Shown: in pieces, positions 1-64,000 of the stretch | Layout of the letters: every line of letters starts with the position of its first letter | Position numbering within the stretch: position 1 is the first letter of the stretch | Assembly (NCBI RefSeq): GCF_024707545.1 | Contig: NZ_CP062229.1 | Span: 5,995,501-6,059,500 of the forward strand | Direction: 5' to 3' | DNA: 64,000 nucleotides | Source of the DNA: Mesorhizobium onobrychidis | GTDB taxonomy: Bacteria > Pseudomonadota > Alphaproteobacteria > Rhizobiales > Rhizobiaceae | Made by a program: the position numbers and the translations under genes | The notes under the pieces: generated by a model | What the model was told of the DNA's origin: nothing | Databases searched by the model: none | The model's input: the letters and a program-made list of their open reading frames with translations, nothing else

Positions 1-276
1 GACGCCGTTGTCGAGCGCCCGGCCGACATGCCCGCCCACCTGCGCAATCCGACCCGACGCAATCAGGGCCGAGACCGTGACGATGCTGCGATCACGAGGC
101 TTGAGCTCGTCGCGCAGCCAGACATCGCCGAACAGCAGGTCATCCGTATAATCTCCGAGTCCAGGCGCCACGATATAAACGTCCGGCGGTGCGATCCGGC
201 CTGCGGGCCGCTCCTGCGCCTCGCCGACAGAGGCGGCGAGCGAAGAGATCATGAGGGAAGCCGCGAGTTTCTTCAT
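1..276 (-). CDS. Carboxymuconolactone decarboxylase (CMD) family protein, 3' part beyond window
   Basis: The minus-strand frame from the ATG at 276 stays open for 92 codons to the window edge. It begins with a short signal-peptide-like stretch (MKKLAASLMISSLAASVGEA), then residues such as PGLGDYTDDLLFGDVW and DRSIVTVSALIASGRVAQ, which match the CMD/AhpD-like family known from gamma-carboxymuconolactone decarboxylases. A GGAG lies about 11 nt upstream of the ATG. Family members are small all-helical proteins with peroxidase or decarboxylase activity; the catalytic Cys region would lie in the missing part, so the reaction cannot be assigned. The leader suggests export. It is downstream of paoABC on the same strand (179-nt gap) but need not share its transcript. 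Confidence 0.75.
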   Translation of the reverse strand, partial: MKKLAASLMISSLAASVGEAQERPAGRIAPPDVYIVAPGLGDYTDDLLFGDVWLRDELKPRDRSIVTVSALIASGRIAQVGGHVGRALDNGV

Positions 277-455
277 GAGGAGATTCTCCATTCCTGATCC
301 AGATTTGCATTCGAAGACGAGCGCTCTTGAATGCCCGCTCGTGGTCGCCAGGCGCTTGGTGGCGCGCAACGGAAGAAGGGCCCCGCGAGGAAGAGTGCGC
401 GCGCGAGGCGTAAGGAGCGGGAAGGATGGTTGCTCCCCGCGAGCGACAGCAACGC

Positions 456-2648
456 TTATATCTCGGGCAAACCCGAAAGCAGCTTGCCGAGTGTGATCGG
501 ATAGTCGCGCACGCGCACGCCGGTGGCGTTGTAGATCGCGTTGGCGATGGCTGCGCCGACCCCGCAGAGGCCGAGCTCGCCGACGCCCTTGGCCTTCATT
601 GGCGACGAAATCGGATCGGTCTCGTCGAGGAAGATCACCTCCTGGTGCGGGATGTCGGCATGGACCGGCACCTCATAGCCGGCGAGATCATGGTTGACGA
701 AGAAGCCGTGACGCTTGTCGACCGCAAGCTCCTCCATCAGCGCCGCGCCGACGCCCATGGTCATGGCGCCGATGACTTGGCTGCGCGCCGATTTGGGATT
801 GAGGATACGACCGGCCGCGCAAACCGCGAGCATCCGCCTCACGCGGATCTCCCCGGTTGCAGCGTCGACACCCACTTCAACGAAGTGAGCAGCAAAGGTC
901 GATTGCTGGTACTGTTTGGCGAGGTCGCCATATTCGATCGCGTCCTCGGCGACGAGGCCTGCTTCGCCTGCAGCCTCGGCGAGCGAAACGCTGCGATTGC
1001 CCAAGCGGACATTGCCATCCTCAAAGACGGCCTCGGCAGTGTTAAATCCAAGCTTTTGCGTCACCGCCTCGCGTAGCTTGACGCATGCTGCATAAACGCC
1101 TGATGTCGAGTTGTTGGCGCCCCATTGCCCACCCGAGCCGGCCGAAACCGGGAAGCTCGAGTCGCCAAGCCGCACCACCACCTTGTCGAGCGGCACGCCC
1201 ATCATCTCCGCCGCCGTCTGGGCGATGATCGTGTAGCTGCCGGTGCCGATGTCGGTCATGTCGGTCTCGACCGTCACGATGCCGCTGTTGTCGAGACGAA
1301 CGCGCGCCGCAGACGTCGCCAGAAGGTTGTTGCGAAAACCCGCGGCGACACCCACGCCAATCAGCCAGCGCCCCTCGCGGACCCGGCCGGTCTGGACGTC
1401 GCGCGTCTTCCAGCCGAAGCGTTCGGCGCCGATGCGCAGGCACTCGACCAGCTGGCGCTGCGAGAACCGGCGACCCGGGTTCGAAGGATCGACCTGGGCG
1501 TCGTTGAGAATACGGAACTCGATCGGATCGATATCGAGCTTTTCCGCCATCTCGTCCATCGCGATCTCCAGCGCCATCAAGCCCGGCGCTTCGCCCGGCG
1601 CACGCATCGCATTGCCTTCGGGCAGATCGAGCACAGCAAGCCGCGTGGCGGTCATGCGGTTGGCGCCGGCATAGAGCAAGCTGGTCTGCTGAACCGCATT
1701 TTCTGGCCCGCCGCCGGGCAGGTCGCCAGACCAGCTTTCATGACCGATCGCGGTGATCTTGCCGTCCGGGGTCGCGCCAATGCGGATACGCTGGATCGTT
1801 GCCGGTCGATGCGTGGTGTTGTTGAACATGAAAGGTCGCGCAAGCGCCACCTTCACCGGCCGCCGGGCGGCGCGTGCGCCAAGGGCTGCAAGCACCGCAT
1901 CGGATCGCACGAACAGCTTGCCGCCAAAGCCACCGCCGATGAACGGCGAGATAAGCCGGATATTCTCCTTGGGGATGCCCAGCGTCTTGGCCATGTCCCC
2001 CGTACTCCAGGCGATCATCTGGTTCGAGGTCCAAAGCGTGAGCTTGTCCCCGTCCCAGGCGGCGATCGATGCATGCGGCTCCATCATCGCGTGCCCTTGA
2101 TCGGGCGTGGCGTAGGTCGCATCAAGCTGGACCGGCGCACTGGCAAAGGCGCCGGCGAAGTCGCCGACCGCGGTAGCAGGAGTGGCCTCCGGCACGACCG
2201 CGGAACCCTTGGCGCTCGCGAGGTCGAACGCGCCCTGGGCCCGAATATAGTCGACGCGGAGCGACTGCGCCGCGGCGCGCGCCCGTTCGAACGTCTCGGC
2301 GACGACAAGCGCGACCGCCTGATGATAATGCTGGATGTCGGGGCCGCCGAGCAGCTTGGCTGTGTTCCAGTCACCCTTGCCGAGTTTGCCGGCGTTATCA
2401 GCCGTGACGATGGCCAGCACGCCTGGCGCGGCCTTGGCATCGGTCAGATCGATCGAGGCGATCCGGCCCTTGGCGATGGCCGAGCCGACCACATAGCCAT
2501 AGGCCTGGTTGGGTACGACATCGTGCCACTCATAGGCATAGCGCGCAGTGCCTGTGGTCTTGAGCGGACCGTCGATCCGGTCGGTAGGCTTGCCGACGAC
2601 CTTGAGCCGGTCGATCGGGTTGGTCGTAGCGGGGGTTTCGAATCTCAT
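456..2648 (-). CDS. paoC: Periplasmic aldehyde oxidoreductase, molybdenum-binding subunit PaoC
   Basis: The 730-residue product is the large molybdopterin subunit of a xanthine-oxidase-family aldehyde dehydrogenase; E. coli PaoC is about 732 residues. Colinear family blocks include PIDRLKVVGKPTDRIDGPLK near the N-terminus, the Gly-rich FIGGGFGGK segment, the NAMRAPGEAPG substrate-pocket region, SAGSGGQWGAN, and KGVGELGLCGVGAAIANAIY near the C-terminus with the catalytic Glu (GVGELG). It binds molybdenum cofactor and oxidises aromatic aldehydes in the periplasm with PaoA (2Fe-2S) and PaoB (FAD). It starts 3 nt after paoB ends, so the three form one operon. The PaoD-type cofactor-insertion chaperone is not visible here. 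Confidence 0.93.
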   Translation of the reverse strand: MRFETPATTNPIDRLKVVGKPTDRIDGPLKTTGTARYAYEWHDVVPNQAYGYVVGSAIAKGRIASIDLTDAKAAPGVLAIVTADNAGKLGKGDWNTAKLLGGPDIQHYHQAVALVVAETFERARAAAQSLRVDYIRAQGAFDLASAKGSAVVPEATPATAVGDFAGAFASAPVQLDATYATPDQGHAMMEPHASIAAWDGDKLTLWTSNQMIAWSTGDMAKTLGIPKENIRLISPFIGGGFGGKLFVRSDAVLAALGARAARRPVKVALARPFMFNNTTHRPATIQRIRIGATPDGKITAIGHESWSGDLPGGGPENAVQQTSLLYAGANRMTATRLAVLDLPEGNAMRAPGEAPGLMALEIAMDEMAEKLDIDPIEFRILNDAQVDPSNPGRRFSQRQLVECLRIGAERFGWKTRDVQTGRVREGRWLIGVGVAAGFRNNLLATSAARVRLDNSGIVTVETDMTDIGTGSYTIIAQTAAEMMGVPLDKVVVRLGDSSFPVSAGSGGQWGANNSTSGVYAACVKLREAVTQKLGFNTAEAVFEDGNVRLGNRSVSLAEAAGEAGLVAEDAIEYGDLAKQYQQSTFAAHFVEVGVDAATGEIRVRRMLAVCAAGRILNPKSARSQVIGAMTMGVGAALMEELAVDKRHGFFVNHDLAGYEVPVHADIPHQEVIFLDETDPISSPMKAKGVGELGLCGVGAAIANAIYNATGVRVRDYPITLGKLLSGLPEI

Positions 2649-2651
2649 CAG

Positions 2652-3602
2652 TCAGCTCCTTGCTTCCGCCAGAACCGCGGCGAGCGTGCGCTCGACCAGC
2701 GGCAGCTTGAATGCATTCTCATTCGTCGGCCTGGCATCGGCGAGCAGGTGCACCGTCACGGCCTTGGCGCCGTGCGGCATCTCGATCTCAGCTGCCTCGA
2801 CACGCCACGGCTTGTGCGCCACGCCGCCGAGAGCGATGTGCCCGGTGCCGTCGCGCTGCACGATTGCGCCGACCGAGACCAGTGCGAAGGCATAGGAAGC
2901 CCGGTCGCGCACCTTGTGATAGATCTGCGTTCCGCCCATCGGTCTGGGCAGCGTGACCGCGGTGATCAGCTCGCCGGGTACGAGTACGTTCTCGACATGC
3001 GGCGTGTCGCCGGGCAGCCGGTGGAATTCGGCGATGGGGATACTCCGCGCCGTGCCGTCGGGGCGCACCGTCTCCACTGTTGCATCGAGCGCCCGCATCG
3101 CCACAGCCATATCGCTCGGATGGGTTGCGATGCACACCTCGCTTGCGCCGATCACGGCATGCTGACGGCTGAACCCGCCAATCGCCGCGCATCCGCTGCC
3201 GGGCTGGCGTTTGTTGCATGGCTGGTTGGTATCGTAGAAATAGGGGCAGCGCGTGCGCTGCAGCAGGTTGCCCGCCGTGGTCGCTTTATTGCGCAGCTGG
3301 CCCGAGGCGCCGGCGAGCAGCGCACGAGAGAGCAGGCCATAGTTGCGTCGCACGCGCTCGTCCGCGGCGAGATCGGTGTTGCGCACCAGGGCGCCGATGC
3401 GCAGCCCACCCTCGGTCGTCGTTTCGATCTTGTCGAGCGCCAGGCCGTTCACATCGATCAGGTGCGTCGGCGTTTCGATTTCGAGCTTCATCAAATCGAG
3501 CAGGTTGGTACCGCCGGCAATGAACTTGGCGCCTTGCGTGCTCGCCGCTGCAGCGGCAGCTTCGGCGGGTGAGTTCGCACGCTCATAGGTGAAGGATCTC
3601 AT
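2652..3602 (-). CDS. paoB: Aldehyde oxidoreductase, FAD-binding subunit PaoB
   Basis: This 316-residue FAD subunit begins [20 protein letters not shown]. The open frame extends further upstream, but the ATG at 3602 forms an ATGA overlap with the paoA stop and fits the family length (E. coli PaoB about 318). The FAD-binding motif [14 protein letters not shown] is near residues 28-41, and the central Cys-rich segment ([20 protein letters not shown], about residues 122-141) is the site of the additional 4Fe-4S cluster known in PaoB-type subunits. It passes electrons between the 2Fe-2S clusters of PaoA and FAD. Translation is probably coupled to paoA and paoC. Confidence 0.93.
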
Positions 3603-4246
3603 GCCGGCCTCCCGGCGACTTCGGTTATCGCCTCGACTATGTTGGAATACGCACCGCAACGGCAGATATTGCCGCTCATCCGCTCGCGCAGCTCGCCGGC
3701 AGTTGCCTGCGGTGCCGCGGTCAGGTCTTCGCTCACATGGCTCGGAATGCCGGCCTCTATCTCGGCGAGCACCGCCACGGCGGAGCAGATCTGCCCGGGC
3801 GTGCAATAGCCGCACTGATAACCGTCATGCTTGACGAAGGCGGCCTGCATCGCGTGCAGGTTCTCCGGCGCGCCGAGCCCTTCGATGGTGGTGATGGTGT
3901 CGCCTTCGTGCATCACAGCGAGCGTCAGGCATGAATTGATTCGTTGGCCGTCGACCATCACCGTGCAAGCGCCGCACTGGCCGTGATCGCAGCCCTTCTT
4001 GGTGCCGGTGAGATGCAGGTGCTCGCGCAATGCATCGAGCAGCGTGGTCCGCGTGTCGAGGTCCAGTTCGCGGGCCTGGCCGTTCACAGTGATGGCTACT
4101 TTCGACATGGCAGGCTCGCCGACGGCAGAACGCACGTCGCGAGCTTGAGCGTTCGCCACGGATGGCGCCGCCGTCATTGCTGCGGAAGCGGCTCCTGCCA
4201 TCAACAAATCCCGTCTGGTGATACTAAAGTCTGCGGAGGTCGTCAT
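3599..4246 (-). CDS. paoA: Aldehyde oxidoreductase, 2Fe-2S subunit PaoA, Tat-exported
   Basis: The start chosen is the ATG at 4246 ([18 protein letters not shown]), which puts a twin-arginine motif (TRRDLL) in front of a hydrophobic Ala-rich stretch ending near VANAQA. The open frame continues 24 codons upstream without a better start. The mature part has the plant-type ferredoxin motif ([18 protein letters not shown]) and the second 2Fe-2S domain (CGYCTPGQI ... GNICRCGAY), both typical of xanthine-oxidase-family small subunits. The Tat signal on this subunit would carry the folded PaoABC complex to the periplasm. It is first in the paoABC operon, with ATGA coupling to paoB. Confidence 0.92.
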
Positions 4247-4763
4247 ATCGCTTTTGATCCTCTTCTCTGTAAGAGCGAGCACATCAATGGCCGCTGAAGG
4301 CGTGCAGATTTTCGGCAACGTCCTGTCGGCCGTCGCGATCGGGACAGAGGTGTCCCAAGTGGAAAAGATAGTTTGAGCAGCGCTCGCGATTAGAGGCTCA
4401 ATTCCGCATGCTCTTATGCATGAGCGTCATGAATGCTGGCGCGCGACTCATCATTAATAGGCGAACGTGGCAGTCAGGCAGACGTGACCATCAGAAAGAT
4501 GCGGGTATCCGCGGGCCTGCCGAAATCGGCTGCGCCGCTCACTGCATCCAGCCAATTACGCAAATCGGAACTTCATGAATTGAGGAGCTTGCCGAACTGA
4601 GTCTGGCAGTTGCCGAGGAGCGCGGCTCGATGCGCGTCTAGGACTACGCTATCACCTCTACTACCCAGCCGCCCTCCGACTGTAGCCGGCAGGCACCGCG
4701 ATATCGGCGCTGAGGCCGGCAAGCAGTTTCTCCGGCCAACAGGGGGACTGCGACGCGCCGCCT
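4247..4763. other. Intergenic region upstream of paoA, no gene seen
   Basis: About 500 nt between paoA and ribB. Neither strand has an open frame with family-like sequence; the ORF overlapping the ribB end here is Arg/Pro-rich shadow. The region should hold the paoABC promoter and the end of the ribB transcript. I see no clear operator, riboswitch or terminator in it. Confidence 0.5.
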
Positions 4764-5864
4764 TTAGAGAATTTCGGTGTTGGCGATGTGGATGCCGAAA
4801 CCTTCGAGGCCGACATAGTGGCGTTCGCGCGAGGCGATCAGGTTGATCGAGGAAATGCCCAGATCCTTCAAGATTTGCGCGCCAAGGCCGATCTCGCGCC
4901 ATTCGCTTTCGCGGCGGCGCGCCTCTTCATGGTCCTCGCGGTCACCGGCAGCTGGCCGGTTGCGCTCCTGATGGGCGACGCCGACGGAGCCTTCGCGCAG
5001 ATAGACGATGACGCCTCGCCGGCGCTCGCCCATCGATTTCATAATGCCGTCCAGCCTGTGGCTGGTACCGAAGACGTCCGTCACAACGTCCTCGGAATGC
5101 AGCCGCACCGGCACCTCCTCGCCGTCGCGGATGTCGCCGAAGACGATCGCCACATGGTGCATAGAATCCCAGGGCAGCGTGTAGGTGAAGACCTGCGCCT
5201 TGCCGCCAGGCGTGTCGATGTCAGAACAGGCGACTCGCTCGACCAGCGTTTCCTTGCGCTGGCGATAGGCGATGAGGTCGGCGACCGAAATCTGCTTCAA
5301 ACCGTTCTTTTCGGCGAAGGCCTGCACCTGGGGGCCGCGCATCACGGTGCCATCATCATTGACCAGCTCGGAAATAACACCGACCGGCGGCAGGCCGGCA
5401 AGCTTGCACAAATCGACTGCTGCTTCGGTATGGCCCGAACGCATCAGCACGCCGCCTTCGCGCGCAATCAGCGGAAAGATGTGGCCGGGGCGGACGAAAT
5501 CGGACGCGCCGACGTTGCCGTTGGCAAGATTGCGCACGGTCAATGTGCGGTCGTCGGCCGAAATGCCCGTCGTCGTGCCGTGCTTGAAATCGACGCTGAC
5601 GGTGAAGGCGGTGGTGTGGGCCGAGTCATTGTCGGCGACCATCGGCGAAAGATTCAGGCGCTTGGCTTCCTCGCGCGGCATCGGCGTGCAGACGATGCCG
5701 GAGGTGTTGCGGACGATGAACGCCATCTTTTCCGGCGTGCAATGGACGGCGGCGACGATCAGATCGCCCTCGTTCTCGCGCCCGTCATCGTCCATGACGA
5801 CGACGATTTCGCCGCGTTCGAAGGCGCGCAGGGCTTCGACGATCTTCTTCTGGTCGTAGGGCAT
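4764..5864 (-). CDS. ribB: 3,4-dihydroxy-2-butanone 4-phosphate synthase with degenerate GTP cyclohydrolase II domain
   Basis: The first ~205 residues are a complete DHBP synthase domain: VVVMDDDGRENEGDLI with the acidic loop, TSGIVCTPM, DSAHTTAFTVSVD, FVRPGHIFPL and RSGHTEAAVDLCKLAG. This makes the four-carbon unit of riboflavin from ribulose 5-phosphate. The remaining ~160 residues are GTP-cyclohydrolase-II-like (HSEDVVTDVFGTSHRLDGIM), but the zinc-binding cysteines of real RibA (C-x2-GD..RCDCG type) are replaced, so that half should lack cyclohydrolase activity. I recall this fused but degenerate arrangement in rhizobia. It lies 96 nt downstream of aroC on the same strand, across a repeat. 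Confidence 0.9.
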   Translation of the reverse strand: MPYDQKKIVEALRAFERGEIVVVMDDDGRENEGDLIVAAVHCTPEKMAFIVRNTSGIVCTPMPREEAKRLNLSPMVADNDSAHTTAFTVSVDFKHGTTTGISADDRTLTVRNLANGNVGASDFVRPGHIFPLIAREGGVLMRSGHTEAAVDLCKLAGLPPVGVISELVNDDGTVMRGPQVQAFAEKNGLKQISVADLIAYRQRKETLVERVACSDIDTPGGKAQVFTYTLPWDSMHHVAIVFGDIRDGEEVPVRLHSEDVVTDVFGTSHRLDGIMKSMGERRRGVIVYLREGSVGVAHQERNRPAAGDREDHEEARRRESEWREIGLGAQILKDLGISSINLIASRERHYVGLEGFGIHIANTEIL

Positions 5865-5895
5865 GGACGCTCGCTAGCTAGGGGAGTAGGGGAAT

Positions 5896-5978
5896 AGGGC
5901 AGTAAGGCAGTAGGGAAAAGGAAAAAATTTGCTGTCTCGGCGGGCGGCGTACATACTGCCCTACTGCCCTACTGCCCT
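5896..5978. repeat. GGGCAGTAG tandem/inverted repeat between aroC and ribB
   Basis: The arm at 5896-5915 is AGGGCAGTAAGGCAGTAGGG and the arm at 5959-5978 is its reverse complement except for one base. Each arm is itself about two copies of a 9-nt unit (GGGCAGTAG). The right arm contains the last codons and the stop of aroC. A transcript reading aroC to ribB could fold into a 20-bp stem with a 43-nt loop. There is no terminal T run, so this is more a repeat or attenuator-like hairpin than a classic terminator. Confidence 0.75.
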
Positions 5979-7070
5979 TCCTGTCTGTCCCCGATGACGC
6001 AGATAGTGATCGGCGATCGCGCAGGCAACCATCGCCTCACCGATCGGCACGGCGCGGATGCCGACGCACGGGTCGTGCCGGCCCTTGGTCATGATCTCGA
6101 CGTCGTTGCCGTCCTTGTCGATCGACTTTCGCGGGGTCAGGATCGACGAGGTCGGCTTGACGGCAAAGCGCGCGACAATCGCCTGGCCGGTCGAGATGCC
6201 GCCGAGGATGCCGCCCGCATTATTGGAGAGGAAGACCGGCCTGCCGTCATTGCCCATGCGCATCTCGTCGGCATTCTCTTCGCCGGTGATGTGGGCGGCC
6301 TCGAAGCCGTTACCGATCTCGACACCCTTTACGGCATTGATCGACATCAGGCCCGAGGCAATGTCCTGGTCGAGTTTGGCGTAGATCGGCGCGCCGAGGC
6401 CTGCCGGAACGCCGTCGGCGACGATCTCGATCACCGCGCCGACCGAGGAACCCGCCTTGCGGATGCCGTCAAGATACACGGTGAAGACAGCGACCGATGC
6501 CGGGTCGGGCGTGAAGAACGGATTTTCGGCATCGCCAACGAAATTCCAGTTCCAGTTGGCGCGGTCGATCGATTTCTCCCCCATCGACACCAGCGCACCG
6601 CGCACGACCATGCCGGGCACGACCTTGCGGGCCAAGGCGCCGGCCGCCACTCGCGCCGCCGTCTCACGGGCCGAAGACCGGCCGCCACCGCGATAATCGC
6701 GCAGGCCGTATTTGGCATCGTAGGTGTAATCGGCATGACCAGGCCGGTACTGGCGGGCGATCTCGCCATAGTCCTTGGAGCGCTGGTCGACATTCTCGAT
6801 CAGCATCGACACCGGCGTGCCGGTGGTGATCATGGTCTCGCCGTCCTCATCCAGGATGAAGCCGGACAGGATCTTGACCTCGTCGGGTTCGCGACGCTGC
6901 GTCACAAAACGCGATTGACCCGGGCGGCGCTTGTCGAGGTCGGCCTGGATCTCAGCGCGCGTGAAGCGGATGCCGGGCGGACAGCCGTCGACCACGCAGC
7001 CGAGCGCTGGGCCATGGCTTTCGCCCCAGGTGGTGACGCGGAAAAGGTGGCCAAACGTATTGTGAGACAT
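5961..7070 (-). CDS. aroC: Chorismate synthase
   Basis: The 369-residue protein begins [20 protein letters not shown], the chorismate synthase signature, which fixes the start at 7070 although the frame is open 28 codons further upstream. Other family blocks are [38 protein letters not shown] and the C-terminal [18 protein letters not shown]. It converts 5-enolpyruvylshikimate 3-phosphate to chorismate using reduced FMN, the last common step of aromatic amino acid synthesis. Its last residues (about RAVGQ) are encoded inside the GGGCAGTAG repeat, so the tail is probably acquired and dispensable. Pairing with ribB, a flavin synthesis gene, is notable because the enzyme needs FMN. Confidence 0.95.
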
Positions 7071-7105
7071 GAAAACCAGCCCTGCCGGCATCGGAGCCGG
7101 CTTAG

Positions 7106-7204
7106 CGCAAGACCCCGAAAATCGCAGCGATTTTCGGGTCATGCGCAAAATCAAAGTGCTACAGCGTCCTGCGCCCGTCCAACAGGGACGCGCGGCGCTG
7201 CAGT
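7106..7204. repeat. Rhizobial-type intergenic mosaic element with two palindromes
   Basis: The first palindrome is at 7111-7140 (GACCCCGAAAATCG / CGATTTTCGGGTC), framed by GCGCA...TGCGC. The second lies about 7158-7202 (CTACAGCGTCC with an imperfect partner in GGGACGCGCGGCGCTGCAG). A similar two-part element in the opposite orientation lies at 11723-11845. The type resembles the intergenic mosaic elements described in rhizobia. It sits upstream of aroC and of the divergent DUF1344 gene. Confidence 0.6.
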
Positions 7205-7348
7205 CTGCGTTCTATTGGCGTTTTCGGCAGTGGTCAAACTGTGATCCGGCGGATTTAGTTTTGACACATTCGGTTGGTTTCTGCTTCCCTCTATCCGTCT
7301 GTTGAACACCCGCCGCCACCGTGCCGGCGCAATGATAAGAGGACGATG

Positions 7349-7612
7349 ATGCGTATTCTGATCGGCGCCGTTGCCGCCACATTGCTGTTTTCCACCGCCG
7401 CCTTCGCCGGCCAAACCGAAGGCTTGATCAAAGAGGTCGACAAGGACACGTTGACGCTGACACTCGACGACGGCAAATCCTACAAGCTGAATGCCGAAAC
7501 CGATCTTGATGCGCTGAAACCCGGCATGGATATCGTGATCGCCTACGACGAGACAAACGGCGAGAACGTCATCACCGACATGCAATTACCGGACAGCGGT
7601 TCAGCCGAATAG
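7349..7612 (+). CDS. DUF1344 family small exported protein
   Basis: The 87-residue product has a clear signal peptide (MRILIGAVAATLLFSTAAFA) followed by a compact domain: GLIKEVDKDTLTLTLDDGKS, LKPGMDIVIAYD. This pattern matches the DUF1344 family common in rhizobia, likely a small periplasmic beta-rich domain of unknown function. The ATG at 7349 is preferred over 7346 because GAGG at 7339-7342 then sits 6 nt away. It is transcribed divergently from aroC. Confidence 0.8.
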   Translation: MRILIGAVAATLLFSTAAFAGQTEGLIKEVDKDTLTLTLDDGKSYKLNAETDLDALKPGMDIVIAYDETNGENVITDMQLPDSGSAE

Positions 7613-7627
7613 AGCCTTTTCGGCTGA
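7601..7627. terminator. Perfect 9-bp stem-loop at the end of the DUF1344 gene
   Basis: TCAGCCGAA at 7601-7609 pairs perfectly with TTCGGCTGA at 7619-7627, with a 9-nt loop. It overlaps the DUF1344 stop and the end of the converging aldo/keto-reductase remnant. No T run follows on either strand, so it may be a weak or Rho-assisted end signal only. Confidence 0.35.
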
Positions 7628-7900
7628 CTTGGCAAAGTGCCATGCGGACATCGAAGAAGCGCCGAGATAGCGAGCGTCGCCGGCCTTCGCCGCGTAGGGC
7701 CTCCATCTCGACGGGCGTATCCGGTCCCAGCGATGAATCTGATAAAGATCGACATGATCGGTGCTGAGCCGGCGCAGCAAGTTGTTGATTGCGATCAGGA
7801 TGGCATTAGCCAGCACGATCTCGTCGCGCGACGCGAGCTCGCGAACCAGGATGCCGGTCACTCCCTCCCAGGTGGCGGCCGAGGTGGCGTTGGTCGTCAG
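7601..7900 (-). pseudogene. Aldo/keto reductase remnant
   Basis: The minus-strand frame ending at 7601 contains clear aldo/keto-reductase (YajO-like) pieces: GILVRELASRDEIVLA, then LLRRLSTDHVDLYQIHRWD, then DARYLGASSMSAWHFAKS. Pieces expected between these blocks are missing or out of register (for example the residues after DEIVLA and after HRWD). The N-terminal catalytic part with Asp/Tyr/Lys is absent and the frame ends early. It is therefore a decayed fragment, not a functional NADPH-dependent reductase. Its 5' end is replaced by the end of the VOC gene. Confidence 0.75.
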
Positions 7901-8349
7901 CCCCGGTAGGCACGCTCGAGGTCCGCGATGATGATCTTCTTCATCTTGTACATCACCTGAAGAACCCGCCCGGCTTTGTCCCTGTCGGGGTCTGCCAGCA
8001 TTTGCAGCAATGCCTTGGGCGTGACCTGCCAATAGACCCCGAACTTGTCCGTCAGCCATCCGCAGGGCTTCTCCTCACCGCCCCCGGCCCTCAGCGCATC
8101 CCAATAGTAGTCGGTCTCCGCCTGGTCCTCGGTCTCCACAAGGAAGGAGAACGCCTCGTTGTACGGCGCGTGCGAGTGAGCATTGAGGGCGGCTACCGGC
8201 AGGCCCGACAGCTCGAAACGGACAACCGACAGCTCGGGATCGGGAAGATCGGTGCTTCCCAGGACCTTCGAGTCCTTAAACACGGACATGTAAAATTCCA
8301 TGGCCTCTTCGGCCTGGGATTCGAACCAGAGATGGGGATAGATCTTCAT
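7897..8349 (-). CDS. VOC superfamily protein, PhnB/3-demethylubiquinone methyltransferase-like fold
   Basis: The 150-residue protein starts MKIYPHLWFESQAEEAMEFY with AGGAGA just upstream, so 8349 is preferred over earlier in-frame codons. It has the PhnB-type layout: F.....EAMEFY..VF, FSFLVETEDQAETDYYWDAL in the middle and CGWLTDKFGVYWQVTP near the C-terminus. Members of this glyoxalase/bleomycin-resistance-fold group are often misnamed 3-demethylubiquinone-9 methyltransferases, and most have no proven reaction. It lies next to a DUF1127 gene on the same strand. Confidence 0.85.
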   Translation of the reverse strand: MKIYPHLWFESQAEEAMEFYMSVFKDSKVLGSTDLPDPELSVVRFELSGLPVAALNAHSHAPYNEAFSFLVETEDQAETDYYWDALRAGGGEEKPCGWLTDKFGVYWQVTPKALLQMLADPDRDKAGRVLQVMYKMKKIIIADLERAYRG

Positions 8350-8374
8350 GTCATTCTCCTTCAGTACTCGGAAA

Positions 8375-8632
8375 TTATCGGCGCCGCCGTGACTGTCGCT
8401 GCCTGCGGATGATTGACCCGTCCCAGTCGCGCTCGAACCCCATGTCCTGGAGGCGATGATCCGAGAAGCTCGCAATGCGCTGCATCGTCCGGCGGTGCTG
8501 CAACCCGGCGAACAGGCGGGCGGCTTGTCCGGTGACCGCGATGCGCAGGGATTCGATTGCCGCTATGGGCAGGCGTGCAGATGCCGGTTCCAGTCGATCG
8601 AAGGCATCCAGATAAGCGTGAATGTTGCTCAC
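8375..8632 (-). CDS. DUF1127 domain small protein
   Basis: The 85-residue protein has a C-terminal DUF1127-like segment (RRTMQRIASFSDHRLQDMGF followed by basic residues), which in alphaproteobacteria is a short arginine-rich motif linked to RNA turnover and phosphate or stress responses. The N-terminal half is helical and unremarkable. It precedes the VOC gene by 25 nt on the same strand and is divergent from the LysR gene at 8776, a common place for a LysR target. Confidence 0.7.
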   Translation of the reverse strand: MSNIHAYLDAFDRLEPASARLPIAAIESLRIAVTGQAARLFAGLQHRRTMQRIASFSDHRLQDMGFERDWDGSIIRRQRQSRRRR

Positions 8633-8775
8633 AGTTATCTCCCCGTTCAGGTTTTGCGTCGTTATCGACGAAGGGTTGGAAAGAGGCGCTTTGTTGCTGC
8701 AAGGTTGCGCTGCTCCTCGCTGGACGACAACCGAATATTTGTGCAGAATATGTGACTATCACTCACAGGTATGCG

Positions 8776-9702
8776 ATGCCGCGCAGACTTCCTCCTTTGA
8801 CGGCTCTCCCGGCCTTCGACGCGGCGGCTCGTCACCTGAGCTTCACGAAAGCGGCGGCCGAGTTGAACCTGACGCATGGAGCGATCAGTCGCGCCGTCCG
8901 CAACCTGGAGGAAAGACTCGGCGTTCGGCTCTTCGAACGAGGAACGCGCTTCGTGCGCCTCACACCAGCAGGCGCCGCCTATGCAGCGGAAGTCGGCGCA
9001 GCCCTGGACCGGATCGGGGCCGCGACGATCGTCGCCACGGCGTCAAGATCGGCAGGTGTCCTCAACGTCAGCACGTCGGACGGCTTTGCCGGCCGGTGGC
9101 TTGTGCCGCGGCTCCATCGTTTCCACCGCGAGAACCGCGACATCGATGTGCGCCTCTCCACGTCGGGCGTGCACGCGGATTTCATCAGGGACGGAGTCGA
9201 CATCGCGATACGCTACGGCGCGGGTGGCTATGAAGGGGTGGTGTCGGAGTTCCTGACCGAGGAGGACGTCTCTCCTGTCTGCAATCCGGAGTTGCTGCAG
9301 GGAGAACATCCGCTGCGCCAGCCCAGCGACCTTAGACACCACAGGCTTATCCACCATGATTTCCGCATCGACTGGGCTATGTGGCTGCAGCGCGCCGGCC
9401 TCGACGATATCGATCCCAATGGTGGCGTGAGGTTCGACTCCGCCGCCTATGCTGTCGAGGCGGCTGTGCAGGGCGAAGGTGTGCTGCTGGGCAGGAGCGC
9501 GCTCGTCTCTGCCGATCTGGCAGCCGGGCGACTGGTGCGCCCCTTTGATCTAGCGCTGGAGTCGAGGTGGAAATACTACGTCGTCTATCCGGATGGGGCA
9601 CTGCGGCAGAGGAAGGTCAAGGCGTTCCGCGATTGGCTGTTTAGCGAAATGGCGGCCAGCCAGAAGGACGCGCAACAGACCCCGCGGGCGCGCCAAGCTT
9701 GA
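8776..9702 (+). CDS. LysR family transcriptional regulator, GcvA-like
   Basis: The 308-residue protein starts at the ATG at 8776 (MPRRLPPLTALPAFDAAARH). The open frame runs further upstream, but this start gives the canonical LysR N-terminus. The winged HTH is SFTKAAAELNLTHGAISRAV followed by LEERLGVRLFERG. The substrate-binding domain follows (about residues 90-295; STSGVHADFIRDGVDIAIRYG is GcvA/AmpR-like). It probably regulates the divergent DUF1127/VOC genes, and the 143 bp between the two starts would hold the operator. The inducer is unknown. Confidence 0.9.
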   Translation: MPRRLPPLTALPAFDAAARHLSFTKAAAELNLTHGAISRAVRNLEERLGVRLFERGTRFVRLTPAGAAYAAEVGAALDRIGAATIVATASRSAGVLNVSTSDGFAGRWLVPRLHRFHRENRDIDVRLSTSGVHADFIRDGVDIAIRYGAGGYEGVVSEFLTEEDVSPVCNPELLQGEHPLRQPSDLRHHRLIHHDFRIDWAMWLQRAGLDDIDPNGGVRFDSAAYAVEAAVQGEGVLLGRSALVSADLAAGRLVRPFDLALESRWKYYVVYPDGALRQRKVKAFRDWLFSEMAASQKDAQQTPRARQA

Positions 9703-9845
9703 AGCGACGGCGCAACCGAGCGCCGTTGAATTTTCGCACTGCCCGGCAAGTGGTTTGACGTCGGAATCGCAGCGTTCAACATGACCTTGGCCTTGCACAG
9801 GCCCGTGTACCCACCACGCTAAAGCTTTAGCAGTGCGACTTGCGG

Positions 9846-10055
9846 TCATTCAGTTTGGGCGGTGCTGGCTATTCTCGCGAGCAACGCGACCAGCTCCGGC
9901 TGGCGATGGGTCTCGGTTTTGGCGAAGACGGCTTTCAGCTGATTCCTGGCGGTTTCGTAAGTGACACCCAACTCATCCGCGACGGCCTTCTCTGCGCCCG
10001 ATGAGACCCGGCGAGCCAGTCTCGCCTTGGCAGGGGTCAGCCCGCTCGCCTTAAT
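9846..10055 (-). pseudogene. C-terminal HTH fragment of a LuxR-type regulator
   Basis: The last ~65 codons read GLTPAKARLARRVSSGAEKA, VADELGVTYETARNQLKAVF, AKTETHRQPELVALLARIAS, a typical LuxR/GerE helix-turn-helix found at the C-terminus of larger rhizobial regulators. Upstream of it the frame runs straight into a RIME1-like palindromic element with no coding character, so the N-terminal domain is gone. It is a truncated remnant; whether the bare HTH is made is unknown. Confidence 0.75.
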
Positions 10056-10158
10056 GCATGTCGCGCAAAAGTGTGCAGCGGTTTTGCGATAACGACATGC
10101 ATAAAAACAACAACCTAAAGCGCGTCGCGTGAGGCCGGTCAAACGCGACGCGCTTTAG
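10052..10158. repeat. RIME1-like rhizobial intergenic element
   Basis: Two large palindromes in about 107 nt. The first is TGCATGTCGCGCAAAA ... TTTTGCG...CGACATGCA (about 10055-10102). The second is CTAAAGCGCGTCGCGT at 10115-10130, a perfect inverted copy of 10143-10158 with a 12-nt loop. This order and sequence match my memory of RIME1, the Rhizobium-specific intergenic mosaic element. It abuts the LuxR fragment on the left, and its right arm contains the stop codon of the phosphatase gene. Confidence 0.8.
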
Positions 10159-10742
10159 AGCCACTCCAGGCGTCGGCCTTCCAGCCTGAGCAAGCGATCC
10201 TGCGGCACATCCAGGTTTGCGGCTTCTGCCTCCGGCATTTCCAGCACCATGCGAAACAGGGCGCGCACGACGCCGCCATGGGTCACGCAGACCGTCTGGC
10301 GGTCCAGCGCGTCGAACCACGGCTTTACCCGTTCGAGCAGCATTTGATAGCTTTCAGCGCCCTCGCCGGGCGGCAGGAAATTCCATTTGTCGAGGCGCCT
10401 CTCCCTGGCCGAGCCCAGATGCCGGGCCTTGAGTTCGGGAAAGGTGAACCCCTGCCAGTCGCCGAAACTCATTTCGACAAGGCGGGGATCGGTGCGGTAG
10501 GCCCGCGGATCGAGCCTCATTGCAGCGCGAATGCGCTCCATGGTCTGGCGCGTCCGCCGCATCGGACTGGCGACAAAGTCGAAATCCTCGGGGTTTTGAA
10601 TCAATTCGGCAAGTCGATAGCCGTTGCGGGTCGCCTGCTCGCAGCCAAGCGGATTGAGATCGGTGTCGGCCTGTCCTTGCAGCCGGGACTCGGCGTTCCA
10701 CACCGTCTGGCCGTGGCGCGCGATGTAGACGAGCGGATACAT
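10155..10742 (-). CDS. Histidine phosphatase family protein (phosphoglycerate-mutase-like)
   Basis: The 195-residue protein has the RHG motif near the N-terminus (YIARHGQTVWNAESRLQGQA), SPMRRTRQTMERI, the acidic EMSFGDWQGFTFPEL and the second catalytic His in CVTHGGVVRALFRM. These define a branch-2 histidine phosphatase, which may act as phosphatase or cofactor-dependent mutase; the substrate is not determinable. It lies between aroC and fabI in a block whose order I recall from other rhizobia. Its stop codon lies within the arm of the RIME1-like element. Confidence 0.88.
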   Translation of the reverse strand: MYPLVYIARHGQTVWNAESRLQGQADTDLNPLGCEQATRNGYRLAELIQNPEDFDFVASPMRRTRQTMERIRAAMRLDPRAYRTDPRLVEMSFGDWQGFTFPELKARHLGSARERRLDKWNFLPPGEGAESYQMLLERVKPWFDALDRQTVCVTHGGVVRALFRMVLEMPEAEAANLDVPQDRLLRLEGRRLEWL

Positions 10743-10796
10743 CAGGTCATCCGGAGAGCGGTCGAGAGCAGGCTGGAGGCGGGAGAGTTCGAGGGG

Positions 10797-11615
10797 TTAT
10801 TCCTTGACGGTCGAAATATCAGGCGCGTCGACCGCCTTCATGCCGACGACATGGTAACCGGAATCGACATGGTGGATCTCGCCGGTGACGCCACGTGAAA
10901 GGCTGGACAGGAAATAGACGGCTGAATCGCCGACTTCCTCTTGCGTTACCGTCTGCTTCAGCGGTGAATTGTATTCGTTCCACTTCAATATGTAGCGAAA
11001 ATCGCCGATGCCGGAGGCGGCCAGCGTCTTGATCGGGCCGGCGGAGATGGCGTTGACGCGAATTTTCTTGGCGCCGAGGTCGACGGCCAGATAGCGCACG
11101 CTGGCTTCGAGCGCCGCCTTGGCGACACCCATGACGTTGTAATGCGGCATCACTTTTTCCGCACCGTAATAGGTCAGCGTCAGCAGCGAACCGCCATCGG
11201 TCATCAGCGCCTCGGCGCGCTTGGCGATGGTGGTGAAGGAAAACACCGAGATGTCCATGGTGCGGAGGAAATTGTCGCGCGTCGTCTCGACATAGCGGCC
11301 TGTCAGTTCGTCCTTGTCGGAAAAGGCGATGGCGTGGACGAGGAAATCGAGCTTGCCCCAATGCCTGGCGATGTCGTCGAAAACCGCATCGAGCGTTGCC
11401 GGATCGGTCACATCGCAATGGCCGGCGACATGGGCGTTGAGTTCCGCCGCCAGCGGCTCGACGCGTTTTTTGAACGCCTCACCCTGGTAGGTCAGCGCAA
11501 TCTCGGCGCCGTGGTCGACGCAGGCCTTGGCTATGCCATAGGCGATCGACCGATTGTTCGCGACGCCAAGGACAAGCCCGCGCTTGCCGGCCATAATGCC
11601 TTGTCCACCCGCCAT
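10797..11615 (-). CDS. fabI: Enoyl-[acyl-carrier-protein] reductase (NADH)
   Basis: The 272-residue protein carries the FabI N-terminus (GKRGLVLGVANNRSIAYGIA), the active-site segment with Tyr-x6-Lys (YYGAEKVMPHYNVMGVAKAA) and RVNAISAGPIKTLAASGIGD. It reduces trans-2-enoyl-ACP in the last step of each fatty-acid elongation cycle and is the triclosan-sensitive type. The start MAGGQGIMAG is the usual rhizobial extended N-terminus. It follows the phosphatase gene on the same strand by 54 nt and may be cotranscribed with it. Confidence 0.95.
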   Translation of the reverse strand: MAGGQGIMAGKRGLVLGVANNRSIAYGIAKACVDHGAEIALTYQGEAFKKRVEPLAAELNAHVAGHCDVTDPATLDAVFDDIARHWGKLDFLVHAIAFSDKDELTGRYVETTRDNFLRTMDISVFSFTTIAKRAEALMTDGGSLLTLTYYGAEKVMPHYNVMGVAKAALEASVRYLAVDLGAKKIRVNAISAGPIKTLAASGIGDFRYILKWNEYNSPLKQTVTQEEVGDSAVYFLSSLSRGVTGEIHHVDSGYHVVGMKAVDAPDISTVKE

Positions 11616-11722
11616 GTGAGCGCTCTCCGCAAGATCTTCTGCTTTGTGGAGTGGCTATCGCACAGGCACAGAGCCCCTTCAAGCGCTCAACACGGACAGT
11701 TCAGGGGACAAAAGCATCGCTC

Positions 11723-11845
11723 CACAGCGCCGCGCGCCCTTTTGGACGCGCAAACGACACTGTAACACACCTAATCTTGCGCATGATCCCCAGCGAAAAT
11801 CGATTCCGATTTTTGCTGCGCTGACCTTCGATTGGGGTCATGCGC
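11723..11845. repeat. Rhizobial-type intergenic mosaic element, second copy
   Basis: Left part, CACAGCGCCGCGCGCCC with an imperfect inverted partner GGACGCGCAAACGACACTGT (about 11723-11764). Right part, GCGCATGATCCCC at 11779-11791 paired with GGGGTCATGCGC at 11834-11845, enclosing a smaller AAAATCG/CGATTTTT hairpin. It is the same two-module design as 7106-7204 in the other orientation. It lies upstream of fabI and reaches the stop of the DnaJ-like gene. Confidence 0.6.
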
Positions 11846-12765
11846 TAGCGTTTTCGGTTGCGCATCAGCGCTTCGAGATCGCTGTCGCCACCTTCTGGCA
11901 GCATCAACCGCACATGCGCGTAGAGATCGCCGTGACCGCCAACTTTTTCCGGCAGGCCCCTGCCCTTCAGCCGCAGGACCTTGTCCGAGCTCGACCAAGC
12001 GGGAACATTGACCGCAAGCCTGCCGGTCGGCGTTTCGACCGCCACCTTGGCACCCAGCACCGCATCCGCCAGTGCAACCGGTAGGTCGGCATGGAGGTCG
12101 CGGCCTTCGACACGATAGCGCGGATGCCGCCGGAAGCGGATTTTGACCAGCGCGTCGCCCGGCTGCCCCGGCCCTTGCTCGCCCTGGCCTTTCAGCCGGA
12201 TCGTCTGGCCGTCCTCGACATAGGCTGGCAGCTTGACGGCGACCTTGCGCCCGTCGGGGAACATCGCCGTCACCTTCTCCGCGGTCGCCGCTTCCTCGAT
12301 GGTGATGTCGAGCGTCACGTTCAGGTCGGCACCGGACGGCGCCTGCCGGCCGGCGCCCATGCCGGCACCGCGAGAGAAGGTCTCGCCGAAAATCTGGCTG
12401 AAGATGTCGCTGCTGCCGTCGAACGGATCGCCGCTCGGACGGCTTGAGCGAAACTCGAAACGTGAGCCGCCCGGCCCTTGCTGCCGGCGAAAACCGGCGA
12501 ACGGATCGGCGCCGCCGGCGGCACCCTCGAAGCCTTGAAAGCGCGGCTTGCCCTCGGCGTCAATCTCGCCGCGATCGAAAGCCGCACGGTTCTTCTCGTC
12601 GCCGACGATCTCGTAAGCCTGGTTGGCTGCGGCAAACCGCTCCTTCGCCTTGGGATCCGGATTCTGGTCCGGATGATACTCCTTGGCGAGTTTGCGGTAC
12701 GCCGATTTTATATCCTTGGCCGATGCGTTCTTAGCAACGCCCAGCACCTCATAGGGGTCGCGCAT
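11845..12765 (-). CDS. DnaJ C-terminal domain protein, CbpA-like co-chaperone
   Basis: The 306-residue protein begins with a J domain ([20 protein letters not shown], then HPD in [11 protein letters not shown]), followed by a Gly/Phe-rich linker (about residues 70-130) and two DnaJ C-terminal beta domains ([39 protein letters not shown]). It lacks the four CxxCxGxG zinc repeats of DnaJ, so it is CbpA-like. It should stimulate DnaK ATPase. Placed beside fabI on the same strand, with the mosaic element between them. Confidence 0.9.
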
Positions 12766-12864
12766 GCTTCCTGCCCTGGAGAAGGAGTGAGTCCACGATT
12801 GCCACCTATATGCGCTCGCATAGGAAGAAATTCCAGTGGCGCGCGGTCACATGATGGCGGAAAA

Positions 12865-13338
12865 TCAGAGCGCTTTGAAGTCCTGCATCCGCCACGCGCC
12901 GGCGCCGGCCAGGCACACCTCGCCCTTGAACAGGGCGACGCCGTCGAAGCTTTCGCGCGACGCGGTGAAGCGGCGGCAAAGCTGACCGTTGTCCCTAGAC
13001 TCCGCCAGTTCGATGATCGAGCCCCGCGAACCGGTATCGGAATTCGCCCAGGGAACGGCCTGCCCGCCAAGTTCCTGGATATCGGCGGAAGACACCGCGT
13101 TGCGGATCGTCGCCTGGTCCGAGGCGCGATCCTGATCGATCGGCAAGGCAGCAGCAGGCGTGCTGCTGGTCAGGATCGTGCGGTCGACCTCCGCCTGCTC
13201 CAAACTGAAGCCGCCGGCACCGCAGGCGGCAAGCGGCAAGGCGACCAGCACGATCGCGATCTTGACCGCAGCCTGGGCGCTGGCCGAAGCAATAAGGCTC
13301 CATTGCCTGCTGTCAAAAGGTTGCGCGATGCGCGACAA
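12865..13338 (-). CDS. RT0821/17-kDa surface-antigen-like lipoprotein
   Basis: The 157-residue product has an N-terminal hydrophobic segment ending in a lipobox (LVALPLAAC, about residues 31-39). The C-terminal half (CRRFTASRESFDGVALFKGE followed by VCLAGAGAWRMQ) resembles the RT0821/Lpp0805 surface protein family. It is likely an outer-membrane or periplasmic lipoprotein of unknown role. The gene is divergent from the pdxH start, only 40 nt away. The exact start is uncertain because the 24 residues before the hydrophobic core are unusually long for a leader. Confidence 0.65.
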   Translation of the reverse strand: MSRIAQPFDSRQWSLIASASAQAAVKIAIVLVALPLAACGAGGFSLEQAEVDRTILTSSTPAAALPIDQDRASDQATIRNAVSSADIQELGGQAVPWANSDTGSRGSIIELAESRDNGQLCRRFTASRESFDGVALFKGEVCLAGAGAWRMQDFKAL

Positions 13339-13378
13339 TCGGCAATCTCCCCGGCCGGCAATAGAATTTGGAAAAACT

Positions 13379-13420
13379 ATGAGCGAAACTGAGTTAACAA
13401 GCGGTTCCTTCGATAAGTAA
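13379..13420 (+). pseudogene. pdxH: 5' end of pdxH (pyridoxamine 5'-phosphate oxidase) cut by the prophage
   Basis: An ATG at 13379 starts MSETELTSGSFDK followed by a stop at 13418. The first nine residues match my recollection of the N-terminus of rhizobial PdxH (MSE..LTSGDF...EPF.LF), and pdxH belongs in this neighbourhood, divergent from the lipoprotein and next to the dnaJ-like and fabI genes. The rest of PdxH is not in the window; from about 13418 on the sequence is phage-like. The simplest reading is that the prophage integrated in the 5' coding region and the remainder of pdxH lies beyond its right end. Confidence 0.6.
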
Positions 13421-13440
13421 GAAATTCAAGCCCTTGGCCA
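13410..13440. other. Probable left prophage junction (attL)
   Basis: Host homology appears to end within or just after the 13th pdxH codon (13417). The first phage-type ORF starts at 13544, and from 13.9 kb on all genes are phage-like. With only one end in view, the core direct repeat cannot be defined; it should recur at the right junction outside the window in front of the rest of pdxH. Confidence 0.5.
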
Positions 13441-13543
13441 TCAGGTTTCCAAAGACGGTTTCCGCAACGTTCCGCCCTGGAATGGAAACCCGACAGACGC
13501 CCACGCCTCTTGACGCTCGCCTTTTCCGCTCCACCCTCATGCC

Positions 13544-13849
13544 ATGGGCAAGGGCATAGGCATCGGCGACGAGGTGGTGGTGACTGCCACGGTGCGCCGG
13601 CGCGTCACTGAGGACCGCGTAAGCGTCTCGATCGCTGGCTACAATTTCCCGCATTCGATCCGAGACACATCCAAGGTCAAGCGCGGCCAGAAGATCGAGC
13701 TCACGGGCGAAGTCAGCCGGGTCGATGATGAGAAGGTCACCATCATAGGCCCGGACCTTGGGATTACGGTCGCCATAGGAACGGTTAAACTGGCAGCAAA
13801 ATGTCGGCCGCCAAAACGCAAGGTGCCGTTGCGCGACAAGGTCGACTGA
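13544..13849 (+). CDS. Hypothetical small protein with OB-fold-like pattern
   Basis: 101 residues on the plus strand, just inside the prophage. The alternating hydrophobic pattern (DEVVVTATVRRRVTEDRVSV, VKRGQKIELTGEVSRVDDEK) suggests a small five-stranded OB-like barrel of the nucleic-acid-binding type, but no family is recognised. The basic C-terminus (KCRPPKRKV) fits nucleic-acid binding. It is opposite in direction to the main phage operon and is followed by a hairpin plus T run at 13854-13899, so it is likely a separately transcribed moron. Confidence 0.6.
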   Translation: MGKGIGIGDEVVVTATVRRRVTEDRVSVSIAGYNFPHSIRDTSKVKRGQKIELTGEVSRVDDEKVTIIGPDLGITVAIGTVKLAAKCRPPKRKVPLRDKVD

Positions 13850-13853
13850 ACGC

Positions 13854-13899
13854 AAAAGCCCGCCGCACCTTCCGGTACAGCGGGCCTTGTTAATTTTTT
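13854..13899. terminator. Terminator between converging genes at the left end of the prophage
   Basis: GCCCGC at 13858-13863 pairs with GCGGGC at 13880-13885, with a partly paired interior, and TTAATTTTTT follows on the plus strand. On the minus strand the same stem is followed by TTTT. It separates the plus-strand ORF (13544-13849) from the end of the minus-strand phage operon (13920), so it probably works in both directions. Confidence 0.65.
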
Positions 13900-13919
13900 C
13901 GACCAGATTTGAGAGACTG

Positions 13920-14513
13920 CTATGCGGCTTTGAGCCGCTCGAACTCATCGTTTTTCAGCACCTTGTAGATGGTCTTGCCGTCCGTCTTTTCGCTGGTCAG
14001 CCAGTCTCCGGGCGACAGGTAGTGCGGGCGGTAGCCGCGCCCGTAGGAGCCATCGATCTCGCGGAACTCAACGGTATTGGTGAACATCGCCTCGTCGCCT
14101 GGCTCCTTCACCCATTCCGACATGACAACATAGTCTTTGAACAGGTCGACCATGGTGTCATCGCTCTCGTCGAGGAACACCGCCTTGTGATTTCGCGTGG
14201 CACTTGCCTCCGATGTCACGGACCAGAAAGTGAAACTGAGCGCCTTCCGCCACCACCGGGAACCGTCGCTGCCCTCGAAGTAACAAAAGCCCTCTTCGAG
14301 GAGACCGGTCTTCCCTGCATTCGCAGGCTCGACAACCACCTTTTCAGCGCCAAGCCAATACCTCGGCCGCAGGTTGGCAAATGTGAAATAGATCAACTCG
14401 TGGCCGGCTGACCAATGTACCTCCGGATGTGATCGGACACATCCATCCGGCGCACCCTTGCCTGGCACATACTGTTGGGCTTCGACCTTTTTGGTCAATG
14501 TGACGGTTTTCAT
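13920..14513 (-). CDS. Hypothetical phage protein
   Basis: The 197-residue product is soluble and rich in aromatic residues (HWSAGHELIYFTFANLRPRY, GSDGSRWWRKALSFTFWSVT), with no signal or membrane segment. No family recognised. It is the last gene of the minus-strand phage transcript, after the lysis genes, and ends just before the bidirectional terminator. Such a terminal position often holds accessory or lysogenic-conversion genes, but nothing in the sequence gives a function. Confidence 0.65.
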   Translation of the reverse strand: MKTVTLTKKVEAQQYVPGKGAPDGCVRSHPEVHWSAGHELIYFTFANLRPRYWLGAEKVVVEPANAGKTGLLEEGFCYFEGSDGSRWWRKALSFTFWSVTSEASATRNHKAVFLDESDDTMVDLFKDYVVMSEWVKEPGDEAMFTNTVEFREIDGSYGRGYRPHYLSPGDWLTSEKTDGKTIYKVLKNDEFERLKAA

Positions 14514-14566
14514 GCTAAACCTCTAGAGAACGGGATATTGCCCGGAACCGCCGGGCGCGGATTACT

Positions 14567-14965
14567 TCAGCCGCCGCGCAGCACGCGCCATATGTCGGCC
14601 CAATAGGCGGTGATCAGGGACGCCACGGCGGCGGCAGCCACGCCGGTGACGCCAAGCGCCCCCATCCCCATGAGCTTCCACCTGGTCACCTCGGCGGTCA
14701 CTTCCTTGACCGTCGTCATGTCCTCGGACAGGGTTTTTACGACGGCTTCCGTCTTGGCAAATCGACCTGCCAACTCGTCCGTCTTCTGATACATCTTCGC
14801 GCGACTGGCTGCGGCGCGCTGTTCCGACTGCTCGTAGCTCAATGCTGCCCGAGCGTCGGAATCCTTGATGTCGCGTCGGATCTCCGTGATGTCGCGCTGC
14901 ATGTTCTGAGCGGCCTCCATCAGGCCGCCGATCATCATTTCAAGGCTTTTAGGCGAGGTCGGCAT
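14567..14965 (-). CDS. DUF1515-like coiled-coil membrane protein
   Basis: 132 residues. Residues ~15-90 are heptad-rich and charged (MQRDITEIRRDIKDSDARAA, DELAGRFAKTEAVVKTLSED), a likely coiled coil, followed by one transmembrane helix (GMGALGVTGVAAAAVASLIT) and a short basic tail. The pattern fits the DUF1515 family often found in rhizobial prophages near lysis genes. It may be a membrane-tethered accessory of lysis. It lies 4 nt after the o-spanin gene. Confidence 0.7.
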   Translation of the reverse strand: MPTSPKSLEMMIGGLMEAAQNMQRDITEIRRDIKDSDARAALSYEQSEQRAAASRAKMYQKTDELAGRFAKTEAVVKTLSEDMTTVKEVTAEVTRWKLMGMGALGVTGVAAAAVASLITAYWADIWRVLRGG

Positions 14966-14969
14966 CAGC

Positions 14970-15236
14970 CTATCCCTTGTCCCAGGCCGCGATCTTGGCG
15001 ACCTGTGCTGCGCATGTGTCGAGCCCGGTGCCGTTGACGTCGCCTCGAACGATGAAATCCTCGGTCGTGGCCGGGCCGCCGGCCTTGCGCCATTTGCCTG
15101 GACAGGGCCGCAGGAGCGCCGCCGGAACGCGCTCCTTGATGGTCACGGTCTTAGTGACCAACGGAGGGCTTGTCGGCGTACAGCCCGCGCAGAGCGTCAG
15201 GCACAGGAGTGTCGAGATAAGAGCGGACCTGTTCAT
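14970..15236 (-). CDS. Rz1-like outer-membrane spanin lipoprotein
   Basis: 88 residues with a lipoprotein signal (MNRSALISTLLCLTLCAGC, lipidated Cys about position 19), then a Pro-containing stretch (TPTSPPLVTKTVTIKERVPA). It overlaps the last ~86 nt of the Rz-like gene in another frame, the classic Rz/Rz1 arrangement. As an o-spanin it would pair with Rz across the periplasm to fuse the membranes in the final lysis step. It is longer than lambda Rz1 (60 aa precursor). Confidence 0.8.
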   Translation of the reverse strand: MNRSALISTLLCLTLCAGCTPTSPPLVTKTVTIKERVPAALLRPCPGKWRKAGGPATTEDFIVRGDVNGTGLDTCAAQVAKIAAWDKG

Positions 15237-15534
15237 CTTTGCCTTTCAGATCGGTGCGATCGGTGGCCTGCTTGAGCAGGGCCTCGTTGGAATCGGCGAG
15301 TTGCTGAGCGAGTTCGGCCGTAAGCTTGTTGTTCAGGTCCTGCTGCGCTTGCATGCGGCCGATGGTTTCCTGGTTGGCTTCGTTGACGTCGATGGCGGTG
15401 GCGAGGTCCGCCTTCGCCTGGCGTTCGGCCGCTCGAGCGTCGGCCGCATCCGCTTTGTATTTAAATGCGGTCAGCCCGATTCCCATGAAAGCGATCAGGA
15501 TGACGGCGGCGATGCCGAGTTTGAGGTAGCTCAT
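15151..15534 (-). CDS. Rz-like inner-membrane spanin
   Basis: 127 residues with an N-terminal signal-anchor (LGIAAVILIAFMGIGLTAF) and a long charged coiled coil (ADARAAERQAKADLATAIDV, NNKLTAELAQQLADSNEALL), the i-spanin layout. The ATG at 15534 overlaps the preceding stop (ATGA), so it is preferred over the earlier in-frame codon. Its 3' end contains the nested Rz1-like gene. It follows the endolysin and a 31-aa membrane peptide. Confidence 0.8.
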   Translation of the reverse strand: MSYLKLGIAAVILIAFMGIGLTAFKYKADAADARAAERQAKADLATAIDVNEANQETIGRMQAQQDLNNKLTAELAQQLADSNEALLKQATDRTDLKGKDEQVRSYLDTPVPDALRGLYADKPSVGH

Positions 15535-15626
15535 AGCGCCAGCCACCACCAAACAAGGCCAGCGATCGCCGCCAAGCCGAGCGCGATGCCAACTGCGACG
15601 GCCGATGCCGTAGCAAGCCAGCGCAT
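15531..15626 (-). CDS. 31-residue hydrophobic membrane peptide in the lysis cassette
   Basis: A very short frame from the ATG at 15626 to the TGA at 15531 encodes MRWLATASAVAVGIALGLAA followed by IAGLVWWWLAL, a single transmembrane helix. Its start overlaps the endolysin stop (TGATG) and its stop overlaps the Rz start (ATGA), so all three would be translated by coupling. It is too small for a typical holin; it could be an antiholin/pinholin-like peptide or a coupling leader. No homologue known to me. Confidence 0.55.
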   Translation of the reverse strand: MRWLATASAVAVGIALGLAAIAGLVWWWLAL

Positions 15627-16084
15627 CAGAGCCCCCTCAGACAGAAGGCATTTTCAGCCTGGCGACGCTTGGTCAGGCCCGGCAACCGGATGCCGGCGGC
15701 CTTGTCCCACTTCAGCAACTCCATGCAGCCGCCGCGGAGGTCGCCAGCGTTGACCTTCCGCACCAGCGTCGACTTGCAGAAAGCGCCGATGCCGACGTTG
15801 TAGGTGAACGACAGGAACGCCGCGTAGGGCTTGTCAGGCACGGCGGCAGGGTTCTTCAGGCAGCGCGTCATGCCGGTTTCGAACTCGACCAGCCGGACCG
15901 CCAGCATGTCCTTGCACTCGGCCGTCGTTGCGCGGTCGCCCATTTTGACGCCACGCGTCTCGCCGAAACAGATGGTCGGGATGCCGACCGGATCCCGGTA
16001 GGCATAGGTGCGCAAGCCCTCGAAACCGGAAACCATGGCAATGGCGCAAGCAGCAAGGGCGCTGCCCTTCTTGAGGCGGGTCAT
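15626..16084 (-). CDS. Phage endolysin, GH24 lysozyme, likely SAR type
   Basis: 152 residues. The T4/P21-type lysozyme triad is present with canonical spacing: Glu22 (SGFEGLR), Asp31 (AYRDP) and Thr37 (GIPTICFG). The N-terminus (KKGSALAACAIAMVSGF) is a weakly hydrophobic Ala/Gly-rich segment as in signal-arrest-release endolysins, which stay tethered until the membrane is depolarised. It cleaves the glycan strands of peptidoglycan. The ATG at 16084 overlaps the holin stop (ATGA). The longer upstream frame is not coding in character. Confidence 0.88.
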   Translation of the reverse strand: MTRLKKGSALAACAIAMVSGFEGLRTYAYRDPVGIPTICFGETRGVKMGDRATTAECKDMLAVRLVEFETGMTRCLKNPAAVPDKPYAAFLSFTYNVGIGAFCKSTLVRKVNAGDLRGGCMELLKWDKAAGIRLPGLTKRRQAENAFCLRGL

Positions 16085-16305
16085 TGATTCTCTCCTGAGA
16101 TTTTCTTCTGGACGACGAAACGAGCGATGAAGGCGCCGCAGACGCACAGCCCCGACAGGGCGGCGAAGATCAGCGGCGGGATTGGAAGCAGGCCATTGAG
16201 CAGCGGCAGCGCCACCTCGAGGCCGGAAAGGAGCGCAGCGACGAACAGAAGACGCACACTCCACGCGTGCTTGAGCACTGCGCGCCAATTGCTGACGATA
16301 CGCAT
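16081..16305 (-). CDS. Holin-like two-helix membrane protein
   Basis: 74 residues with two hydrophobic stretches (SVRLLFVAALLSGLEVALPL and IPPLIFAALSGLCVCGAFIA) and a positive tail (QKKISGEN). Size, topology and position directly before the endolysin (ATGA overlap) mark it as the holin or pinholin that permeabilises the membrane and frees the SAR endolysin. It resembles small rhizobial phage holins. Confidence 0.75.
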   Translation of the reverse strand: MRIVSNWRAVLKHAWSVRLLFVAALLSGLEVALPLLNGLLPIPPLIFAALSGLCVCGAFIARFVVQKKISGENQ

Positions 16306-16362
16306 CTTTGCCTGTCCTTTTCGGTTGATCTGCTGGCTGGTTTGGCATCAGAGTGCCGCCCC

Positions 16363-16557
16363 ATGACCGGAGCGGCTTTTCTCGACGCGGATTTGAGCAT
16401 GTGGGTGAAGGCCGCCGGCTGCGTCTTCGCAGTCGCGTTCGGATTGGTGGCCGGCTACAGGGTTCAGCGCGTGCTCCGCGCCTATATCCCCAACATGCCG
16501 GCTGAACTCGGCCCGGCGGTTGGACTGATAGCCAGCGTCACCTGGCTGCTCCTGTAG
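16363..16557 (+). CDS. Small two-helix membrane protein on the opposite strand
   Basis: 64 residues: MTGAAFLDADLSMWVKAAGC leads into a hydrophobic helix (VFAVAFGLVAGY) and a second C-terminal one (GPAVGLIASVTWLLL). By my count about 80% of its codons end in G or C, like the surrounding genes, which supports real coding. It is plus-strand, between the holin and the 3' end of the polyvalent gene, and converges with the latter one base apart. It may be a lysis modulator or an exclusion-type membrane protein. The upstream ribosome-binding site is weak. Confidence 0.5.
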   Translation: MTGAAFLDADLSMWVKAAGCVFAVAFGLVAGYRVQRVLRAYIPNMPAELGPAVGLIASVTWLLL

Positions 16558-16558
16558 A

Positions 16559-19500
16559 TCACTCTTCGGTGTCGTCTGCCTCGTCGTCGCCGCCGGCGAC
16601 ACGGCCGAGGTCAGCGCGCTTCTCGGCCAAATTGTCCATCTTGGTCATGATCGACGACATCGAGCGGTCGAACTCTCCCTGAGAGATCAGGTTGCGCTCG
16701 CGCTTGCGGCCGAGCGCCCGGGCCTGCGCCCGCAACTCCTGCTCGACCTTCTTCATGTCGTAGCCGTGCCAGAACAGCCCTTCCTGAACGTCCTGGCCCT
16801 TGACCTTGATGCCGACCGACGAGGCGAGTGCCGACGGCAGGTCGTAATCCCTGCCCTTCGCGTCGGTCGCACCCTTGAGCGAGTTTTCGATTTTGGTCCA
16901 ATACCAGGAGTTCGGCACCCACGCCGCCGACGGCATCCAGCTTTTCCAGGCATAGTCGCCGACCTTGCCGGCCTTGTCCCACCAGTCATCGGTCAGATCG
17001 TTGGTGATCGGGTCGCCGGTAAAGCCCTGCTTGTTGAGGGCGAGCTCGGCCGCCATCATCATCGGACCGCCCAACTGGATCGGTGCCGGAATGGGTAGCG
17101 CACCCGAACCCTGATTGGTGTCGAAGACGTCGCCGGCCGGGATCCAGCGGCGGATGTCGAGGAACATCGGCAGGCCATTGCCATCGCGGAACGGCAGGCG
17201 CAGCATGCGCGGCACGCCGATCCACGCATAGCCCTGCTCTTCGTCGCGCAGGCTGGCGCGCTCGCGTTCCTCTTCGTCGTCATCGTCCCAGCCATAGGCG
17301 AGCGCGTTGAGCGCGTAGGCGATCAGGAAGTACTTCGGCAGCTTCCATGGCCTCGTCGCCATTGCGCGGGCGATCAGCGGCACGGCGCGATAGGAATAGG
17401 CGATGAACGGCAGCACGGTGTTGCGGGCGGCATTCACCCACGGCGCCCGGATGTCATAGTCGAGGAATTGCTGGCGCGCGAAATCAGCCGCTACGGCCGG
17501 CTCGTCGCCAAGCTGCCGGCGGCGCATGTAGGTCGCCATGCGGAACAGTTCGTCCTCAATCCGGTAGGCGTCGAGCATCTTGCGGTCGACGAGCTTCGCC
17601 CAGGTCCACAGCCTGTCGGCGATCTTGCTCATCACCCTGGCCTTAGACGTGAACGTGCCGGCGCTGGCGTCCGCCTCGGCCTTGGCGATCTCATCGAGGA
17701 TTGGCTTCAGCACGTTATCGCGAAGGTCCGCCGATACCATGTCCGCGCCGAAAGCGCCGTTCTTCAACGCCTCCTGATAGTGCTCATCGCGCGAGACGAA
17801 GGACTGCACGCCGGCCTTCAGGTCCTGAAGCCGGATGTCGGCCATATCCATGAACATCAGGTTCGACATGACGTTGTTCATGTGGACGACTGGCGAGCGG
17901 GCGGTCTTGTTGAGCTTCCATTGCGTCAGCAGCTGGCGCCAGACCGTCGGCCGCGACATGATCTCGATCTCGTTGAGGTCGCGCCAGATTTCCGCGCGCA
18001 CCCACTTGCCGGCGAGCGCTCCCCAGCGCTTCTTGCCGCCCGACTGCGGAATGGCGCTGTCCGGAACCTTGATGTAGGCAATCTCCGAATCGGCCCAATA
18101 GCGGCCGGCGTCAGACGCATCCTTCCACTTTGCGGCAGGCTCCTTGCTGACGGTCCACTGCTCGTTTTCGGCGATGTCCTTGTAGAAGCGGCCGGTGGCG
18201 AGGTCGTGCGCCATCATCATGTAGGTCTTGCCGATGTTGTAGCGGGCGTCGAGGATTTCGCCCATATTGGCGCGCTCGGCCTTGGTGTAGTCGCGCCAGA
18301 GCACCAGCTTGTCGCCCTTCTCGCCCCTGATCTCCCACAGGCCATTGTCCTTGAAGCCGGCATATTTCAGCGGCACATCGCGGTCGGCAGGCCAGTAGAC
18401 GCGGCGGACTGTCCGCTCCTTGGGTCCGTCGGCGAGCGCATCTTCCTGCATCTCGACCTGGTCGAGCACGCGGAATTTCTCGCCTTTGACAGGGCGGCCG
18501 CGCTTGGCGAGGTTCCACTCGGGATCGTCCTTCACCAGGCGCGAGGCGTCGATGTCGAGGAAGATACCCCTGCCCTTGAACTGGTCGCCGATGATCTTCT
18601 TGCGGTTGCGGCCCATGATCCGGCCGACCATGCGCGAAAGGCCGGTCTGGTCGACCTCGTTTTTGGCATAGACGCGGTGGAGATAGGCGCCGCGGTTTCG
18701 CTCGAAACTCTCGGCCGACAACAGCCCCAGCGATACAGCCTCTTGGCCGAGCTCGTCGATTGCGTTGCGGATCGGCTCGGCGAGCTTGCCCATGTCGGCG
18801 TCGTCGACCTTCTCGCCGGTCAGGATCGCCTGCAAAACCTTCGCTTCGCTGACGCCGACGTTCTGGTCTTTCAGCGATTTGAGGACTTCGACGCCTTCCA
18901 TCATGATGCGGCGCTCGTCCAGGCTGCGCTTGCGCTCGCGACCGACATAGTCGGCATCAAGCCCGTAGCGGTCGATCAGACCGGCGCGCGCCGCTTCCAA
19001 CGTGCCGTTCATCCACGAAAACCGGCCTGCCGGGCTGAATTTCGCATCGGTGATGATTTTTGCTGCCTTGTCCGAGAGGTAGAGACCCGGCTTCCACTGG
19101 CCCTGCTTGTTGACGCCGCCGAAGAACTGGAACGGCACTCTCAAGGCGCGGTCGATCGGCTGGCCACGGGCGATGAGACCCTGAGCAACACGTTGGCCAT
19201 CGGCCGCGGTCTTCGGCTCGCGGCGCATCTTGAACAGGCTGGTCTGGTCCTTCTCGTCGCCGAACAGCGGCAGCCCGGAGGCGTCGCGCTGCGGCTTCGA
19301 CGATGCCTTGCGGCCCTGCATCAGGCGCTCGGCGCGTTCCTTGTCGCTGATCTTCTCGGCGCCTGGAATGACGAACTGCTCGCGCGGCCCGTCCATGGTC
19401 TCGACGACTTCCTTGGCGAACAGGTCATTGTCCATCGACGGGATCGCATAGGCGACATCGCCGCTGTCCGATGCGCGCGGCCGGTTGCCGATCTCGCCGG

Positions 19501-22500
19501 AGCCGATCTTGGCGAAAATGTCGTTCGACGTCTGGAAGCCAAGGCCATGGAGCGCGTTGCCGAGCGCTTCGATAAAATTCCTGATCTTGCGGAAGGCGCG
19601 AGCAATGAGCCCGCCAGCGTTGAATTTCTCCGTCGCCCAATCGGCATAGGCGTGGGCGATACCCTCTTCGATCTGCGCCCAATCGGGGAAGCCGGCATAC
19701 CGTGCAGCGATCTTGTAGCGCTCTGTCCACTCGCGCATGGATGTGTTCGAGAGTGCCTGCCATTCCTCTTCGGTGAAAAGACCGGCCCGGCGCATGGCGT
19801 GCAGCGCTTCGTGATGCAGCACGTTGGCCGGGTTTTTCGCATCAAGAGCGACGTCGATCAGGCCACGGAAATATCGACCGTCGGCGGGAAAGGCTTTGCC
19901 GTCGACAATGAAGCGGATCGACTGCGCCAGGCGCAGGCCGACATCGGTCAGCCCGAGCCGGTCCAATTCCTTGCGCAGTGCGCCCTCGATGCGATCTGTT
20001 TCGGCCGCGAAACTGTCGGCGAGCAGGATCTCCGAGCGCGACTCGCCGCCATCGGCCGCCTTGAACCGCTCGGTGATGACGCGCGGCTGCCCCTGGCGCA
20101 GCGCAAACATCTGCTTGCCGCCGGTGTCGCCGGTGATCTCGCGCGCCACATCGAGGTTTTCCTTCGTCTCGAACACGGCTCCGGCCTTGCGCATGGCGTC
20201 GAGCACGCGCAGCGCCGTCGTCGGCGGGATGTCGATACGCATCTCGCCACCGACCTTGACGAAGTCGCGGCCGGCGGCGTCGAGCACGCCGCGGTTGAGG
20301 TAGTATTGGCCGCCCTTGTTGCGCCCTCCGTCGGTGATGACGCGGATATCGCCATTGCCGAGCCGCTTCACGCCGGCCAGGCGATCGGTGGAATAGAGTG
20401 CCGCCGCCGGCACGCGGTCGAGGAACCGCAGGATGTGGTCGGCGATGTTGAAGCGGACCGGGCGCGTTCCAAGGAAAGTCTCGGGGTCGAAATCGCGGCG
20501 CATCATGATGCCGGAGCGCAGCCGGCCCTCGTCGTCGGTGAAATTGACGATCGAGCCGCGCGCGTTCACGACATCGTAGCCGGCAAGCAGATTGCCCGTC
20601 ACCACGATGCGCTCCTCGCGCCTGGACTGCTGCATGTCGTCGAACGCCTTGATGATCGGCATGGAGCCGATCGACCTGGCTTCCTCGACCTCGATCTGTG
20701 CCGGCGACGGCTCGGACGGCGCGGTCCTCGCGGTGTAGAGTTGCGAAAACGGGATAGTCATCTGCCGCGATGCGTCGGCGGTGGCGATCGTCACCTTCCA
20801 CGAACCCATCGCCAGCGGGTTCTTGGTCTTGCCTGTGCGCTTGATGGAAACAACGATGCCGTAGAGGTTTCCCATGCTCTCGGTCTTCAGCCGAACGCCG
20901 GTTGCGGGCGCAAACATGTTCATCAGCGCAGTGAAGCGCTTCTCGATATCGGCCAGCCTGGTCTCCATCGCCGCCCGCACGTCGGGCTTCTCAACATCGC
21001 CGACCATGAATTTTCGATAGGCGTCGAACTCGGCGTAAACGCTCTTCCACTGCTCGCGATATTTGGTCGTCGTCGACCGTTCCAGGCGCGTCAGCGCGGC
21101 CTGGGCCGTTTCCGGCGTCACGTTGCCAGCGTCCTCGCCCGCCGCCTCTGCGATGGCCTGCACGACCTGCACCGACGACATCGGCTTGCCGAGCTTCTTG
21201 ACGTCGACCTTCTCGAAGTAGACGCCGTCGGCGAACGGGCTGTCTGTGCCTGACGGCTCCTTGACCTGCCTGTGCTCGATGGTGCGGGCATCTAGGTCGA
21301 GCGTCTTGGCCTCGAGTGCGTTTTCGCCGGATGCCTCGACCTGCGCGATAAACGATGTGTATTCGCTTTCGAGCATTTCATAGACGAGCTCCTGCACGTC
21401 GAGCGGCAGGAGCGGAATGCGGCCGGTGACCTTGCGCATCGCCTCGGTGTGGTCGAAGCCGTCCTTGGCCTCGTTGAGCGGCTCGCCGAGCATTTCGTGA
21501 ATGTCGGGATTGTCGGACATCACGGCAGCCGCGACCCGGTCGCCATACTCATTCATGAAATCCGGCACGTCCTTGGCCGTCAGCGCGCTGTCGCGGCTGG
21601 CCGTGGTGTTGGCGTTCAGCGATGCCATCTTCTTGGCGAGCACCGAAGCCGGGCGCTTTTCGGCCGGCACGTTGGCGACCAGTTGCGAATAGCGCGGCGT
21701 CACCACCTGCCCGGTGCGGTGTACGCGGCCGAGCATCTGCATGTGGGTGTCGATGTTGCCTTCCGCCTGGGCGATGATCATGTGCCGCTTCCGGCGGTCC
21801 TTGACCTTCTCGGACGCATGCAGCGACAGGCCCGTCGAACCTGCCTGGTTGAGGATCATGGCGTCGAGAGCGCCGCCGTTGAAATCGGTGATCGCCTTGC
21901 GGCGGCCGGCGATCGACTTCGCGCTGCCGGCGCGCATCTGCAGGACCTGCGTGCCGTCGGCCCGATAGTCGATGACCATGGAACGGCCAGTGATCTCTCC
22001 GACCTTGTGCCCGGCTTGCGCGATGCGGCTCCTGATCCAGTCGATCGGCGACACCGGCAAGGAACCGAAATCGCCGTCCTGAATGAGCTTTTTAGCGGCC
22101 TTGAAGGCGGCAACGCCAGACGGCCCCAACTCGTCGTCGGTCAGATAGTGCCGCTCGCTCTCGCCCTTCTTGGCAAACGGCTTCCTGATGATCAGCACGC
22201 GGCTGCGCTCGAGGTAGCGGATAAGCAGGTCGGCAAAATTGATGCTGATGGCGTCGCCGGGCTTCAGGCCCTTTTCGCTGGCATACTCGTCGAGGAACGA
22301 TTCCAGCGTATTGGCCAGCGTGATCACAGGCTTTTCGCCCTTGGCGATGCTCTCGATGGCAGTATTGGCCGCCACATCGGCTTTCAGGGCCAGAAGGATC
22401 TGGTTGATGACGTTGTGCATGATCGACGTGAAGTTGGTCGACGTCGCGCCGGCGCCGCCGGTCGAGTTGTCGCTGCTGATCTGCTTTGCATCGGCCTTCA

Positions 22501-25500
22501 TCTCCTTGTCGATCGCCTTGCTGGCGCCTTTGACGTGGTCTTCAGAAAACGTCTGGATCGCCTTGATCGATGTCGAGAACCGCTCATAGGTCTTGCGGTC
22601 AACGGGCACGACCGGGCTGTCGTAGACGACGCCGTCAAACGAGCGCTCGCGCCTGACATACTGGCCGGCCTTGCTCAACATGGTGGCGACGATCTGCTGC
22701 ATCGGCACGCCGCCGCGCTGGATCAGTTCGCCCAGCTTGGTGATGTCGTCGACGGCAAGGCGCATATCGGTCTTGGCGTAGAGGTCCATGACGTCGGGGC
22801 GCTTGGCATAGGTGGCCGACGAATAGAGCACGGCGTCGGCGGTCTGGGCGATCTCGCGGGCGAACGTCGCCCGGTTCATCGCCTTGTCGTCGACCATGCC
22901 GGCTGCGTTGCCGCCAGCGTTGTGGCTCTCGTCGAACACGACGACGCCATTGGCGCCGACCATCGCGCGCAGGAAGGCCATGCGCTCGGTCTGCTCGCCC
23001 TTGACGGTCTGCATCTGCGAATAGGTCGTGAACACCAGGTCGAAGCCGTCGAGTTTGCCGGCGGTTGCCATGCGGCGCATAAGCTGGCTGTGCGGTCCGG
23101 GTCCTTGCGACTTGATGAACTTGGTGCCTTCCTCGTCGAGCGGCACGCTTTCGCCTGAGTTGGTCATCAGGATTTTCGGCTCGCGGCCGAGCATCTCGAC
23201 AATGCCGATGTCGACCAGATCGCGATACATGTCCGCGTAGAGGTTCGGCTTTTCGGTGACGAAGATCGGTGTCTTCTTGTTGCGCATGGCCCAGCGCAGC
23301 ACCGCCGCCACCTGCCTGCCCTTGCCGATGCCGGTCTGATCGCCGACGATGAAGCCGGCGTTCTTCCGGAAATTCTCGATCGCCAGGGCGACGCCGTCGA
23401 CCTGCTCGGCCGCGAAATAGTCGCCGAGCTTGTCCTTGGGATAGCCGAGTTCCTTGGCGACGAACGTATCGAGGTCGCCGACCTTCTTGGAAAGAGCGGC
23501 CAGCGATTCCGAAACCGTCGTCTGCATGTTGACGGGGACCAGCGTCCCCATGCCCGACTGCGCAGATTTCGGCTTGTAGGCCACCTGCCTGTCGGCGGTG
23601 TCGATCTTGGGAGCACGCTTGGTCTTGGCCTGCTCGCCATCGGAACCGATCGCCGCGGCGGTTTCGGCCGCCGCCTCGGTCGGCTGGATCGCTTCGCGGT
23701 TGCCCTGGCGGACCTCTTGGGGTGCAGGGGCGGCGCCGAACAGATCGCCGGTTACGTCAGGGCGTCGGCCATCTGCTGCGGGCTGCTCGCCGCCATCGCT
23801 CGCTTGAACGCCTGCATCCGATTGAGGCTGAGGCGCTGGTACAGGCTCTCGTTGCTGCCGATCAGGTCCAGGCTGAACGCTTGCGGGCTGTCCGTCCGCA
23901 GCCTCGGCGACTGGTCCGGCGCCAGAAGGTTCGACGCCACGAACTGCGACGTTATCAGGCGCATTGCCTCGATGCGCTGGCTCTGCGGCAGCTTCGACAA
24001 CAGGTCGGACATCTTGTCCACCAGTTGGTCGCGTTGCTCGATCGTATCGTGCATCGAGAAGGCCCTTTACTTCGTTCCACGAGTTGAGGACGCGCGGAAC
24101 ATCTGCGGCCGGCAGCCGGAGGGCGGACTTGCCCTTGCCCCGGATCACGATCACGTCGACCGGCCAGCCTGCACCCTGCTTTTCGTAGAGCTCACCGGCC
24201 ACGGTGAAATGATCGACCACATTGTACCGCGAATAGAGCGTCAGGTAAAATTCCCGCTTCGCCTTGCCATTGTAGGCGTTCGATCGGGCTTCCTCGGTCT
24301 TGGCGAGCTTGTTGACACCGCCGAGTATCAGCACCGCCGAACCGTCGTCCTTCATGCGATCGAGCGCGCTCAGGCTGATGGCATGGTCGATCTCGCCGGT
24401 CGTGTAGCGCTCGTCGATCTTGAACTGCCTCGTCTTGCCGCCTTCCTCGTGCACGGCGCCGAATGGCGGGTTGGCAATGACTGCATCGACGCCGCCGGAC
24501 GGCAGGTTCGCGCCGGCCTTGTCGCCGGCAGCATCTTCGCTGGTCGTATCGAACCTCAGTTCGCGCAGCATGGCGGCGCGCTCGGGATCCAGTTCGTTGG
24601 CAAACACCTGGTCGGGTGTCGCCTCGATCAGCAACGCGCCGTTGCCGGCGGTTGGCTCATAGACGGAACCGGCCTCGCTGACCTCGGCCAGCCGCGACGC
24701 CACATAGGCAAGCGGCACCGGCGTCGAATAGGCTTGGTTCTGGATGCTGGTCGATGTCCTGACCGACAGGTTCGGCTGCCGGCGATAGAGGCTGACCAGA
24801 CGGTCGAACGTGATCTTGTCGCCACTGCCCTTCGACGCCTTGACGATCTCACGGCCGGCGAGCACCGCGCCGACCTCGATGGCCTCGTCGACGGCCTTTG
24901 CCGCCTCGGTGCCTGGCTTGATGGCGCCGCCGACGCGCTCGGCCGCGAACTGGCGCGCCTGCGCGATCGACGGGAAGCCATTGTCTGGCGACGAGAAGTA
25001 TTCAGCGAAGGCGATGCCGAGATTTAGAACGTCCGGTTTCTCGGGCGTTCCAAAGCCGGTGTCGGCCTGTGTCGGTGGTTCTGGTGCGGCCGGCGGCGCC
25101 GGTTCCGGCGCTTTCGGTGCGGACGGCGCTTGCTCGACGGGCTCATACGCGGCCGAGCGCCCGCGGACGGAAATGCCACCGTCCGGCTTGAGCGTGACCG
25201 GCTCGGTGATCCTGATGCCGCCATCTGTGGTGAAAGAGCGGACGCCGCGCTGATCTTCGAAGAGCGGCCGATCGTCCTGGTTTACGCCGATCTGCCGCCA
25301 TTGCGACTTGGCTGCGACTTCATCCGCTCCTCGAGCCGGTTCGCCGCTTCCAGATTCGTCGCCGCCCTGCGGAGTTCCTTCCGGTCCTCTACGCTCAGGT
25401 TCGGCTGGTTGAGCGACCGCTGGCGCAATTGCTTCGCCTTGTCGGTCCTCTGCTGCGGGGTCAAACGGGATGACATTGTCGATGTCCTCTGTTTGTTCAC

Positions 25501-28500
25501 TCTGCTCCGTTTCCGCGTCGATCGCAAGAGCATGGCGTTCCATGACCTCGACGGCGGCCTCTTCCGGCCACCAGCCATCGGCGATCAGCGCCTCGATTTC
25601 TGCCATTTCCGCTGGCCGAAGATTGGCGCCGAGGGCCTGAAGCGTCTGTTTCAGGTCGTCGAGAATGGCTTCGGTGCGGGATTCGCCGGGATCGCCTGGC
25701 ACCTTGATGCCGGCGCCCTTGGCCTGGTCGGCGCGCGAAAACACGCGCTGGCCGCGCCGCGTGGCGTCGATCGCGTTGAGCAGATCGGGGATGGTGCTGA
25801 CCTGATACTGGCCCGACTGCCCGAGATATCCAGCCTCTTCGGCGAGTTCTCGGGCTCGATCGAGCGTCAGGCCGCCGGAACGGACCAGACGGCCGGCACC
25901 AGGCACGAACAGATTGCGCAGGTCGAGCGAGCGCAGTTCGCCCTGATAGTCCTGAAGTCCGCCGGCTTGCGCCAGAAACTGGACGATGTCGGGCGTTCCG
26001 GCCGTGCCGCCGCCGCTGCGCTTCTGCTCCGGCTTGGTGTAGGCGACGGGCTTCTTCGGGTTGCCGTTCTTCAGCCATTGCCGGAATTGCGCCACGGTCA
26101 TGCCCGAGACGGCACCGGCGCGCGTTGGGCCGCTGCCGTCCGAGAACGCCGCTTCGTAGGTGTCCATCGCCGACTGAAGGTCGTTGTAGCCGAGCATCAC
26201 CTTATGCTCGTCGAACTTGCCGGTGCGCGGGTCGATCTGGTCGACGACGAAGACGCTGCCGGTGTTCTCCTGGCCGAGATAGATGTCGACCGCATCGCCG
26301 TCGGCGCCGTTGGTGCGCTTGAGATAGCCGTATGGCGCCGGCATCCGCACCGACCACGGCTTGCCGCTGGGATCGATGCCGGTACGCTCCTGCCCTGCCT
26401 CTGTCTCGATGGCGATGGGCATGCCCTGCCATTCGACGTGACGCTTGCGGTAGTTGCCGGCCTCGGCCTGTGCAGGCGTCGGCTCGACGGTCTGCTCGGC
26501 ATTGATGTGGATGTCGGAGGGGCGCTCGATCACCACCGGCGCTTCGCGCGTGCCCGGCGCCGGCTGCAGCCGCGCCATGGTCGCGCCGTTCTCGGTCTTT
26601 GTCTCGAGCCCTTCGACGTTGGCGCCGGTCGGCACGGTCCGCCACGTCGCCGTCGGCGTGAACTCTTCGGCGGCTTTGCGCTCGGCGACGATGTCAGACA
26701 GTTTGCGCTTGTCGGAAAGCAGGGTGTCGAGATTGGGCCGGCTGTCGTTCGCGCCGGGGATCATTTCAGCGGTCGGGATGCTGCCTGGGCGCCGCGGCGC
26801 CTGCTCGATCTGGCCGCCCATGTGGCGGTTGACGACATCAGCCGCCCAAGTCGGCAGGGTTTCGGCGTGATAGTTCGGCCCCCAATAGCGGCGCGCGCCA
26901 AGATCGACGTGGATGGCGTTGTTGTAGACGCCGATGCCGGTGAAGCCCATGGCTGACGCGGCCTCGATCAGGCGCACGCGCTCTGAGATCGGCATGCCGC
27001 GCACGTCGATGTCGAGCGCATTCCCGTCCATGTGCTGGGATTGCTTCGCGCCGCCGGCCTTGGCGTTGCGCTCTGGATCGCGAAAACCGGATTTGATCGG
27101 CAGCTGCGCGCCGAACGCGTCCTGCAACTGCTGGAAGCGGTCGAGGACTTCCGGGCGGACGTTCTTCACGTCGGCGGACCCGGATTCTATCGTGAAGCTC
27201 TCGGGCTCTGGCACAATCGCGGCCATACCCCTCGGCTGGTCTTCGACCGGGATCAGGCTCGGATCGGCGACAGGCGGGGCCGCCGGCACAGCCTGACGAT
27301 CGATCTGCTGTAGCCGGCTCGCCTCTTCTGGCGTCGTCTCGAAATTGAAGGTGAAGCCCTGCTTGACGCCCTGCTCTGGAATATCCGCGTTATTGACGCG
27401 CGGATCGTTCGCAGGGACATCGATATAATGCAGCGGCAGGTCGGACCGGTAGTCTGATGCATATCGGCGGTTCGTGCTGACCCAGCGCCCCGACTCGCCA
27501 TCTGCAACGGGTTGCCCGCTGTGATATAGGCGCACCATGCCGGGAGGAACCGGAGGTTCACCGTTTGTTTCACGGGAGACGGGAGCAACCGGCGTCAGCC
27601 CGCCAGCGTCAAGCGGTGCCGGCGTGACCGGCATGCCGACTGCCGGCGGCTGCGGCTCGAACGCCTGCTCGACACGGGCGGTCGGATCAAACCCGGCCAT
27701 CTCCTGACCGAAGGCTTCGTCGATCCTGCCGTTGACGGCTTCTTCGGACTCGGGATCAAGACCGATGATCTGGTCGGCCGGCAATGCGCCATCCGGAACG
27801 GCTTCGACCGACCGAAGGCGCGAGCCCTTCCCCTGGCGCGCCATGCCGATGCCGATTTCAGGCACGCCGGTGACGACCTCGGCCATGCCCTCCATGAGCA
27901 CGTCGGCGGGCTTGCTGACCTCGCCCTCGTCGACATACTGCGCCGACGCCTCGCCGGCTGCACCGGTGCCGGCCTGCACGGCGAGTTCGGCGACCGGCTT
28001 GCCTATCCTGCCGGCAACACCGAAGGAAAGCGCGTCGAACGCAGCAATCGGAATGCCGCGCTTGATGGCGTGCTCGCGAGCCTCTGCCATCAGGACCGGG
28101 TTCTGGAACGCGGCAACGACTTTTGCATCGTCGTTGAAATCGACGCCGTGCTTGCGCATCGTGTCGATGATGGTGGCGGAATACTCGCCGGCGAAGGAAC
28201 CGATGAACGTGCCGCCGACAAGGCCGGCTGTGGCGCCAGCGGCGGTACCGGCGACAGGAACGACAGAACCGGCCGCACCACCGGCAGCGCCGCCCGCTAT
28301 ACCACCTGCCAGCGGCGCGATCGACTGCGGCACGCTCTCGCCGATGGTCGACAGGACCGCCGACGGGTTCGAAATGATGGCATAGGCACCGCCGCCCCAG
28401 CCTTTCGATTCCGCAATCTCCTTCATGCCCTGCTCGACGGCAGGCGATGGCGGATAGTTGGCGATGTCCAGTTCGTCGCGGACCAGGTCCTTAGCGGCCT

Positions 28501-29074
28501 CTTCGTCGGTGATGAAGCCGGTTTCCCGCTTGATCATGGTTCCGGCCTGCTGCAGGCGGTTGAAGCCGCGCGCGACAGAGCCGAACGGGACGGAGCGGTC
28601 TTCCGACATGGGATCGGCGCGGCCGATCGCCGGCATCGCGGTGAGGCCGCTCGTGTCGAGCTTTTTCAGCCCATCGACATTGAGCCCGCTCGTCTGAGGC
28701 GCAGGACTATAGAATTTCTCCTGCTGGCTGTGCAGCGCCTCGGCATATCCGGTGGCGTGCTCTGGCGTGTCGAACTTGCCGAGATATTGCCCCGTCCTGC
28801 CATATTGCTCTTTCGCCTCTTGATCAGAGAGGATGCGCGAACCATCGTCCGCGACGGTCGGGATGAGGACTTCCTCACCTTTGTTGTTCTGAAAAGACAT
28901 CGAACGCACGGTGCTGATTGAACCGTCGGCATTCTTGACGCTTGGCCGCTTGGCAAGATCGATGTTGCCTTGCTCAATCAGGCCGGGAAACGGCCCGACC
29001 GGCGACGCACTGCCCCCAGCCGGGCGCAAGCCCGTGGTGTCGAGTTTCTTCAGTCCGAGCGTGTTGAGGGTCAT
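16559..29074 (-). CDS. Giant polyvalent virion protein (M15-like peptidase, pyrophosphatase-like, adenine methyltransferase, DarB-like helicase, zincin)
   Basis: 4171 residues. Rough order: a short module [16 protein letters not shown]...[10 protein letters not shown] (36-110); a Gly/Ala-rich hydrophobic stretch (248-292); an ADP-ribosyltransferase-like patch (512-550, tentative); a peptidase M15/VanY-like domain ([24 protein letters not shown]; 660-725); an inorganic-pyrophosphatase-like domain of polyvalent proteins (873-985); an N6-adenine methyltransferase ([11 protein letters not shown] ~1472, NPPF ~1535); an SF2 helicase ([10 protein letters not shown] ~1913, DESH ~2046, [15 protein letters not shown] ~2447) of DarB/strawberry-notch type; an HExxH metallopeptidase motif (HHEALH ~3086); and a long C-terminal polyvalent-associated domain. 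Such proteins are thought to be ejected with the DNA and protect it from host defence. It starts by ATGA overlap with the upstream virion gene. Confidence 0.9.
23752..24054 (-). CDS. Nested gene A, overprinted in the polyvalent gene between methyltransferase and helicase
   Basis: 100 residues from the ATG at 24054 to a TAA, in the +1 frame of the giant gene. Upstream is AAAGGG at 8 nt spacing. Its codons end in G/C in 91 of 100 cases by my count, against about 41% for the giant frame over the same bases. The product looks like a normal helical protein ([40 protein letters not shown]), while the giant frame here is a Pro/Gly/Ala/Gln-rich linker. I do not recognise the family. It is probably a separate small protein translated from within the giant mRNA. 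Confidence 0.7.
25282..25476 (-). CDS. Nested gene B, overprinted in the polyvalent gene before the methyltransferase
   Basis: 64 residues from the ATG at 25476 to a TAA, again in the +1 frame of the giant gene. AGAGG lies 9 nt upstream. 53 of 64 codons end in G/C by my count, against about half in the giant frame. The protein is basic and helical ([40 protein letters not shown]). The giant frame here is a low-complexity acidic linker. No family recognised; a small nucleic-acid-binding or inhibitor protein would fit the charge. The longer upstream frame is not coding in character. Confidence 0.65.
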
Positions 29075-30192
29075 TTGGTGTAAAGCTGCCCGTCAATCAT
29101 GATCACCGAGCCGGCGGGCGCGCTGTTCTTGAACCAATCGACTTGCTCCTGCGTCGTTGCCTGGAACGGGCTGGCCTGCGAGCCGGCGCCTTGCATGGGC
29201 TGAGCCGCGACGGCGGGTGCCGCAGCCGCTGGCGCTGGCTGTGCGCCGGCCTGCGAGCGCTGCTGGTTGCCTGTCTTGAGGTCGTTGAGGATCTGCTCGT
29301 AGCGGGCGCGGCGGTCCTCCGGCGATGTGCGGAAGTCGCTCGAAGGCATTTCCATGGCGGTCAGTTTGCGCGCCAGTTCCATGAACTCCACATCGGTCGG
29401 CGGCTTGCGGCCAGACGCCATGGCAAAGGCGTCCTCTTCGGAATAGCCGAGCGCCCTTGCGGCATCTCGCACGACCTCGAACTGCAACGGCCTGTTGTTG
29501 GTGTTGGTCGCGCTCATGTCCGGCTCTGGCGCATTGTCGACCCGGAACGGATAGCCCGGATCGGCGCGGTTCTGCGCGCCTGCACTGCCGTCTTGCAGCC
29601 CTTTGACCGCCTCGGTCATGAACTGCTGCTGGCGCTTCGGCGAGTTTGGATATTGCGACTGGGCCTGATCGCTGAGCGCCTTCAACTGCTTGATGACCAG
29701 CCGGTTGTTGATGACGGCGTCGGGCAGGTCGACGCCAAGCTGTTTCGCCACGGTGCGAGCCGTCTCGACGTCGCCCTGGTCGAGCAGGTCAATGACCTTA
29801 TAGGTGCCGTCGAGCTCGGCATTGTCGGCCTTGACCGCGCCGAGCCGGGTGTTCTGGCCGGCCTGGGCGATGCGATCGGCAGACGTCGCCTGATTTTCGG
29901 ACGCGGCAAGTTCGGCCTCGCCGGTCCTGATAGGCGCCTGTGCCGCCTGCTCGCGCGCGACTGTGACGTCGTAAGGCGCGGTTTGCGCTGCGATATCGGC
30001 GCGGGTGCGGTCGAAATCGGCGCCGGCCTGGACCGAGCGCAGCCGCGACGGCATGGCGGCGGCAGCCTCGGCGTTCTGCTGCATCCGCGCATCATTGGCG
30101 ATGTCGGTGGTCAGAACGTCCTGATACGCCTGCTGGCCGCGGTGGAAGGCCGCGGTGCCGGGGTTATCGCGGATGAACTGGATGTCGGACAT
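29071..30192 (-). CDS. Internal virion/ejection-type protein
   Basis: 373 residues, Ala/Gln-rich and largely helical, no cysteines and no membrane segment. N-terminal [20 protein letters not shown] resembles internal core proteins placed before large polyvalent or transglycosylase proteins in podoviruses. The C-terminal third is a Pro/Ala/Gln linker ending in [20 protein letters not shown], a short segment often found at virion protein ends. Its stop overlaps the start of the giant gene (ATGA), so the two are made together and are probably packaged together. Confidence 0.65.
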
Positions 30193-30206
30193 GGTCTGTC
30201 GCCCCC

Positions 30207-31049
30207 TCAGTAAAGCCCTGCGCCGGATTCGTACTTGGACATGCGATCGGCATAGGTTTTCGCCCGCGAGGCCGATGCGATTGAAGAACCGATGTCGCCG
30301 ATCGCCTGGCCCATGAGGTTGCCGTTCGCCGTCATCGCGTTGGCTGTCGTGTTGCCCATGGCCTGCATGCCTGCGGCCTGCGTCTTGCCGATCGACATGT
30401 ACGCATTGCCGAGATTGCTGTGATAATTGTCGTACATGCTTCCGGCGCGGGCCGATGCAGTATCGGCCGCCTGCGCCTTGGCGTTGCCCTCGGACGACTG
30501 CAAGCCGGCAATGCCGCGCCCCGACTGGTCGTAGCTGTCGGCCAGCCCGCCGGCTGCGGCCATGGCGGCGGCCCGGTTCTTTTCGAGCATCGAGTTGGTG
30601 GTGTCGTTCTCGACCTTGTTCATGAGCGCGGCAGCGGTGCGCCCGGAGCCGGCAAAGCCGGAAGAGCGGATGTTCTGCGCGTTGATGCGGCGCGACTCGT
30701 CGATCTGGTACTTCTGGTCCGACGTCAGCCTCATCGGATTGGCGATGACATTGCGCAGAAAGCGCATGCCAGGCTCGGCTTCCTCGCGCATGGCGCCAAG
30801 CGTCGCCTGCGCGGCCTGGCTGCCTTCCTCGATCGAGCCGACGGTCGCGGTGTAGCCGGACTGGATGGCGGCGCTCTGCATGTCGAGACCGGAATAGATC
30901 GCGTCGATGTACTTGTTGATCGCGTCGGTCGAAATCCTCATGCCTTCGTAGGTCATTTGGTTCGCAGCGTTCGCCGCATCGGCGTTCGCACTCGAGCCAA
31001 TCATAGCGCCGCCTATGCCGGCAACCGCACCGATGATTTCGCCAAGCAT
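30207..31049 (-). CDS. DNA-ejection/internal core protein, P22 gp7- or T7 gp14-like
   Basis: 280 residues. It begins with a Gly/Ala-rich amphipathic or membrane-active stretch (MLGEIIGAVAGIGGAMIGSS) and continues with Ala/Met/Ser-rich helices (NRAAAMAAAGGLADSYDQSG, AGMQAMGNTTANAMTANGNL). This composition and its place upstream of the large internal proteins fit proteins ejected into the cell envelope to form the DNA channel. Assignment rests on composition and position. Confidence 0.65.
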   Translation of the reverse strand: MLGEIIGAVAGIGGAMIGSSANADAANAANQMTYEGMRISTDAINKYIDAIYSGLDMQSAAIQSGYTATVGSIEEGSQAAQATLGAMREEAEPGMRFLRNVIANPMRLTSDQKYQIDESRRINAQNIRSSGFAGSGRTAAALMNKVENDTTNSMLEKNRAAAMAAAGGLADSYDQSGRGIAGLQSSEGNAKAQAADTASARAGSMYDNYHSNLGNAYMSIGKTQAAGMQAMGNTTANAMTANGNLMGQAIGDIGSSIASASRAKTYADRMSKYESGAGLY

Positions 31050-31070
31050 TGTCTTGCCCCCTGTTTTCTC

Positions 31071-31511
31071 TTAGACGCCGGCGAGGCGCGTGCGTGCCAT
31101 GCCGCCGCCCGGCTGGGGCGGCTGCTGCGGTGTGGGCGCTGCCATCGGCTGCGGAGCGCCGCCGGGCTGCTCTGCGCCCTGCTCGTCGCCCATGCCGCCA
31201 GCCTGTTGAGCCATGTAGTCGATGACGAACCCGACCTCTGGCAGAAGCTTTTTCAGTGCCGCGCCGGCGCCCTCGTCGATGCCGCCGAGCAGTGCCTCCT
31301 GCTCTTCGTCCGACAGCGCATCGAGGCGCTTCAGCAAAAGCGCCTGCACCGGGTTCTTCGGATCGATGTGGCGCTGCAACTCGGGCGGCAGACCGGACGG
31401 CGCGCCACCAGGCTGCGGCGCCTGCGGCTGGGGTGCTCCACCGGGCTGCGGCGGGGCTGCTGGCTGGGGCATACCGCCGCCGGGCTGGCCGGGCTGCATG
31501 GGCATGTTCAT
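31071..31511 (-). CDS. Pro/Gly/Gln-rich virion-associated protein
   Basis: 146 residues with Pro-Gly-Gly-Ala-Pro-Gln repeats at both ends (MNMPMQPGQPGGGMPQPAAP and QPPQPGGGMARTRLAGV) around a folded helical middle (RHIDPKNPVQALLLKRLDAL, DEGAGAALKKLLPEVGFVID). AGGAGA lies 8 nt before the start. No family recognised. It sits between the ejection-protein genes and the GNAT-like gene; the repetitive ends suggest a flexible adaptor or scaffold role. Confidence 0.6.
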   Translation of the reverse strand: MNMPMQPGQPGGGMPQPAAPPQPGGAPQPQAPQPGGAPSGLPPELQRHIDPKNPVQALLLKRLDALSDEEQEALLGGIDEGAGAALKKLLPEVGFVIDYMAQQAGGMGDEQGAEQPGGAPQPMAAPTPQQPPQPGGGMARTRLAGV

Positions 31512-31522
31512 GGAAATTTCTC

Positions 31523-31954
31523 CTATGTGAGCATGTCAGGGTCGACGCCGTCGCCGATCAAGCGAAAGGCCGTATGGACCGGGCCGCCATTGCGGAAGCC
31601 AAGGTATTCGGTGGCGATGTGGTGAAGTCCCCAAAGGTGGGACGGCATCTCGATGAAACCGCGCCCGTTGAGGAACGCCTCGGCGATCTCGACCGCGCCT
31701 TGGATGGCACTCTTGGCCACAGCGAGCCGGACACGGCCGGATAGAGCGGGATTGACGCAGGTGAACGCGATATAGGCGATCGCCGCATTGGGCAGGTAGG
31801 CGAAACTGGCGCCGGCCGGCGTGCCGTTGCAAAGGACGACGACGCCGCTCGGCGGCAGGCACTCAGGCGGCAGGAACTGGCTGCCATCCCTCTCCTGCAA
31901 CCAGGTCTTGATAGTCGCGTAGTGATCCTCCTGCCGGTAGGGGACGATCTCCAA
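31523..31954 (-). CDS. GNAT-like phage protein with TTG start
   Basis: 143 residues. I chose the TTG at 31954 because AAGGA lies 7 nt upstream and the frame before it is Ser/Thr/Arg-rich shadow of the overlapping Hint gene. From there it reads LEIVPYRQEDHYATIKTWLQ and so on, with a GNAT-type core (AYLPNAAIAYIAFTCVNPAL, then VEIAEAFLNGRGFIEMPSHL), resembling small acetyltransferase-fold proteins in phage structural regions. The acceptor is unknown. It overlaps the 3' end of the Hint gene by about 90 nt. Confidence 0.6.
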   Translation of the reverse strand: MEIVPYRQEDHYATIKTWLQERDGSQFLPPECLPPSGVVVLCNGTPAGASFAYLPNAAIAYIAFTCVNPALSGRVRLAVAKSAIQGAVEIAEAFLNGRGFIEMPSHLWGLHHIATEYLGFRNGGPVHTAFRLIGDGVDPDMLT

Positions 31955-32672
31955 AGATCGATCCTTCGTCGGCGATCCAGGCGAGGCATTCGAGGCGGTC
32001 CGCGTCTGCATTGAGTTCCTCGAGGCGCTGGTCTGGAAGCTGGTCGCCGGAAGCATCGGTCTCGGCGAAGTCGGCGGCGATGTGGGTGCGCAGCACCATG
32101 AGATGGTTGGCTGTTACGATTGGATATACGGTGATCATGCCGTCTCGCCCAATGTCGAATGGCTCGGCAGCGACCGTATCTTCGACGCGGCGGAACCGGG
32201 CGCCGTCCAGCACCGCATGACTGCCGGTGACGATCTGGCCCTTGTAGCGGAAGGCATTGTCCGACAGCGCTTCGCCGCGGCCGATGACCATCCCGCCGAG
32301 CATGACTTCCTCGAACAGGGCGATCGTCTCGACGGGCTTCCATGAGCCGTCGGCCATGCGGACCTCTGTTCCCTTGGCGTAGCAGACTTTTTTCGGGCTT
32401 TTCGGCTTGGTGGCATGTTCCGGACGGGCCGGCATGCCCGGCATCTGGAACACACTGGCAAGCCTGGTCGTCGGCGTTGTTGCTGGCAGCGTCGTAGCTG
32501 GCGGCGTGGTGGCGGCCGGCGTGGTCGGTGCCGGCGTCACGGTCGTGGTTACAGGCGTCGGCGTCGGCGCGGTTGCGGGGGCCGTCGGCGTCGGAGCGGC
32601 AGCGGACGAGCCGACGAAGCCGGTTGCCCGCTGAGCCTGGCCCTGCTCTTCATATCCGTTTTGGAGTGCCAT
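31863..32672 (-). CDS. Hint-domain (Hedgehog/intein-type) phage protein
   Basis: 269 residues. After a short N-terminus comes a Thr/Pro/Ala-rich linker (28-70), then a Hint domain whose nucleophile would be Cys97 (CYAKGTEVRMADGSWKPVE), with GSHAVLDG near 155 as the block B His and TANHLMVLRT near 187 as a late Hint block. Hint domains make an N-S acyl shift and cleave or ligate the protein before the Cys, so residues 1-96 might be released or attached to another molecule. It lies among virion genes. I see no proof that cleavage is active. Confidence 0.7.
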   Translation of the reverse strand: MALQNGYEEQGQAQRATGFVGSSAAAPTPTAPATAPTPTPVTTTVTPAPTTPAATTPPATTLPATTPTTRLASVFQMPGMPARPEHATKPKSPKKVCYAKGTEVRMADGSWKPVETIALFEEVMLGGMVIGRGEALSDNAFRYKGQIVTGSHAVLDGARFRRVEDTVAAEPFDIGRDGMITVYPIVTANHLMVLRTHIAADFAETDASGDQLPDQRLEELNADADRLECLAWIADEGSIFGDRPLPAGGSLRDYQDLVAGEGWQPVPAA

Positions 32673-32693
32673 TTTGATCTCCGTCTGATCGGT

Positions 32694-33389
32694 TTAGCGG
32701 AAGGAAGCGACGATGTTCGCGTGGTTGGGAGCGCCAACAACAGCGCCGGTCAGCGTCGAGTTGAACGCGCGTGGCGTCTCGTCAGCCAAGGGCAGGTAGA
32801 AGCCACCGGACGCGAGGTTGTTGATGCCTCTGACTGCCTGCTCGAAGTCTTGCGACGTACCGGTGAGATCGCAGGTCATCGGGTTCCATCCCGCGCACAT
32901 GGCGAAGAATACGACGCCATCGGCCACCACATCGCAGTCTGCATCGAGAGACTGTGACGACGACGAGCCGCCGTTGATCTGCGAATCGATCGCCGCATCC
33001 GACACAAGATTGATCACCCGGTAGGTGAAGATATCAGGCCGGTCGACGTCGCCCGAGAAGGTCGTGGCAATGTCCACGGTAGCGCCGGCAGGGACTTCGG
33101 CCGAAATGAGCACAAAGCCACGCTCGGGACGGGTGAAACCGCCGGAGCTGAACGATGTCTGCGGATGGATTTCGGCGACCACACCGGCGATCGTCGCCGA
33201 CACAAGGGTCTCGGTGTTAGCCGAAACCCAATAGACCCACGCGAAAACCTGCCTGCCGGCATAATCGGCCCCAGCCGGGCAAGCCGGCGTCAAGTGCGAG
33301 GTGGCGGTGACGACCGCTGAGGTCGTAAATCCCTCGTAGCTGCATTCGACGGGGTCGCTGCCAACGCCATCGATCATGACGAACATCAT
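32694..33389 (-). CDS. Phage structural protein, probable tail or fibre component
   Basis: 231 residues from the ATG at 33389, which overlaps the preceding stop (ATGA). The sequence is beta-rich (TETLVSATIAGVVAEIHPQT, RPERGFVLISAEVPAGATVD) with several cysteines (SCDP-type spacing absent). It resembles small phage minor structural proteins that follow fibre genes; no specific family is recognised. The Hint protein follows on the same strand. Confidence 0.55.
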   Translation of the reverse strand: MMFVMIDGVGSDPVECSYEGFTTSAVVTATSHLTPACPAGADYAGRQVFAWVYWVSANTETLVSATIAGVVAEIHPQTSFSSGGFTRPERGFVLISAEVPAGATVDIATTFSGDVDRPDIFTYRVINLVSDAAIDSQINGGSSSSQSLDADCDVVADGVVFFAMCAGWNPMTCDLTGTSQDFEQAVRGINNLASGGFYLPLADETPRAFNSTLTGAVVGAPNHANIVASFR

Positions 33390-33967
33390 CCGGGCACGCG
33401 GCTGTATTTGATGGTGAAGCTCATCCCGGAGCACACCGCATTGGCCGAGATCGTCACCGAAATGTCGGTTCCTGCCGCCGCGACGTTGGCCGATGCCTGC
33501 GCCTGCGTCTGTTCCGCCGACGAAACTGCGTTGGCTGTGCCGCCCAGGGCGACGCCGTCGATCTTGAATGTCGCGGTGCAGGTGCCGGAAATGCTCTTGG
33601 TCACGGTCTCGACGATGGTCAAGCCGAACGGCACCTTGACGACGAGCAGATACGTGCCGTCGAGCGGCGTCTGAATGATGCCGCTGATTGCGTCGATGCC
33701 GGCCATGGCGTCGGCATAGGCTTTGACGCTCTGCTGCGTCGGCACCTTCGTGTCGCTGTTCGAGGCCATGTTGTCCTCGTCGATGACGTTGGATTCCATC
33801 AGCGCGCCGGCCGCCGCGACCTGCTGTGTGGTCGGGTCGACATTGGTGTTTTCGACATTGACCGTGTTCTGCGACATGGCGAACGCCGTCAGCCAGTCGA
33901 TGATGGCCACGATGTCCTTGCCGTTGTCGCCGGTCAGGCGCGGCGGCTGCGGGACCTTGTCGACCAT
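33386..33967 (-). CDS. Phage structural protein, fibre-like
   Basis: 193 residues starting at the ATG at 33967, which overlaps the stop of the gp10-like gene (TGATG). The N-terminal half is helical (GKDIVAIIDWLTAFAMSQNT, VKAYADAMAGIDAISGIIQT) and the C-terminal half is beta-rich (GTYLLVVKVPFGLTIVETVT, TDISVTISANAVCSGMSFTI), a layout seen in short fibre or tail-tip proteins. A longer upstream frame is a shadow of the neighbouring gene. No exact family known. Confidence 0.6.
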   Translation of the reverse strand: MVDKVPQPPRLTGDNGKDIVAIIDWLTAFAMSQNTVNVENTNVDPTTQQVAAAGALMESNVIDEDNMASNSDTKVPTQQSVKAYADAMAGIDAISGIIQTPLDGTYLLVVKVPFGLTIVETVTKSISGTCTATFKIDGVALGGTANAVSSAEQTQAQASANVAAAGTDISVTISANAVCSGMSFTIKYSRVPG

Positions 33968-35382
33968 CAGTGCCCGATTGCCTCGGTCTTGACCCCGGCG
34001 CCGATCAACTGGACGTCGCAGTCGGAAGAACAGGTGATTTCGAACTGGAACGTCGATCCCACGCCATAGGCGCCGAACTCGATCGTTTGCAGCCTGTGGC
34101 CTGCCTTGCCGAGCCCGCGGCGGATTCGCGTGCCGAACGGCTTGCCGTCGCGCGAGCAGCGCACGCTGATCTGCGGATCGAAGGTGTTGGAGCCGACGCC
34201 GCGCTTCAGTTGAAGCCGCAGCCCCTTCACCTGCACCTGGTTGCCCGAAACCATGTGCGAGGTCCTGACCAGCCAGCGCTGCGTCGCGCCGGCGTGGCTG
34301 AAGGTGTCGGTCTTCAGTTCGTAGATCCTGCCCTCGCCGCCGATGAAGATGCGGTCCCATAGCCGCCAGTGCGACCAGCCAGGCCAGCGGATCGGCGTCC
34401 CGGTCAGATCGTCCCAGCCATAGAGGTTCGACCATCGCTTGTTCTTGTAGTCGAACAGGAAGGTCATTCCCTTGGTGCCGTAGGGGTTTGTCGCCTTCGG
34501 CGCCTGCATGAGTAGGAATTTTTGCCCAAGCACATGCATGGGCTTATCCGGAAACCCGCCGATCCATGCGTCGGTCCAGTCGTCGATTTTCTCGAGCAGA
34601 AGCCCTATCGCCGACGAAACCACCTCTGAAATCTGGCCCGAGAAGCGCACCAGTTCGGTCTGGCTGTTCATGGTCCACACCGCATTGTCGGCGAAGATCA
34701 TGGCGTAGGGCAGCGATACACCCTCGCCGATCGACCAACGGCGGAAGAACGGCACGTCGGCGCCTGGGTTGCGCTCGAACTGCTCGATCGAGGCCGCGCC
34801 CGACAGCATGATCTCGCGAAACGGCGTGACGATCATGGCGTTGATGTTGTCGGCGCTGCCGTCGGCGGCAAACGTGTCGAGCGGGTCCCACTGGTCCGGC
34901 GTGCCGGCGCCGGAATGGTAGAACCGCCCCGAATTGACCTCGGCGGCGATGGTGAAGTTGTCGAGCCAGCCGACATGCGAGGCAAGCGGCGCGTTCGGGC
35001 TGAGCAATTCCGTCTTGTCGGTGCGCAGCCGGATGATCTGACCGCCTGCGGCCATATCCAGTTCGCGGTCTGTCTTGGAGAAGACGGTGCGTCGGCCGCC
35101 AGAAACCGGCACGCCAGGGATGCGGAACACCGTGCCGGCCCGGTTGATGCGGTAGACCGCGCCCTTGCTGGTCGAGGCGATCAGGTCGCCATTGAGGTCG
35201 TTGAGATAGACCCGGCCATTGTCGCCGAGCTCGGCGAAGTCGACAAAACCCGGAAACCGGACCTGCACGCCCTGGTCGTTGAGAAAACCGTTCTCCATCG
35301 CCGTCTGGTAGCCGATGACCGAATCCGGATCAGCGTTGGCATAGACAGGCTTGTCGATCGGGAGCGGCGTCCAGTCTTCCAT
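33967..35382 (-). CDS. P22 gp10-like packaged-DNA stabilisation (tail hub) protein
   Basis: 471 residues from the ATG at 35382, which overlaps the preceding TAA (TAATG). It has the beta-propeller-like repeats of the P22 gp10 family: NGRVYLNDLNGDLIASTSKG, YHSGAGTPDQWDPLDTFAAD, REIMLSGAASIEQFERNPGA, DNAVWTMNSQTELVRFSGQI and WSHWRLWDRIFIGGEGRIYE. In P22 this protein plugs the portal after packaging and carries the tailspikes and needle. P22 gp10 is of the same length (472 residues). Confidence 0.8.
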   Translation of the reverse strand: MEDWTPLPIDKPVYANADPDSVIGYQTAMENGFLNDQGVQVRFPGFVDFAELGDNGRVYLNDLNGDLIASTSKGAVYRINRAGTVFRIPGVPVSGGRRTVFSKTDRELDMAAGGQIIRLRTDKTELLSPNAPLASHVGWLDNFTIAAEVNSGRFYHSGAGTPDQWDPLDTFAADGSADNINAMIVTPFREIMLSGAASIEQFERNPGADVPFFRRWSIGEGVSLPYAMIFADNAVWTMNSQTELVRFSGQISEVVSSAIGLLLEKIDDWTDAWIGGFPDKPMHVLGQKFLLMQAPKATNPYGTKGMTFLFDYKNKRWSNLYGWDDLTGTPIRWPGWSHWRLWDRIFIGGEGRIYELKTDTFSHAGATQRWLVRTSHMVSGNQVQVKGLRLQLKRGVGSNTFDPQISVRCSRDGKPFGTRIRRGLGKAGHRLQTIEFGAYGVGSTFQFEITCSSDCDVQLIGAGVKTEAIGH

Positions 35383-37256
35383 TACGACGACACGACCTCG
35401 ACCTCGACCGTCCATTCGACCGTCTGCCCGGTGTCGCCGGTGACGCGCAGTTCGATCTCCGGACCGTTGGCAGCGAAGGCGCAGGCCCAATTGGCGTTGG
35501 TCTCCTGCACGGCGCGGATGTCGGTATTGGTGCCGGCAAGGGCCACGTTGGCGGCCACGAGCGCGCCATTCACCATCGCAGAGCCGCCGGAACCGTCCGT
35601 GACGATCTCATTGTCGACGAAAACGCCGTCGATGTCCTGCAAGGTCAGCGTCCCGGTCGCGCCGCCATCTGCGTCGGCGGTGATGCGCCCCGTGGCGCCT
35701 GACGTGGCGCCGGTAAGCAGGTTGCCAACGGTGAAGTTTCCGGTCTGCGTGTCGTAGGCGAGCGCTGAGCCTGGCCGGCGCGCGGAGACGGCGACGAAGT
35801 AGAAGCCGTCATTGGTGCCATTTTTCTGGCGGCCGACGACCTTCGCGGTGAGAAACACGCGCTGGCCGGGATCAAGCGCAATGCCCCACGCCTTGGTCGC
35901 GCCGTTCGACGTGGTGATGCCGAAACTTTCGCCCTTGTCGGTTGTGCGCGAGCGCAGCCATGCGGTCGACGTACCGGCGAGCGTGACGTCGTTGATCTCG
36001 CGGCAATCCAGCGCCAGCACGTTGTTGAGCGGGCTGGTCAGCGTGATGTCGACGTCGTCGATCTCGACTTCCTGGAACACGACGCTTTCGAGCGTGCCGG
36101 AAAGCTCCATCTCGCCGCCGGAAATCCGGCCGCGCAGGAATCGAATGTTGGCGATGCTGTTGTCGGCATCGAGCGGCGAGCCGTCGGCGATTTCGAGGTC
36201 GACCGTGTTTCCGACAAACACCGGATCGATGATGGTGATGCCTCGAGCGCCGATGATCGAAAGCGCGGTGCCGGTGTTGGTGTCGAACTCGACGCCTTCC
36301 AGCGTGATCTGGCCGCATGGCGCGTCGACGTTCCGGACATCGAGGCCGGTGACGGAGCAAAGATCGATACGACCGCCGATCCACCGGATGTTGCCGATCC
36401 GCTTGCCAAGACCGGAATCGCCGGCATCCGTGTCGCCATGCAGTTTCGAGCCATCGGCGCAGTCGGAGATGTAGAGTTTTTCCCAGACCATGTTTTCGCC
36501 GCCGCGAATGTGCTTGCTGGCCGCGAACCGCTTGATCTCGACATCGTCGAGGACGATCTGGTCATTGGCGACGGAATAGACGCCGACCGATCCGGCGACC
36601 ACCGAAACGCCGTCCAGCGTCAGCCTGGACAGACCGGCGCGGTCGCCGGCAATGGTGCAGACGCGGCTTGCCTGGTTGCATTGCAGCGTGGTGGCGCCCC
36701 TGCCCTGACCGCGCACGACGACGCCCAGCGGGATTGAGAAGGGATTGACGGTGTAGAAGCCGTCCGGAACCTCGACATAGCCGCCACCGGCGGCACCGGC
36801 GACGCCAATGGCGGCCTGCAGCGTCGCGCTGTTGGTGGCGGCCGATGCGCCCACAACGCCGACCTCGACGAACTCGCCATAGTCGCGCGCGTCGATGCGT
36901 CGGCCGAGATGGTCGGCGAGCGTGTATGCTTCGGACCCGCCGTCGACAGTGACAAGAAGACCGTTTCCGACTTCACCATCGAGCGTGTCGAGCGGTGGGC
37001 GGATAACGCCGGTGCGGTCGACAGTGTCGATATGCAACTCGACCGCCAGCCCGACATAGAGCGGGGCTGACCATTTGCCGTAAGATGTTTCGCCGACAGT
37101 GTTGCCAAGCAGGGTTTGCGGGTTGGCGGCTTCGTCCTGAAGGTCTTCGTCGGAATAGACCGTGGCAAGGACGTCCGTCCCGGCGCGCACGATCGTGACC
37201 GTCGCCAGCCCATAGCCTGGGCGCCACGTATCGAACTCGGAAAGACGGATTGCCAT
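35382..37256 (-). CDS. Tailspike-like beta-helix protein
   Basis: 624 residues. An N-terminal ~110-residue head-binding part (TVTIVRAGTDVLATVYSDED, LYVGLAVELHIDTVDRTGVI) is followed by ATLQAAIGVAGAAGGGYVEV and PDGFYTV, the pectate-lyase-3/tailspike entry motif, then a right-handed beta helix (IVLDDVEIKRF, ITLEGVEFDTNTGTALSIIG, ARGITIIDPVFVGN) and a C-terminal beta domain. It should recognise, and perhaps depolymerise, host surface polysaccharide. It is translationally coupled to the gp10-like hub it would attach to. Confidence 0.75.
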   Translation of the reverse strand: MAIRLSEFDTWRPGYGLATVTIVRAGTDVLATVYSDEDLQDEAANPQTLLGNTVGETSYGKWSAPLYVGLAVELHIDTVDRTGVIRPPLDTLDGEVGNGLLVTVDGGSEAYTLADHLGRRIDARDYGEFVEVGVVGASAATNSATLQAAIGVAGAAGGGYVEVPDGFYTVNPFSIPLGVVVRGQGRGATTLQCNQASRVCTIAGDRAGLSRLTLDGVSVVAGSVGVYSVANDQIVLDDVEIKRFAASKHIRGGENMVWEKLYISDCADGSKLHGDTDAGDSGLGKRIGNIRWIGGRIDLCSVTGLDVRNVDAPCGQITLEGVEFDTNTGTALSIIGARGITIIDPVFVGNTVDLEIADGSPLDADNSIANIRFLRGRISGGEMELSGTLESVVFQEVEIDDVDITLTSPLNNVLALDCREINDVTLAGTSTAWLRSRTTDKGESFGITTSNGATKAWGIALDPGQRVFLTAKVVGRQKNGTNDGFYFVAVSARRPGSALAYDTQTGNFTVGNLLTGATSGATGRITADADGGATGTLTLQDIDGVFVDNEIVTDGSGGSAMVNGALVAANVALAGTNTDIRAVQETNANWACAFAANGPEIELRVTGDTGQTVEWTVEVEVVSS

Positions 37257-37265
37257 GGGGTTCGC

Positions 37266-38945
37266 CTATTCGTAGAGGATGTTGACTTTGCCGGCGTCGA
37301 ACGTGTCGGTGCCGCCGAGCGTCGTCAGGCGGACGCGATCGAGTGCCGCGCTGAGGGATTTCGAGCCCGCGCCAAAGGTAACGATCGTCGTGTCCGACCG
37401 GCTACCTTGCATCGAGGCGACCCATGTGAAGGTGGCAGGATCTATCAGGGTGAGGACCATGCTGCCGTGCAGAACGTTCGCTGCGGCGTGGGAACTGCCG
37501 GCGAGGCGGAATCCGGTGGTGTTAGCCGCGGTGTTGGTGGTGTCGGAGCCAGTGATGTGCCCTGCCGTGCCGAGATAGCCGGTCGCCTCGATGCCGCCGG
37601 AGTCGCCGATCTGGATGATCGGCGTCGAGGTTCCCGAGGTGGAGAGATCAGCCCATGAAACCGTGATCCTCCTCGTCCCGTCGGGAATGCTGGTGAAATC
37701 GATCGCGACCCCGGACGTGGCTGCCGCTACCGCGCCGATGCCGCCGCCCCACTCAGGCGCTGTGGCGCCGGGGTTCATTCTCAATCTTTGGCCGGCAGCG
37801 CCTTTCGGGATGCGCGCCAGCACCCTGTCGCTGGTGGCATAGAACAGATCGCCGGCCACGACGGACGCCGGCAGCGTGGGAATGATCTTCGTCGCTGCGC
37901 CATCGCCGATTGCCAGCGCGTTGTCGTCGGTATCCCATTGCGCGTCGCCTTCGACCGTCGGTGCTGGTGCAGCGCTTTGCTTCAGGACCAGCGTCGGTTG
38001 GGTGACCGTGTTGAAGGTCAGGCCGCCATTGGCGCGGAGATAATGGGTGCAGATGACCTTGTTCGCGCCGAGCGAGCGAAGCCTGATGATGTCGCCGGCA
38101 CCACCCACGATGTTCACGCCGCCTGGCAGGATCAGGTCGGTAGCGTGATGCGTGAAGGTCGGGGCACCGGTGAGCGTCAATTCCCGCTCCACGCCGGCGG
38201 CACCAGTGACGAACGATGTGATCGTGGCGCCGCCGGTCAAGTTGCCGGTGCGCCCGGTCATTGCGGTAAGGTCGGTAGCCTGCGCCGACGAGATATTGGC
38301 CGCAACGACCGCCGCATCGTCGTTCATCTGAAGCGGCGTGCGGTTTTCATATTGGGTGTTGCCCGCATTGCGGCGGACATAGTTGTGAACGGCCGGGACG
38401 GTCGGCATTTCAGCGTTGGAAGCCGAGGAAGCGCTGGCCGCGGCTGCGGCGGCACTGGCGGCAGCGGCGGCGGCCGCAGCGGTCGCAACCGCTGAGATCG
38501 GCGAAATCTCGACCATGATGATGAGGTTTTCAGCCGTTATGTCGGCAGCCAGCGACACAGCGAGATAGTCGTTGGTGACGACGTAGACGTCGCCGGTCAG
38601 GCTATCGCGCACCAGGTCGGAAGAGGAGTAGATCGTGCCGGCGAGATAGTTGCCCTTATAGGTGCCGCGCACCTGGATGACGCCGGTATCGTGCGACGCG
38701 ACCGACGCGCCGCTGATCTCCGCAATGACGGCATCGGCGATATAGACCGGCGCCTCGAACTTGCCGTCGCCGTCCAGCGTCTGCGGGTTTCTCGCGGTTG
38801 TCGAGCCGGTCGGGCCGGCATAGAGCGTTGCCAGCGTCGCCGTCTTGATGCCGTTGATGTCGACCTCGAAGAACGTCGCCGTCGCGCCAATGTAGATCGG
38901 GTTCGCTAATTGGAAATCGGGGATCGAACTGCGAAGGCCGGGCAT
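37266..38945 (-). CDS. Tail fibre-like protein with head-binding N-terminus
   Basis: 559 residues from the ATG at 38945 (TGATG overlap with the previous gene; an in-frame TTG two codons earlier is less likely). The N-terminal region (NPIYIGATATFFEVDINGIK, GKFEAPVYIADAVIAEISGA) has the same 'NP...YV...' adhesin-anchor layout as the tailspike gene downstream, suggesting both dock on the same site. Residues ~150-175 are an Ala/Ser-rich coiled segment, followed by a long beta-rich part. It is probably a second receptor-binding fibre. Confidence 0.65.
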   Translation of the reverse strand: MPGLRSSIPDFQLANPIYIGATATFFEVDINGIKTATLATLYAGPTGSTTARNPQTLDGDGKFEAPVYIADAVIAEISGASVASHDTGVIQVRGTYKGNYLAGTIYSSSDLVRDSLTGDVYVVTNDYLAVSLAADITAENLIIMVEISPISAVATAAAAAAAASAAAAAASASSASNAEMPTVPAVHNYVRRNAGNTQYENRTPLQMNDDAAVVAANISSAQATDLTAMTGRTGNLTGGATITSFVTGAAGVERELTLTGAPTFTHHATDLILPGGVNIVGGAGDIIRLRSLGANKVICTHYLRANGGLTFNTVTQPTLVLKQSAAPAPTVEGDAQWDTDDNALAIGDGAATKIIPTLPASVVAGDLFYATSDRVLARIPKGAAGQRLRMNPGATAPEWGGGIGAVAAATSGVAIDFTSIPDGTRRITVSWADLSTSGTSTPIIQIGDSGGIEATGYLGTAGHITGSDTTNTAANTTGFRLAGSSHAAANVLHGSMVLTLIDPATFTWVASMQGSRSDTTIVTFGAGSKSLSAALDRVRLTTLGGTDTFDAGKVNILYE

Positions 38946-39691
38946 CAGCAATCCTCCATTCCAAAGGGTTCTGTCGTCGGGGATTCGGTGTCGTGCTCAC
39001 GGTTTTCGAAAGCCTCGAGGCCGGAGAACGCCTTGAGCTCCTCGCGCTCAAAGCGCGCAAGGCTCTGCTCGGGCAGTTTGACGACGGCGCCGCCGCCGAT
39101 GTCGACCGCGAGCTTATAGACCAGCCAGCGCTGCCAAGCCTGCCGGAACAGCGTCTCGACCGTGCCCTCCGGCCTGGTGCCGCTGACGCCGCCCGGTGCG
39201 ACGTTGGGCGCGTAGGACTGGAAATCGAGGACGATCGTGTAGACGTCCGTGTCGGTCGCCTCGATCGTCGGATAGGTGTAGAGGGTCGGATCGGGCAGCC
39301 GGTCGATATAGACCTCGCAAGGCGTGCCCGTGGTCGAGAGCTTTGACTTTTCCAGCCATGTATCGCGCGCCACGATGGTCAGCGGCGTGCGGTTGCCGTC
39401 GGCGTCTTCCAGCCATGCTGCGACCGGGAACTGAAACCCGTTGTCGGGGAACTCCTCGATCTCGTCGGAAAGCAGATAGGCTTGCTGGCCCGCGACAAGC
39501 GTCAGGGTGATGCTCGCCGGGATCAAAAAGAACAACCTGGTGGTGCCTGCGACTTGCGCCATGATCAGGTCGAGCCAGAACATCGCCTCGCGCAGATCCT
39601 CGCCGTCGGGAGCGCTCTCCGTCGTCGGGAACTTCCCGATCAGGCGAAGAGCGCGCTCGCAGATTTCCTTGGCTTTGAGGACGCGCGACAT
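38945..39691 (-). CDS. P22 gp4-like head-completion/tail accessory protein
   Basis: 248 residues. The N-terminal helical part (KAKEICERALRLIGKFPTTE, DLREAMFWLDLIMAQVAGTT) and the following beta insert (ITLTLVAGQQAYLLSDEIEE) match the gp4/tail-tubular-protein-A type of connector that sits under the portal of podoviruses. Near the C-terminus RQAWQRWLVYKLAVDIGGGA is a family-like helix. In P22, gp4 also has peptidoglycan hydrolase activity, which cannot be judged here. Confidence 0.75.
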   Translation of the reverse strand: MSRVLKAKEICERALRLIGKFPTTESAPDGEDLREAMFWLDLIMAQVAGTTRLFFLIPASITLTLVAGQQAYLLSDEIEEFPDNGFQFPVAAWLEDADGNRTPLTIVARDTWLEKSKLSTTGTPCEVYIDRLPDPTLYTYPTIEATDTDVYTIVLDFQSYAPNVAPGGVSGTRPEGTVETLFRQAWQRWLVYKLAVDIGGGAVVKLPEQSLARFEREELKAFSGLEAFENREHDTESPTTEPFGMEDC

Positions 39692-39701
39692 GCGTTGCTA
39701 C

Positions 39702-40220
39702 CTATGCCGCGTCTTCTTCGGCGTCGGCCGGCGGCGTCCATTCGTCAGGATTGGCCTCGTTGACGCTGTTGAGCTTCTTGCGCTCGGCGATCGCCCCGAT
39801 GATGAAGGCGATCACGTCCTCGCGAGAACCTTCCTTGGTGACCTTCTCGCCGCCGGGCAAGCTTACCGCGCGCAGCCAAAGGGCTTCATCGTGCAGATCG
39901 TTGTAGTTGGCGACCGTCTCGTCGGGCGCCAGGCGAAGCCGCTCGCCGGCCTGCAACTCGTCGGGCTGCTTTGGCACGCCGCGCCACGCCAGCACGTTGC
40001 CGTCGGCGTCGGTCAGCTTGAAGGCCGTGCTGTTCTTCAGGAATTTTACGGCGACCTCGCGCGGCATCTTGTAGGGCTTGCCCGGGACGAACTTGATGGT
40101 GCGGACGACGCCGTCGACCATCATGTCGTGCTCGCGCGGACCGCTGCTCGGCGTCGCGGTCATGTCGATGACGTGCATCATGCCGGCATCGGCCGGCTTC
40201 TTCACGGTTTCCGTGGTCAT
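39702..40220 (-). CDS. Hypothetical virion-region protein
   Basis: 172 residues. The ATG at 40220 has AGGA 9 nt upstream and is preferred to two earlier in-frame codons. The sequence has a compact beta-rich part (MMHVIDMTATPSSGPREHDM, VRTIKFVPGKPYKMPREVAV) and a charged helical tail ending in acidic residues. It lies between the decoration-type protein and the gp4-like connector, so a head or neck role is likely. Family not recognised. Confidence 0.6.
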   Translation of the reverse strand: MTTETVKKPADAGMMHVIDMTATPSSGPREHDMMVDGVVRTIKFVPGKPYKMPREVAVKFLKNSTAFKLTDADGNVLAWRGVPKQPDELQAGERLRLAPDETVANYNDLHDEALWLRAVSLPGGEKVTKEGSREDVIAFIIGAIAERKKLNSVNEANPDEWTPPADAEEDAA

Positions 40221-40325
40221 TTGGTTGGTTCCTTTTGCGGGGAGCATGGGAATTGAAGCGGCGGGTAGCCGGGCATCCGTCCCGTCGGACACCCGGCCCC
40301 CCGCATCCGGTCGCGTAGGAGGAAA
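40221..40325. other. Hairpin-bearing gap after the decoration-type gene
   Basis: On the minus strand GCCGGGTGTCCG pairs with CGGATGCCCGGC (one two-base mismatch) around a six-base loop, at about 40268-40298. No T run follows. It may act as an mRNA stabiliser or a partial terminator that steps expression down from the capsid genes to the minor proteins. Confidence 0.4.
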
Positions 40326-41039
40326 CTACGCGGCCAGAAGGTAAGGCAGGTAGATGAAGCCCTTGCCGGTGTCGGAACCGGCCGAGGTGGTGACAGTGAT
40401 GGCCTTGCCGACCATCGTGTTGTCGCCTTCCGGGGCGTCGTCGCCTGCGTTGGCTGAGTCCAGCACCGAAAACAGCGCGCCCATCGTGTCCGCAGACGCG
40501 AGCAGGCTTGCCTTGACGATGCCGAGTGCAGCGACCGAAACGCTGTCGATATAGCCGTCAGCGTCGCCGCTGTCGGTCGAGAGCGTGCCGACGTCGAGGT
40601 CTTCGGTGGCGTCGACTGCGGTGACGTGGACGAAGGGCGTCGGCAGCATCAGGCCGGAAGGCACGGTGAAGCCGGTGCTCGTCTCGGTCGCGGCGGTGAG
40701 GTCTGCCGCGGCCCACGGGATCACCATGCACTGGTTGCGGCCCGTCCCGACGAGGATTTCATTCGGGCCGGACGGTTTTACGTTCTTCACGACGATGAAC
40801 TGGCCGCCGGGCGCCTGGATATAGAGGTCGACCAGAAGCACGGTTTCGGCGGTGAAGAAGTTGATGAAGCCGCGCGTCAGCGAGACCGGATTGGCGAGAG
40901 CCGCACCGTCGACGTCTTTCAGCGTGGCCTTCAGCGCATCGCCATTGACGGCAACAAAGGCTTTGCCGCCTGCGGTGATGATCGCCTCGAGGGTCGTCGC
41001 ATCCTTCAACTGGATGCGGTATTCGAGTTGACGAAGCAT
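40326..41039 (-). CDS. Phage head-associated protein, possible decoration protein
   Basis: 237 residues, beta-rich and almost without charged helices (VDLYIQAPGGQFIVVKNVKP, GKAITVTTSAGSDTGKGFIY). GGAG is present before the start. It follows the capsid gene by about 70 nt, the usual place for a decoration or head-stabilising protein in phages with an N4-gp56-type capsid. No family identified. Confidence 0.6.
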   Translation of the reverse strand: MLRQLEYRIQLKDATTLEAIITAGGKAFVAVNGDALKATLKDVDGAALANPVSLTRGFINFFTAETVLLVDLYIQAPGGQFIVVKNVKPSGPNEILVGTGRNQCMVIPWAAADLTAATETSTGFTVPSGLMLPTPFVHVTAVDATEDLDVGTLSTDSGDADGYIDSVSVAALGIVKASLLASADTMGALFSVLDSANAGDDAPEGDNTMVGKAITVTTSAGSDTGKGFIYLPYLLAA

Positions 41040-41109
41040 TTTCGTGTTCTCCGTAGGGATTGAAGGTGACCGGGCAGATCATCCGCCCGGTCGCGATCAC
41101 GGGTGCGGC

Positions 41110-42222
41110 TTACGCTGCGGCGGCGGTCTTGATGGCGATCGTGCCGAAATCCTCGCGGTTGTTCGAGTCGTAGATCGACTTGAACTGAGGCTTCAGCATG
41201 CCGATCTTGCGGCCCGAACCGATGCCCGGCCGGTTGCCGTAGTCGGTCTTGTCGCTTTCACGCCAGAAGGTATTGCCGATCGTGGCAATGCCGCCGGCCT
41301 GGGCGCCGAGATAGAGCGCCTGAGCACCATCGATCAGCCCGCCGGCGCCCCACTTCGAGGCCGAAGCGAGGCCGGAAGTGTTGAACACCTTGTTGTGCTG
41401 ATAGATGATGGTGCCGTCGATCGTCGCCATGGCGCCGGTGAACAGCTTGTTGTCGCCGCCGGGCTTTTCCGCCGTGCGCATGATGGTCTGGTAGGTCGGG
41501 TCGAGCACCAGGTCGCGGCGCTGACGCGGGTGGAGGACCATCACATAGTAGCTGCGACCGCCCGAACGGATCGGGCGAAGACGCTTTTCAGCCGCCTGGG
41601 TGTTGGCGCGCACGATGGTCGCCCACGACATCTTGTCAGACGAGGTGATCGAGCCTTCGCTGGTCGCCGAACCGCCGAAGAGAATGCGGTTGGTCGAGGG
41701 AGCCGCCACGTCCGCGCCGAAGCGCAGCGAGGGAAGTTGCGAGCCTGTGCGGGTCGCACCGTTCGTCTTCAGCGTATAGGCACGGCCCGACAAGGTGAGG
41801 AACATCAGTTCGTCCATCTTGTCGGAGAGCCAGAACGCCAGCTTTTCCTTGGACTGAGCGCGGAACCGGATGACGGTCGCCTGCTCGGCCATTTCGCCCT
41901 TGGACTTGGTGCCGTGGCGAAGCTGGTCGATGCGGATGACCTGTGCGTCGTTGATCATCGCCTCTTCGTTGCCGTCGAGTTCGTTGTCGCCGACGACACC
42001 GTCGCCCTGAAGGTCCTGCACAAGCTGCATGACGCATTCCAGGCCACGTTCGGTTTCGGTGAGCTTCGTCACGCGCTGGATGACGGAGTTCATGTCGGAA
42101 TCGGACTTGCCGATATAGCCGTTGGCAAACCAGAACGACTCGTCGCGGCCGGCTTGCCAGGTTTCTGCGGCCCACACTCGTTTCTGAGCGATGGTGAGGG
42201 CGCCGAAGTCAGTAGCGGACAT
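41110..42222 (-). CDS. Major capsid protein, N4-gp56 family
   Basis: 370 residues. Typical blocks of the N4-gp56-type capsid are present: the N-terminal MSATDFGALTIAQKRVWAAE, WFANGYIG, LQGDGVVGDNELDGNEEAMI, INDAQVIRIDQLRHGTKSKG, then YYVMVLHPRQRRDLVLDPTY and GTIIYQHNKVFN. GGAGGA lies 5 nt before the ATG. It forms the icosahedral shell together with the scaffold encoded just upstream. Confidence 0.88.
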   Translation of the reverse strand: MSATDFGALTIAQKRVWAAETWQAGRDESFWFANGYIGKSDSDMNSVIQRVTKLTETERGLECVMQLVQDLQGDGVVGDNELDGNEEAMINDAQVIRIDQLRHGTKSKGEMAEQATVIRFRAQSKEKLAFWLSDKMDELMFLTLSGRAYTLKTNGATRTGSQLPSLRFGADVAAPSTNRILFGGSATSEGSITSSDKMSWATIVRANTQAAEKRLRPIRSGGRSYYVMVLHPRQRRDLVLDPTYQTIMRTAEKPGGDNKLFTGAMATIDGTIIYQHNKVFNTSGLASASKWGAGGLIDGAQALYLGAQAGGIATIGNTFWRESDKTDYGNRPGIGSGRKIGMLKPQFKSIYDSNNREDFGTIAIKTAAAA

Positions 42223-42238
42223 TGAAGTCCTCCTATTT

Positions 42239-43333
42239 CTAGGTTGTGATGCCGAGGAAGCGGTGTCGCGTGGCGATCGGCAGGGCTGCCAGATCGTCGT
42301 CGCTCATGTTTTCGATGGAGGCTTCCGAGATTACTTCGCCTGCGGAACCTGTCATCGACGCCACGTTCGGGGGCATGTTCCCCTGCATGGCGATCTTGGC
42401 TGCCCGAGCCGCAGCGTCTGGACTGAGACCGGGGGCGGCAGGCGTGGCCGGTGCTGGCGCTGCCGGTGTGGCACCGGGGACGGCCAGCGTCTTGCCCGTC
42501 AGCATCGGGCCATACTTGTCGGAGAGCAGGGCAACACGCTCGCGCAGCCGCAGGCTGCCAATCGGTCCTTTCGGCAGTTCGACACGCTCAGCGGCAAACG
42601 ATTCCTTCGCTTTCATAACGAGGTAGTCGAAGTCGCTGTCGCTCTCGATCGCCGCCAGGTACGGGTGCTTCGCCTCGAGTTCAGCCGTGAGCTGGTCGAG
42701 ATAGAGATCCGTGGTTGCTGTCGGCTGCTGTGCCTGCTGTTGTGGGACCTTGGCGAGAAGGATTTCCTCGCGGATCGCTTGCTCCTGATTGGTGAGAGCC
42801 CGCTCCTGCGTCTTCAGTTCGGCGTAGGAGATTTCCCCCGCGTCGTACTTCTTCGCAAGCGCGTCGATCTGCGTGCCGACCGCGATAAGGCGGTCTGCTG
42901 CCGGAGGCGTAGCCGGTGCTGGCGGGGTTGCCGCCGGAGCCGGTGCCGCCGGTCCTCTCACTTTCAGCGCCTCGACCTGTCCAGCAAGGAACGCGTTCTG
43001 GCGAGCCAGTTCGTCGTTCTTGTTGTTGACCTCGTCGAAGCGGGCCTTCGGGATCATCGGGGCGGCGGGTTGCTGCTCCTGCTGGTCCTTTGGCTTTTCT
43101 GGTGCGCCCGGCGTGGCTGCTGCTGCCGGTGTTTCGATTCCTGGCTCCGCTGGTGCTGCTGGCTTGGCCTCCTCGGCTTGAGCGGCTGCCTTGGCATTTT
43201 GGAGTTCGAGATCGTCGAGATCGTCCGAAACGATCACCGCCGGCTGTGGTGCCGGTGCTGGCGCGGCTGGCGTTGCTGCCGGGTCCGTCTCGAGTGCGGG
43301 CGCAATAAGGTCCTGTCCGAGTAGCTCGGCCAT
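42239..43333 (-). CDS. Scaffolding protein
   Basis: 364 residues from the ATG at 43333; AGGAG lies 9 nt upstream of it, whereas the ATG at 43342 would abut the AGGAG. The protein is Ala/Pro/Glu-rich with several Pro-Ala linkers and a central coiled coil (RFDEVNNKNDELARQNAFLA, KTQERALTNQEQAIREEILL). Composition, length and position directly before the capsid gene match phage scaffolds, which direct procapsid assembly and leave before or during packaging. Confidence 0.75.
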   Translation of the reverse strand: MAELLGQDLIAPALETDPAATPAAPAPAPQPAVIVSDDLDDLELQNAKAAAQAEEAKPAAPAEPGIETPAAAATPGAPEKPKDQQEQQPAAPMIPKARFDEVNNKNDELARQNAFLAGQVEALKVRGPAAPAPAATPPAPATPPAADRLIAVGTQIDALAKKYDAGEISYAELKTQERALTNQEQAIREEILLAKVPQQQAQQPTATTDLYLDQLTAELEAKHPYLAAIESDSDFDYLVMKAKESFAAERVELPKGPIGSLRLRERVALLSDKYGPMLTGKTLAVPGATPAAPAPATPAAPGLSPDAAARAAKIAMQGNMPPNVASMTGSAGEVISEASIENMSDDDLAALPIATRHRFLGITT

Positions 43334-43351
43334 TGTCGTCATCTCCTGTCG

Positions 43352-43430
43352 CGTGATGGTGCGGAAACGCCCGTGAAGTCGGCGGCACTTCGATCCTGTA
43401 TCGCCGGATCATGCGGAAGACGCCCGTCAA
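43352..43430. repeat. Imperfect direct repeat upstream of the scaffold gene
   Basis: ATGGTGCGGAAACGCCCGTG (from about 43354) and ATCATGCGGAAGACGCCCGT (from about 43408), each followed by a similar AAG(T/C)CGGCGGC tail. The two ~35-nt copies are about 55 nt apart in the 150-nt gap before the scaffold gene. Probably a small duplication in a non-coding stretch. Confidence 0.5.
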
Positions 43431-43451
43431 AGCCGGCGGCGCTCTTGGAAT

Positions 43452-43482
43452 GGTCAACTTAACACCAGGTGTTAAACTGACC
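43452..43482. promoter_or_regulatory. 31-bp near-perfect palindrome before the scaffold gene
   Basis: The sequence GGTCAACTTAACACC-A-GGTGTTAAACTGACC is symmetrical in 13 of 15 base pairs around 43467, with the inner 17 bp (TTAACACCAGGTGTTAA) perfect. It sits 10 nt after the end of the 43494-44024 gene, in the largest gap of the head operon. No T run follows. The shape suits a dimeric regulator site or an RNA hairpin separating portal-side from capsid-side expression. Confidence 0.5.
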
Positions 43483-43493
43483 GAAATGCTTGG

Positions 43494-44024
43494 CTAATGC
43501 GCGGTAGGCTGCTGCCCCTGCGCACGCTTGAAGGTCTGGCCCTCGCCGTGGTCGATCACATCGACCATCAGCTTTTTCCATGTCTGCCATGCGCCTTCGC
43601 AGCGCTGGCCCCAGGACTCGCGACCGGACAGCATGACGTCGGCGAAATCGAACTCCTCGCCCTCGCCGTGCTGCCACTCGACGGTGAACTGCGGATCCCC
43701 GTCGGCGTCGACCCAGATGATGCACATGCGGTGATAGTCGGCATGGAGCAACAGGACCGAATTGCCGGGGACGGGATGGGTAAAGACGATCACCCATGCG
43801 CCGCCGAAGTGCAGTTCGCGATTGAGCAGGGTGAGCAGATCGCGGCCGAATATCATCTGGTCGGGCGCCAGTTCGGGCGATCCGGGGTTGTGGTCGATGA
43901 ACTCGCCATTGTCGCGCTGCATCAGCGCGTAGTGGTGGCCCTGGCCGCCTTCAAGCTCGGCTTCGCGGACGAAGCGACGGAGCATGAACGGCGTGATCAG
44001 GCGCTCGTCGGGAACGCGGTGCAT
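43494..44024 (-). CDS. Hypothetical phage protein in the head operon
   Basis: 176 residues, soluble, aromatic- and His-rich (GGAWVIVFTHPVPGNSVLLL, HRMCIIWVDADGDPQFTVEW, REIL-type motifs absent). It overlaps the end of the preceding gene at the start codon. Position between portal/acidic protein and scaffold suggests a head assembly or accessory function. No family known to me. Confidence 0.6.
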   Translation of the reverse strand: MHRVPDERLITPFMLRRFVREAELEGGQGHHYALMQRDNGEFIDHNPGSPELAPDQMIFGRDLLTLLNRELHFGGAWVIVFTHPVPGNSVLLLHADYHRMCIIWVDADGDPQFTVEWQHGEGEEFDFADVMLSGRESWGQRCEGAWQTWKKLMVDVIDHGEGQTFKRAQGQQPTAH

Positions 44025-44557
44025 TACGCCTGCGCCTCGGGCTCGGTCGGCTCCGGTGCCACGCCGATCATGTTCTCGGCCGTGGTGACGGGCTCTTCAA
44101 CCGGATCCACCGGATTTTCCGGGCCGGGCTCTACCGGCTCCTGAAACTCGCCGTCTTCGACGGGGCGTACCTCTTCGGGGACCGGCGGCGCGGCATCCTG
44201 TGCGGGCTGCCCGTCGGGGTCGAGAACGGCAGGCTCGATCTTGTTGATGATCAACGCGCCCGGACCTGCTGCCTTCATGGCGGCGACCTCTTCCTCGGTC
44301 CACTGCTGGTCGTTGGCATCGGCCGATGGGTCAACCACGCCCATAAGGTCGCTGTTGAGCCCTGAGACTTCGTCGATCGGCTCGGGCTCCTGCTCCACAT
44401 TCAGGCCGCGGTGAGAAACGCCGATGACGTCGCCTGTCTCAATGTCGAGCGTGCGGCCTGGCCGGATGGTGTGTGTCTGGCCGTCATGCGTCGTGACGAC
44501 GACGTCGCGCTCGGATTCGGCGGCTTCCATATTCACGATCTGCACTTTGCGGGACAT
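44024..44557 (-). CDS. Acidic Pro/Glu-rich phage protein
   Basis: 177 residues. A small N-terminal beta domain (RDVVVTTHDGQTHTIRPGRT) is followed by a strongly acidic, Pro-rich tail (PVPEEVRPVEDGEFQEPVEP and similar). It follows the portal gene by 19 nt. Acidic low-complexity proteins beside portal genes can be head accessory or scaffold-like factors. No further assignment. Confidence 0.6.
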   Translation of the reverse strand: MSRKVQIVNMEAAESERDVVVTTHDGQTHTIRPGRTLDIETGDVIGVSHRGLNVEQEPEPIDEVSGLNSDLMGVVDPSADANDQQWTEEEVAAMKAAGPGALIINKIEPAVLDPDGQPAQDAAPPVPEEVRPVEDGEFQEPVEPGPENPVDPVEEPVTTAENMIGVAPEPTEPEAQA

Positions 44558-44576
44558 TGCAGTTTCCTCTCAGGGT

Positions 44577-46502
44577 TTAGCCGGCGGGACCGGCTGGGGG
44601 TGGAAGTTGCGGCGGTGCGCCAGGCGCGCCCGGCGCTCCTGGTGGTTGCATCATCTGGCCTTGCATGGCCTTGAAACGCTCGATCCATTCGGTCTTGCGC
44701 GGCAGCGACGACATGTCGACGATCAGGTCGGCAAAGGCCGGCAGCGCCGGGCCGATCGCCGGGCCCATCTTTTCAAGAAGCAGCATCATCTCTTCGAACT
44801 GCGCATTGGCGAAGGTCGAGGAAAGCGGCTGCTCGTCGACAACGGCCGAATACTTGCCGATGGTGATGTCGTTGAGGATGCGCTTGATCCCGCTCAGCGG
44901 GTCGGTCTGCATCTGGTTGATGAGGACCTGCGTGAACTTCCCATCCTCGCCGAGCACGCGGTACATGCGCTTTTCGGTGTAGTGGTTCTGGAACAATTCC
45001 AGGTGCTTGCCGCCCAGGATGGTCTTGGTCCGCGTGAAATTGTCCATGTAGAGCTGGATGGCGATGACGGCCTGGCGCTGCCTTGCCTCGATCGCCCTGC
45101 CCGACTGGACGCGGTCGAGCTCGCCGAGCGCGCTCTCGTTGATGCCCGAGATGGTGCGGATATCGTCCTGCGCCTTCTGCTCAAGGCGCTCATGCGCCAT
45201 GGCCGGGGCGGCCGGCGACATCTGCTTGGGCTCGTGCTCGCCTTTCCACTTCATCATGTAGCCCGGCGAGGCGCCGAAATTCTTGAGCTTGCGCTCCTGC
45301 ACCGGGTCAAGGCTGCTCTCGTGATAGGACCAGCCGCCGTTCGACAGCTTCGACGTGACCTCGACCTCGACCGAGCGGCGCTTGTTCTTCTCCTTCTGCG
45401 GATCGATCAGGTCCTCGACCGCACCGCGCGTCATACCCCTGCGAAAATAGGGAAAATAGCCAGCGATCGAATAGGTGTCGTAGGGCGACGGCGCGTCGTG
45501 CAGCAGCATGTCGCCAACCATCGTGGTGCATTGCAGCCTGGTGACCTGCCGGCGCTCGACGATAAGCGGGTTGCCGATCGACTGGCCGTAGTAGAGGATT
45601 TTTTCGATCCGATCCCTGTTCCAGTCGACCGGCAGCACCTTCTTGTCGCCCGTCTCGAGGTCTATGCAGACGTTGCGCTGCTCGGTGACGCGGTGCTCGG
45701 ACTGGATGATCTTGATCGTCTTGCGGTACGTGTCGACGAAATCGCCCATCGTGCCGTAGAACGTGTCCCACCATTCATTGCTGGTCTCGTCGCGCTGGCC
45801 GAAGGTGCGCACCGGCGAAACCTCGTCGCCGACCATCATGGACGTGACGGGAGCGACAGGCGTATGGCCTTGCGTGAAGGGCCGCACCAGGCCGGCCACC
45901 TTCTTGCCGAACGTGCCTTCGATCTCATCGATCGAGACCATTTTCGCGGTCTGGATGTAGGCGGCCGAATCGTTGAGGTCGTAGGTGTCGGCGTCCGGAT
46001 CGATGTAGGTGGCGAACGGGTCCTGCCCTGTGGTGCTGATCTCGCCCAGGTCGTTGTTTTCGAAGTCGAGCACGGTCTTGTAGAAGCCTCGGCCAGCGAC
46101 GATGCCGTCGAGGAACACCTCGCCGTCGACGAACTTCAGGCCGGTGGACATGGCCGCGTTCTTTTCCAACCGGCTCAGGATCTCGGCAATCTCTTCGCTC
46201 GATCGCGCATCAGAGCCCGGGCTGAAGGTGATGTCGGTCTTGTTGTTGGCGTGGTAGCCGAGAATGAGGCGGACCAGCGGTGCAATGACGTTGAAGGTCA
46301 GCGCCGGCCGCTTCTGTGCCGCCATGTCGGCCAGCGCCTTGGCGGTCCACTGCCTGCCTTCGAAGAAGTCGACCGCCACCTTGGCGCTCTCGGCCCATTT
46401 GTTGTGAGCCCACGAGGCGCGCTGATGCCGTTCGGCGAGGATCATGACTTTCGTCTGATCCTGCTCGGGCAGCTTGTCGGTCGGGGTTGGGCCGTATTTC
46501 AT
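44577..46502 (-). CDS. P22-like portal protein
   Basis: 641 residues (P22 gp1 is 725). Family features include the N-terminal RHQRASWAHNKWAESAKVAV, RPALTFNVIAPLVRLILGYH, DPFATYIDPDADTYDLNDSA and the C-terminal clip/stem region ISGINESALGELDRVQSGRA followed by IEARQRQAV. The C-terminus is a Pro/Gly tail. It forms the dodecameric ring at one vertex through which DNA is packed and ejected. AAGGAA lies upstream of the start. It is followed by the acidic protein, then scaffold and capsid. Confidence 0.85.
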   Translation of the reverse strand: MKYGPTPTDKLPEQDQTKVMILAERHQRASWAHNKWAESAKVAVDFFEGRQWTAKALADMAAQKRPALTFNVIAPLVRLILGYHANNKTDITFSPGSDARSSEEIAEILSRLEKNAAMSTGLKFVDGEVFLDGIVAGRGFYKTVLDFENNDLGEISTTGQDPFATYIDPDADTYDLNDSAAYIQTAKMVSIDEIEGTFGKKVAGLVRPFTQGHTPVAPVTSMMVGDEVSPVRTFGQRDETSNEWWDTFYGTMGDFVDTYRKTIKIIQSEHRVTEQRNVCIDLETGDKKVLPVDWNRDRIEKILYYGQSIGNPLIVERRQVTRLQCTTMVGDMLLHDAPSPYDTYSIAGYFPYFRRGMTRGAVEDLIDPQKEKNKRRSVEVEVTSKLSNGGWSYHESSLDPVQERKLKNFGASPGYMMKWKGEHEPKQMSPAAPAMAHERLEQKAQDDIRTISGINESALGELDRVQSGRAIEARQRQAVIAIQLYMDNFTRTKTILGGKHLELFQNHYTEKRMYRVLGEDGKFTQVLINQMQTDPLSGIKRILNDITIGKYSAVVDEQPLSSTFANAQFEEMMLLLEKMGPAIGPALPAFADLIVDMSSLPRKTEWIERFKAMQGQMMQPPGAPGAPGAPPQLPPPAGPAG

Positions 46503-46589
46503 GCGGAGGTGTCGGTTCCTTTGAGTTCATAAAGCAGGGATGCCCTGATCCCCGTCCCTGAGAACGTTCTGTTTACCTGCATGGGAGGG

Positions 46590-48320
46590 CTACCATCCCT
46601 TGGCGAGCATGAAGGCCGCAACGTGATCTGCCACAAGCTCGTAGCCAACCGTCGTCAGGTGGATGTTGTCGGCCCGCAGCGAGGCGGGGACAGTATCGTC
46701 AGCGATGTCGATCAGGTCTTGCGCCGTCGGCGTGATCGCGGCATCGGTCAGTCCATCATCGATCAGGTAGCGTCTGACATCGAGATAGCTGCCGGGGAAC
46801 GCAGCCTCCAACTCGGCATTCGACGCCATGAGGTTGATATATTCGGACTGTCCTGCACGTTCGTCGGCGTAGTCTCCGTTAAGGATGCTCATGACGACAT
46901 AGTGCTTGTCCACCGTGGACAGCAGATCGACCATGCCCTGCACGTCGCTGACGACAGACCAGTTGTTTATGCCCTTGTTATTGCGACCCGACCATATGAC
47001 TTGCGTCGATGCGGCATCGATTTTGGTCTGCACGATGACATCGGTCCCGGCCGGACATGCGACGGTGCCAGGGTCCGCGGTTGGGGTGAAGGTGTAGGTT
47101 TCGGTAGTCGAAGGCGGACCGCCCGAGGCGGTACGCGCTATTGAACCGAGGACACCGGCAATGGAGGCGCTGATTGAGCGGGATGAATTGTCGCCCGGGG
47201 TCGAGAGAAGCTGCGGCGCATTGGGGTTTGTCGCCGTGTCAACGATAGCGGTCCCGTTGAAATGGGTAATGCTGTTGGCGCCGGCGACGATCTGGTCGCC
47301 GGAGATGGTGACGGTCGGGACGACGCCGCCCTGCCTCATTGCGATCTGACTGGATCGCTGGCTGCCGATCCCGCGACTGGTTACAGGCCTAGACAGTTGC
47401 GTCGTCAACTGCGTTATCAGCGCGGACGAGGTTAGGCTGTCGCCATAGACGTAGGTTGTATAAGATGGCGTCACGACCGGATCAGAGCCACCGGCGCCTG
47501 CTTCGGCAGTAAGAGCCGCAAAAAACGCGTCCAGCAGTGTTTTAAGCGCCAAAGCCTCAGCATCAGTAAGAGATGCACCTATCCCCGCTGCTGCGAATTG
47601 ATAGCTATTAAAACTAGCGGCAACACCGTTCGTATACAGCGCACCAATAGTTAGCGCTGAAGTTGACAGCGATGTCGAGACCGTCGTGTCAGATCCAACA
47701 ACTACACCGTTTCTTACAAATGCGTAAGCTGTTGACCCGGATCGACGCAGCATAAGTAGCCCGTCGCTGCTAGCCGAAGCTGCTGATACACCATTTGCAT
47801 CTTGGTTGATGCGGAATGTCGCCAGGTTTCCGGCATTTCGCGGCGTCAGGAAAGTCTGCCCCACTGTGGACAGCGATCTGGAGCCCATGACAACCCCTGT
47901 GGTTGTCGCATTGGTGCGCGAATAAACAAAGAAGTTGGCGTCGTTAAGTGTGAAACGCCCGTTGGTGAAGCTGGGCCTTAAGTCCGTAATCAGATACCCA
48001 GTCGTACCATTGCCGGCCCATCCCTCATCCGCAGTGAAGGTGTAGCCGCCGTTTGGCGTCAGCCGATATGCAGGCTGAACGAGATTCTCGTATGCCCACT
48101 GCGCGCGAGCAGTCCTGAGAATGTAGAGCGCATCGAGCTTGGCGAAGATACCGGCCGAAACCAAGCCACGAAGGAGCGTGTCATAGATGGCCTGGCGCGG
48201 AGCTGTCGGCTGCGTGTTGAGCCGATCGAAATAGGCCACAGACTCAGCCGAATAGCCTCCTCCCCCCAGCCCTACCAATGGGCTGGCAACGAGAAGTCGC
48301 CGAAGCGGTCGCCGGTTCAT
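46590..48320 (-). CDS. Fibre/appendage protein with C-terminal SGNH (GDSL) hydrolase domain
   Basis: 576 residues from the ATG at 48320 (TGATG overlap with the preceding gene). The N-terminal half is beta-rich (a lectin-like jelly-roll pattern, GGYTFTADEGWAGNGTTGYL). The C-terminal half has SGNH features: nucleophile Ser in VYGDSLTSSALI (about residue 293), a downstream Gly/Asn region and the DxxH element ADNIHLTTVGYELVADHV (His about 552). It likely deacetylates or de-esterifies surface polysaccharide. Codon ends are visibly richer in A/T than in neighbours around 47.2-48.0 kb, which hints at recent acquisition. Confidence 0.7.
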   Translation of the reverse strand: MNRRPLRRLLVASPLVGLGGGGYSAESVAYFDRLNTQPTAPRQAIYDTLLRGLVSAGIFAKLDALYILRTARAQWAYENLVQPAYRLTPNGGYTFTADEGWAGNGTTGYLITDLRPSFTNGRFTLNDANFFVYSRTNATTTGVVMGSRSLSTVGQTFLTPRNAGNLATFRINQDANGVSAASASSDGLLMLRRSGSTAYAFVRNGVVVGSDTTVSTSLSTSALTIGALYTNGVAASFNSYQFAAAGIGASLTDAEALALKTLLDAFFAALTAEAGAGGSDPVVTPSYTTYVYGDSLTSSALITQLTTQLSRPVTSRGIGSQRSSQIAMRQGGVVPTVTISGDQIVAGANSITHFNGTAIVDTATNPNAPQLLSTPGDNSSRSISASIAGVLGSIARTASGGPPSTTETYTFTPTADPGTVACPAGTDVIVQTKIDAASTQVIWSGRNNKGINNWSVVSDVQGMVDLLSTVDKHYVVMSILNGDYADERAGQSEYINLMASNAELEAAFPGSYLDVRRYLIDDGLTDAAITPTAQDLIDIADDTVPASLRADNIHLTTVGYELVADHVAAFMLAKGW

Positions 48321-48682
48321 CACAGTGAGCGCGACACGATCGTGAGCGTCCGCTCGGCAGCCTGGTTGACAGGCACAGAGCCGGTGCCAGACCTGAACTT
48401 GATCGAGTTGAAGCCGGCGAAGATACCGAGATCGAGATAGACATGATGCGCGGCGACGACGACCAGGGCGTACTCGGTGCCATCTGGTGCATAAAGGTCA
48501 GCGAAGTTCTCGCCGTCGACGCTAACCGAGAACGTCAGACCGGCGGCTGTCCATGCTGCCGGCATGATGATGCCGATCGCATGGAGCCCGCCAAGGTCGA
48601 CCGCGGCCGACAAGGACCCGCCGCTGGCGATCACGGCCGACGCCTTGGCGACCTCGAACGGACGATCTTGTGAACGCAGCAT
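48320..48682 (-). CDS. Hypothetical phage structural-region protein
   Basis: 120 residues, beta-rich (LGGLHAIGIIMPAAWTAAGL, TFSVSVDGENFADLYAPDGT), without membrane segments. The pattern 'I.MP..W..A.LTF..S.DG..F..LY...G' recurs in small proteins upstream of phage fibres. It is coupled to the SGNH fibre gene by a TGATG overlap, so an adaptor or chaperone-like role for that fibre is plausible. Confidence 0.6.
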   Translation of the reverse strand: MLRSQDRPFEVAKASAVIASGGSLSAAVDLGGLHAIGIIMPAAWTAAGLTFSVSVDGENFADLYAPDGTEYALVVVAAHHVYLDLGIFAGFNSIKFRSGTGSVPVNQAAERTLTIVSRSL

Positions 48683-48707
48683 GGCGAGCCCTCCTTGTGT
48701 GGCCGGG

Positions 48708-48929
48708 TTAGATCGTGACCAGCTTCCAGTCGGCGTTGGTCAGACCGGTCGCCAAGTAGAAGTGGGCGCCGGCGGTGTCGAAACACCACTGGCCGATGAA
48801 CTCGGGCACGAGCACTGCGGCCGGCGTGCCGGCGTTGGTGATGTAGACCAGGCGCTTGGCGATCTCGTCGCCCTTGACGTGCCATGCCTTACCGAAGATC
48901 GAGTCGTAGGCCGACTGTGACATAGGCAT
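48708..48929 (-). CDS. Small hypothetical phage protein
   Basis: 73 residues (MPMSQSAYDSIFGKAWHVKG and on), with GGAG 8 nt before the ATG at 48929. It contains FIGQWCFDTAGAHFYLATGL followed by TNADWKL, a short beta motif common in small phage proteins near fibre genes. Probably an adaptor for the appendage encoded downstream; function unknown. Confidence 0.6.
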   Translation of the reverse strand: MPMSQSAYDSIFGKAWHVKGDEIAKRLVYITNAGTPAAVLVPEFIGQWCFDTAGAHFYLATGLTNADWKLVTI

Positions 48930-49048
48930 TTGCGTATCTCCTTGGTTTTCGCTTTTTCCAGGCAGGCTGTGGGTTTCGGATTAGCCCCCCTTGTGGCGAG
49001 GGGGAAATTGCGTGAGAACGTCCGAGCAAACGAGGTAAGAGGGTGATG

Positions 49049-49816
49049 ATGGCGCGTAAACTACTTTTGTCCGTCTACAAGGCGATGCCGCCCGCACTTC
49101 AGAAGCATGCATCGCTCTATCGGGAGGCGCTGCTGTCTGCACGGCTGATGCGGACGCGTTCGAGTGTTCGAGAGTGCAACGTCTGCGGCTACGTCGGGAA
49201 CTTCAAAGCCTTTGGTTTTCCGTCCAGGCTCGATGCGCGGTGTCCGCAATGCAACTCGCTAGAACGTCATCGTCTATTCAAGATGTGGTTCGATGAGAAC
49301 AAAGACCGGATAGCGTCAAAATCCGCGCTGCACTTCGCCCCCGAGACCGCGGTGACCAGTTTCCTCAAACCGCTGGTTTCGAAATACGTCACGGCCGATC
49401 TGTACGCCTCGCTTGCCGAAATCGTGCTGAACATCGAAGCCATCGACCTGCCCGACAACTCCTTCGATCTGGTCATCTGCTCGCATGTTCTTGAGCATGT
49501 TGACGACCGGAAGGCGCTCCGGGAGATGCACCGGATCCTCACACCAGGCGGGATTGCGCTCCTCATGACACCGGTTATCGAGGGGTGGCCAGAAACCTAC
49601 GAAAACCCCGCTATTACCAGCCCGCAGGACCGAGCGCTGCACTATGGGCAGTTCGATCATGTGCGCTATTTCGGTTCAGACATCCGCGCCCGGATCACCG
49701 ATGCCGGGTTTGCATTGAGCGAATACACGGCGGTCGAACCTTACGTCCACAAGCACGCCCTGACCCGTGGCGAGAAGATCTTCGTTGCGTCTAAGGCAGA
49801 TTTGCCAGCGCTGTGA
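49049..49816 (+). CDS. SAM-dependent class I methyltransferase (moron)
   Basis: 255 residues on the plus strand, against the surrounding operon. Residues ~43-72 hold a Cys-pair zinc-ribbon-like segment (ECNVCGYVGNFKAF ... ARCPQCNSLERHRL). The Rossmann methyltransferase part has SALHFAPETAV, IDLPDNSFDLVICSHVLEHV (motif with acidic residue and post-loop) and MHRILTPGGIALLMTPV. It looks like host-type methyltransferases for small molecules or cell-surface sugars. AAGAGGG lies 5 nt before the ATG at 49049. Being alone, opposite in strand and ended by a bidirectional hairpin, it is a likely lysogenic-conversion gene. Confidence 0.75.
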   Translation: MARKLLLSVYKAMPPALQKHASLYREALLSARLMRTRSSVRECNVCGYVGNFKAFGFPSRLDARCPQCNSLERHRLFKMWFDENKDRIASKSALHFAPETAVTSFLKPLVSKYVTADLYASLAEIVLNIEAIDLPDNSFDLVICSHVLEHVDDRKALREMHRILTPGGIALLMTPVIEGWPETYENPAITSPQDRALHYGQFDHVRYFGSDIRARITDAGFALSEYTAVEPYVHKHALTRGEKIFVASKADLPAL

Positions 49817-49840
49817 AAACTGCCTTTTGCATGCCATGCC

Positions 49841-49872
49841 GAACCGAAAATATCGTCGTAGCTTTTCGGTTC
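49841..49872. terminator. Bidirectional hairpin between moron and terminase gene
   Basis: GAACCGAAAA at 49841-49850 and TTTTCGGTTC at 49863-49872 form a perfect 10-bp stem with a 12-nt loop. The A and T runs lie within the stem, so both strands end a stem side with T residues. It separates the converging methyltransferase and terminase large subunit genes. No long T run follows outside the stem. Confidence 0.6.
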
Positions 49873-49901
49873 GATTGCCATCGAGGCCGCTTATCTCCTG
49901 A

Positions 49902-51488
49902 TTAAGCTGTTTCCCAGCCGCCGCCGGCTTGGGCTTCCATGTCGATGTCCTGCATCCACTTCGGCATCTCGGCCTCTTCGTCAGGCATCGGGAAGGAAGT
50001 CGGAAAATCCTCGTCGAGGATCCGCGCCGCGCAATCGAGCATGTCGTCATGGGCGCAGACCGGGAACGCCATGTATTCGTCCTGCACGAAGGTGCGGACC
50101 AGATTGACCGCCTTGCCCTCGTAGTCGGTCTTGACCACGCTCTCGGGCAGATAGAACTGGCCGCTCTCGAACTTCGGCACCAGGCGCTTGATGCGGTCTT
50201 CCTTGGCCATCTTGCCGCCAAGCTCGATGATCTCGAACCGGTAGTTTTCGTCGTCCATCTTGGACTTGTGGTGCTCGATGTCGGCCTGCAGGCCGTATTC
50301 TTCGTAGCCGACGCTGCGCGGGCGCCACTGGCGATGCAGGCGGAACAGCGTCTTTTGCCGCTCTGTCAGGTTGAGGCGATCGCGGACCATGTCGAGGACG
50401 TAGAAGTTGCCGTCGCCGCCCAGCCCAATCACCAGCATGGTGGTGTAGTCGCTGGTCTTCTTCTTCTTCGAAGCTGGGTCGACCAGGATGTAGACGTTGA
50501 GGTTGTGCGCCCTCGTCGCCGGCCAGTATTTGAGCCACTCCTCGCGAAAGCCCTGCTGCCGGTCGGCGGTCGGGTTGAGCAGCATCTGCGCGCCGAAGGT
50601 GTACGGGCCCTGTATCCGGCGCTTGTCTGACAGCGCGGTCGACGAGAGCAGCACCGCCTTGGTGAAATCCTCCGAGCCGTCCGACGTGCACGGATGGGTG
50701 CGGGCTGGTATGCCGCGCTCGACCATCACCGCATAGGTGTCGAACAGATGGTAGCGGGTGCCGATCGTGCGGACCCAGCCGCCATCGGTGCCAAGGTTGT
50801 CCGAGAGCTCCCACGCCGCGGTCGTCTTCAGGATCATGTCGGGCGTGCCGACCGATTCCCTCGTCACCACGTCATCGTAAACCCGGATGAAATAGTGCTT
50901 GCCGGTGGGCTGGCCGTCGACCAGGCCGTGCGCCTCGACCGTGGCTTCCTTCGGGTTGGTCTTGCGGATGAAGATCAGGCCGTCATCTTCGGACCATTTC
51001 GGCGCGTCGAACTTCGGGTTGCCCCACATCACATCGGGGAACAGCGCCTTGAGGTCTTCGTTGTTCTCGGCCTCGAACTTGATCTGGCGCAGGAAGGCTT
51101 TCGCCGTCGGCCGGTTGAACGACAGGATGCCGATCGTGACCTCGCGCCCGCCGTAGCGTTTCTCGGGCTCGTCGCCATGGCTGGCGAGGATATCCTGAAG
51201 CGACAGGCCGAAGGTGATCAGCGTCGACTTGTAGTGCTCACGGGCCCACAGATCGAGGTTGCCGTTGGGGTTGCGCTCGACCTCGCGGCAGCGAGCAAAC
51301 AGCCAGTCGCGATTGATGTCCTTGCGCTTGCAGCCGACGGTGAGCAGGTAGAACAGATCGTTCCGGCACAGCCAGCGCTTCGCCTGCGTCAGGTGGAACT
51401 CGGACTTTCGTGCTGCGGCCTCGAGGAATCGGCCGTAGAACTCAATTGACCCGAGGCGTGTCGTCGGAAGAAGCTCGCGGGAGAGCAT
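49902..51488 (-). CDS. Terminase large subunit
   Basis: 528 residues. The ATPase part has an atypical Walker A-like AREHYKSTLITFGL (about residues 83-96) and an acidic Walker B region (FIRVYDDVV). The nuclease part has VDPASKKKKTSDYTTM and the late CAHDDMLDCAARIL, with the acidic residues of the RNase-H-like fold. It cuts and pumps DNA into the procapsid through the portal. It overlaps the small subunit gene by 47 nt. Confidence 0.85.
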   Translation of the reverse strand: MLSRELLPTTRLGSIEFYGRFLEAAARKSEFHLTQAKRWLCRNDLFYLLTVGCKRKDINRDWLFARCREVERNPNGNLDLWAREHYKSTLITFGLSLQDILASHGDEPEKRYGGREVTIGILSFNRPTAKAFLRQIKFEAENNEDLKALFPDVMWGNPKFDAPKWSEDDGLIFIRKTNPKEATVEAHGLVDGQPTGKHYFIRVYDDVVTRESVGTPDMILKTTAAWELSDNLGTDGGWVRTIGTRYHLFDTYAVMVERGIPARTHPCTSDGSEDFTKAVLLSSTALSDKRRIQGPYTFGAQMLLNPTADRQQGFREEWLKYWPATRAHNLNVYILVDPASKKKKTSDYTTMLVIGLGGDGNFYVLDMVRDRLNLTERQKTLFRLHRQWRPRSVGYEEYGLQADIEHHKSKMDDENYRFEIIELGGKMAKEDRIKRLVPKFESGQFYLPESVVKTDYEGKAVNLVRTFVQDEYMAFPVCAHDDMLDCAARILDEDFPTSFPMPDEEAEMPKWMQDIDMEAQAGGGWETA

Positions 51489-52068
51489 CGCCGAAGATCT
51501 CCGTCAAATCGGTGCGCACCTGGGTGATCTGCACATCGATGTTGTTGATCGTGACGTTGACGGCCGGAGGAACCTTGCCGTCGCCGTCGAACAGCCCGAG
51601 GTGCTTACCCATGTCGACCAGCGCCGCGCGCTTGTCGTGAAGCTTGATCTTGAGCCCGCCCTTTTCGGTCTGGCTGATCTCGGAAATGCAACTGGCCGCT
51701 TCGTCGGTAAGATCGTCGCTGTTGATCAGCGCGACCTCATTGGTGATGGCAAGCCGCTGCTCGCCCGTCTCTTCATCCTCGACCATCGCTGAGACGTTGG
51801 AACGCCAGCGGACGACGTTGCGGATGTCTGAAAACCCGATCTTCGCCAGTTCGGTCAGCACGCGCTCGGCCGTTATGCCGGTGACCAGCGACCGTTTCTG
51901 CTGCGCTTCAGCGAGCGCCGCACCTACGTCAACATTGGTCAACAGGCGCTGGCCCTGAGATTTCGCCGTCTTCGCGCTGTAGCCTGCCCTGATGGCGGCC
52001 TGCGTCGCGTTGAGGTCGATCAGGTATTCCTCGACGAACCGGACCTGCTTTGGAGTGAGATCAGACAC
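51442..52068 (-). CDS. Terminase small subunit
   Basis: 208 residues. The N-terminus is the Terminase_2-type HTH (LTPKQVRFVEEYLIDLNATQ, AAIRAGYSAKTAKSQGQRLL), which recognises the packaging site. The middle is helical for oligomerisation, and the C-terminus (VNVTINNIDVQITQVRTDLT) is the usual terS tail. It precedes the large subunit with a coding overlap, as usual. Confidence 0.85.
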   Translation of the reverse strand: MSDLTPKQVRFVEEYLIDLNATQAAIRAGYSAKTAKSQGQRLLTNVDVGAALAEAQQKRSLVTGITAERVLTELAKIGFSDIRNVVRWRSNVSAMVEDEETGEQRLAITNEVALINSDDLTDEAASCISEISQTEKGGLKIKLHDKRAALVDMGKHLGLFDGDGKVPPAVNVTINNIDVQITQVRTDLTEIFGDALPRASSDDTPRVN

Positions 52069-52074
52069 GATGCG

Positions 52075-52380
52075 TCAGACCACGATGGAGGCTGGGGCGC
52101 CGCTGGTGTCGGTCTTGCGGTCGAAGTCTTCGGTTTGCTCGCGCTGCAGGCTCACCTTGCCACGATGCGGCAGATGGTGCACGGCGACGGTCTTGCCGTG
52201 TGAATTCATGACGTAGGCGATACCGCCCCACAGGGCCGCGACGACGGTATCCTCGCCCATGCGGATTTCGAGCGAGCCGAGATTGCCTATGGCGGGGTGA
52301 ACCGTGATGCGGTCGCCCTCGTACAGGTTCTCGATCGGCTGGCCGACGCCGGCGTTCTGGACATGCTTGACTGTGAACAT
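52075..52380 (-). CDS. Hypothetical small phage protein
   Basis: 101 residues, mostly beta (MFTVKHVQNAGVGQPIENLY, EDTVVAALWGGIAYVMNSHG), with AGGAGA upstream. It lies 6 nt before terS. No family recognised; proteins in this position vary between phages. Confidence 0.6.
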   Translation of the reverse strand: MFTVKHVQNAGVGQPIENLYEGDRITVHPAIGNLGSLEIRMGEDTVVAALWGGIAYVMNSHGKTVAVHHLPHRGKVSLQREQTEDFDRKTDTSGAPASIVV

Positions 52381-52461
52381 TGGTGCTTCTCCTGTTGCGT
52401 GCTGCTGCTGCGAAAAGGCCCCCGCCTGGTTGGCGAGGGCTTGGGATCAACGAACTACGGT

Positions 52462-52776
52462 TCAGCCGGCCGCGATGTGCGGATCGATGTGATTGAAGGT
52501 CACGTCTGCGGCGGTGCGCCATGTGGCGAGCGGGTTGTTGGCGCGGATGTAAGCGGCCTTGTGAGCGTCGGTCGGCGTTCGGATCGCGCTGGCGTCGGCG
52601 ACGATGGCGACATGGTCGACGATGTAGACGACCACGCTCGACAGGTCGGGAGCCTGCCACGAGACGGCGCTGTAGCGCTCGCCATAGTCGAAGTTCGCGG
52701 ACGGGGCAGCGAAGAACGAAAGCGCGATGGCTGTGGCCAGGCACGCGAACGGCATAAGCATGCGGGATATTCGCAT
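52462..52776 (-). CDS. Small exported phage protein
   Basis: 104 residues from the ATG at 52776 (GGAG 6 nt upstream). It starts with a signal-peptide-like segment (MRISRMLMPFACLATAIALS) followed by a small soluble domain (APDLSSVVVYIVDHVAIVAD, WRTAADVTFNHIDPHIAAG). It may act in the periplasm, for example in superinfection exclusion or envelope modification, but this is inference from the signal only. Longer upstream frames are not coding in character. Confidence 0.55.
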   Translation of the reverse strand: MRISRMLMPFACLATAIALSFFAAPSANFDYGERYSAVSWQAPDLSSVVVYIVDHVAIVADASAIRTPTDAHKAAYIRANNPLATWRTAADVTFNHIDPHIAAG

Positions 52777-52807
52777 TGCAGTCTCCATGGGGTTTGAGGC
52801 GTTCCGC

Positions 52808-53038
52808 ATGTATGACCCGCACGCGGTCGGGAACTGGTTGCCCACTCGGGCGAATTGTCGGGCTTGTGGCCGCCTGTTGGCGAACCGTGCCGCCGGTTTC
52901 GCGTTTCGCCATCCACGCGCCGAACACCGGAAACGGACGTGGTCGCGGCCGGGGGAGTGTGCCGGCGCTCTGCTGATGCTGAAATGGCTTCGCTTCCACC
53001 GGGAGAGCGCGCTCAACCCCGATGGGGACAAACGCTAG
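52808..53038 (+). CDS. Possible small plus-strand protein
   Basis: In the 350-nt gap between 52776 and 53127 the only sizeable frame is on the plus strand: 76 codons from the ATG at 52808. It is Arg/Trp-rich with a CxxC (ANCRACGRLLAN) and ends NPDGDKR. About 80% of codons end in G/C by my count, but it has no clear ribosome-binding site and matches no family. It could equally be a chance frame over the upstream regulatory region of the exported-protein gene. Confidence 0.25.
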   Translation: MYDPHAVGNWLPTRANCRACGRLLANRAAGFAFRHPRAEHRKRTWSRPGECAGALLMLKWLRFHRESALNPDGDKR

Positions 53039-53126
53039 TCGCTCGGCCCCGAAGGGCTGCGGTCTGGTCAGCAAGTCGTCCCGATCGGAGAATTAAACTG
53101 ATTTGCGTTGTGCTGCAAGGGTTTGG

Positions 53127-53405
53127 CTATTCAATGAGCGTGTAGCCGTCCTCGAACTCTTTCGACGGAGACCATGACGCATATCCGCCATCGTACAAGA
53201 CGAAGTATCCCTTATCGGTGTCGGTGCCGGCGTAGCGCTTGTGCCAGTCATTCGGAACCGCCAAGGGCTTACGACGCTCGTCACCGACAGCAATGATCTT
53301 GGTGACGATGCCGGCGTCAGAGAGGATCACACTGGCGATCTTAAAGGCTCTCACCTTCTTGTGGCACTGGTAGCGGGGCATTGCTCGGGATGGGGCGTTA
53401 TCCAT
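53127..53405 (-). CDS. Small hypothetical phage protein
   Basis: 92 residues (RAMPRYQCHKKVRAFKIASV, DKGYFVLYDGGYASWSPSKE). The C-terminal VLYDGGYASWSPSKEFEDGY matches a small phage protein pattern often annotated as hypothetical and found in diverse tailed phages. It overlaps the end of the preceding gene by 8 nt, so it is in the same transcript. Confidence 0.6.
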   Translation of the reverse strand: MDNAPSRAMPRYQCHKKVRAFKIASVILSDAGIVTKIIAVGDERRKPLAVPNDWHKRYAGTDTDKGYFVLYDGGYASWSPSKEFEDGYTLIE

Positions 53406-53613
53406 TGGTCGTCTCCAATTCGATGATGGCGCGCTTCAGATAGTTGGCCTGATCGAGGGTTTCCTCGTAGGCGTGCTGAAGCCAGTCGCGCAGGTTGAGA
53501 TCAGTACGGTCGAGGGTGACGCCGTACTTGGCGATTCCGAGTTCGGAGCGGCGCAGCAGGTCAGCGCGGACCGCCGCGACGACGCTGTCGGTTTGGGGTG
53601 CTTCGGTTGCCAT
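53398..53613 (-). CDS. Small phage protein, MazG-like or dATPase-associated motif
   Basis: 71 residues with the pattern YGVTLDRTDLNLRDWLQHAY followed by EETLDQANYLKRAIIELE, common in a family of short phage proteins sometimes linked to nucleotide pyrophosphohydrolases (the EExxD helix resembles MazG). The catalytic set is incomplete at this length, so enzyme activity is doubtful. Start and stop are both overlapped with neighbours (TGATG upstream). Confidence 0.6.
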   Translation of the reverse strand: MATEAPQTDSVVAAVRADLLRRSELGIAKYGVTLDRTDLNLRDWLQHAYEETLDQANYLKRAIIELETTNG

Positions 53614-54170
53614 CACGCCGCCTCGATGAAGGCTTCCTCGATCCGCGTCACGGTGTCCTTGCCGAACATGCGGTCGATGATGACGCGGACGCAGCCAGGC
53701 TTGGTCTTGCCGTCCTTGAACGTCGCCCATGTGCCGGCGAGCGGTCCTTCGTTGATCAGGATGCGGTCGCCGGGCAGATAGCCCTCGCCGCTGCGAGCCT
53801 TGCCCTGGTCGAACCTGCCGGCCTCGCACTCGGCGCGCAGCTGCTCGATCTTCGCGTCGTCGACAAAGACCGGGCGCGGCGCGTTGAGCGGCTTCACGAT
53901 CGCATCGAAGTGACGGAAGTGGCGACGGTCGTGCAGTTTGGTGAAATCGTCGCCGGACAGGCGGCCGAAGAGATAACCCGGCAGCAACGGCAGCCGAACC
54001 TCTTTGCGGCGGCCCTTGGTGTGGCGGACCAGCGTCCAGCGGCCATACATTGGCAGGAAATACTCGATCTCTGCCGCCTTCATCTCGTCGGCGCAGCGGA
54101 TCTCGCCGCGAAACGTCGGGCGGATCACGTACCAGTGTGGGGCTTTCATGAATTTTTCCTCGTTGTTCAT
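53613..54170 (-). CDS. NusG-like transcription elongation/antitermination protein
   Basis: 185 residues from the ATG at 54170 (ATGA overlap with the replication gene). The NGN domain is clear: PHWYVIRPTFRGEIRCADEM, EIEYFLPMYGRW and LPLLPGYLFGRLSGDD. A KOW-like segment follows (YLPGDRILINEGPLAGTWAT). NusG paralogues such as RfaH and LoaP bind RNA polymerase and let it read long operons. It stands just upstream of the roughly 40-kb terminase-to-lysis block, so a late-gene antiterminator role is plausible. Confidence 0.8.
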   Translation of the reverse strand: MNNEEKFMKAPHWYVIRPTFRGEIRCADEMKAAEIEYFLPMYGRWTLVRHTKGRRKEVRLPLLPGYLFGRLSGDDFTKLHDRRHFRHFDAIVKPLNAPRPVFVDDAKIEQLRAECEAGRFDQGKARSGEGYLPGDRILINEGPLAGTWATFKDGKTKPGCVRVIIDRMFGKDTVTRIEEAFIEAA

Positions 54171-55012
54171 GCTGCTGCTTGTGCCTTCGCATCGGGCCAG
54201 CGGGATGGCGCCAGGTAACGTCCGCCCTTGACGATCGACTGAACGCCGCGCTCGCCGAAGCGGGAGCGAATGTTGCCGAGCCATGCCGACCACTCCGGCC
54301 GGTCGGGGGTGATGATGAACCTTCCCTCGTCGTCGAAGGCCGGCGAGCCGTCGAGCTCGGCGAACAGCCGCTCGCGCAGATACGTGACCATGCGCGGCGG
54401 CTTCTTGCGGCAGGCCATCAGCTTGCGATAGTTCGCAGCCTGGGCGATCGCCGCGGCGCGCGCTTCCTCCGAAAGGTTGCGGAAGATGCCGGCGCAGTGG
54501 TGACGATTGTCGGGACGAAGCAGGACAGGCCACTCTTCCCAAAACAAATTGAAATCCCCCTCCCACGGCGCGCTCGCGCGCTCTGGTGGAGTGGTATTGG
54601 AATAGTCTGGACTGGTAGGCGGAACGTCCTTCCGGTCCTTGGCGGAACGTGGTTCCGGTGCTTTGGAATGAGGTTCCGGTGCTTCGTCAGAAGGTGCGGA
54701 ACGTGGTTCCGGTCCTTTTCCAACATCTTGTGGGTCCGGCCAAAGCGCGGAATATTCATAATTTTTCCATTTCTGGCCGCGAAACCCGTGCTCCTGACGC
54801 TTCAGCCAGCCCTTTTCGACGGCGATTTCTGTGTGCGTTCTGACCGCCCGCTCGGTCAGGCCAGTCGCCTTGGCGAGGTCATCCTGCGTCGGGTAGCAGC
54901 CCTCGCCGACTTCGTTCATGAAGCACGACAGCGTCAGCAAGACATGGCGGGTCGTAGCCGGAAGGTCCGACTGCGTGATCGCGTGCCGCCATGTCCATGC
55001 GCGGCTGCTCAT
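54167..55012 (-). CDS. HTH replication initiator-like protein with iterons inside the gene
   Basis: 281 residues. The N-terminal ~90 residues form a winged HTH of the type in phage and plasmid replication proteins (RHVLLTLSCFMNEVGEGCYP, TQDDLAKATGLTERAVRTHT). The middle is a Pro/Glu/Ser-rich linker (about 98-150), whose DNA holds four iterons. The C-terminal helical part (FWEEWPVLLRPDNRHHCAGI, YLRERLFAELDGSP) may recruit a helicase. The layout parallels lambda O: DNA-binding domain, origin inside the gene, helicase-loading domain. Both ends overlap neighbours by ATGA. Confidence 0.75.
   Translation of the reverse strand: MSSRAWTWRHAITQSDLPATTRHVLLTLSCFMNEVGEGCYPTQDDLAKATGLTERAVRTHTEIAVEKGWLKRQEHGFRGQKWKNYEYSALWPDPQDVGKGPEPRSAPSDEAPEPHSKAPEPRSAKDRKDVPPTSPDYSNTTPPERASAPWEGDFNLFWEEWPVLLRPDNRHHCAGIFRNLSEEARAAAIAQAANYRKLMACRKKPPRMVTYLRERLFAELDGSPAFDDEGRFIITPDRPEWSAWLGNIRSRFGERGVQSIVKGGRYLAPSRWPDAKAQAAA
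54621..54717. repeat. Four 20-bp iterons, candidate replication origin
   Basis: Copies at 54621-54640, 54644-54663, 54665-54684 and 54698-54717 share GGAACGTGGTTCCGGT(G/C)CTT; copies 1 and 3 differ in a few bases. The core GGAAC-GTG-GTTCC is itself a palindrome. Starts are 23, 21 and 33 nt apart. An A/T-rich stretch (AATATTCATAATTTTTCCAT, 54751-54770) follows 33 nt on. Iterons within an initiator gene beside an A/T-rich tract are the lambda-type origin plan. Confidence 0.7.
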
Positions 55013-56118
55013 GCCTGGTCCTCCATCATCCGAACAAGGCGAGTTGCGCCGGCGGAGCCTCGGCCGGCAAGGCGAGTTGCGAGAGTGCGAACCGCATACG
55101 CCGCCTGTAGCGGCACAACGCCGTTGCCGAGCATCCGAAGTCGGTCCACGCGAGCAACGTCCAGCCGGGAGGCCAGCCCATCAGCCACTCGACGAAAAGC
55201 GGGTTCAAGCTCCGGCGCTCTTTCGAGTGCGGCTTGCCAGTTTTCACTGTCACTTGGGCCAGGGGGGAATAGATAGCCTGCGCCTGCCCCGTGAGCGTCA
55301 ACGTCTGTTTCGTCTGCTGCTTGTTGGCGTTCTGCCACTGGCCGCCCTTCTCGCCCTCGATGGCTCGTGGTGTCGTCCATTGATGAGCCTGGGAAGGCAG
55401 CGGCAGACCCGTGTGGTTGCGAAAGCTTTGGTTCGGCCCGCCCTTCTCGCCGTCCGTCGCGCGCGGCGTCGACCAGAGCATCGCCGCCGTTGTAAGCGAT
55501 TGCTGGTTCTGGTCGGATGCCATGCCTTCCGGCCGGCGCTGGAAGCCCTGCCGCGGCTCGCTCGCCGCGACTGTCGGCCACTGCGAGGATGAAGATGCGC
55601 TCGCGCTCGTGGCTCGCGCCGACTTCTGCCGCCGTGAACAGTCCGCCCTCAACCGAGAAACCCAGCTTGCGAAGGTCTCGCCATACCCTTTCGGCGCCAG
55701 CGATGTCGTCATCCCCCGGCGAGAGCATGCCGCCGACATTTTCGATGAGGACGAACCACGGTCGTGCCTGGACGATGATGCGGCGGGCCGGCGACCAGAG
55801 ATCGCGCTCGTCGAGGCTGCCTCGCTTCTTTCCGGCAAGGGAATGAGCCTGGCACGGGATGCCGCCAATGAGGCCGTCCACGCATCCACGCCAGCGCCGG
55901 CCGTCGAAGGTTCTGGCATCGCTCCAAATAGGAGCTTGATGCAGGAGTCCCGCTTCCATCGCTGAAACCAGTTGCGCGCAGGCGAAAGCTTCCCTCTCCA
56001 CGAGCACGACGCTGCGAGCGCCTGGAATTGCCAGTCCGACGCCGAGATCGAGTCCGCCGCCGCCGGTGCAGATGGAGAGGATGTCGAGACGTTCGGGACG
56101 TAGAGCCACATGGTTCAA
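55009..56118 (-). CDS. C5-cytosine DNA methyltransferase
   Basis: 369 residues. Motif I is ILSICTGGGGLDLGVGLAIP, motif IV GGIPCQAHSLAGKKRG (catalytic Cys in PCQ), motif VI FVLIENVGGML, and the C-terminal motif X region RLRMLGNGVVPLQAAYAVRT. The variable region (about 190-310) has low-complexity character and lies over a second reading frame. It would methylate cytosine in the phage DNA, probably to evade host restriction. The start overlaps the preceding gene by ATGA and the stop overlaps the replication gene. Confidence 0.85.
   Translation of the reverse strand: MNHVALRPERLDILSICTGGGGLDLGVGLAIPGARSVVLVEREAFACAQLVSAMEAGLLHQAPIWSDARTFDGRRWRGCVDGLIGGIPCQAHSLAGKKRGSLDERDLWSPARRIIVQARPWFVLIENVGGMLSPGDDDIAGAERVWRDLRKLGFSVEGGLFTAAEVGASHERERIFILAVADSRGERAAAGLPAPAGRHGIRPEPAIAYNGGDALVDAARDGRREGRAEPKLSQPHGSAAAFPGSSMDDTTSHRGREGRPVAERQQAADETDVDAHGAGAGYLFPPGPSDSENWQAALERAPELEPAFRRVADGLASRLDVARVDRLRMLGNGVVPLQAAYAVRTLATRLAGRGSAGATRLVRMMEDQA
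55026..55523 (-). CDS. Overprinted ORF in the 3' half of the cytosine methyltransferase gene
   Basis: 165 residues from the ATG at 55523 in the +1 frame of the methyltransferase. It contains LWSTPRATDGEKGGPNQSFR, WTTPRAIEGEKGGQWQNANK and RRSLNPLFVEWLMGWPPGWT, then CSATALCRYRRRMRFALSQL. I recognise the NP.FVEWLMGWP.GWT and WPTPRA.D motifs from phage methyltransferase-associated proteins. Over its last ~54 codons I count about 85% G/C at third positions, against about 57% in the methyltransferase frame. The true start is uncertain because the frame is open well upstream and the ribosome-binding site is poor. Confidence 0.6.
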   Translation of the reverse strand: MASDQNQQSLTTAAMLWSTPRATDGEKGGPNQSFRNHTGLPLPSQAHQWTTPRAIEGEKGGQWQNANKQQTKQTLTLTGQAQAIYSPLAQVTVKTGKPHSKERRSLNPLFVEWLMGWPPGWTLLAWTDFGCSATALCRYRRRMRFALSQLALPAEAPPAQLALFG

Positions 56119-56324
56119 GCCGCCCTCCCCGCTTCGACATCAACAGCGACGCGGTAGTCTTCCTCGATCGTCCGGAGGATGATGACCTCATGGCGCTTGG
56201 CCTCGACCTCGTAGTCGGGGCGCTTGTCGCGGCCGGTCGAGAACTTCTCGAGCCATTGGTTCTTGGCGACGATCATCTGCCGGATGCAGTGGAGCTTGAT
56301 CGCGTAGGTGATGGGTTCGCTCAT
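56115..56324 (-). CDS. Small hypothetical phage protein
   Basis: 69 residues (MSEPITYAIKLHCIRQMIVA, EVEAKRHEVIILRTIEEDYR), helical and charged. It is coupled by ATGA overlaps to both the PAPS-reductase-like gene upstream and the cytosine methyltransferase downstream, so it belongs to the same early operon. Family unknown. Confidence 0.6.
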   Translation of the reverse strand: MSEPITYAIKLHCIRQMIVAKNQWLEKFSTGRDKRPDYEVEAKRHEVIILRTIEEDYRVAVDVEAGRAA

Positions 56325-57235
56325 GCGGCTTCCGCCGCGCAATGAAGGCCGCACTCGACGTCGTGTTCTTCGAGGTCGAACTCATCGAACATATCGGGAG
56401 AACGACGGACCTCCTCGACCAAGGCTGCGACACTGTCTCGCTTGTCGAACCAGCCCCGTTCCTGTTTACCCCTGTGGCGGCTCTCATTTTCGGACCACCA
56501 TTGCGCCCGGCTGGGGTCATCGCGAATGATGCGCTTGCGGATGCCCTTGCCTTTCAAGAAGCAGAGGTCGCAATTGCCCTCATAGTCGCGCAGCCCCAAG
56601 TCAAAACCTTGTGGCAACGGGCCGGTAAGGTTGAGCGGGTCCGTGTTGTCGCCCAACCAGAACCGCATGACATCTGGCTTCGTCACCTTGGCCCTTGCCA
56701 GTGGGAATACCACTTGACGCGGGGGTACACGCGGGACTTGGACACCTTTCTTTTTGATGAAATTGGCGTTTTCCAAAGCCTTCAGGATGCGATGGCCCTC
56801 GTCGTTGCGAAGGCCGATAACCTCGGCGTAGTGGCCATCCTTGAAGCCAATCGAGCGGGCGAAGGCGAAGAGCGTCCTGACTTTTAGAAATTCGGTGCAC
56901 CAGCGCTCAAACGAGTTTGGGAGCCGCTGTTTCCAATCGATTAGAGCCTTGAAAGGCTCGCCATCCCTAGAGGCGCTGTTGAACCCGACTTCCTCGAAGG
57001 CTGGCACGCCCTTGCGCCACTCAAGCCAATGAATCTTGACGCCCCACCGGCTTCCGCACTCATGGACGAAGCGCAACGTCTCCTCGCGCTCCTTGCCGGT
57101 GTTGGCAAAGGCGACGACGACGTCGCCGGGCAGCTTGCCGCCATGTGCCCGCAGGATATCATGCAGCATGAAGGCGCTCGTGCGCCCGCCAGAGAACGAG
57201 ATCAGCGCCGGGCCGGTGATCAAGTAAGGGTTCAT
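56321..57235 (-). CDS. PAPS reductase-family PP-loop protein
   Basis: 304 residues from the ATG at 57235 (ATGA overlap with the GcrA-like stop). The PP-loop is LISFSGGRTSAFMLHDIL, followed by VVVAFANTGKEREETLRFVH, the typical nucleotide-binding alpha-hydrolase start of PAPS/APS reductases and related phage proteins. Cysteines at RWCTEFLK and GNCDLCFLKGKG could bind an Fe-S cluster, as in adenylyl-sulfate reductases and DndC. It probably modifies DNA, nucleotides or RNA; true sulfate reduction is less likely in a phage early operon. Confidence 0.75.
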   Translation of the reverse strand: MNPYLITGPALISFSGGRTSAFMLHDILRAHGGKLPGDVVVAFANTGKEREETLRFVHECGSRWGVKIHWLEWRKGVPAFEEVGFNSASRDGEPFKALIDWKQRLPNSFERWCTEFLKVRTLFAFARSIGFKDGHYAEVIGLRNDEGHRILKALENANFIKKKGVQVPRVPPRQVVFPLARAKVTKPDVMRFWLGDNTDPLNLTGPLPQGFDLGLRDYEGNCDLCFLKGKGIRKRIIRDDPSRAQWWSENESRHRGKQERGWFDKRDSVAALVEEVRRSPDMFDEFDLEEHDVECGLHCAAEAA

Positions 57236-57786
57236 GCGGCTTCCTTGTTCTTCACCAGCCGCGCCTGGTGGCATTGGCAGTAGCTCTCAAGCTTGCCGAC
57301 CGGCATGCCGCAGACCAGCGACTGGCTGGTTGCCGGGGTGTTGAGGCTCATGTCGACGGGCCAGCGGCAGCGATCGAACAGACAGTCGACGAAGCGCATG
57401 CCGACCAGGTGCGGCTCTGCCGTGCGTCGCGGATGGTATGTTGGCGGCGATCGGTATTCGAAGGTGGCGGGTGCCTGCTCGGTATCGAGGGCGGTGACGG
57501 CCTGGGCATGGATGCGGCCTGGAAGTTGGTAGGGCGATGGTTTCCAGCCTTCCGGCTTGGCCTTCTTAGGCCGCCCGCCCTTCCTGCCAGCCTTGGGACC
57601 GGGCAGCCCGATCTTGTTCAGCGTCTTGTTGCGGTGGACGATGCCGATGATCGCGTTGCGCGAGACGTCCCTGCCGTGCGCGGCGCTGAACTCGGCGGCG
57701 ATCTTCAACGCCGACAGGCCCTCTTTCAGCCATTCCTCAATACTGACGATTTCAGCGTCGGTGTAGCCTCTTATGCCGGTGCTCAT
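57232..57786 (-). CDS. GcrA-like cell-cycle regulator homologue
   Basis: 184 residues. The N-terminal HTH (YTDAEIVSIEEWLKEGLSAL, KIAAEFSAAHGRDVSRNAII, GIVHRNK) and C-terminal Cys/His block (CRWPVD ... LVCGMPVGKLESYCQCHQAR) fit GcrA, the alphaproteobacterial regulator that works with sigma70 at promoters methylated by CcrM at GANTC. Between them lies a basic Gly/Lys linker (GRKGGRPKKAKPEGWK). It directly follows a DNA methyltransferase gene (ATGA), an apt pairing. Confidence 0.75.
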   Translation of the reverse strand: MSTGIRGYTDAEIVSIEEWLKEGLSALKIAAEFSAAHGRDVSRNAIIGIVHRNKTLNKIGLPGPKAGRKGGRPKKAKPEGWKPSPYQLPGRIHAQAVTALDTEQAPATFEYRSPPTYHPRRTAEPHLVGMRFVDCLFDRCRWPVDMSLNTPATSQSLVCGMPVGKLESYCQCHQARLVKNKEAA

Positions 57787-58874
57787 GCTGCGCGCTCCGC
57801 TGTTGGTGAAAGGCCGCCGATCCTGCGGCGAGCAATCTCTGCGTATTCGGGGTTTAGTTCGATCAGCGTGCAGTCATGCCCGAAGCTGGCAGCGACGATA
57901 GCTGTCGTGCCGGACCCTCCGAACGGGTCGAGGATCTGAGCCGGGGCGCGTCCGTAGACGTCGCAGATAGGGCCACAGCCACGCGCGGCGCCGCAGCAAG
58001 CACAGACTGTCGGTGGTGCACCGGCGCCGATGCATCGGCGGGCGAGCTCGCGGGGGAATGTGGCGAAGTGCGCTTCGCGGAACCCCTCAATATTGAAGGT
58101 CCAGACGTTCCGGCCGTTGCGCATCTCGGGAACGTAGGTTTCCACCCATGTCCCTTCGCGGTTCTGACCGGCAGTGCTACCCTTCGCTGGCTTGTACTGG
58201 CCGTCCTTCCGTCGAGCGTGAGCGCCGCCGGTGACGGGCTCTTTCAGCGCTTCCGGGTTGAAATAGTAGGTTTCGCTCTTGGTGAGCAGCCAAATCTTTT
58301 CATGGACAGCAGCGGGGCGATCGGCGATCGATTCGGGCTTCGGGTTGGTCTTGTTCCAGATGATCTCCGAACGGACCCACCAACCATCGTCCTGCAGGGC
58401 AATCGCCAGGCGGTTGGGGACCATGCACAGGTCCTTTGGCTTCATGAACCCGCCGGCAACGATGCGCCCGCCGCTCTCGATATGGGATTGCCGATCACCT
58501 GAAGAGAACGCGCCCCTCGCCTTTGAGTGCTTCGGGTCATAGATCGGCCCGATCGTCGAGAACGGCTTGTCGCGAAACGTCCGGTCGTCGTTTTCAACAT
58601 CGACCGCGGCGCGCCCGTTTGGCGTTGTCGCGTAGCAGTCGCCGTAGTTGATCCACAGCGTGCCATGCGCCTTCAGGACGCGGCGGACCTCGCGGTAGAC
58701 ACGCACCATCGTATCCAGATGCTCGCCGAGCGTCGGCTCGAGCCCGATCTGGCCTTCGATCCCATAATCCCGGAGCCCCCAATAAGGAGGGGAGTTCACG
58801 ACACAGTCGAAACTGTTGTCCGGCAGCTTTCGGAGTTGCTCGAAGACGTCGCCTATCAGGATCTGTACCGCCAT
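57783..58874 (-). CDS. Beta-class DNA methyltransferase (N6-adenine or N4-cytosine)
   Basis: 363 residues. Motif IV comes first (FDCVVNSPPYWGLRDYG) and motif I near the C-terminus (ILDPFGGSGTTAIVAASFGH, then CTLIELNPEYAEIARRRI), the circular order of the beta class. SPPY is seen in both N4-cytosine and N6-adenine enzymes; CcrM itself has DPPY. A variable target-recognition part lies about 100-240, with a CxxC (CACCGAARGCG) near 296. It follows the sigma gene (TGATG overlap) and leads into the GcrA-like gene. Confidence 0.85.
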   Translation of the reverse strand: MAVQILIGDVFEQLRKLPDNSFDCVVNSPPYWGLRDYGIEGQIGLEPTLGEHLDTMVRVYREVRRVLKAHGTLWINYGDCYATTPNGRAAVDVENDDRTFRDKPFSTIGPIYDPKHSKARGAFSSGDRQSHIESGGRIVAGGFMKPKDLCMVPNRLAIALQDDGWWVRSEIIWNKTNPKPESIADRPAAVHEKIWLLTKSETYYFNPEALKEPVTGGAHARRKDGQYKPAKGSTAGQNREGTWVETYVPEMRNGRNVWTFNIEGFREAHFATFPRELARRCIGAGAPPTVCACCGAARGCGPICDVYGRAPAQILDPFGGSGTTAIVAASFGHDCTLIELNPEYAEIARRRIGGLSPTAERAA

Positions 58875-59605
58875 CAGCCGGCAGCCCCTACCGAGCGCCG
58901 CCGAGATGGTGCCGCCGTGCCCGTCATGACGCTGCGCAGCCGACCAAAGGCGACATTCTCGATCTGGCGCACGCGCTCCTTGGAGATGCCGAGCAGACCG
59001 GCGAGGGTTTCCAGCGTCGAGCCTTCCTCGGACAGCCAGCGGGCTTCGATGATCACCTTCTCGCGGCCCTTGAGCTTGCCGACCGCGCCGGCGAGCTTTG
59101 CCGACAGGCGCTCGCCGTCGATCGCGGCCTCAGTGACCGCGTCGGGCAGTGGCGCGGTATCCGGCAGGATGTTGGCGTAAGCCTGGCCTTCGCCGTCATT
59201 CATGCGGTTCGTCGCGTCGATCGAGTGTTCATGCACGATGCGATGGCCTTGAAAGAACATCGCCCTGGTCTTGTTGGTGAGCGGCGGCTTGACCGCCGTC
59301 GTGCCGCGAAGGACGGCGTCGGTGATTTCGTGGCGGACCCACCATTGCGCATAGGTGGAAAAGCGCAGGCCGCGCTCGGGCTGGAATTTCTTGGCCGCGA
59401 TCATCAGGCCGATATTGCCTTCCTGAATCAGGTCTTCGCTCGGCACCGGCGATCTGGCGAATTTCTTGGCGATGCTGAGGACAAGCGGCCGATGCGCCTC
59501 GACGATCTGGTGCAGCGCCGCCTCGTCGCGATGGTCGCGCCAGCGGATGGCGAGCGCCTGTTCCTGCTCTCGGGTCAGAAAGGGTTTTGAGCGGGCCTGG
59601 GCCAT
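58874..59605 (-). CDS. Phage-encoded RpoH-like sigma-70 family factor
   Basis: 243 residues. Region 2 is unmistakable (VLSIAKKFARSPVPSEDLIQ, EGNIGLMIAAKKFQPERGLR, FSTYAQWWVRHEITDAVLRG), very close to alphaproteobacterial RpoH. Region 4 is STLETLAGLLGISKERVRQI followed by ENVAFGRLRSVM. It lacks region 1.1 and is shorter than host RpoH (about 290-300). It would redirect host RNA polymerase to phage or heat-shock-type promoters. It overlaps neighbours at both ends (TGATG), within the early operon. Confidence 0.85.
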   Translation of the reverse strand: MAQARSKPFLTREQEQALAIRWRDHRDEAALHQIVEAHRPLVLSIAKKFARSPVPSEDLIQEGNIGLMIAAKKFQPERGLRFSTYAQWWVRHEITDAVLRGTTAVKPPLTNKTRAMFFQGHRIVHEHSIDATNRMNDGEGQAYANILPDTAPLPDAVTEAAIDGERLSAKLAGAVGKLKGREKVIIEARWLSEEGSTLETLAGLLGISKERVRQIENVAFGRLRSVMTGTAAPSRRRSVGAAG

Positions 59606-59976
59606 CAGAACCCCCTCGGCGGGACAAAAAGGCAGATGGTCTTTCCGTCGGCCGCGCCAGCCCGGGTGCAGTGGTGAAACCTGCCGTCAGGGCTGGGCTT
59701 GACCTTCGGGTCTGTCATCGGGATGAGTTCGCCGGTGAGGCGGATTTCGTAGCCGCGGGCGCCCTCGATGATGGCGGCGTCCTTGACTTCGCGGCAGTCG
59801 TAGCCGCTGCAGCATGAAAATGGATACGTCCAGCCTTGCGGCGCTGCCGCCGTCGGCGTGGCCTCATGAGGTTCCGCTGGCCGTGTCCCGAAAACGATGG
59901 CCAGCCCGACCAGGCCGACCCACGCCACAAGACCGAGCGTTGTGAACGCGACGGCCTTCGTCGATATCATCCGCAT
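59605..59976 (-). CDS. Exported or membrane-anchored Cys-containing phage protein
   Basis: About 123 residues from the ATG at 59976 (MRMISTKAVAFTTLGLVAWV). A hydrophobic N-terminal segment is followed by a small domain with paired cysteines (PFSCCSGYDCREVKDAAIIE, GRFHHCTRAGAADGKTICLF, VPPRGF). I recognise this SCC..DC...FH.C....CL.VPP pattern from rhizobial hypothetical proteins of the periplasm. It might be a superinfection-exclusion type protein. It overlaps the 3' end of the preceding small ORF by about 110 nt. Confidence 0.65.
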   Translation of the reverse strand: MRMISTKAVAFTTLGLVAWVGLVGLAIVFGTRPAEPHEATPTAAAPQGWTYPFSCCSGYDCREVKDAAIIEGARGYEIRLTGELIPMTDPKVKPSPDGRFHHCTRAGAADGKTICLFVPPRGF

Positions 59977-60079
59977 CTTCGTCCCCGTATTGTCCCTCGA
60001 CGAAGCGCCGCGCCTCGCCATCCAGATCCCCGCCCGCCTTTTCCATGCGGGCGAGGATGTCTTTGATCGATCCGATCAC
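59864..60079 (-). CDS. Small acidic protein with GTG start
   Basis: 71 residues from a GTG at 60079 that overlaps the DUF2303 stop (GTGA). It reads GSIKDILARMEKAGGDLDGE and ARRFVEGQYGDEDADDIDEG before a less convincing C-terminal third that lies over the start of the next gene. The coupling and the protein-like first 50 residues support it; the tail may be chance. Function unknown. Confidence 0.45.
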   Translation of the reverse strand: MIGSIKDILARMEKAGGDLDGEARRFVEGQYGDEDADDIDEGRRVHNARSCGVGRPGRAGHRFRDTASGTS

Positions 60080-60945
60080 GGGGCGCCGTAGAACACCGGC
60101 TGGCCGGTGGCGTCCGACACGGCCGAGACGACGCTCTGGAACGCAGCCTGCTCGCCGATCTGGCGGTTCATGATTGCAATCTTGAAGGTCAGTTCGCCGC
60201 GGTCGATCTTGTAGCGAAGCCGTGCCTGGAACTGCCGGACCTCGCCGCCCTGAAACACCGGGCAGACGATAGTGATCAGGTCTGGAACGGTGATCTTGCC
60301 GTTCTTGGTCGAGGTCTGGTCGGTTTCCTCGTAGCCGATCGAAACCGTACCGTCGGCAAGCTTGGTGCCCTGCTTGAACTTGACCTCGCGCTCGACCTTC
60401 AGTTCGGCCGCGATCTCGAGCAGCGCGCCGCCTTCGGGTGCGGCGATCGTGTAGAGCATTTCCTCGAGCAGCACGGCGAGATCGGCCTGCTTGATGTTCT
60501 GGCCGTCGACGGCCCGCCAGCGCGCCCATTCGATCGTCCACGGGCACGGATGCGCGACGCGGTGCGTGGTGTAGTCGGGCCGGCCGAGCGTATCCTTGGC
60601 CGCATCCTCGCCGCCTGCCTGGTTGCTCGTCGAACCATGATGGTAGTCGATGACGGCAGTCATCAGGTTGGTCTTGAGGTCGGCGAAGATCACCGATGCG
60701 CCAGTCTTGTAGCGGTTGATGTAGTTGACGAAGCTCTCGGCGTCGTCCATGCGCGGCGTCGCCTTGATGCCGGTCAGCGGCGGAAGCAGCGGAGCCACCT
60801 TTTCGAGCTCGAAGCCCTCGGGAATAATGAAGCCAAAGCCGCCGTCCGGCAGCGTGATCTGCCTTGGCGTGACCAGCCCCATGCCGGCGCGGATCGCCGC
60901 CGCTATGGCGCCGGTGTTCTGTGCGTTGTCAGTCTCGAAATCCAT
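60076..60945 (-). CDS. DUF2303 (YfdQ-like) phage protein
   Basis: 289 residues. Typical DUF2303 features: IPEGFELEKVAPLLPPLTGI near the N-terminus, AESFVNYINRYKTGASVIFA and MTAVIDYHHGSTS in the middle, then CPWTIEWARWRAVDGQNIKQ. The family (including E. coli YfdQ) is common in phage early regions beside recombination or replication genes; its biochemical role is unknown. The small gene downstream starts on its stop codon. Confidence 0.8.
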   Translation of the reverse strand: MDFETDNAQNTGAIAAAIRAGMGLVTPRQITLPDGGFGFIIPEGFELEKVAPLLPPLTGIKATPRMDDAESFVNYINRYKTGASVIFADLKTNLMTAVIDYHHGSTSNQAGGEDAAKDTLGRPDYTTHRVAHPCPWTIEWARWRAVDGQNIKQADLAVLLEEMLYTIAAPEGGALLEIAAELKVEREVKFKQGTKLADGTVSIGYEETDQTSTKNGKITVPDLITIVCPVFQGGEVRQFQARLRYKIDRGELTFKIAIMNRQIGEQAAFQSVVSAVSDATGQPVFYGAP

Positions 60946-60951
60946 ATTTTC

Positions 60952-61281
60952 CTACTCCTGCGGGTTTCTGCGTCGGTTGTTGAAGTCCGCCTCGACGACG
61001 ACGGGAATCTCGGGCTGACGCGGGTCCTTGCGCGTGAACTCGTTTTCGTCCTGGTCGAAGAAGAAGATGCTCTCGACGCGCGGCGGCTGCGGCACGGAGA
61101 ACTTGAGCTCCGAGCCGAAGATGAAGGCATCACCCTTCTTTTTCAGCTTGAGCTTGATGGTGATCTCGCCGCTGCCGCCATGCTGGTCGATGGCGTTGCG
61201 GATCTCGGCGAGCGCGTCTTCGGCGTCGTCGACCAACTTCTTGCGGTCGGCCTCTCGGATAATCTGGATGAGTGATTTAAT
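60952..61281 (-). CDS. Hypothetical phage protein with likely ATT start codon
   Basis: 109 residues if translation begins at an ATT at 61281. AGGAGG at 61287-61292 lies 5 nt from it. The in-frame TAG of the HNH gene at 61291-61293 rules out a longer form, and no ATG or GTG is in frame near. The sequence then reads IKSLIQIIREADRKKLVDDA, EDALAEIRNAIDQHGGSGEI, a natural N-terminus. A TTG at 61236 is the next choice but has no good ribosome-binding site. Family unknown; it precedes DUF2303 by 6 nt. Confidence 0.6.
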   Translation of the reverse strand: MKSLIQIIREADRKKLVDDAEDALAEIRNAIDQHGGSGEITIKLKLKKKGDAFIFGSELKFSVPQPPRVESIFFFDQDENEFTRKDPRQPEIPVVVEADFNNRRRNPQE

Positions 61282-61290
61282 GGTAGCCTC

Positions 61291-61902
61291 CTATCGATTT
61301 GCGGGGGTGGAAAAGGCGCGTGACGGGGACCATCCGCGACGGAGGCGGGTTGCCAGTGTCTGGTAGTTGATGCCGCACAGTTCGGAGATTTCGACCAAGG
61401 ACCGCAGCGCGCCGCTGTAGAGAAATACGGCGTTGGATCGCGTGTTCCTCTGCTGTTCGGTCCTAGTCGCCCACCGGCAGTTCGAGGGCGAATACGGCCC
61501 GTCGTTGTCTTCCCGGTCCAGCGAATGACCGGCTGTCGGCCGCTCGCCCATGTCATCGCAAAAGCATTCGGCACCGGTCCGACCGGCTTCGCCAAAGCGC
61601 CAGCGGTCACAGACCGTTATGCCCCGTCCGCCATAGTTGGCGTACCTTGGGTTCTCTGTGTCGAAGCAGCGCCCGATCGCATTTTGCAGGATGGAGTAGC
61701 GGGCATCGCGGGACAGACCATCGACAGTCTGTCGCTCAATTAATGCATCGCGCTTGAAGCAACCGCAGGACAGGGTGTGGCCGCTCACAACCGATGACCG
61801 GCGAAGCGTTATCTTCGAGCCACACTCGCAAGAGCAGGCGACCATATGGTGGCCGCCACGGCTTCCGAGTGCTTCGACGATGGTAAGCCTGCTTAACGTC
61901 AA
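61291..61902 (-). CDS. HNH-type endonuclease (homing-like) with TTG start
   Basis: 203 residues. The core (RYANYGGRGITVCDRWRFGE, DDMGERPTAGHSLDREDNDG, PYSPSNCRWATRTEQQRNTR) is the HNH/AP2-associated pattern of freestanding phage nucleases; His in GHSLDR and the Asn/His-type residues of DNDGPYSPSNC form the metal site. Cys pairs near the N-terminus (CSCECG, SCGCFK) may bind zinc. The TTG at 61902 has AGAGGA 8 nt upstream and an in-frame TGA shortly before, so it is probably the real start. It may be a mobile nuclease in the early region. Confidence 0.75.
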   Translation of the reverse strand: MTLSRLTIVEALGSRGGHHMVACSCECGSKITLRRSSVVSGHTLSCGCFKRDALIERQTVDGLSRDARYSILQNAIGRCFDTENPRYANYGGRGITVCDRWRFGEAGRTGAECFCDDMGERPTAGHSLDREDNDGPYSPSNCRWATRTEQQRNTRSNAVFLYSGALRSLVEISELCGINYQTLATRLRRGWSPSRAFSTPANR

Positions 61903-61948
61903 TGCCGTGTTCCTCTTTCACGTTGAACCGGCATCGAAGGTTGCCGGA

Positions 61949-62431
61949 TTACCTCACCAGTGTGGCCCGCTCGGACGTCAGCCGGGTCAACTCCTGATCG
62001 ATCTCGACGAGGCGTTCAGCCTCGACGGCCCGATCGACCCACTCAGCCGGTCGCCTGACCGCCGCCTTGAACAGCGACGGTCCGTACACACACAGCAACA
62101 GGGAGAAATGCTCGGCCGACGGGCGTGATCGTCGCTGCAGCCAGTTGTCGACGCTGGCACTGGAAATGCCGGTCATGGCTTCGACGTGATAGCCGGTCGA
62201 GGTCGGGAATTTGCACCGAAGCCAGCCGATGAGGCCGGCCAGGTCGAACAACTCTGCGGGAAGGTTCCCGCAAGTCTGCGGATTGGATTGGGCAGATATG
62301 AACACGGTTTCGCTCCACGATTGATCTCGTGGATCCTCGCGGTTCGAAATCACCCGAAGCGAAAAAAGCGGCGGGTTCTGGTTGGCAGCAACGCGGGAAA
62401 CACGGGACTGCCATGCACGTAACGGATGCAT
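61949..62431 (-). CDS. Probable HTH DNA-binding phage protein
   Basis: About 160 residues; the start is uncertain and I take the ATG at 62431. The C-terminal ~110 residues are the convincing part: LAGLIGWLRCKFPTSTGYHV, EAMTGISSASVDNWLQRRSR and HFSLLLCVYGPSLFKAAVRR, an XRE-like HTH (TGISSASVDNWL) followed by helices, then a basic-acidic coiled tail (VEIDQELTRLTSERATLV). Similar small proteins occur in rhizobial prophages. It may be a regulator of the early region. Confidence 0.55.
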   Translation of the reverse strand: MHPLRAWQSRVSRVAANQNPPLFSLRVISNREDPRDQSWSETVFISAQSNPQTCGNLPAELFDLAGLIGWLRCKFPTSTGYHVEAMTGISSASVDNWLQRRSRPSAEHFSLLLCVYGPSLFKAAVRRPAEWVDRAVEAERLVEIDQELTRLTSERATLVR

Positions 62432-62580
62432 GGGTATGGCCTCCAAGAACAGGAACAACAGTTGGATGGCGATGGAGAGGTTCGGTGATATTGCGATGCG
62501 CATTGTCAGAAGGTGCGCACCGCAGGACGAAAACAAGGACTTCAGCCGGGAGTCGTCCCCTCCTCTGGTTGAAGGTGGAA

Positions 62581-62629
62581 GCGGGAACGCCGGAGTGACA
62601 GGGGTTGGTCAGCGTCTCGGCGTTCCCGC
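62581..62629. promoter_or_regulatory. Strong stem-loop upstream of the HTH gene
   Basis: GCGGGAACGCCGGAG at 62581-62595 pairs with CTCGGCGTTCCCGC at 62616-62629 (14 pairs, one bulged base), with a 20-nt loop. It lies in the gap between the GapR-like gene and the HTH gene on the same transcript, with no T run on the minus strand. It could be an attenuator or RNA-processing hairpin. Confidence 0.5.
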
Positions 62630-62683
62630 GGACTCCTGCCGTCGCGGGCGGTTGGGCGGGGGGATGCGGCGGCAGGAATGACA

Positions 62684-63799
62684 TCACGACTTGGCCTCCA
62701 TGGCGGTCGTGCATTTGTGGCAGTGCACCCGGCCGTAGCCGGCGCACTCCGAAGGGTTGAGGCAATGTGGACGCAGCGCGGCGATCGACTTCGCCAAGCC
62801 TACCTTCAGGAAGGCCGGGACATCTGCGTCGGATGTTTTGGTGACGGCTTGCCCGGCATTGCTCCCGACATGACTACCCGGCTCTTCGCCGACCTGACCG
62901 ACGAGGCTATTGGCACCCTCGCTTTTAGCGCTGCTCGGTGCCGGGCTTGGCTTGGGCTCGCCGTCGTGAGCCCCCGAAAGGGACGGGTCAGGTTTAATTT
63001 CGGAATTGGTTGCGTCGGTACCGCCGCCGACGCTCAGCCTACTTGCCTCTCCCGTCATGGGGGCGCCCTCAATGGCGCTGGTCCCACCGTTGTCTTCGGA
63101 GGCTTTCGCTTCGGGAATGGTGGCCGTGCTCTGGTCGCCAGACGGCACGGCATCGTCTGCTTGGGTCTGCGACGGAATGGCTGCGGAGGACGGAAGGTTC
63201 GAGCCGTCGCTCTCGCCTTCCTGACTATCCTCCGGGTGGAATGTCGACAGACTGGCTTGGAAAGGACCGTCGCCCTCCGCACTGTCCCCGTCTACCACCA
63301 TGGACGCCGGTTGAGCCGTTTCCGGCTGTTCGAAGATCTCGCCCGTCTCAGCGTCGTGAGGCGGCAGGTCGGACGCGATGTTGGTGTGCTTCATCATGAT
63401 GTCGGCGCCGCCATCGGCGGGCTTCCCGACAACCTTCAGGTCTGGCTTTTTGCCTTCGCCCCTCGTGCGCGCATACGCATGCGTATGCGAGGGCTTGGCA
63501 GCTGCTGCATCGTAAGCGGTCCGATAGAGGTCGAGAATCGCGTTGCGCTCGAGCATCGCGGCCTCGCCGTCCTTGGCCTTGCGGCGAAGCTCAGTGACCA
63601 GAGCGCCGACAGCAGTGCGATCAAAGCCGACACCCTTCAACTCGGCGTAGACTTCCTTCACGTCGTCGCCGATCGTGTCCTGCTCTTCGCGCAGCCGGAG
63701 GATGCGATCGACGAAGGCGCGCAACTGGCCGGCAGCGACGGTTTGCGATGTGGTCGTCACGTCGTCTGCTCCCTGTGTGATTTTGGGTTTGCGGCTCAT
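62684..63799 (-). CDS. GapR-like (DUF2312) protein with long acidic extension and C-terminal Cys cluster
   Basis: 371 residues. Residues ~24-98 are a GapR/DUF2312 domain: GQLRAFVDRILRLREEQDTI, GDDVKEVYAELKGVGFDRTA, MLERNAILDLYRTA. GapR in Caulobacter binds overtwisted DNA ahead of replication forks and is usually under 90 residues. Here it is followed by ~220 residues of acidic Ser/Gly/Asp/Glu-rich, probably disordered sequence and a C-terminal Cys/His cluster (HCLNPSECAGYGRVHCHKCT), likely zinc-binding. The first gene fully in view of the early operon; it starts by ATGA overlap. Confidence 0.75.
   Translation of the reverse strand: MSRKPKITQGADDVTTTSQTVAAGQLRAFVDRILRLREEQDTIGDDVKEVYAELKGVGFDRTAVGALVTELRRKAKDGEAAMLERNAILDLYRTAYDAAAAKPSHTHAYARTRGEGKKPDLKVVGKPADGGADIMMKHTNIASDLPPHDAETGEIFEQPETAQPASMVVDGDSAEGDGPFQASLSTFHPEDSQEGESDGSNLPSSAAIPSQTQADDAVPSGDQSTATIPEAKASEDNGGTSAIEGAPMTGEASRLSVGGGTDATNSEIKPDPSLSGAHDGEPKPSPAPSSAKSEGANSLVGQVGEEPGSHVGSNAGQAVTKTSDADVPAFLKVGLAKSIAALRPHCLNPSECAGYGRVHCHKCTTAMEAKS
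63470..63489. promoter_or_regulatory. 20-bp perfect palindrome within the GapR-like gene
   Basis: CGCATACGCATGCGTATGCG is a perfect 20-bp palindrome, just after the DUF2312 domain. It codes for the SHTHAYAR stretch. It may be a chance of a His/Ala/Tyr/Arg repeat or a binding site; there is no second copy that I noticed. Confidence 0.35.
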
Positions 63800-64000
63800 G
63801 CTGCCTGCTCCTGGGATGGCGCGGTCGGCTTGTCGCGGCGACGCGACATCATGAAGGCGCGGATCTCCAATTCGGTCTCGGGCCAGATGCGGCCGCCATT
63901 GCGGAGCCGTTCGACCAGCCGGCCATTCTTGGCCGCCAGGATGCCGAACCGGTACGCGGACAGGCCGGTCTCGGTCATGAAAGTTTCGATTTCGGAGATG
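63796..64000 (-). CDS. Small HTH-like phage protein, 5' end possibly beyond window
   Basis: At least 60 residues from the ATG at 63978: MTETGLSAYRFGILAAKNGR, LVERLRNGGRIWPETELEIR, AFMMSR. The frame stays open to the window edge and the extra residues (ISEIETF) look like a natural continuation of the helix, so the real start is probably a few codons outside. The pattern (SAYRFG.LA..N..LV..LR.G..) is a small Cro-like helix-turn-helix found in rhizobial prophages. It overlaps the GapR-like start by ATGA. Confidence 0.6.
   Translation of the reverse strand, partial: ISEIETFMTETGLSAYRFGILAAKNGRLVERLRNGGRIWPETELEIRAFMMSRRRDKPTAPSQEQAA

Follow-up and report, generated by a model that had tools for sequence, protein, structure and literature searches.

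A probable small gene overprinted in the linker of giant methyltransferase-helicase proteins of phages and plasmids

Can the low-complexity linker of a giant protein be, at the same time, the coding sequence of a second, smaller one? This question is raised by a polyvalent protein encoded in a 64,000-nucleotide stretch of the Mesorhizobium onobrychidis genome, hereafter the window (Table 1). Some of the ten neighboring open reading frames (ORFs) searched match portal, major head, terminase, tail and endolysin families, and the locus is therefore part of a prophage. Polyvalent proteins with a DNA methylase-helicase dyad have been described previously (Iyer et al. 2017, PMC5512222), and the giant of the window resembles the dyads of that account in being a giant multidomain phage or plasmid protein in which an adenine methyltransferase is followed by an SF2 helicase. 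An NPPF methyltransferase motif stands upstream of the helicase in one and the same polypeptide. Above the curated Pfam cut-offs, the giant ORF matches an inorganic pyrophosphatase domain, M15 peptidases and the two halves of the Strawberry-notch-type SF2 helicase; its N6_Mtase match (E 0.0015) falls below the cut-off of that family, and LPD36 was not among the matches in this general Pfam search. Region 1391-2140 of the giant has 1271 homologues, 120 of them listed, among 1688 scored candidates.

Between the methyltransferase and the helicase, the preliminary description had noted an ORF in the +1 frame of the giant that opens with an ATG, runs for 100 codons and ends in TAA. It had also noted AAAGGG 8 nt before the ATG, and a giant frame that reads over the same bases as an Ala/Pro/Gly/Gln-rich linker joining the two enzymes. 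All of these features are present. The start falls at offset 5020 of the giant ORF, which places it in the +1 frame, from giant codon 1674. Over the same bases, the GC content by codon position is 0.604/0.406/0.901 in the nested frame versus 0.911/0.604/0.406 in the giant frame, in agreement with the original hand count of 91 versus 41 codons ending in G or C.

Table 1. Coordinates of the nested gene, the surrounding giant ORF and related features in the window.
Feature	Coordinates	Strand	Remarks
Predicted nested gene (P0002)	23752..24054	-	+1 frame; ATG, 100 codons, TAA
Giant polyvalent protein ORF	16559..29074	-	4171 codons; contains the nested gene
Partial Shine-Dalgarno sequence AAAGGG	24063..24068	-	8 nt before the nested ATG, within the codons of the giant's methyltransferase end
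Adenine methyltransferase, C-terminal part	24077..24475	-	NPPF motif; lies just upstream of the nested ATG; served to fetch relatives
Ala/Pro/Gly/Gln-rich linker of the giant protein	23752..24057	-	Same DNA as the nested gene
SF2 helicase, first half	22586..23365	-	PF13872 AAA_34
SF2 helicase, second half	21326..22009	-	PF13871, Strawberry-notch C-terminal
Second candidate nested +1 gene	25282..25476	-	64 codons from an internal ATG; ORF open from 25578; upstream linker

The length of the open frame was rejected as proof of a gene, as the amino acids of the giant alone give about the same length. When the synonymous codons of the giant were resampled, most trials gave a +1 frame no shorter than that of the window, both by gene-wide codon usage (p 0.97) and by permutation (p 0.82). 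Over the 78 sequences compared below, the median p was 0.46 by usage and 0.26 by permutation, and p was 0.05 or lower in 8 and 20 of the 78, respectively. These lengths are what would be seen if the nested frame were a by-product of a GC-rich, low-complexity linker that lacks the codons making +1 stops, in which case both the open frame and its apparent conservation would come for free. Linkers rich in Gly, Ala, Arg, Pro, Asp and Glu in 110 homologous proteins fit this explanation, as does a Paracoccus plasmid dyad (L101) whose linker has such a composition and an open +1 frame, and no match to the nested family.

The composition of the giant frame itself speaks against a by-product. A GC3 shift taken without a synonymous control was rejected as proof because linker composition raises GC1, which is the third position of the +1 frame, and disfavors the +2 frame; a test with such a control was then run. 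Given the amino acids of the giant, synonymous GC3 in the window is depleted in two consecutive 40-codon blocks (z -7.8 and -6.0). Across homologues, for which the preliminary description had proposed a check of this kind, the giant-frame synonymous GC3 has a mean z of -5.4 in the 91 blocks over the nested gene versus +0.14 in the other 3836, as counted in GC-rich giants only (41 by the same filter). Codon usage points the same way in the window, where the nested codons fit the gene's own usage (+0.40 per codon) and the giant frame does not (-0.42), although the nested frame has the better usage in only 55 of 83 sequences.

The decisive evidence for the predicted gene is comparative, not its open length. 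Relatives were fetched with the methyltransferase segment, which gave the best 80 of 94 viral-contig loci and 11 genome-contig loci. Together with the window these 91 loci make 92 sequences, reduced to 79 by removal of near-identical ones; one locus (L016), whose contig ends inside the region, was left out of most counts, leaving 78 usable sequences (77 loci and the window). In all 78, even at a GC content of 36%, the methyltransferase domain is immediately followed by an open stretch in the +1 frame, and the nested gene measures 90 to 154 codons from start to stop. In an all-against-all blastp comparison of the 79 sequences, the pairs matching at E 1e-20 or below numbered 213 for the nested, 39 for the giant and 17 for the +2 frame. 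The nested frame also gave more bits than the giant frame in 813 of the 942 pairs with a match in either, and 72 of the 79 sequences form one linked group at E 1e-3 or below in the nested frame. Substitutions are likewise redistributed: in 11 close pairs that align without gaps, giant codon positions 1, 2 and 3 carry 223, 135 and 102 substitutions in the nested region versus 113, 71 and 327 in the methyltransferase flank. The starts used for pairwise conservation and substitution counts, as for the analyses of long and short forms and of spacing and charge described below, were chosen with a bonus for a good Shine-Dalgarno sequence. The better conservation of the nested frame and the shift of substitutions to giant position 1 uphold the earlier claim that this frame is selected as protein-coding, and they indicate purifying selection on the +1 protein beyond that on the long frame.

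This pattern is confined to one place and one frame. When five alternative frames were scanned along the giant ORFs of 85 sequences, with pairs of more than 85% identity dropped, there were 234 pairs in which the +1 frame outscored the giant frame, and 233 of these lie at the nested-gene linker; for the +2, m1 and m2 frames there were none. The antisense frame m0 beat the giant frame in 40 pairs, all at the nested-gene linker, a signal that we read as a probable shadow of the same conserved DNA.

A second collection of relatives was anchored on the helicase and comprised the best 80 of 233 loci, 54 of which were already in the first set and 26 of which were new, as judged by an exact 150-base check. 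Models built beforehand found the nested gene in the +1 frame in all 25 new loci with a methyltransferase (E 3e-9 to 7e-43), some of these loci being near-duplicates of each other or close to training sequences; the 26th (L180) has no methyltransferase on its sequence piece. In a profile search of 102 sequences, with models built from many of them, exactly one nested-model match was found in each of 98, and none in L016, L098, L099 and L101. A linker retained while its nested frame is broken by stops, the observation named at the outset as fatal to the proposal, was thus seen in none of the 78 sequences, and the 25 further loci all match. The alternative-frame ORF is kept across these relatives and is absent in three outgroup dyads. 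Nearest to a broken case is the Paracoccus plasmid dyad, with a Pro/Ala-rich linker (L101:3001-4818) in which the +1 frame is open for 134 codons and has no match to the nested profile; it is either a linker without the gene or one whose gene is too different to see. The pattern also holds in AT-rich loci (L022 at 36% GC, L013 at 42% GC), which speaks against a by-product. The by-product explanation is already contradicted by conservation, by the substitution pattern and by the position control, as far as sequences can tell, and we regard it as exceedingly improbable.

The giant frame is under selection as well. It is open over the nested gene in 78 of 78 sequences, when 3.7 would be expected if only the nested frame mattered, and therefore both frames are selected; for the window alone, this openness has a p of 0.07. 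The locus is thus best described as a putative dual-coding gene, to which we assign a probability of about 0.95. Sequence comparison establishes that both frames are selected, that the predicted small protein is the more conserved, and that its start signal is enriched beyond what the amino acids of the giant need. That the small protein is actually made is something that we infer. One mRNA with two starts would yield the giant protein and a separate small protein, with ribosomes starting anew at an internal Shine-Dalgarno sequence and ATG in the last codons of the methyltransferase domain. The small product would have about 90 to 170 residues (100 in the window) and be mostly helical, judging by predicted structures, while the giant frame over the same bases would be kept free of stops and read as a hydrophilic linker. 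In sequences having the small gene, the linker of the giant is best read as its stop-free shadow.

An own internal start for the nested gene is very probable, based on the signals that precede it. The AAAGGG of the window matches AAGGAG at only 4 of 6 bases, so its own Shine-Dalgarno sequence is weaker than in many relatives. Across the family, under an unbiased start rule (the first ATG at or after codon 125 of the open run), AAGGAG is found at 5 or more of 6 bases before the start in 47 of 78 sequences (32 exact), the remaining 31 having 4 of 6 or less. The same level of match occurs at 33 of 670 control ATGs, and synonymous codons would give 27.5 +/- 2.7 of 78. In 30 of 36 cases the exact AAGGAG motif lies 7 nt before the start, a spacing measured on starts chosen partly by their Shine-Dalgarno sequence.

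The nested frame could instead be reached by programmed +1 frameshifting out of the methyltransferase, which would produce a truncated methyltransferase with a new tail and no free small protein. Indeed, +1 is the frame in every case, and it opens close to the end of the methyltransferase domain. However, with starts chosen partly by their Shine-Dalgarno sequence, the codon just before the nested start is a +1 stop in 29 of 78 sequences, and 57 of 78 have such a stop within the 5 codons before it, which leaves little or no room for shifting upstream and argues against this route; more room exists in 21 of 78. In most sequences the alternative frame thus lacks the stretch open upstream of its own start that a frameshift product would need, and the enrichment of a start codon with a Shine-Dalgarno sequence is also at odds with frameshifting, which we consider very improbable.

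The predicted nested product folds confidently in modeling, without a recognized family or fold. The AlphaFold model of the window's protein is all-helical (pLDDT 92.1, pTM 0.84); that of the long form, which exceeds 118 codons, adds short strands (pLDDT 94.6, pTM 0.87). As the sole query, the window's protein found no relative, and among 199 genomes it matched only itself. A long-form profile had no match in 385 genomes, and since it missed the source genome as well, which was among them, that search was not sensitive. Among about 5.8 billion predicted proteins, the long-form profile had 15 matches, in a search that reaches only relatives sharing short exact words and in which the short form was queried by the window's protein only. 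Fourteen of these 15 lie on contigs of 0.5 to 4.1 kb and one on a contig of 19 kb. We take the short contigs to be places where the giant is cut off and the nested frame is called instead, and the standalone homologue for which the preliminary description had suggested a search was not found among the matches. Gene prediction seems to have mostly missed the nested gene in related giants, and gene callers seem to lose it because the longer frame is kept.

Relatives of the nested gene extend to cyanobacterial plasmids. From a listing of 557 plasmid records and three phage records with a match, nine outgroups were picked by hand. Strong profile matches in the +1 frame of the giant were found on plasmids of Chroococcidiopsis (L093, E 1.5e-12) and Leptolyngbya (L094, E 5e-9) and on plasmid pAQ6 of Picosynechococcus sp. 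PCC 7002 (L097, E 5e-7; predicted protein P0139 at L097:3401-3907), and weak ones on plasmids of NIES-970 (L096, E 0.0025) and Thalassospira (L095, E 0.0097). Bacteroides phage BS-TP4 (L100) is a positional case only: its +1 frame is open and protein-like at the expected site, but it does not match a profile built without it and matches a later model that includes it. Dyads on Cupriavidus and Vogesella plasmids (L098 and L099) have short linkers and no nested-profile match. The archetype of the dyad is DarB of phage P1, a virion protein that protects DNA in cis, according to the main text of PMC5512222. P1 darB has no nested-family match in any frame (best E 0.61), and DarB differs from the giants considered here in that the NPP and helicase motif patterns used for them both fail to match.

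What the small protein might do is suggested by its fixed place at the methyltransferase-helicase junction, which points to a partner of this enzyme pair, for instance a chaperone, a packaging aid or a regulator. Such a partner would be translated from the giant's own mRNA, next to the growing giant chain. We hold this role tentatively, at a little short of even odds. The main rival is an anti-defence protein, such as an inhibitor of restriction or of another host system, encoded beside an antirestriction-type enzyme. One antirestriction protein, P1 DarB, belongs to the polyvalent methyltransferase-helicase dyads (PMC5512222). The product is small and diverges fast, with 36% identity between the window and L003 versus 69% for the methyltransferase segment, and it is usually acidic (median net charge -7, negative in 71 of 78, family range -14 to +2). 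The window's protein, however, has a net charge of 0, no PADLOC, Pfam or PHROG family match was obtained, and no second copy was found outside the linker in 102 sequences, whereas anti-defence genes usually move as separate genes. We consider an anti-defence role unlikely. Strong net negative charge is the mark of DNA-mimic antirestriction proteins of the Ocr/ArdA type, and the neutral product of the window lacks it.

The preliminary description had held the nested frame to be selected and also older: the first part stands on conservation, while for the second the codon composition points that way and the tree does not settle it. Its further proposal was that two genes flanking a once separate small gene became joined into the giant by read-through fusion, which would make the linker a shadow of that gene; we give this history slightly less than an even chance. 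In the window, the nested frame is ordinary in composition and codon usage and the giant linker is not, as expected from such a fusion. L098 and L099, which lack the small gene, have short linkers, and in one locus (L088) a methyltransferase ORF of 348 aa stops shortly after the small gene. Fused dyads without the gene exist, however (L098, L099 and L101), so fusion does not need the small gene, and in L101 the linker is long and of low complexity even so. In L088 the giant frame runs through the nested gene and stops soon after, and the sequence downstream looks like host DNA, presumably a host type I restriction gene, so that a break and an ancestral state are equally likely. Moreover, the root of the tree is a midpoint. 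The L088 segment itself (L088:7746-9665), a short methyltransferase ORF with the small gene at its end, may be a broken prophage or a separate-gene state. On the midpoint-rooted tree of 90 sequences (3 of 93, without a segment, were left out), long and short nested forms do not separate, and those of cyanobacteria are long. The N-terminal AWxP part may therefore have been lost more than once.

Other linkers may bear comparable marks. Outside the nested gene, z falls below -3 in a single 40-codon block of the window, which begins near 25492 (z -5.3); there, a +1 ORF at 25282-25578(-), with a likely start at 25476, reads as a basic peptide. The similar footprint makes this upstream linker a lead toward a putative second nested gene. 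This ORF also weakly matches a comparable position in L084 (E 0.006). Among the 41 GC-rich giants there are 43 further GC3-shifted +1 ORFs, 5 of which are the main gene with an earlier start; none was seen in the +2 frame, which composition disfavors in that test. Of the other blocks with z below -3, 57 of 143 have an open +1 frame versus a 35% baseline, and therefore much of the signal in these blocks may have another cause.

Several further observations concern these linkers. Giants with GC3-shifted further +1 ORFs include those of L069, L070, L078, L043, L082, L086, L012 and L014. In L072, a +1 ORF from about codon -1427 encodes a peptide that contains MPFKSKAQMRAAF, has no PHROG or Pfam match and presumably resembles a common small phage protein. 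No PHROG match was found for ten peptides (from those eight giants, L072 and the window), and no Pfam match for five of the other-linker peptides searched. The sole site outside the nested-gene linker at which the +1 frame is better conserved lies about codon -933/-1077 from the methyltransferase segment in L060/L068 (E 7e-6). A second overprinted family upstream of the methyltransferase was rejected: over four rounds in which only +1 matches were admitted to the next model, its profile recovered only its own six seeds.

That giant polyvalent genes carry a second coding layer, in which several disordered linkers are shadows of +1-frame small genes, is possible but rather doubtful. If it were so, one message would make the giant protein together with a set of small partners, the nested-gene linker being the conserved case and 25282-25476 and other GC3-depleted linkers the faster-changing ones.

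Overprinted genes are known as a kind; what sets this one apart is that its predicted protein is conserved and has a confidently modeled fold. Classical examples in phages are gene E within gene D of phiX174 and the lysis gene of MS2. As in these, a small protein would be read from an internal start in another frame of a longer gene. Unlike them, the outer frame is here a hydrophilic linker, the inner frame is the better conserved and has a confident predicted fold, and the same pairing is seen again in phage contigs, in genomes of Pseudomonadota and on plasmids of cyanobacteria. The nested gene was not reported in the literature searched, which did not cover preprints. In contrast to the present findings, neither "overlap" nor "linker" occurs in the main text of PMC5512222, and no second gene inside the linker is named in the passages compared.

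If the dual-coding reading is right, a large methyltransferase-helicase family has an accessory protein that went unnoticed, and low-complexity linkers in giant proteins of phages and plasmids should be considered as potential genes. The production of two proteins from one mRNA would be directly testable in the relative on pAQ6 of PCC 7002 and, for the positional case, in an isolated Bacteroides phage.
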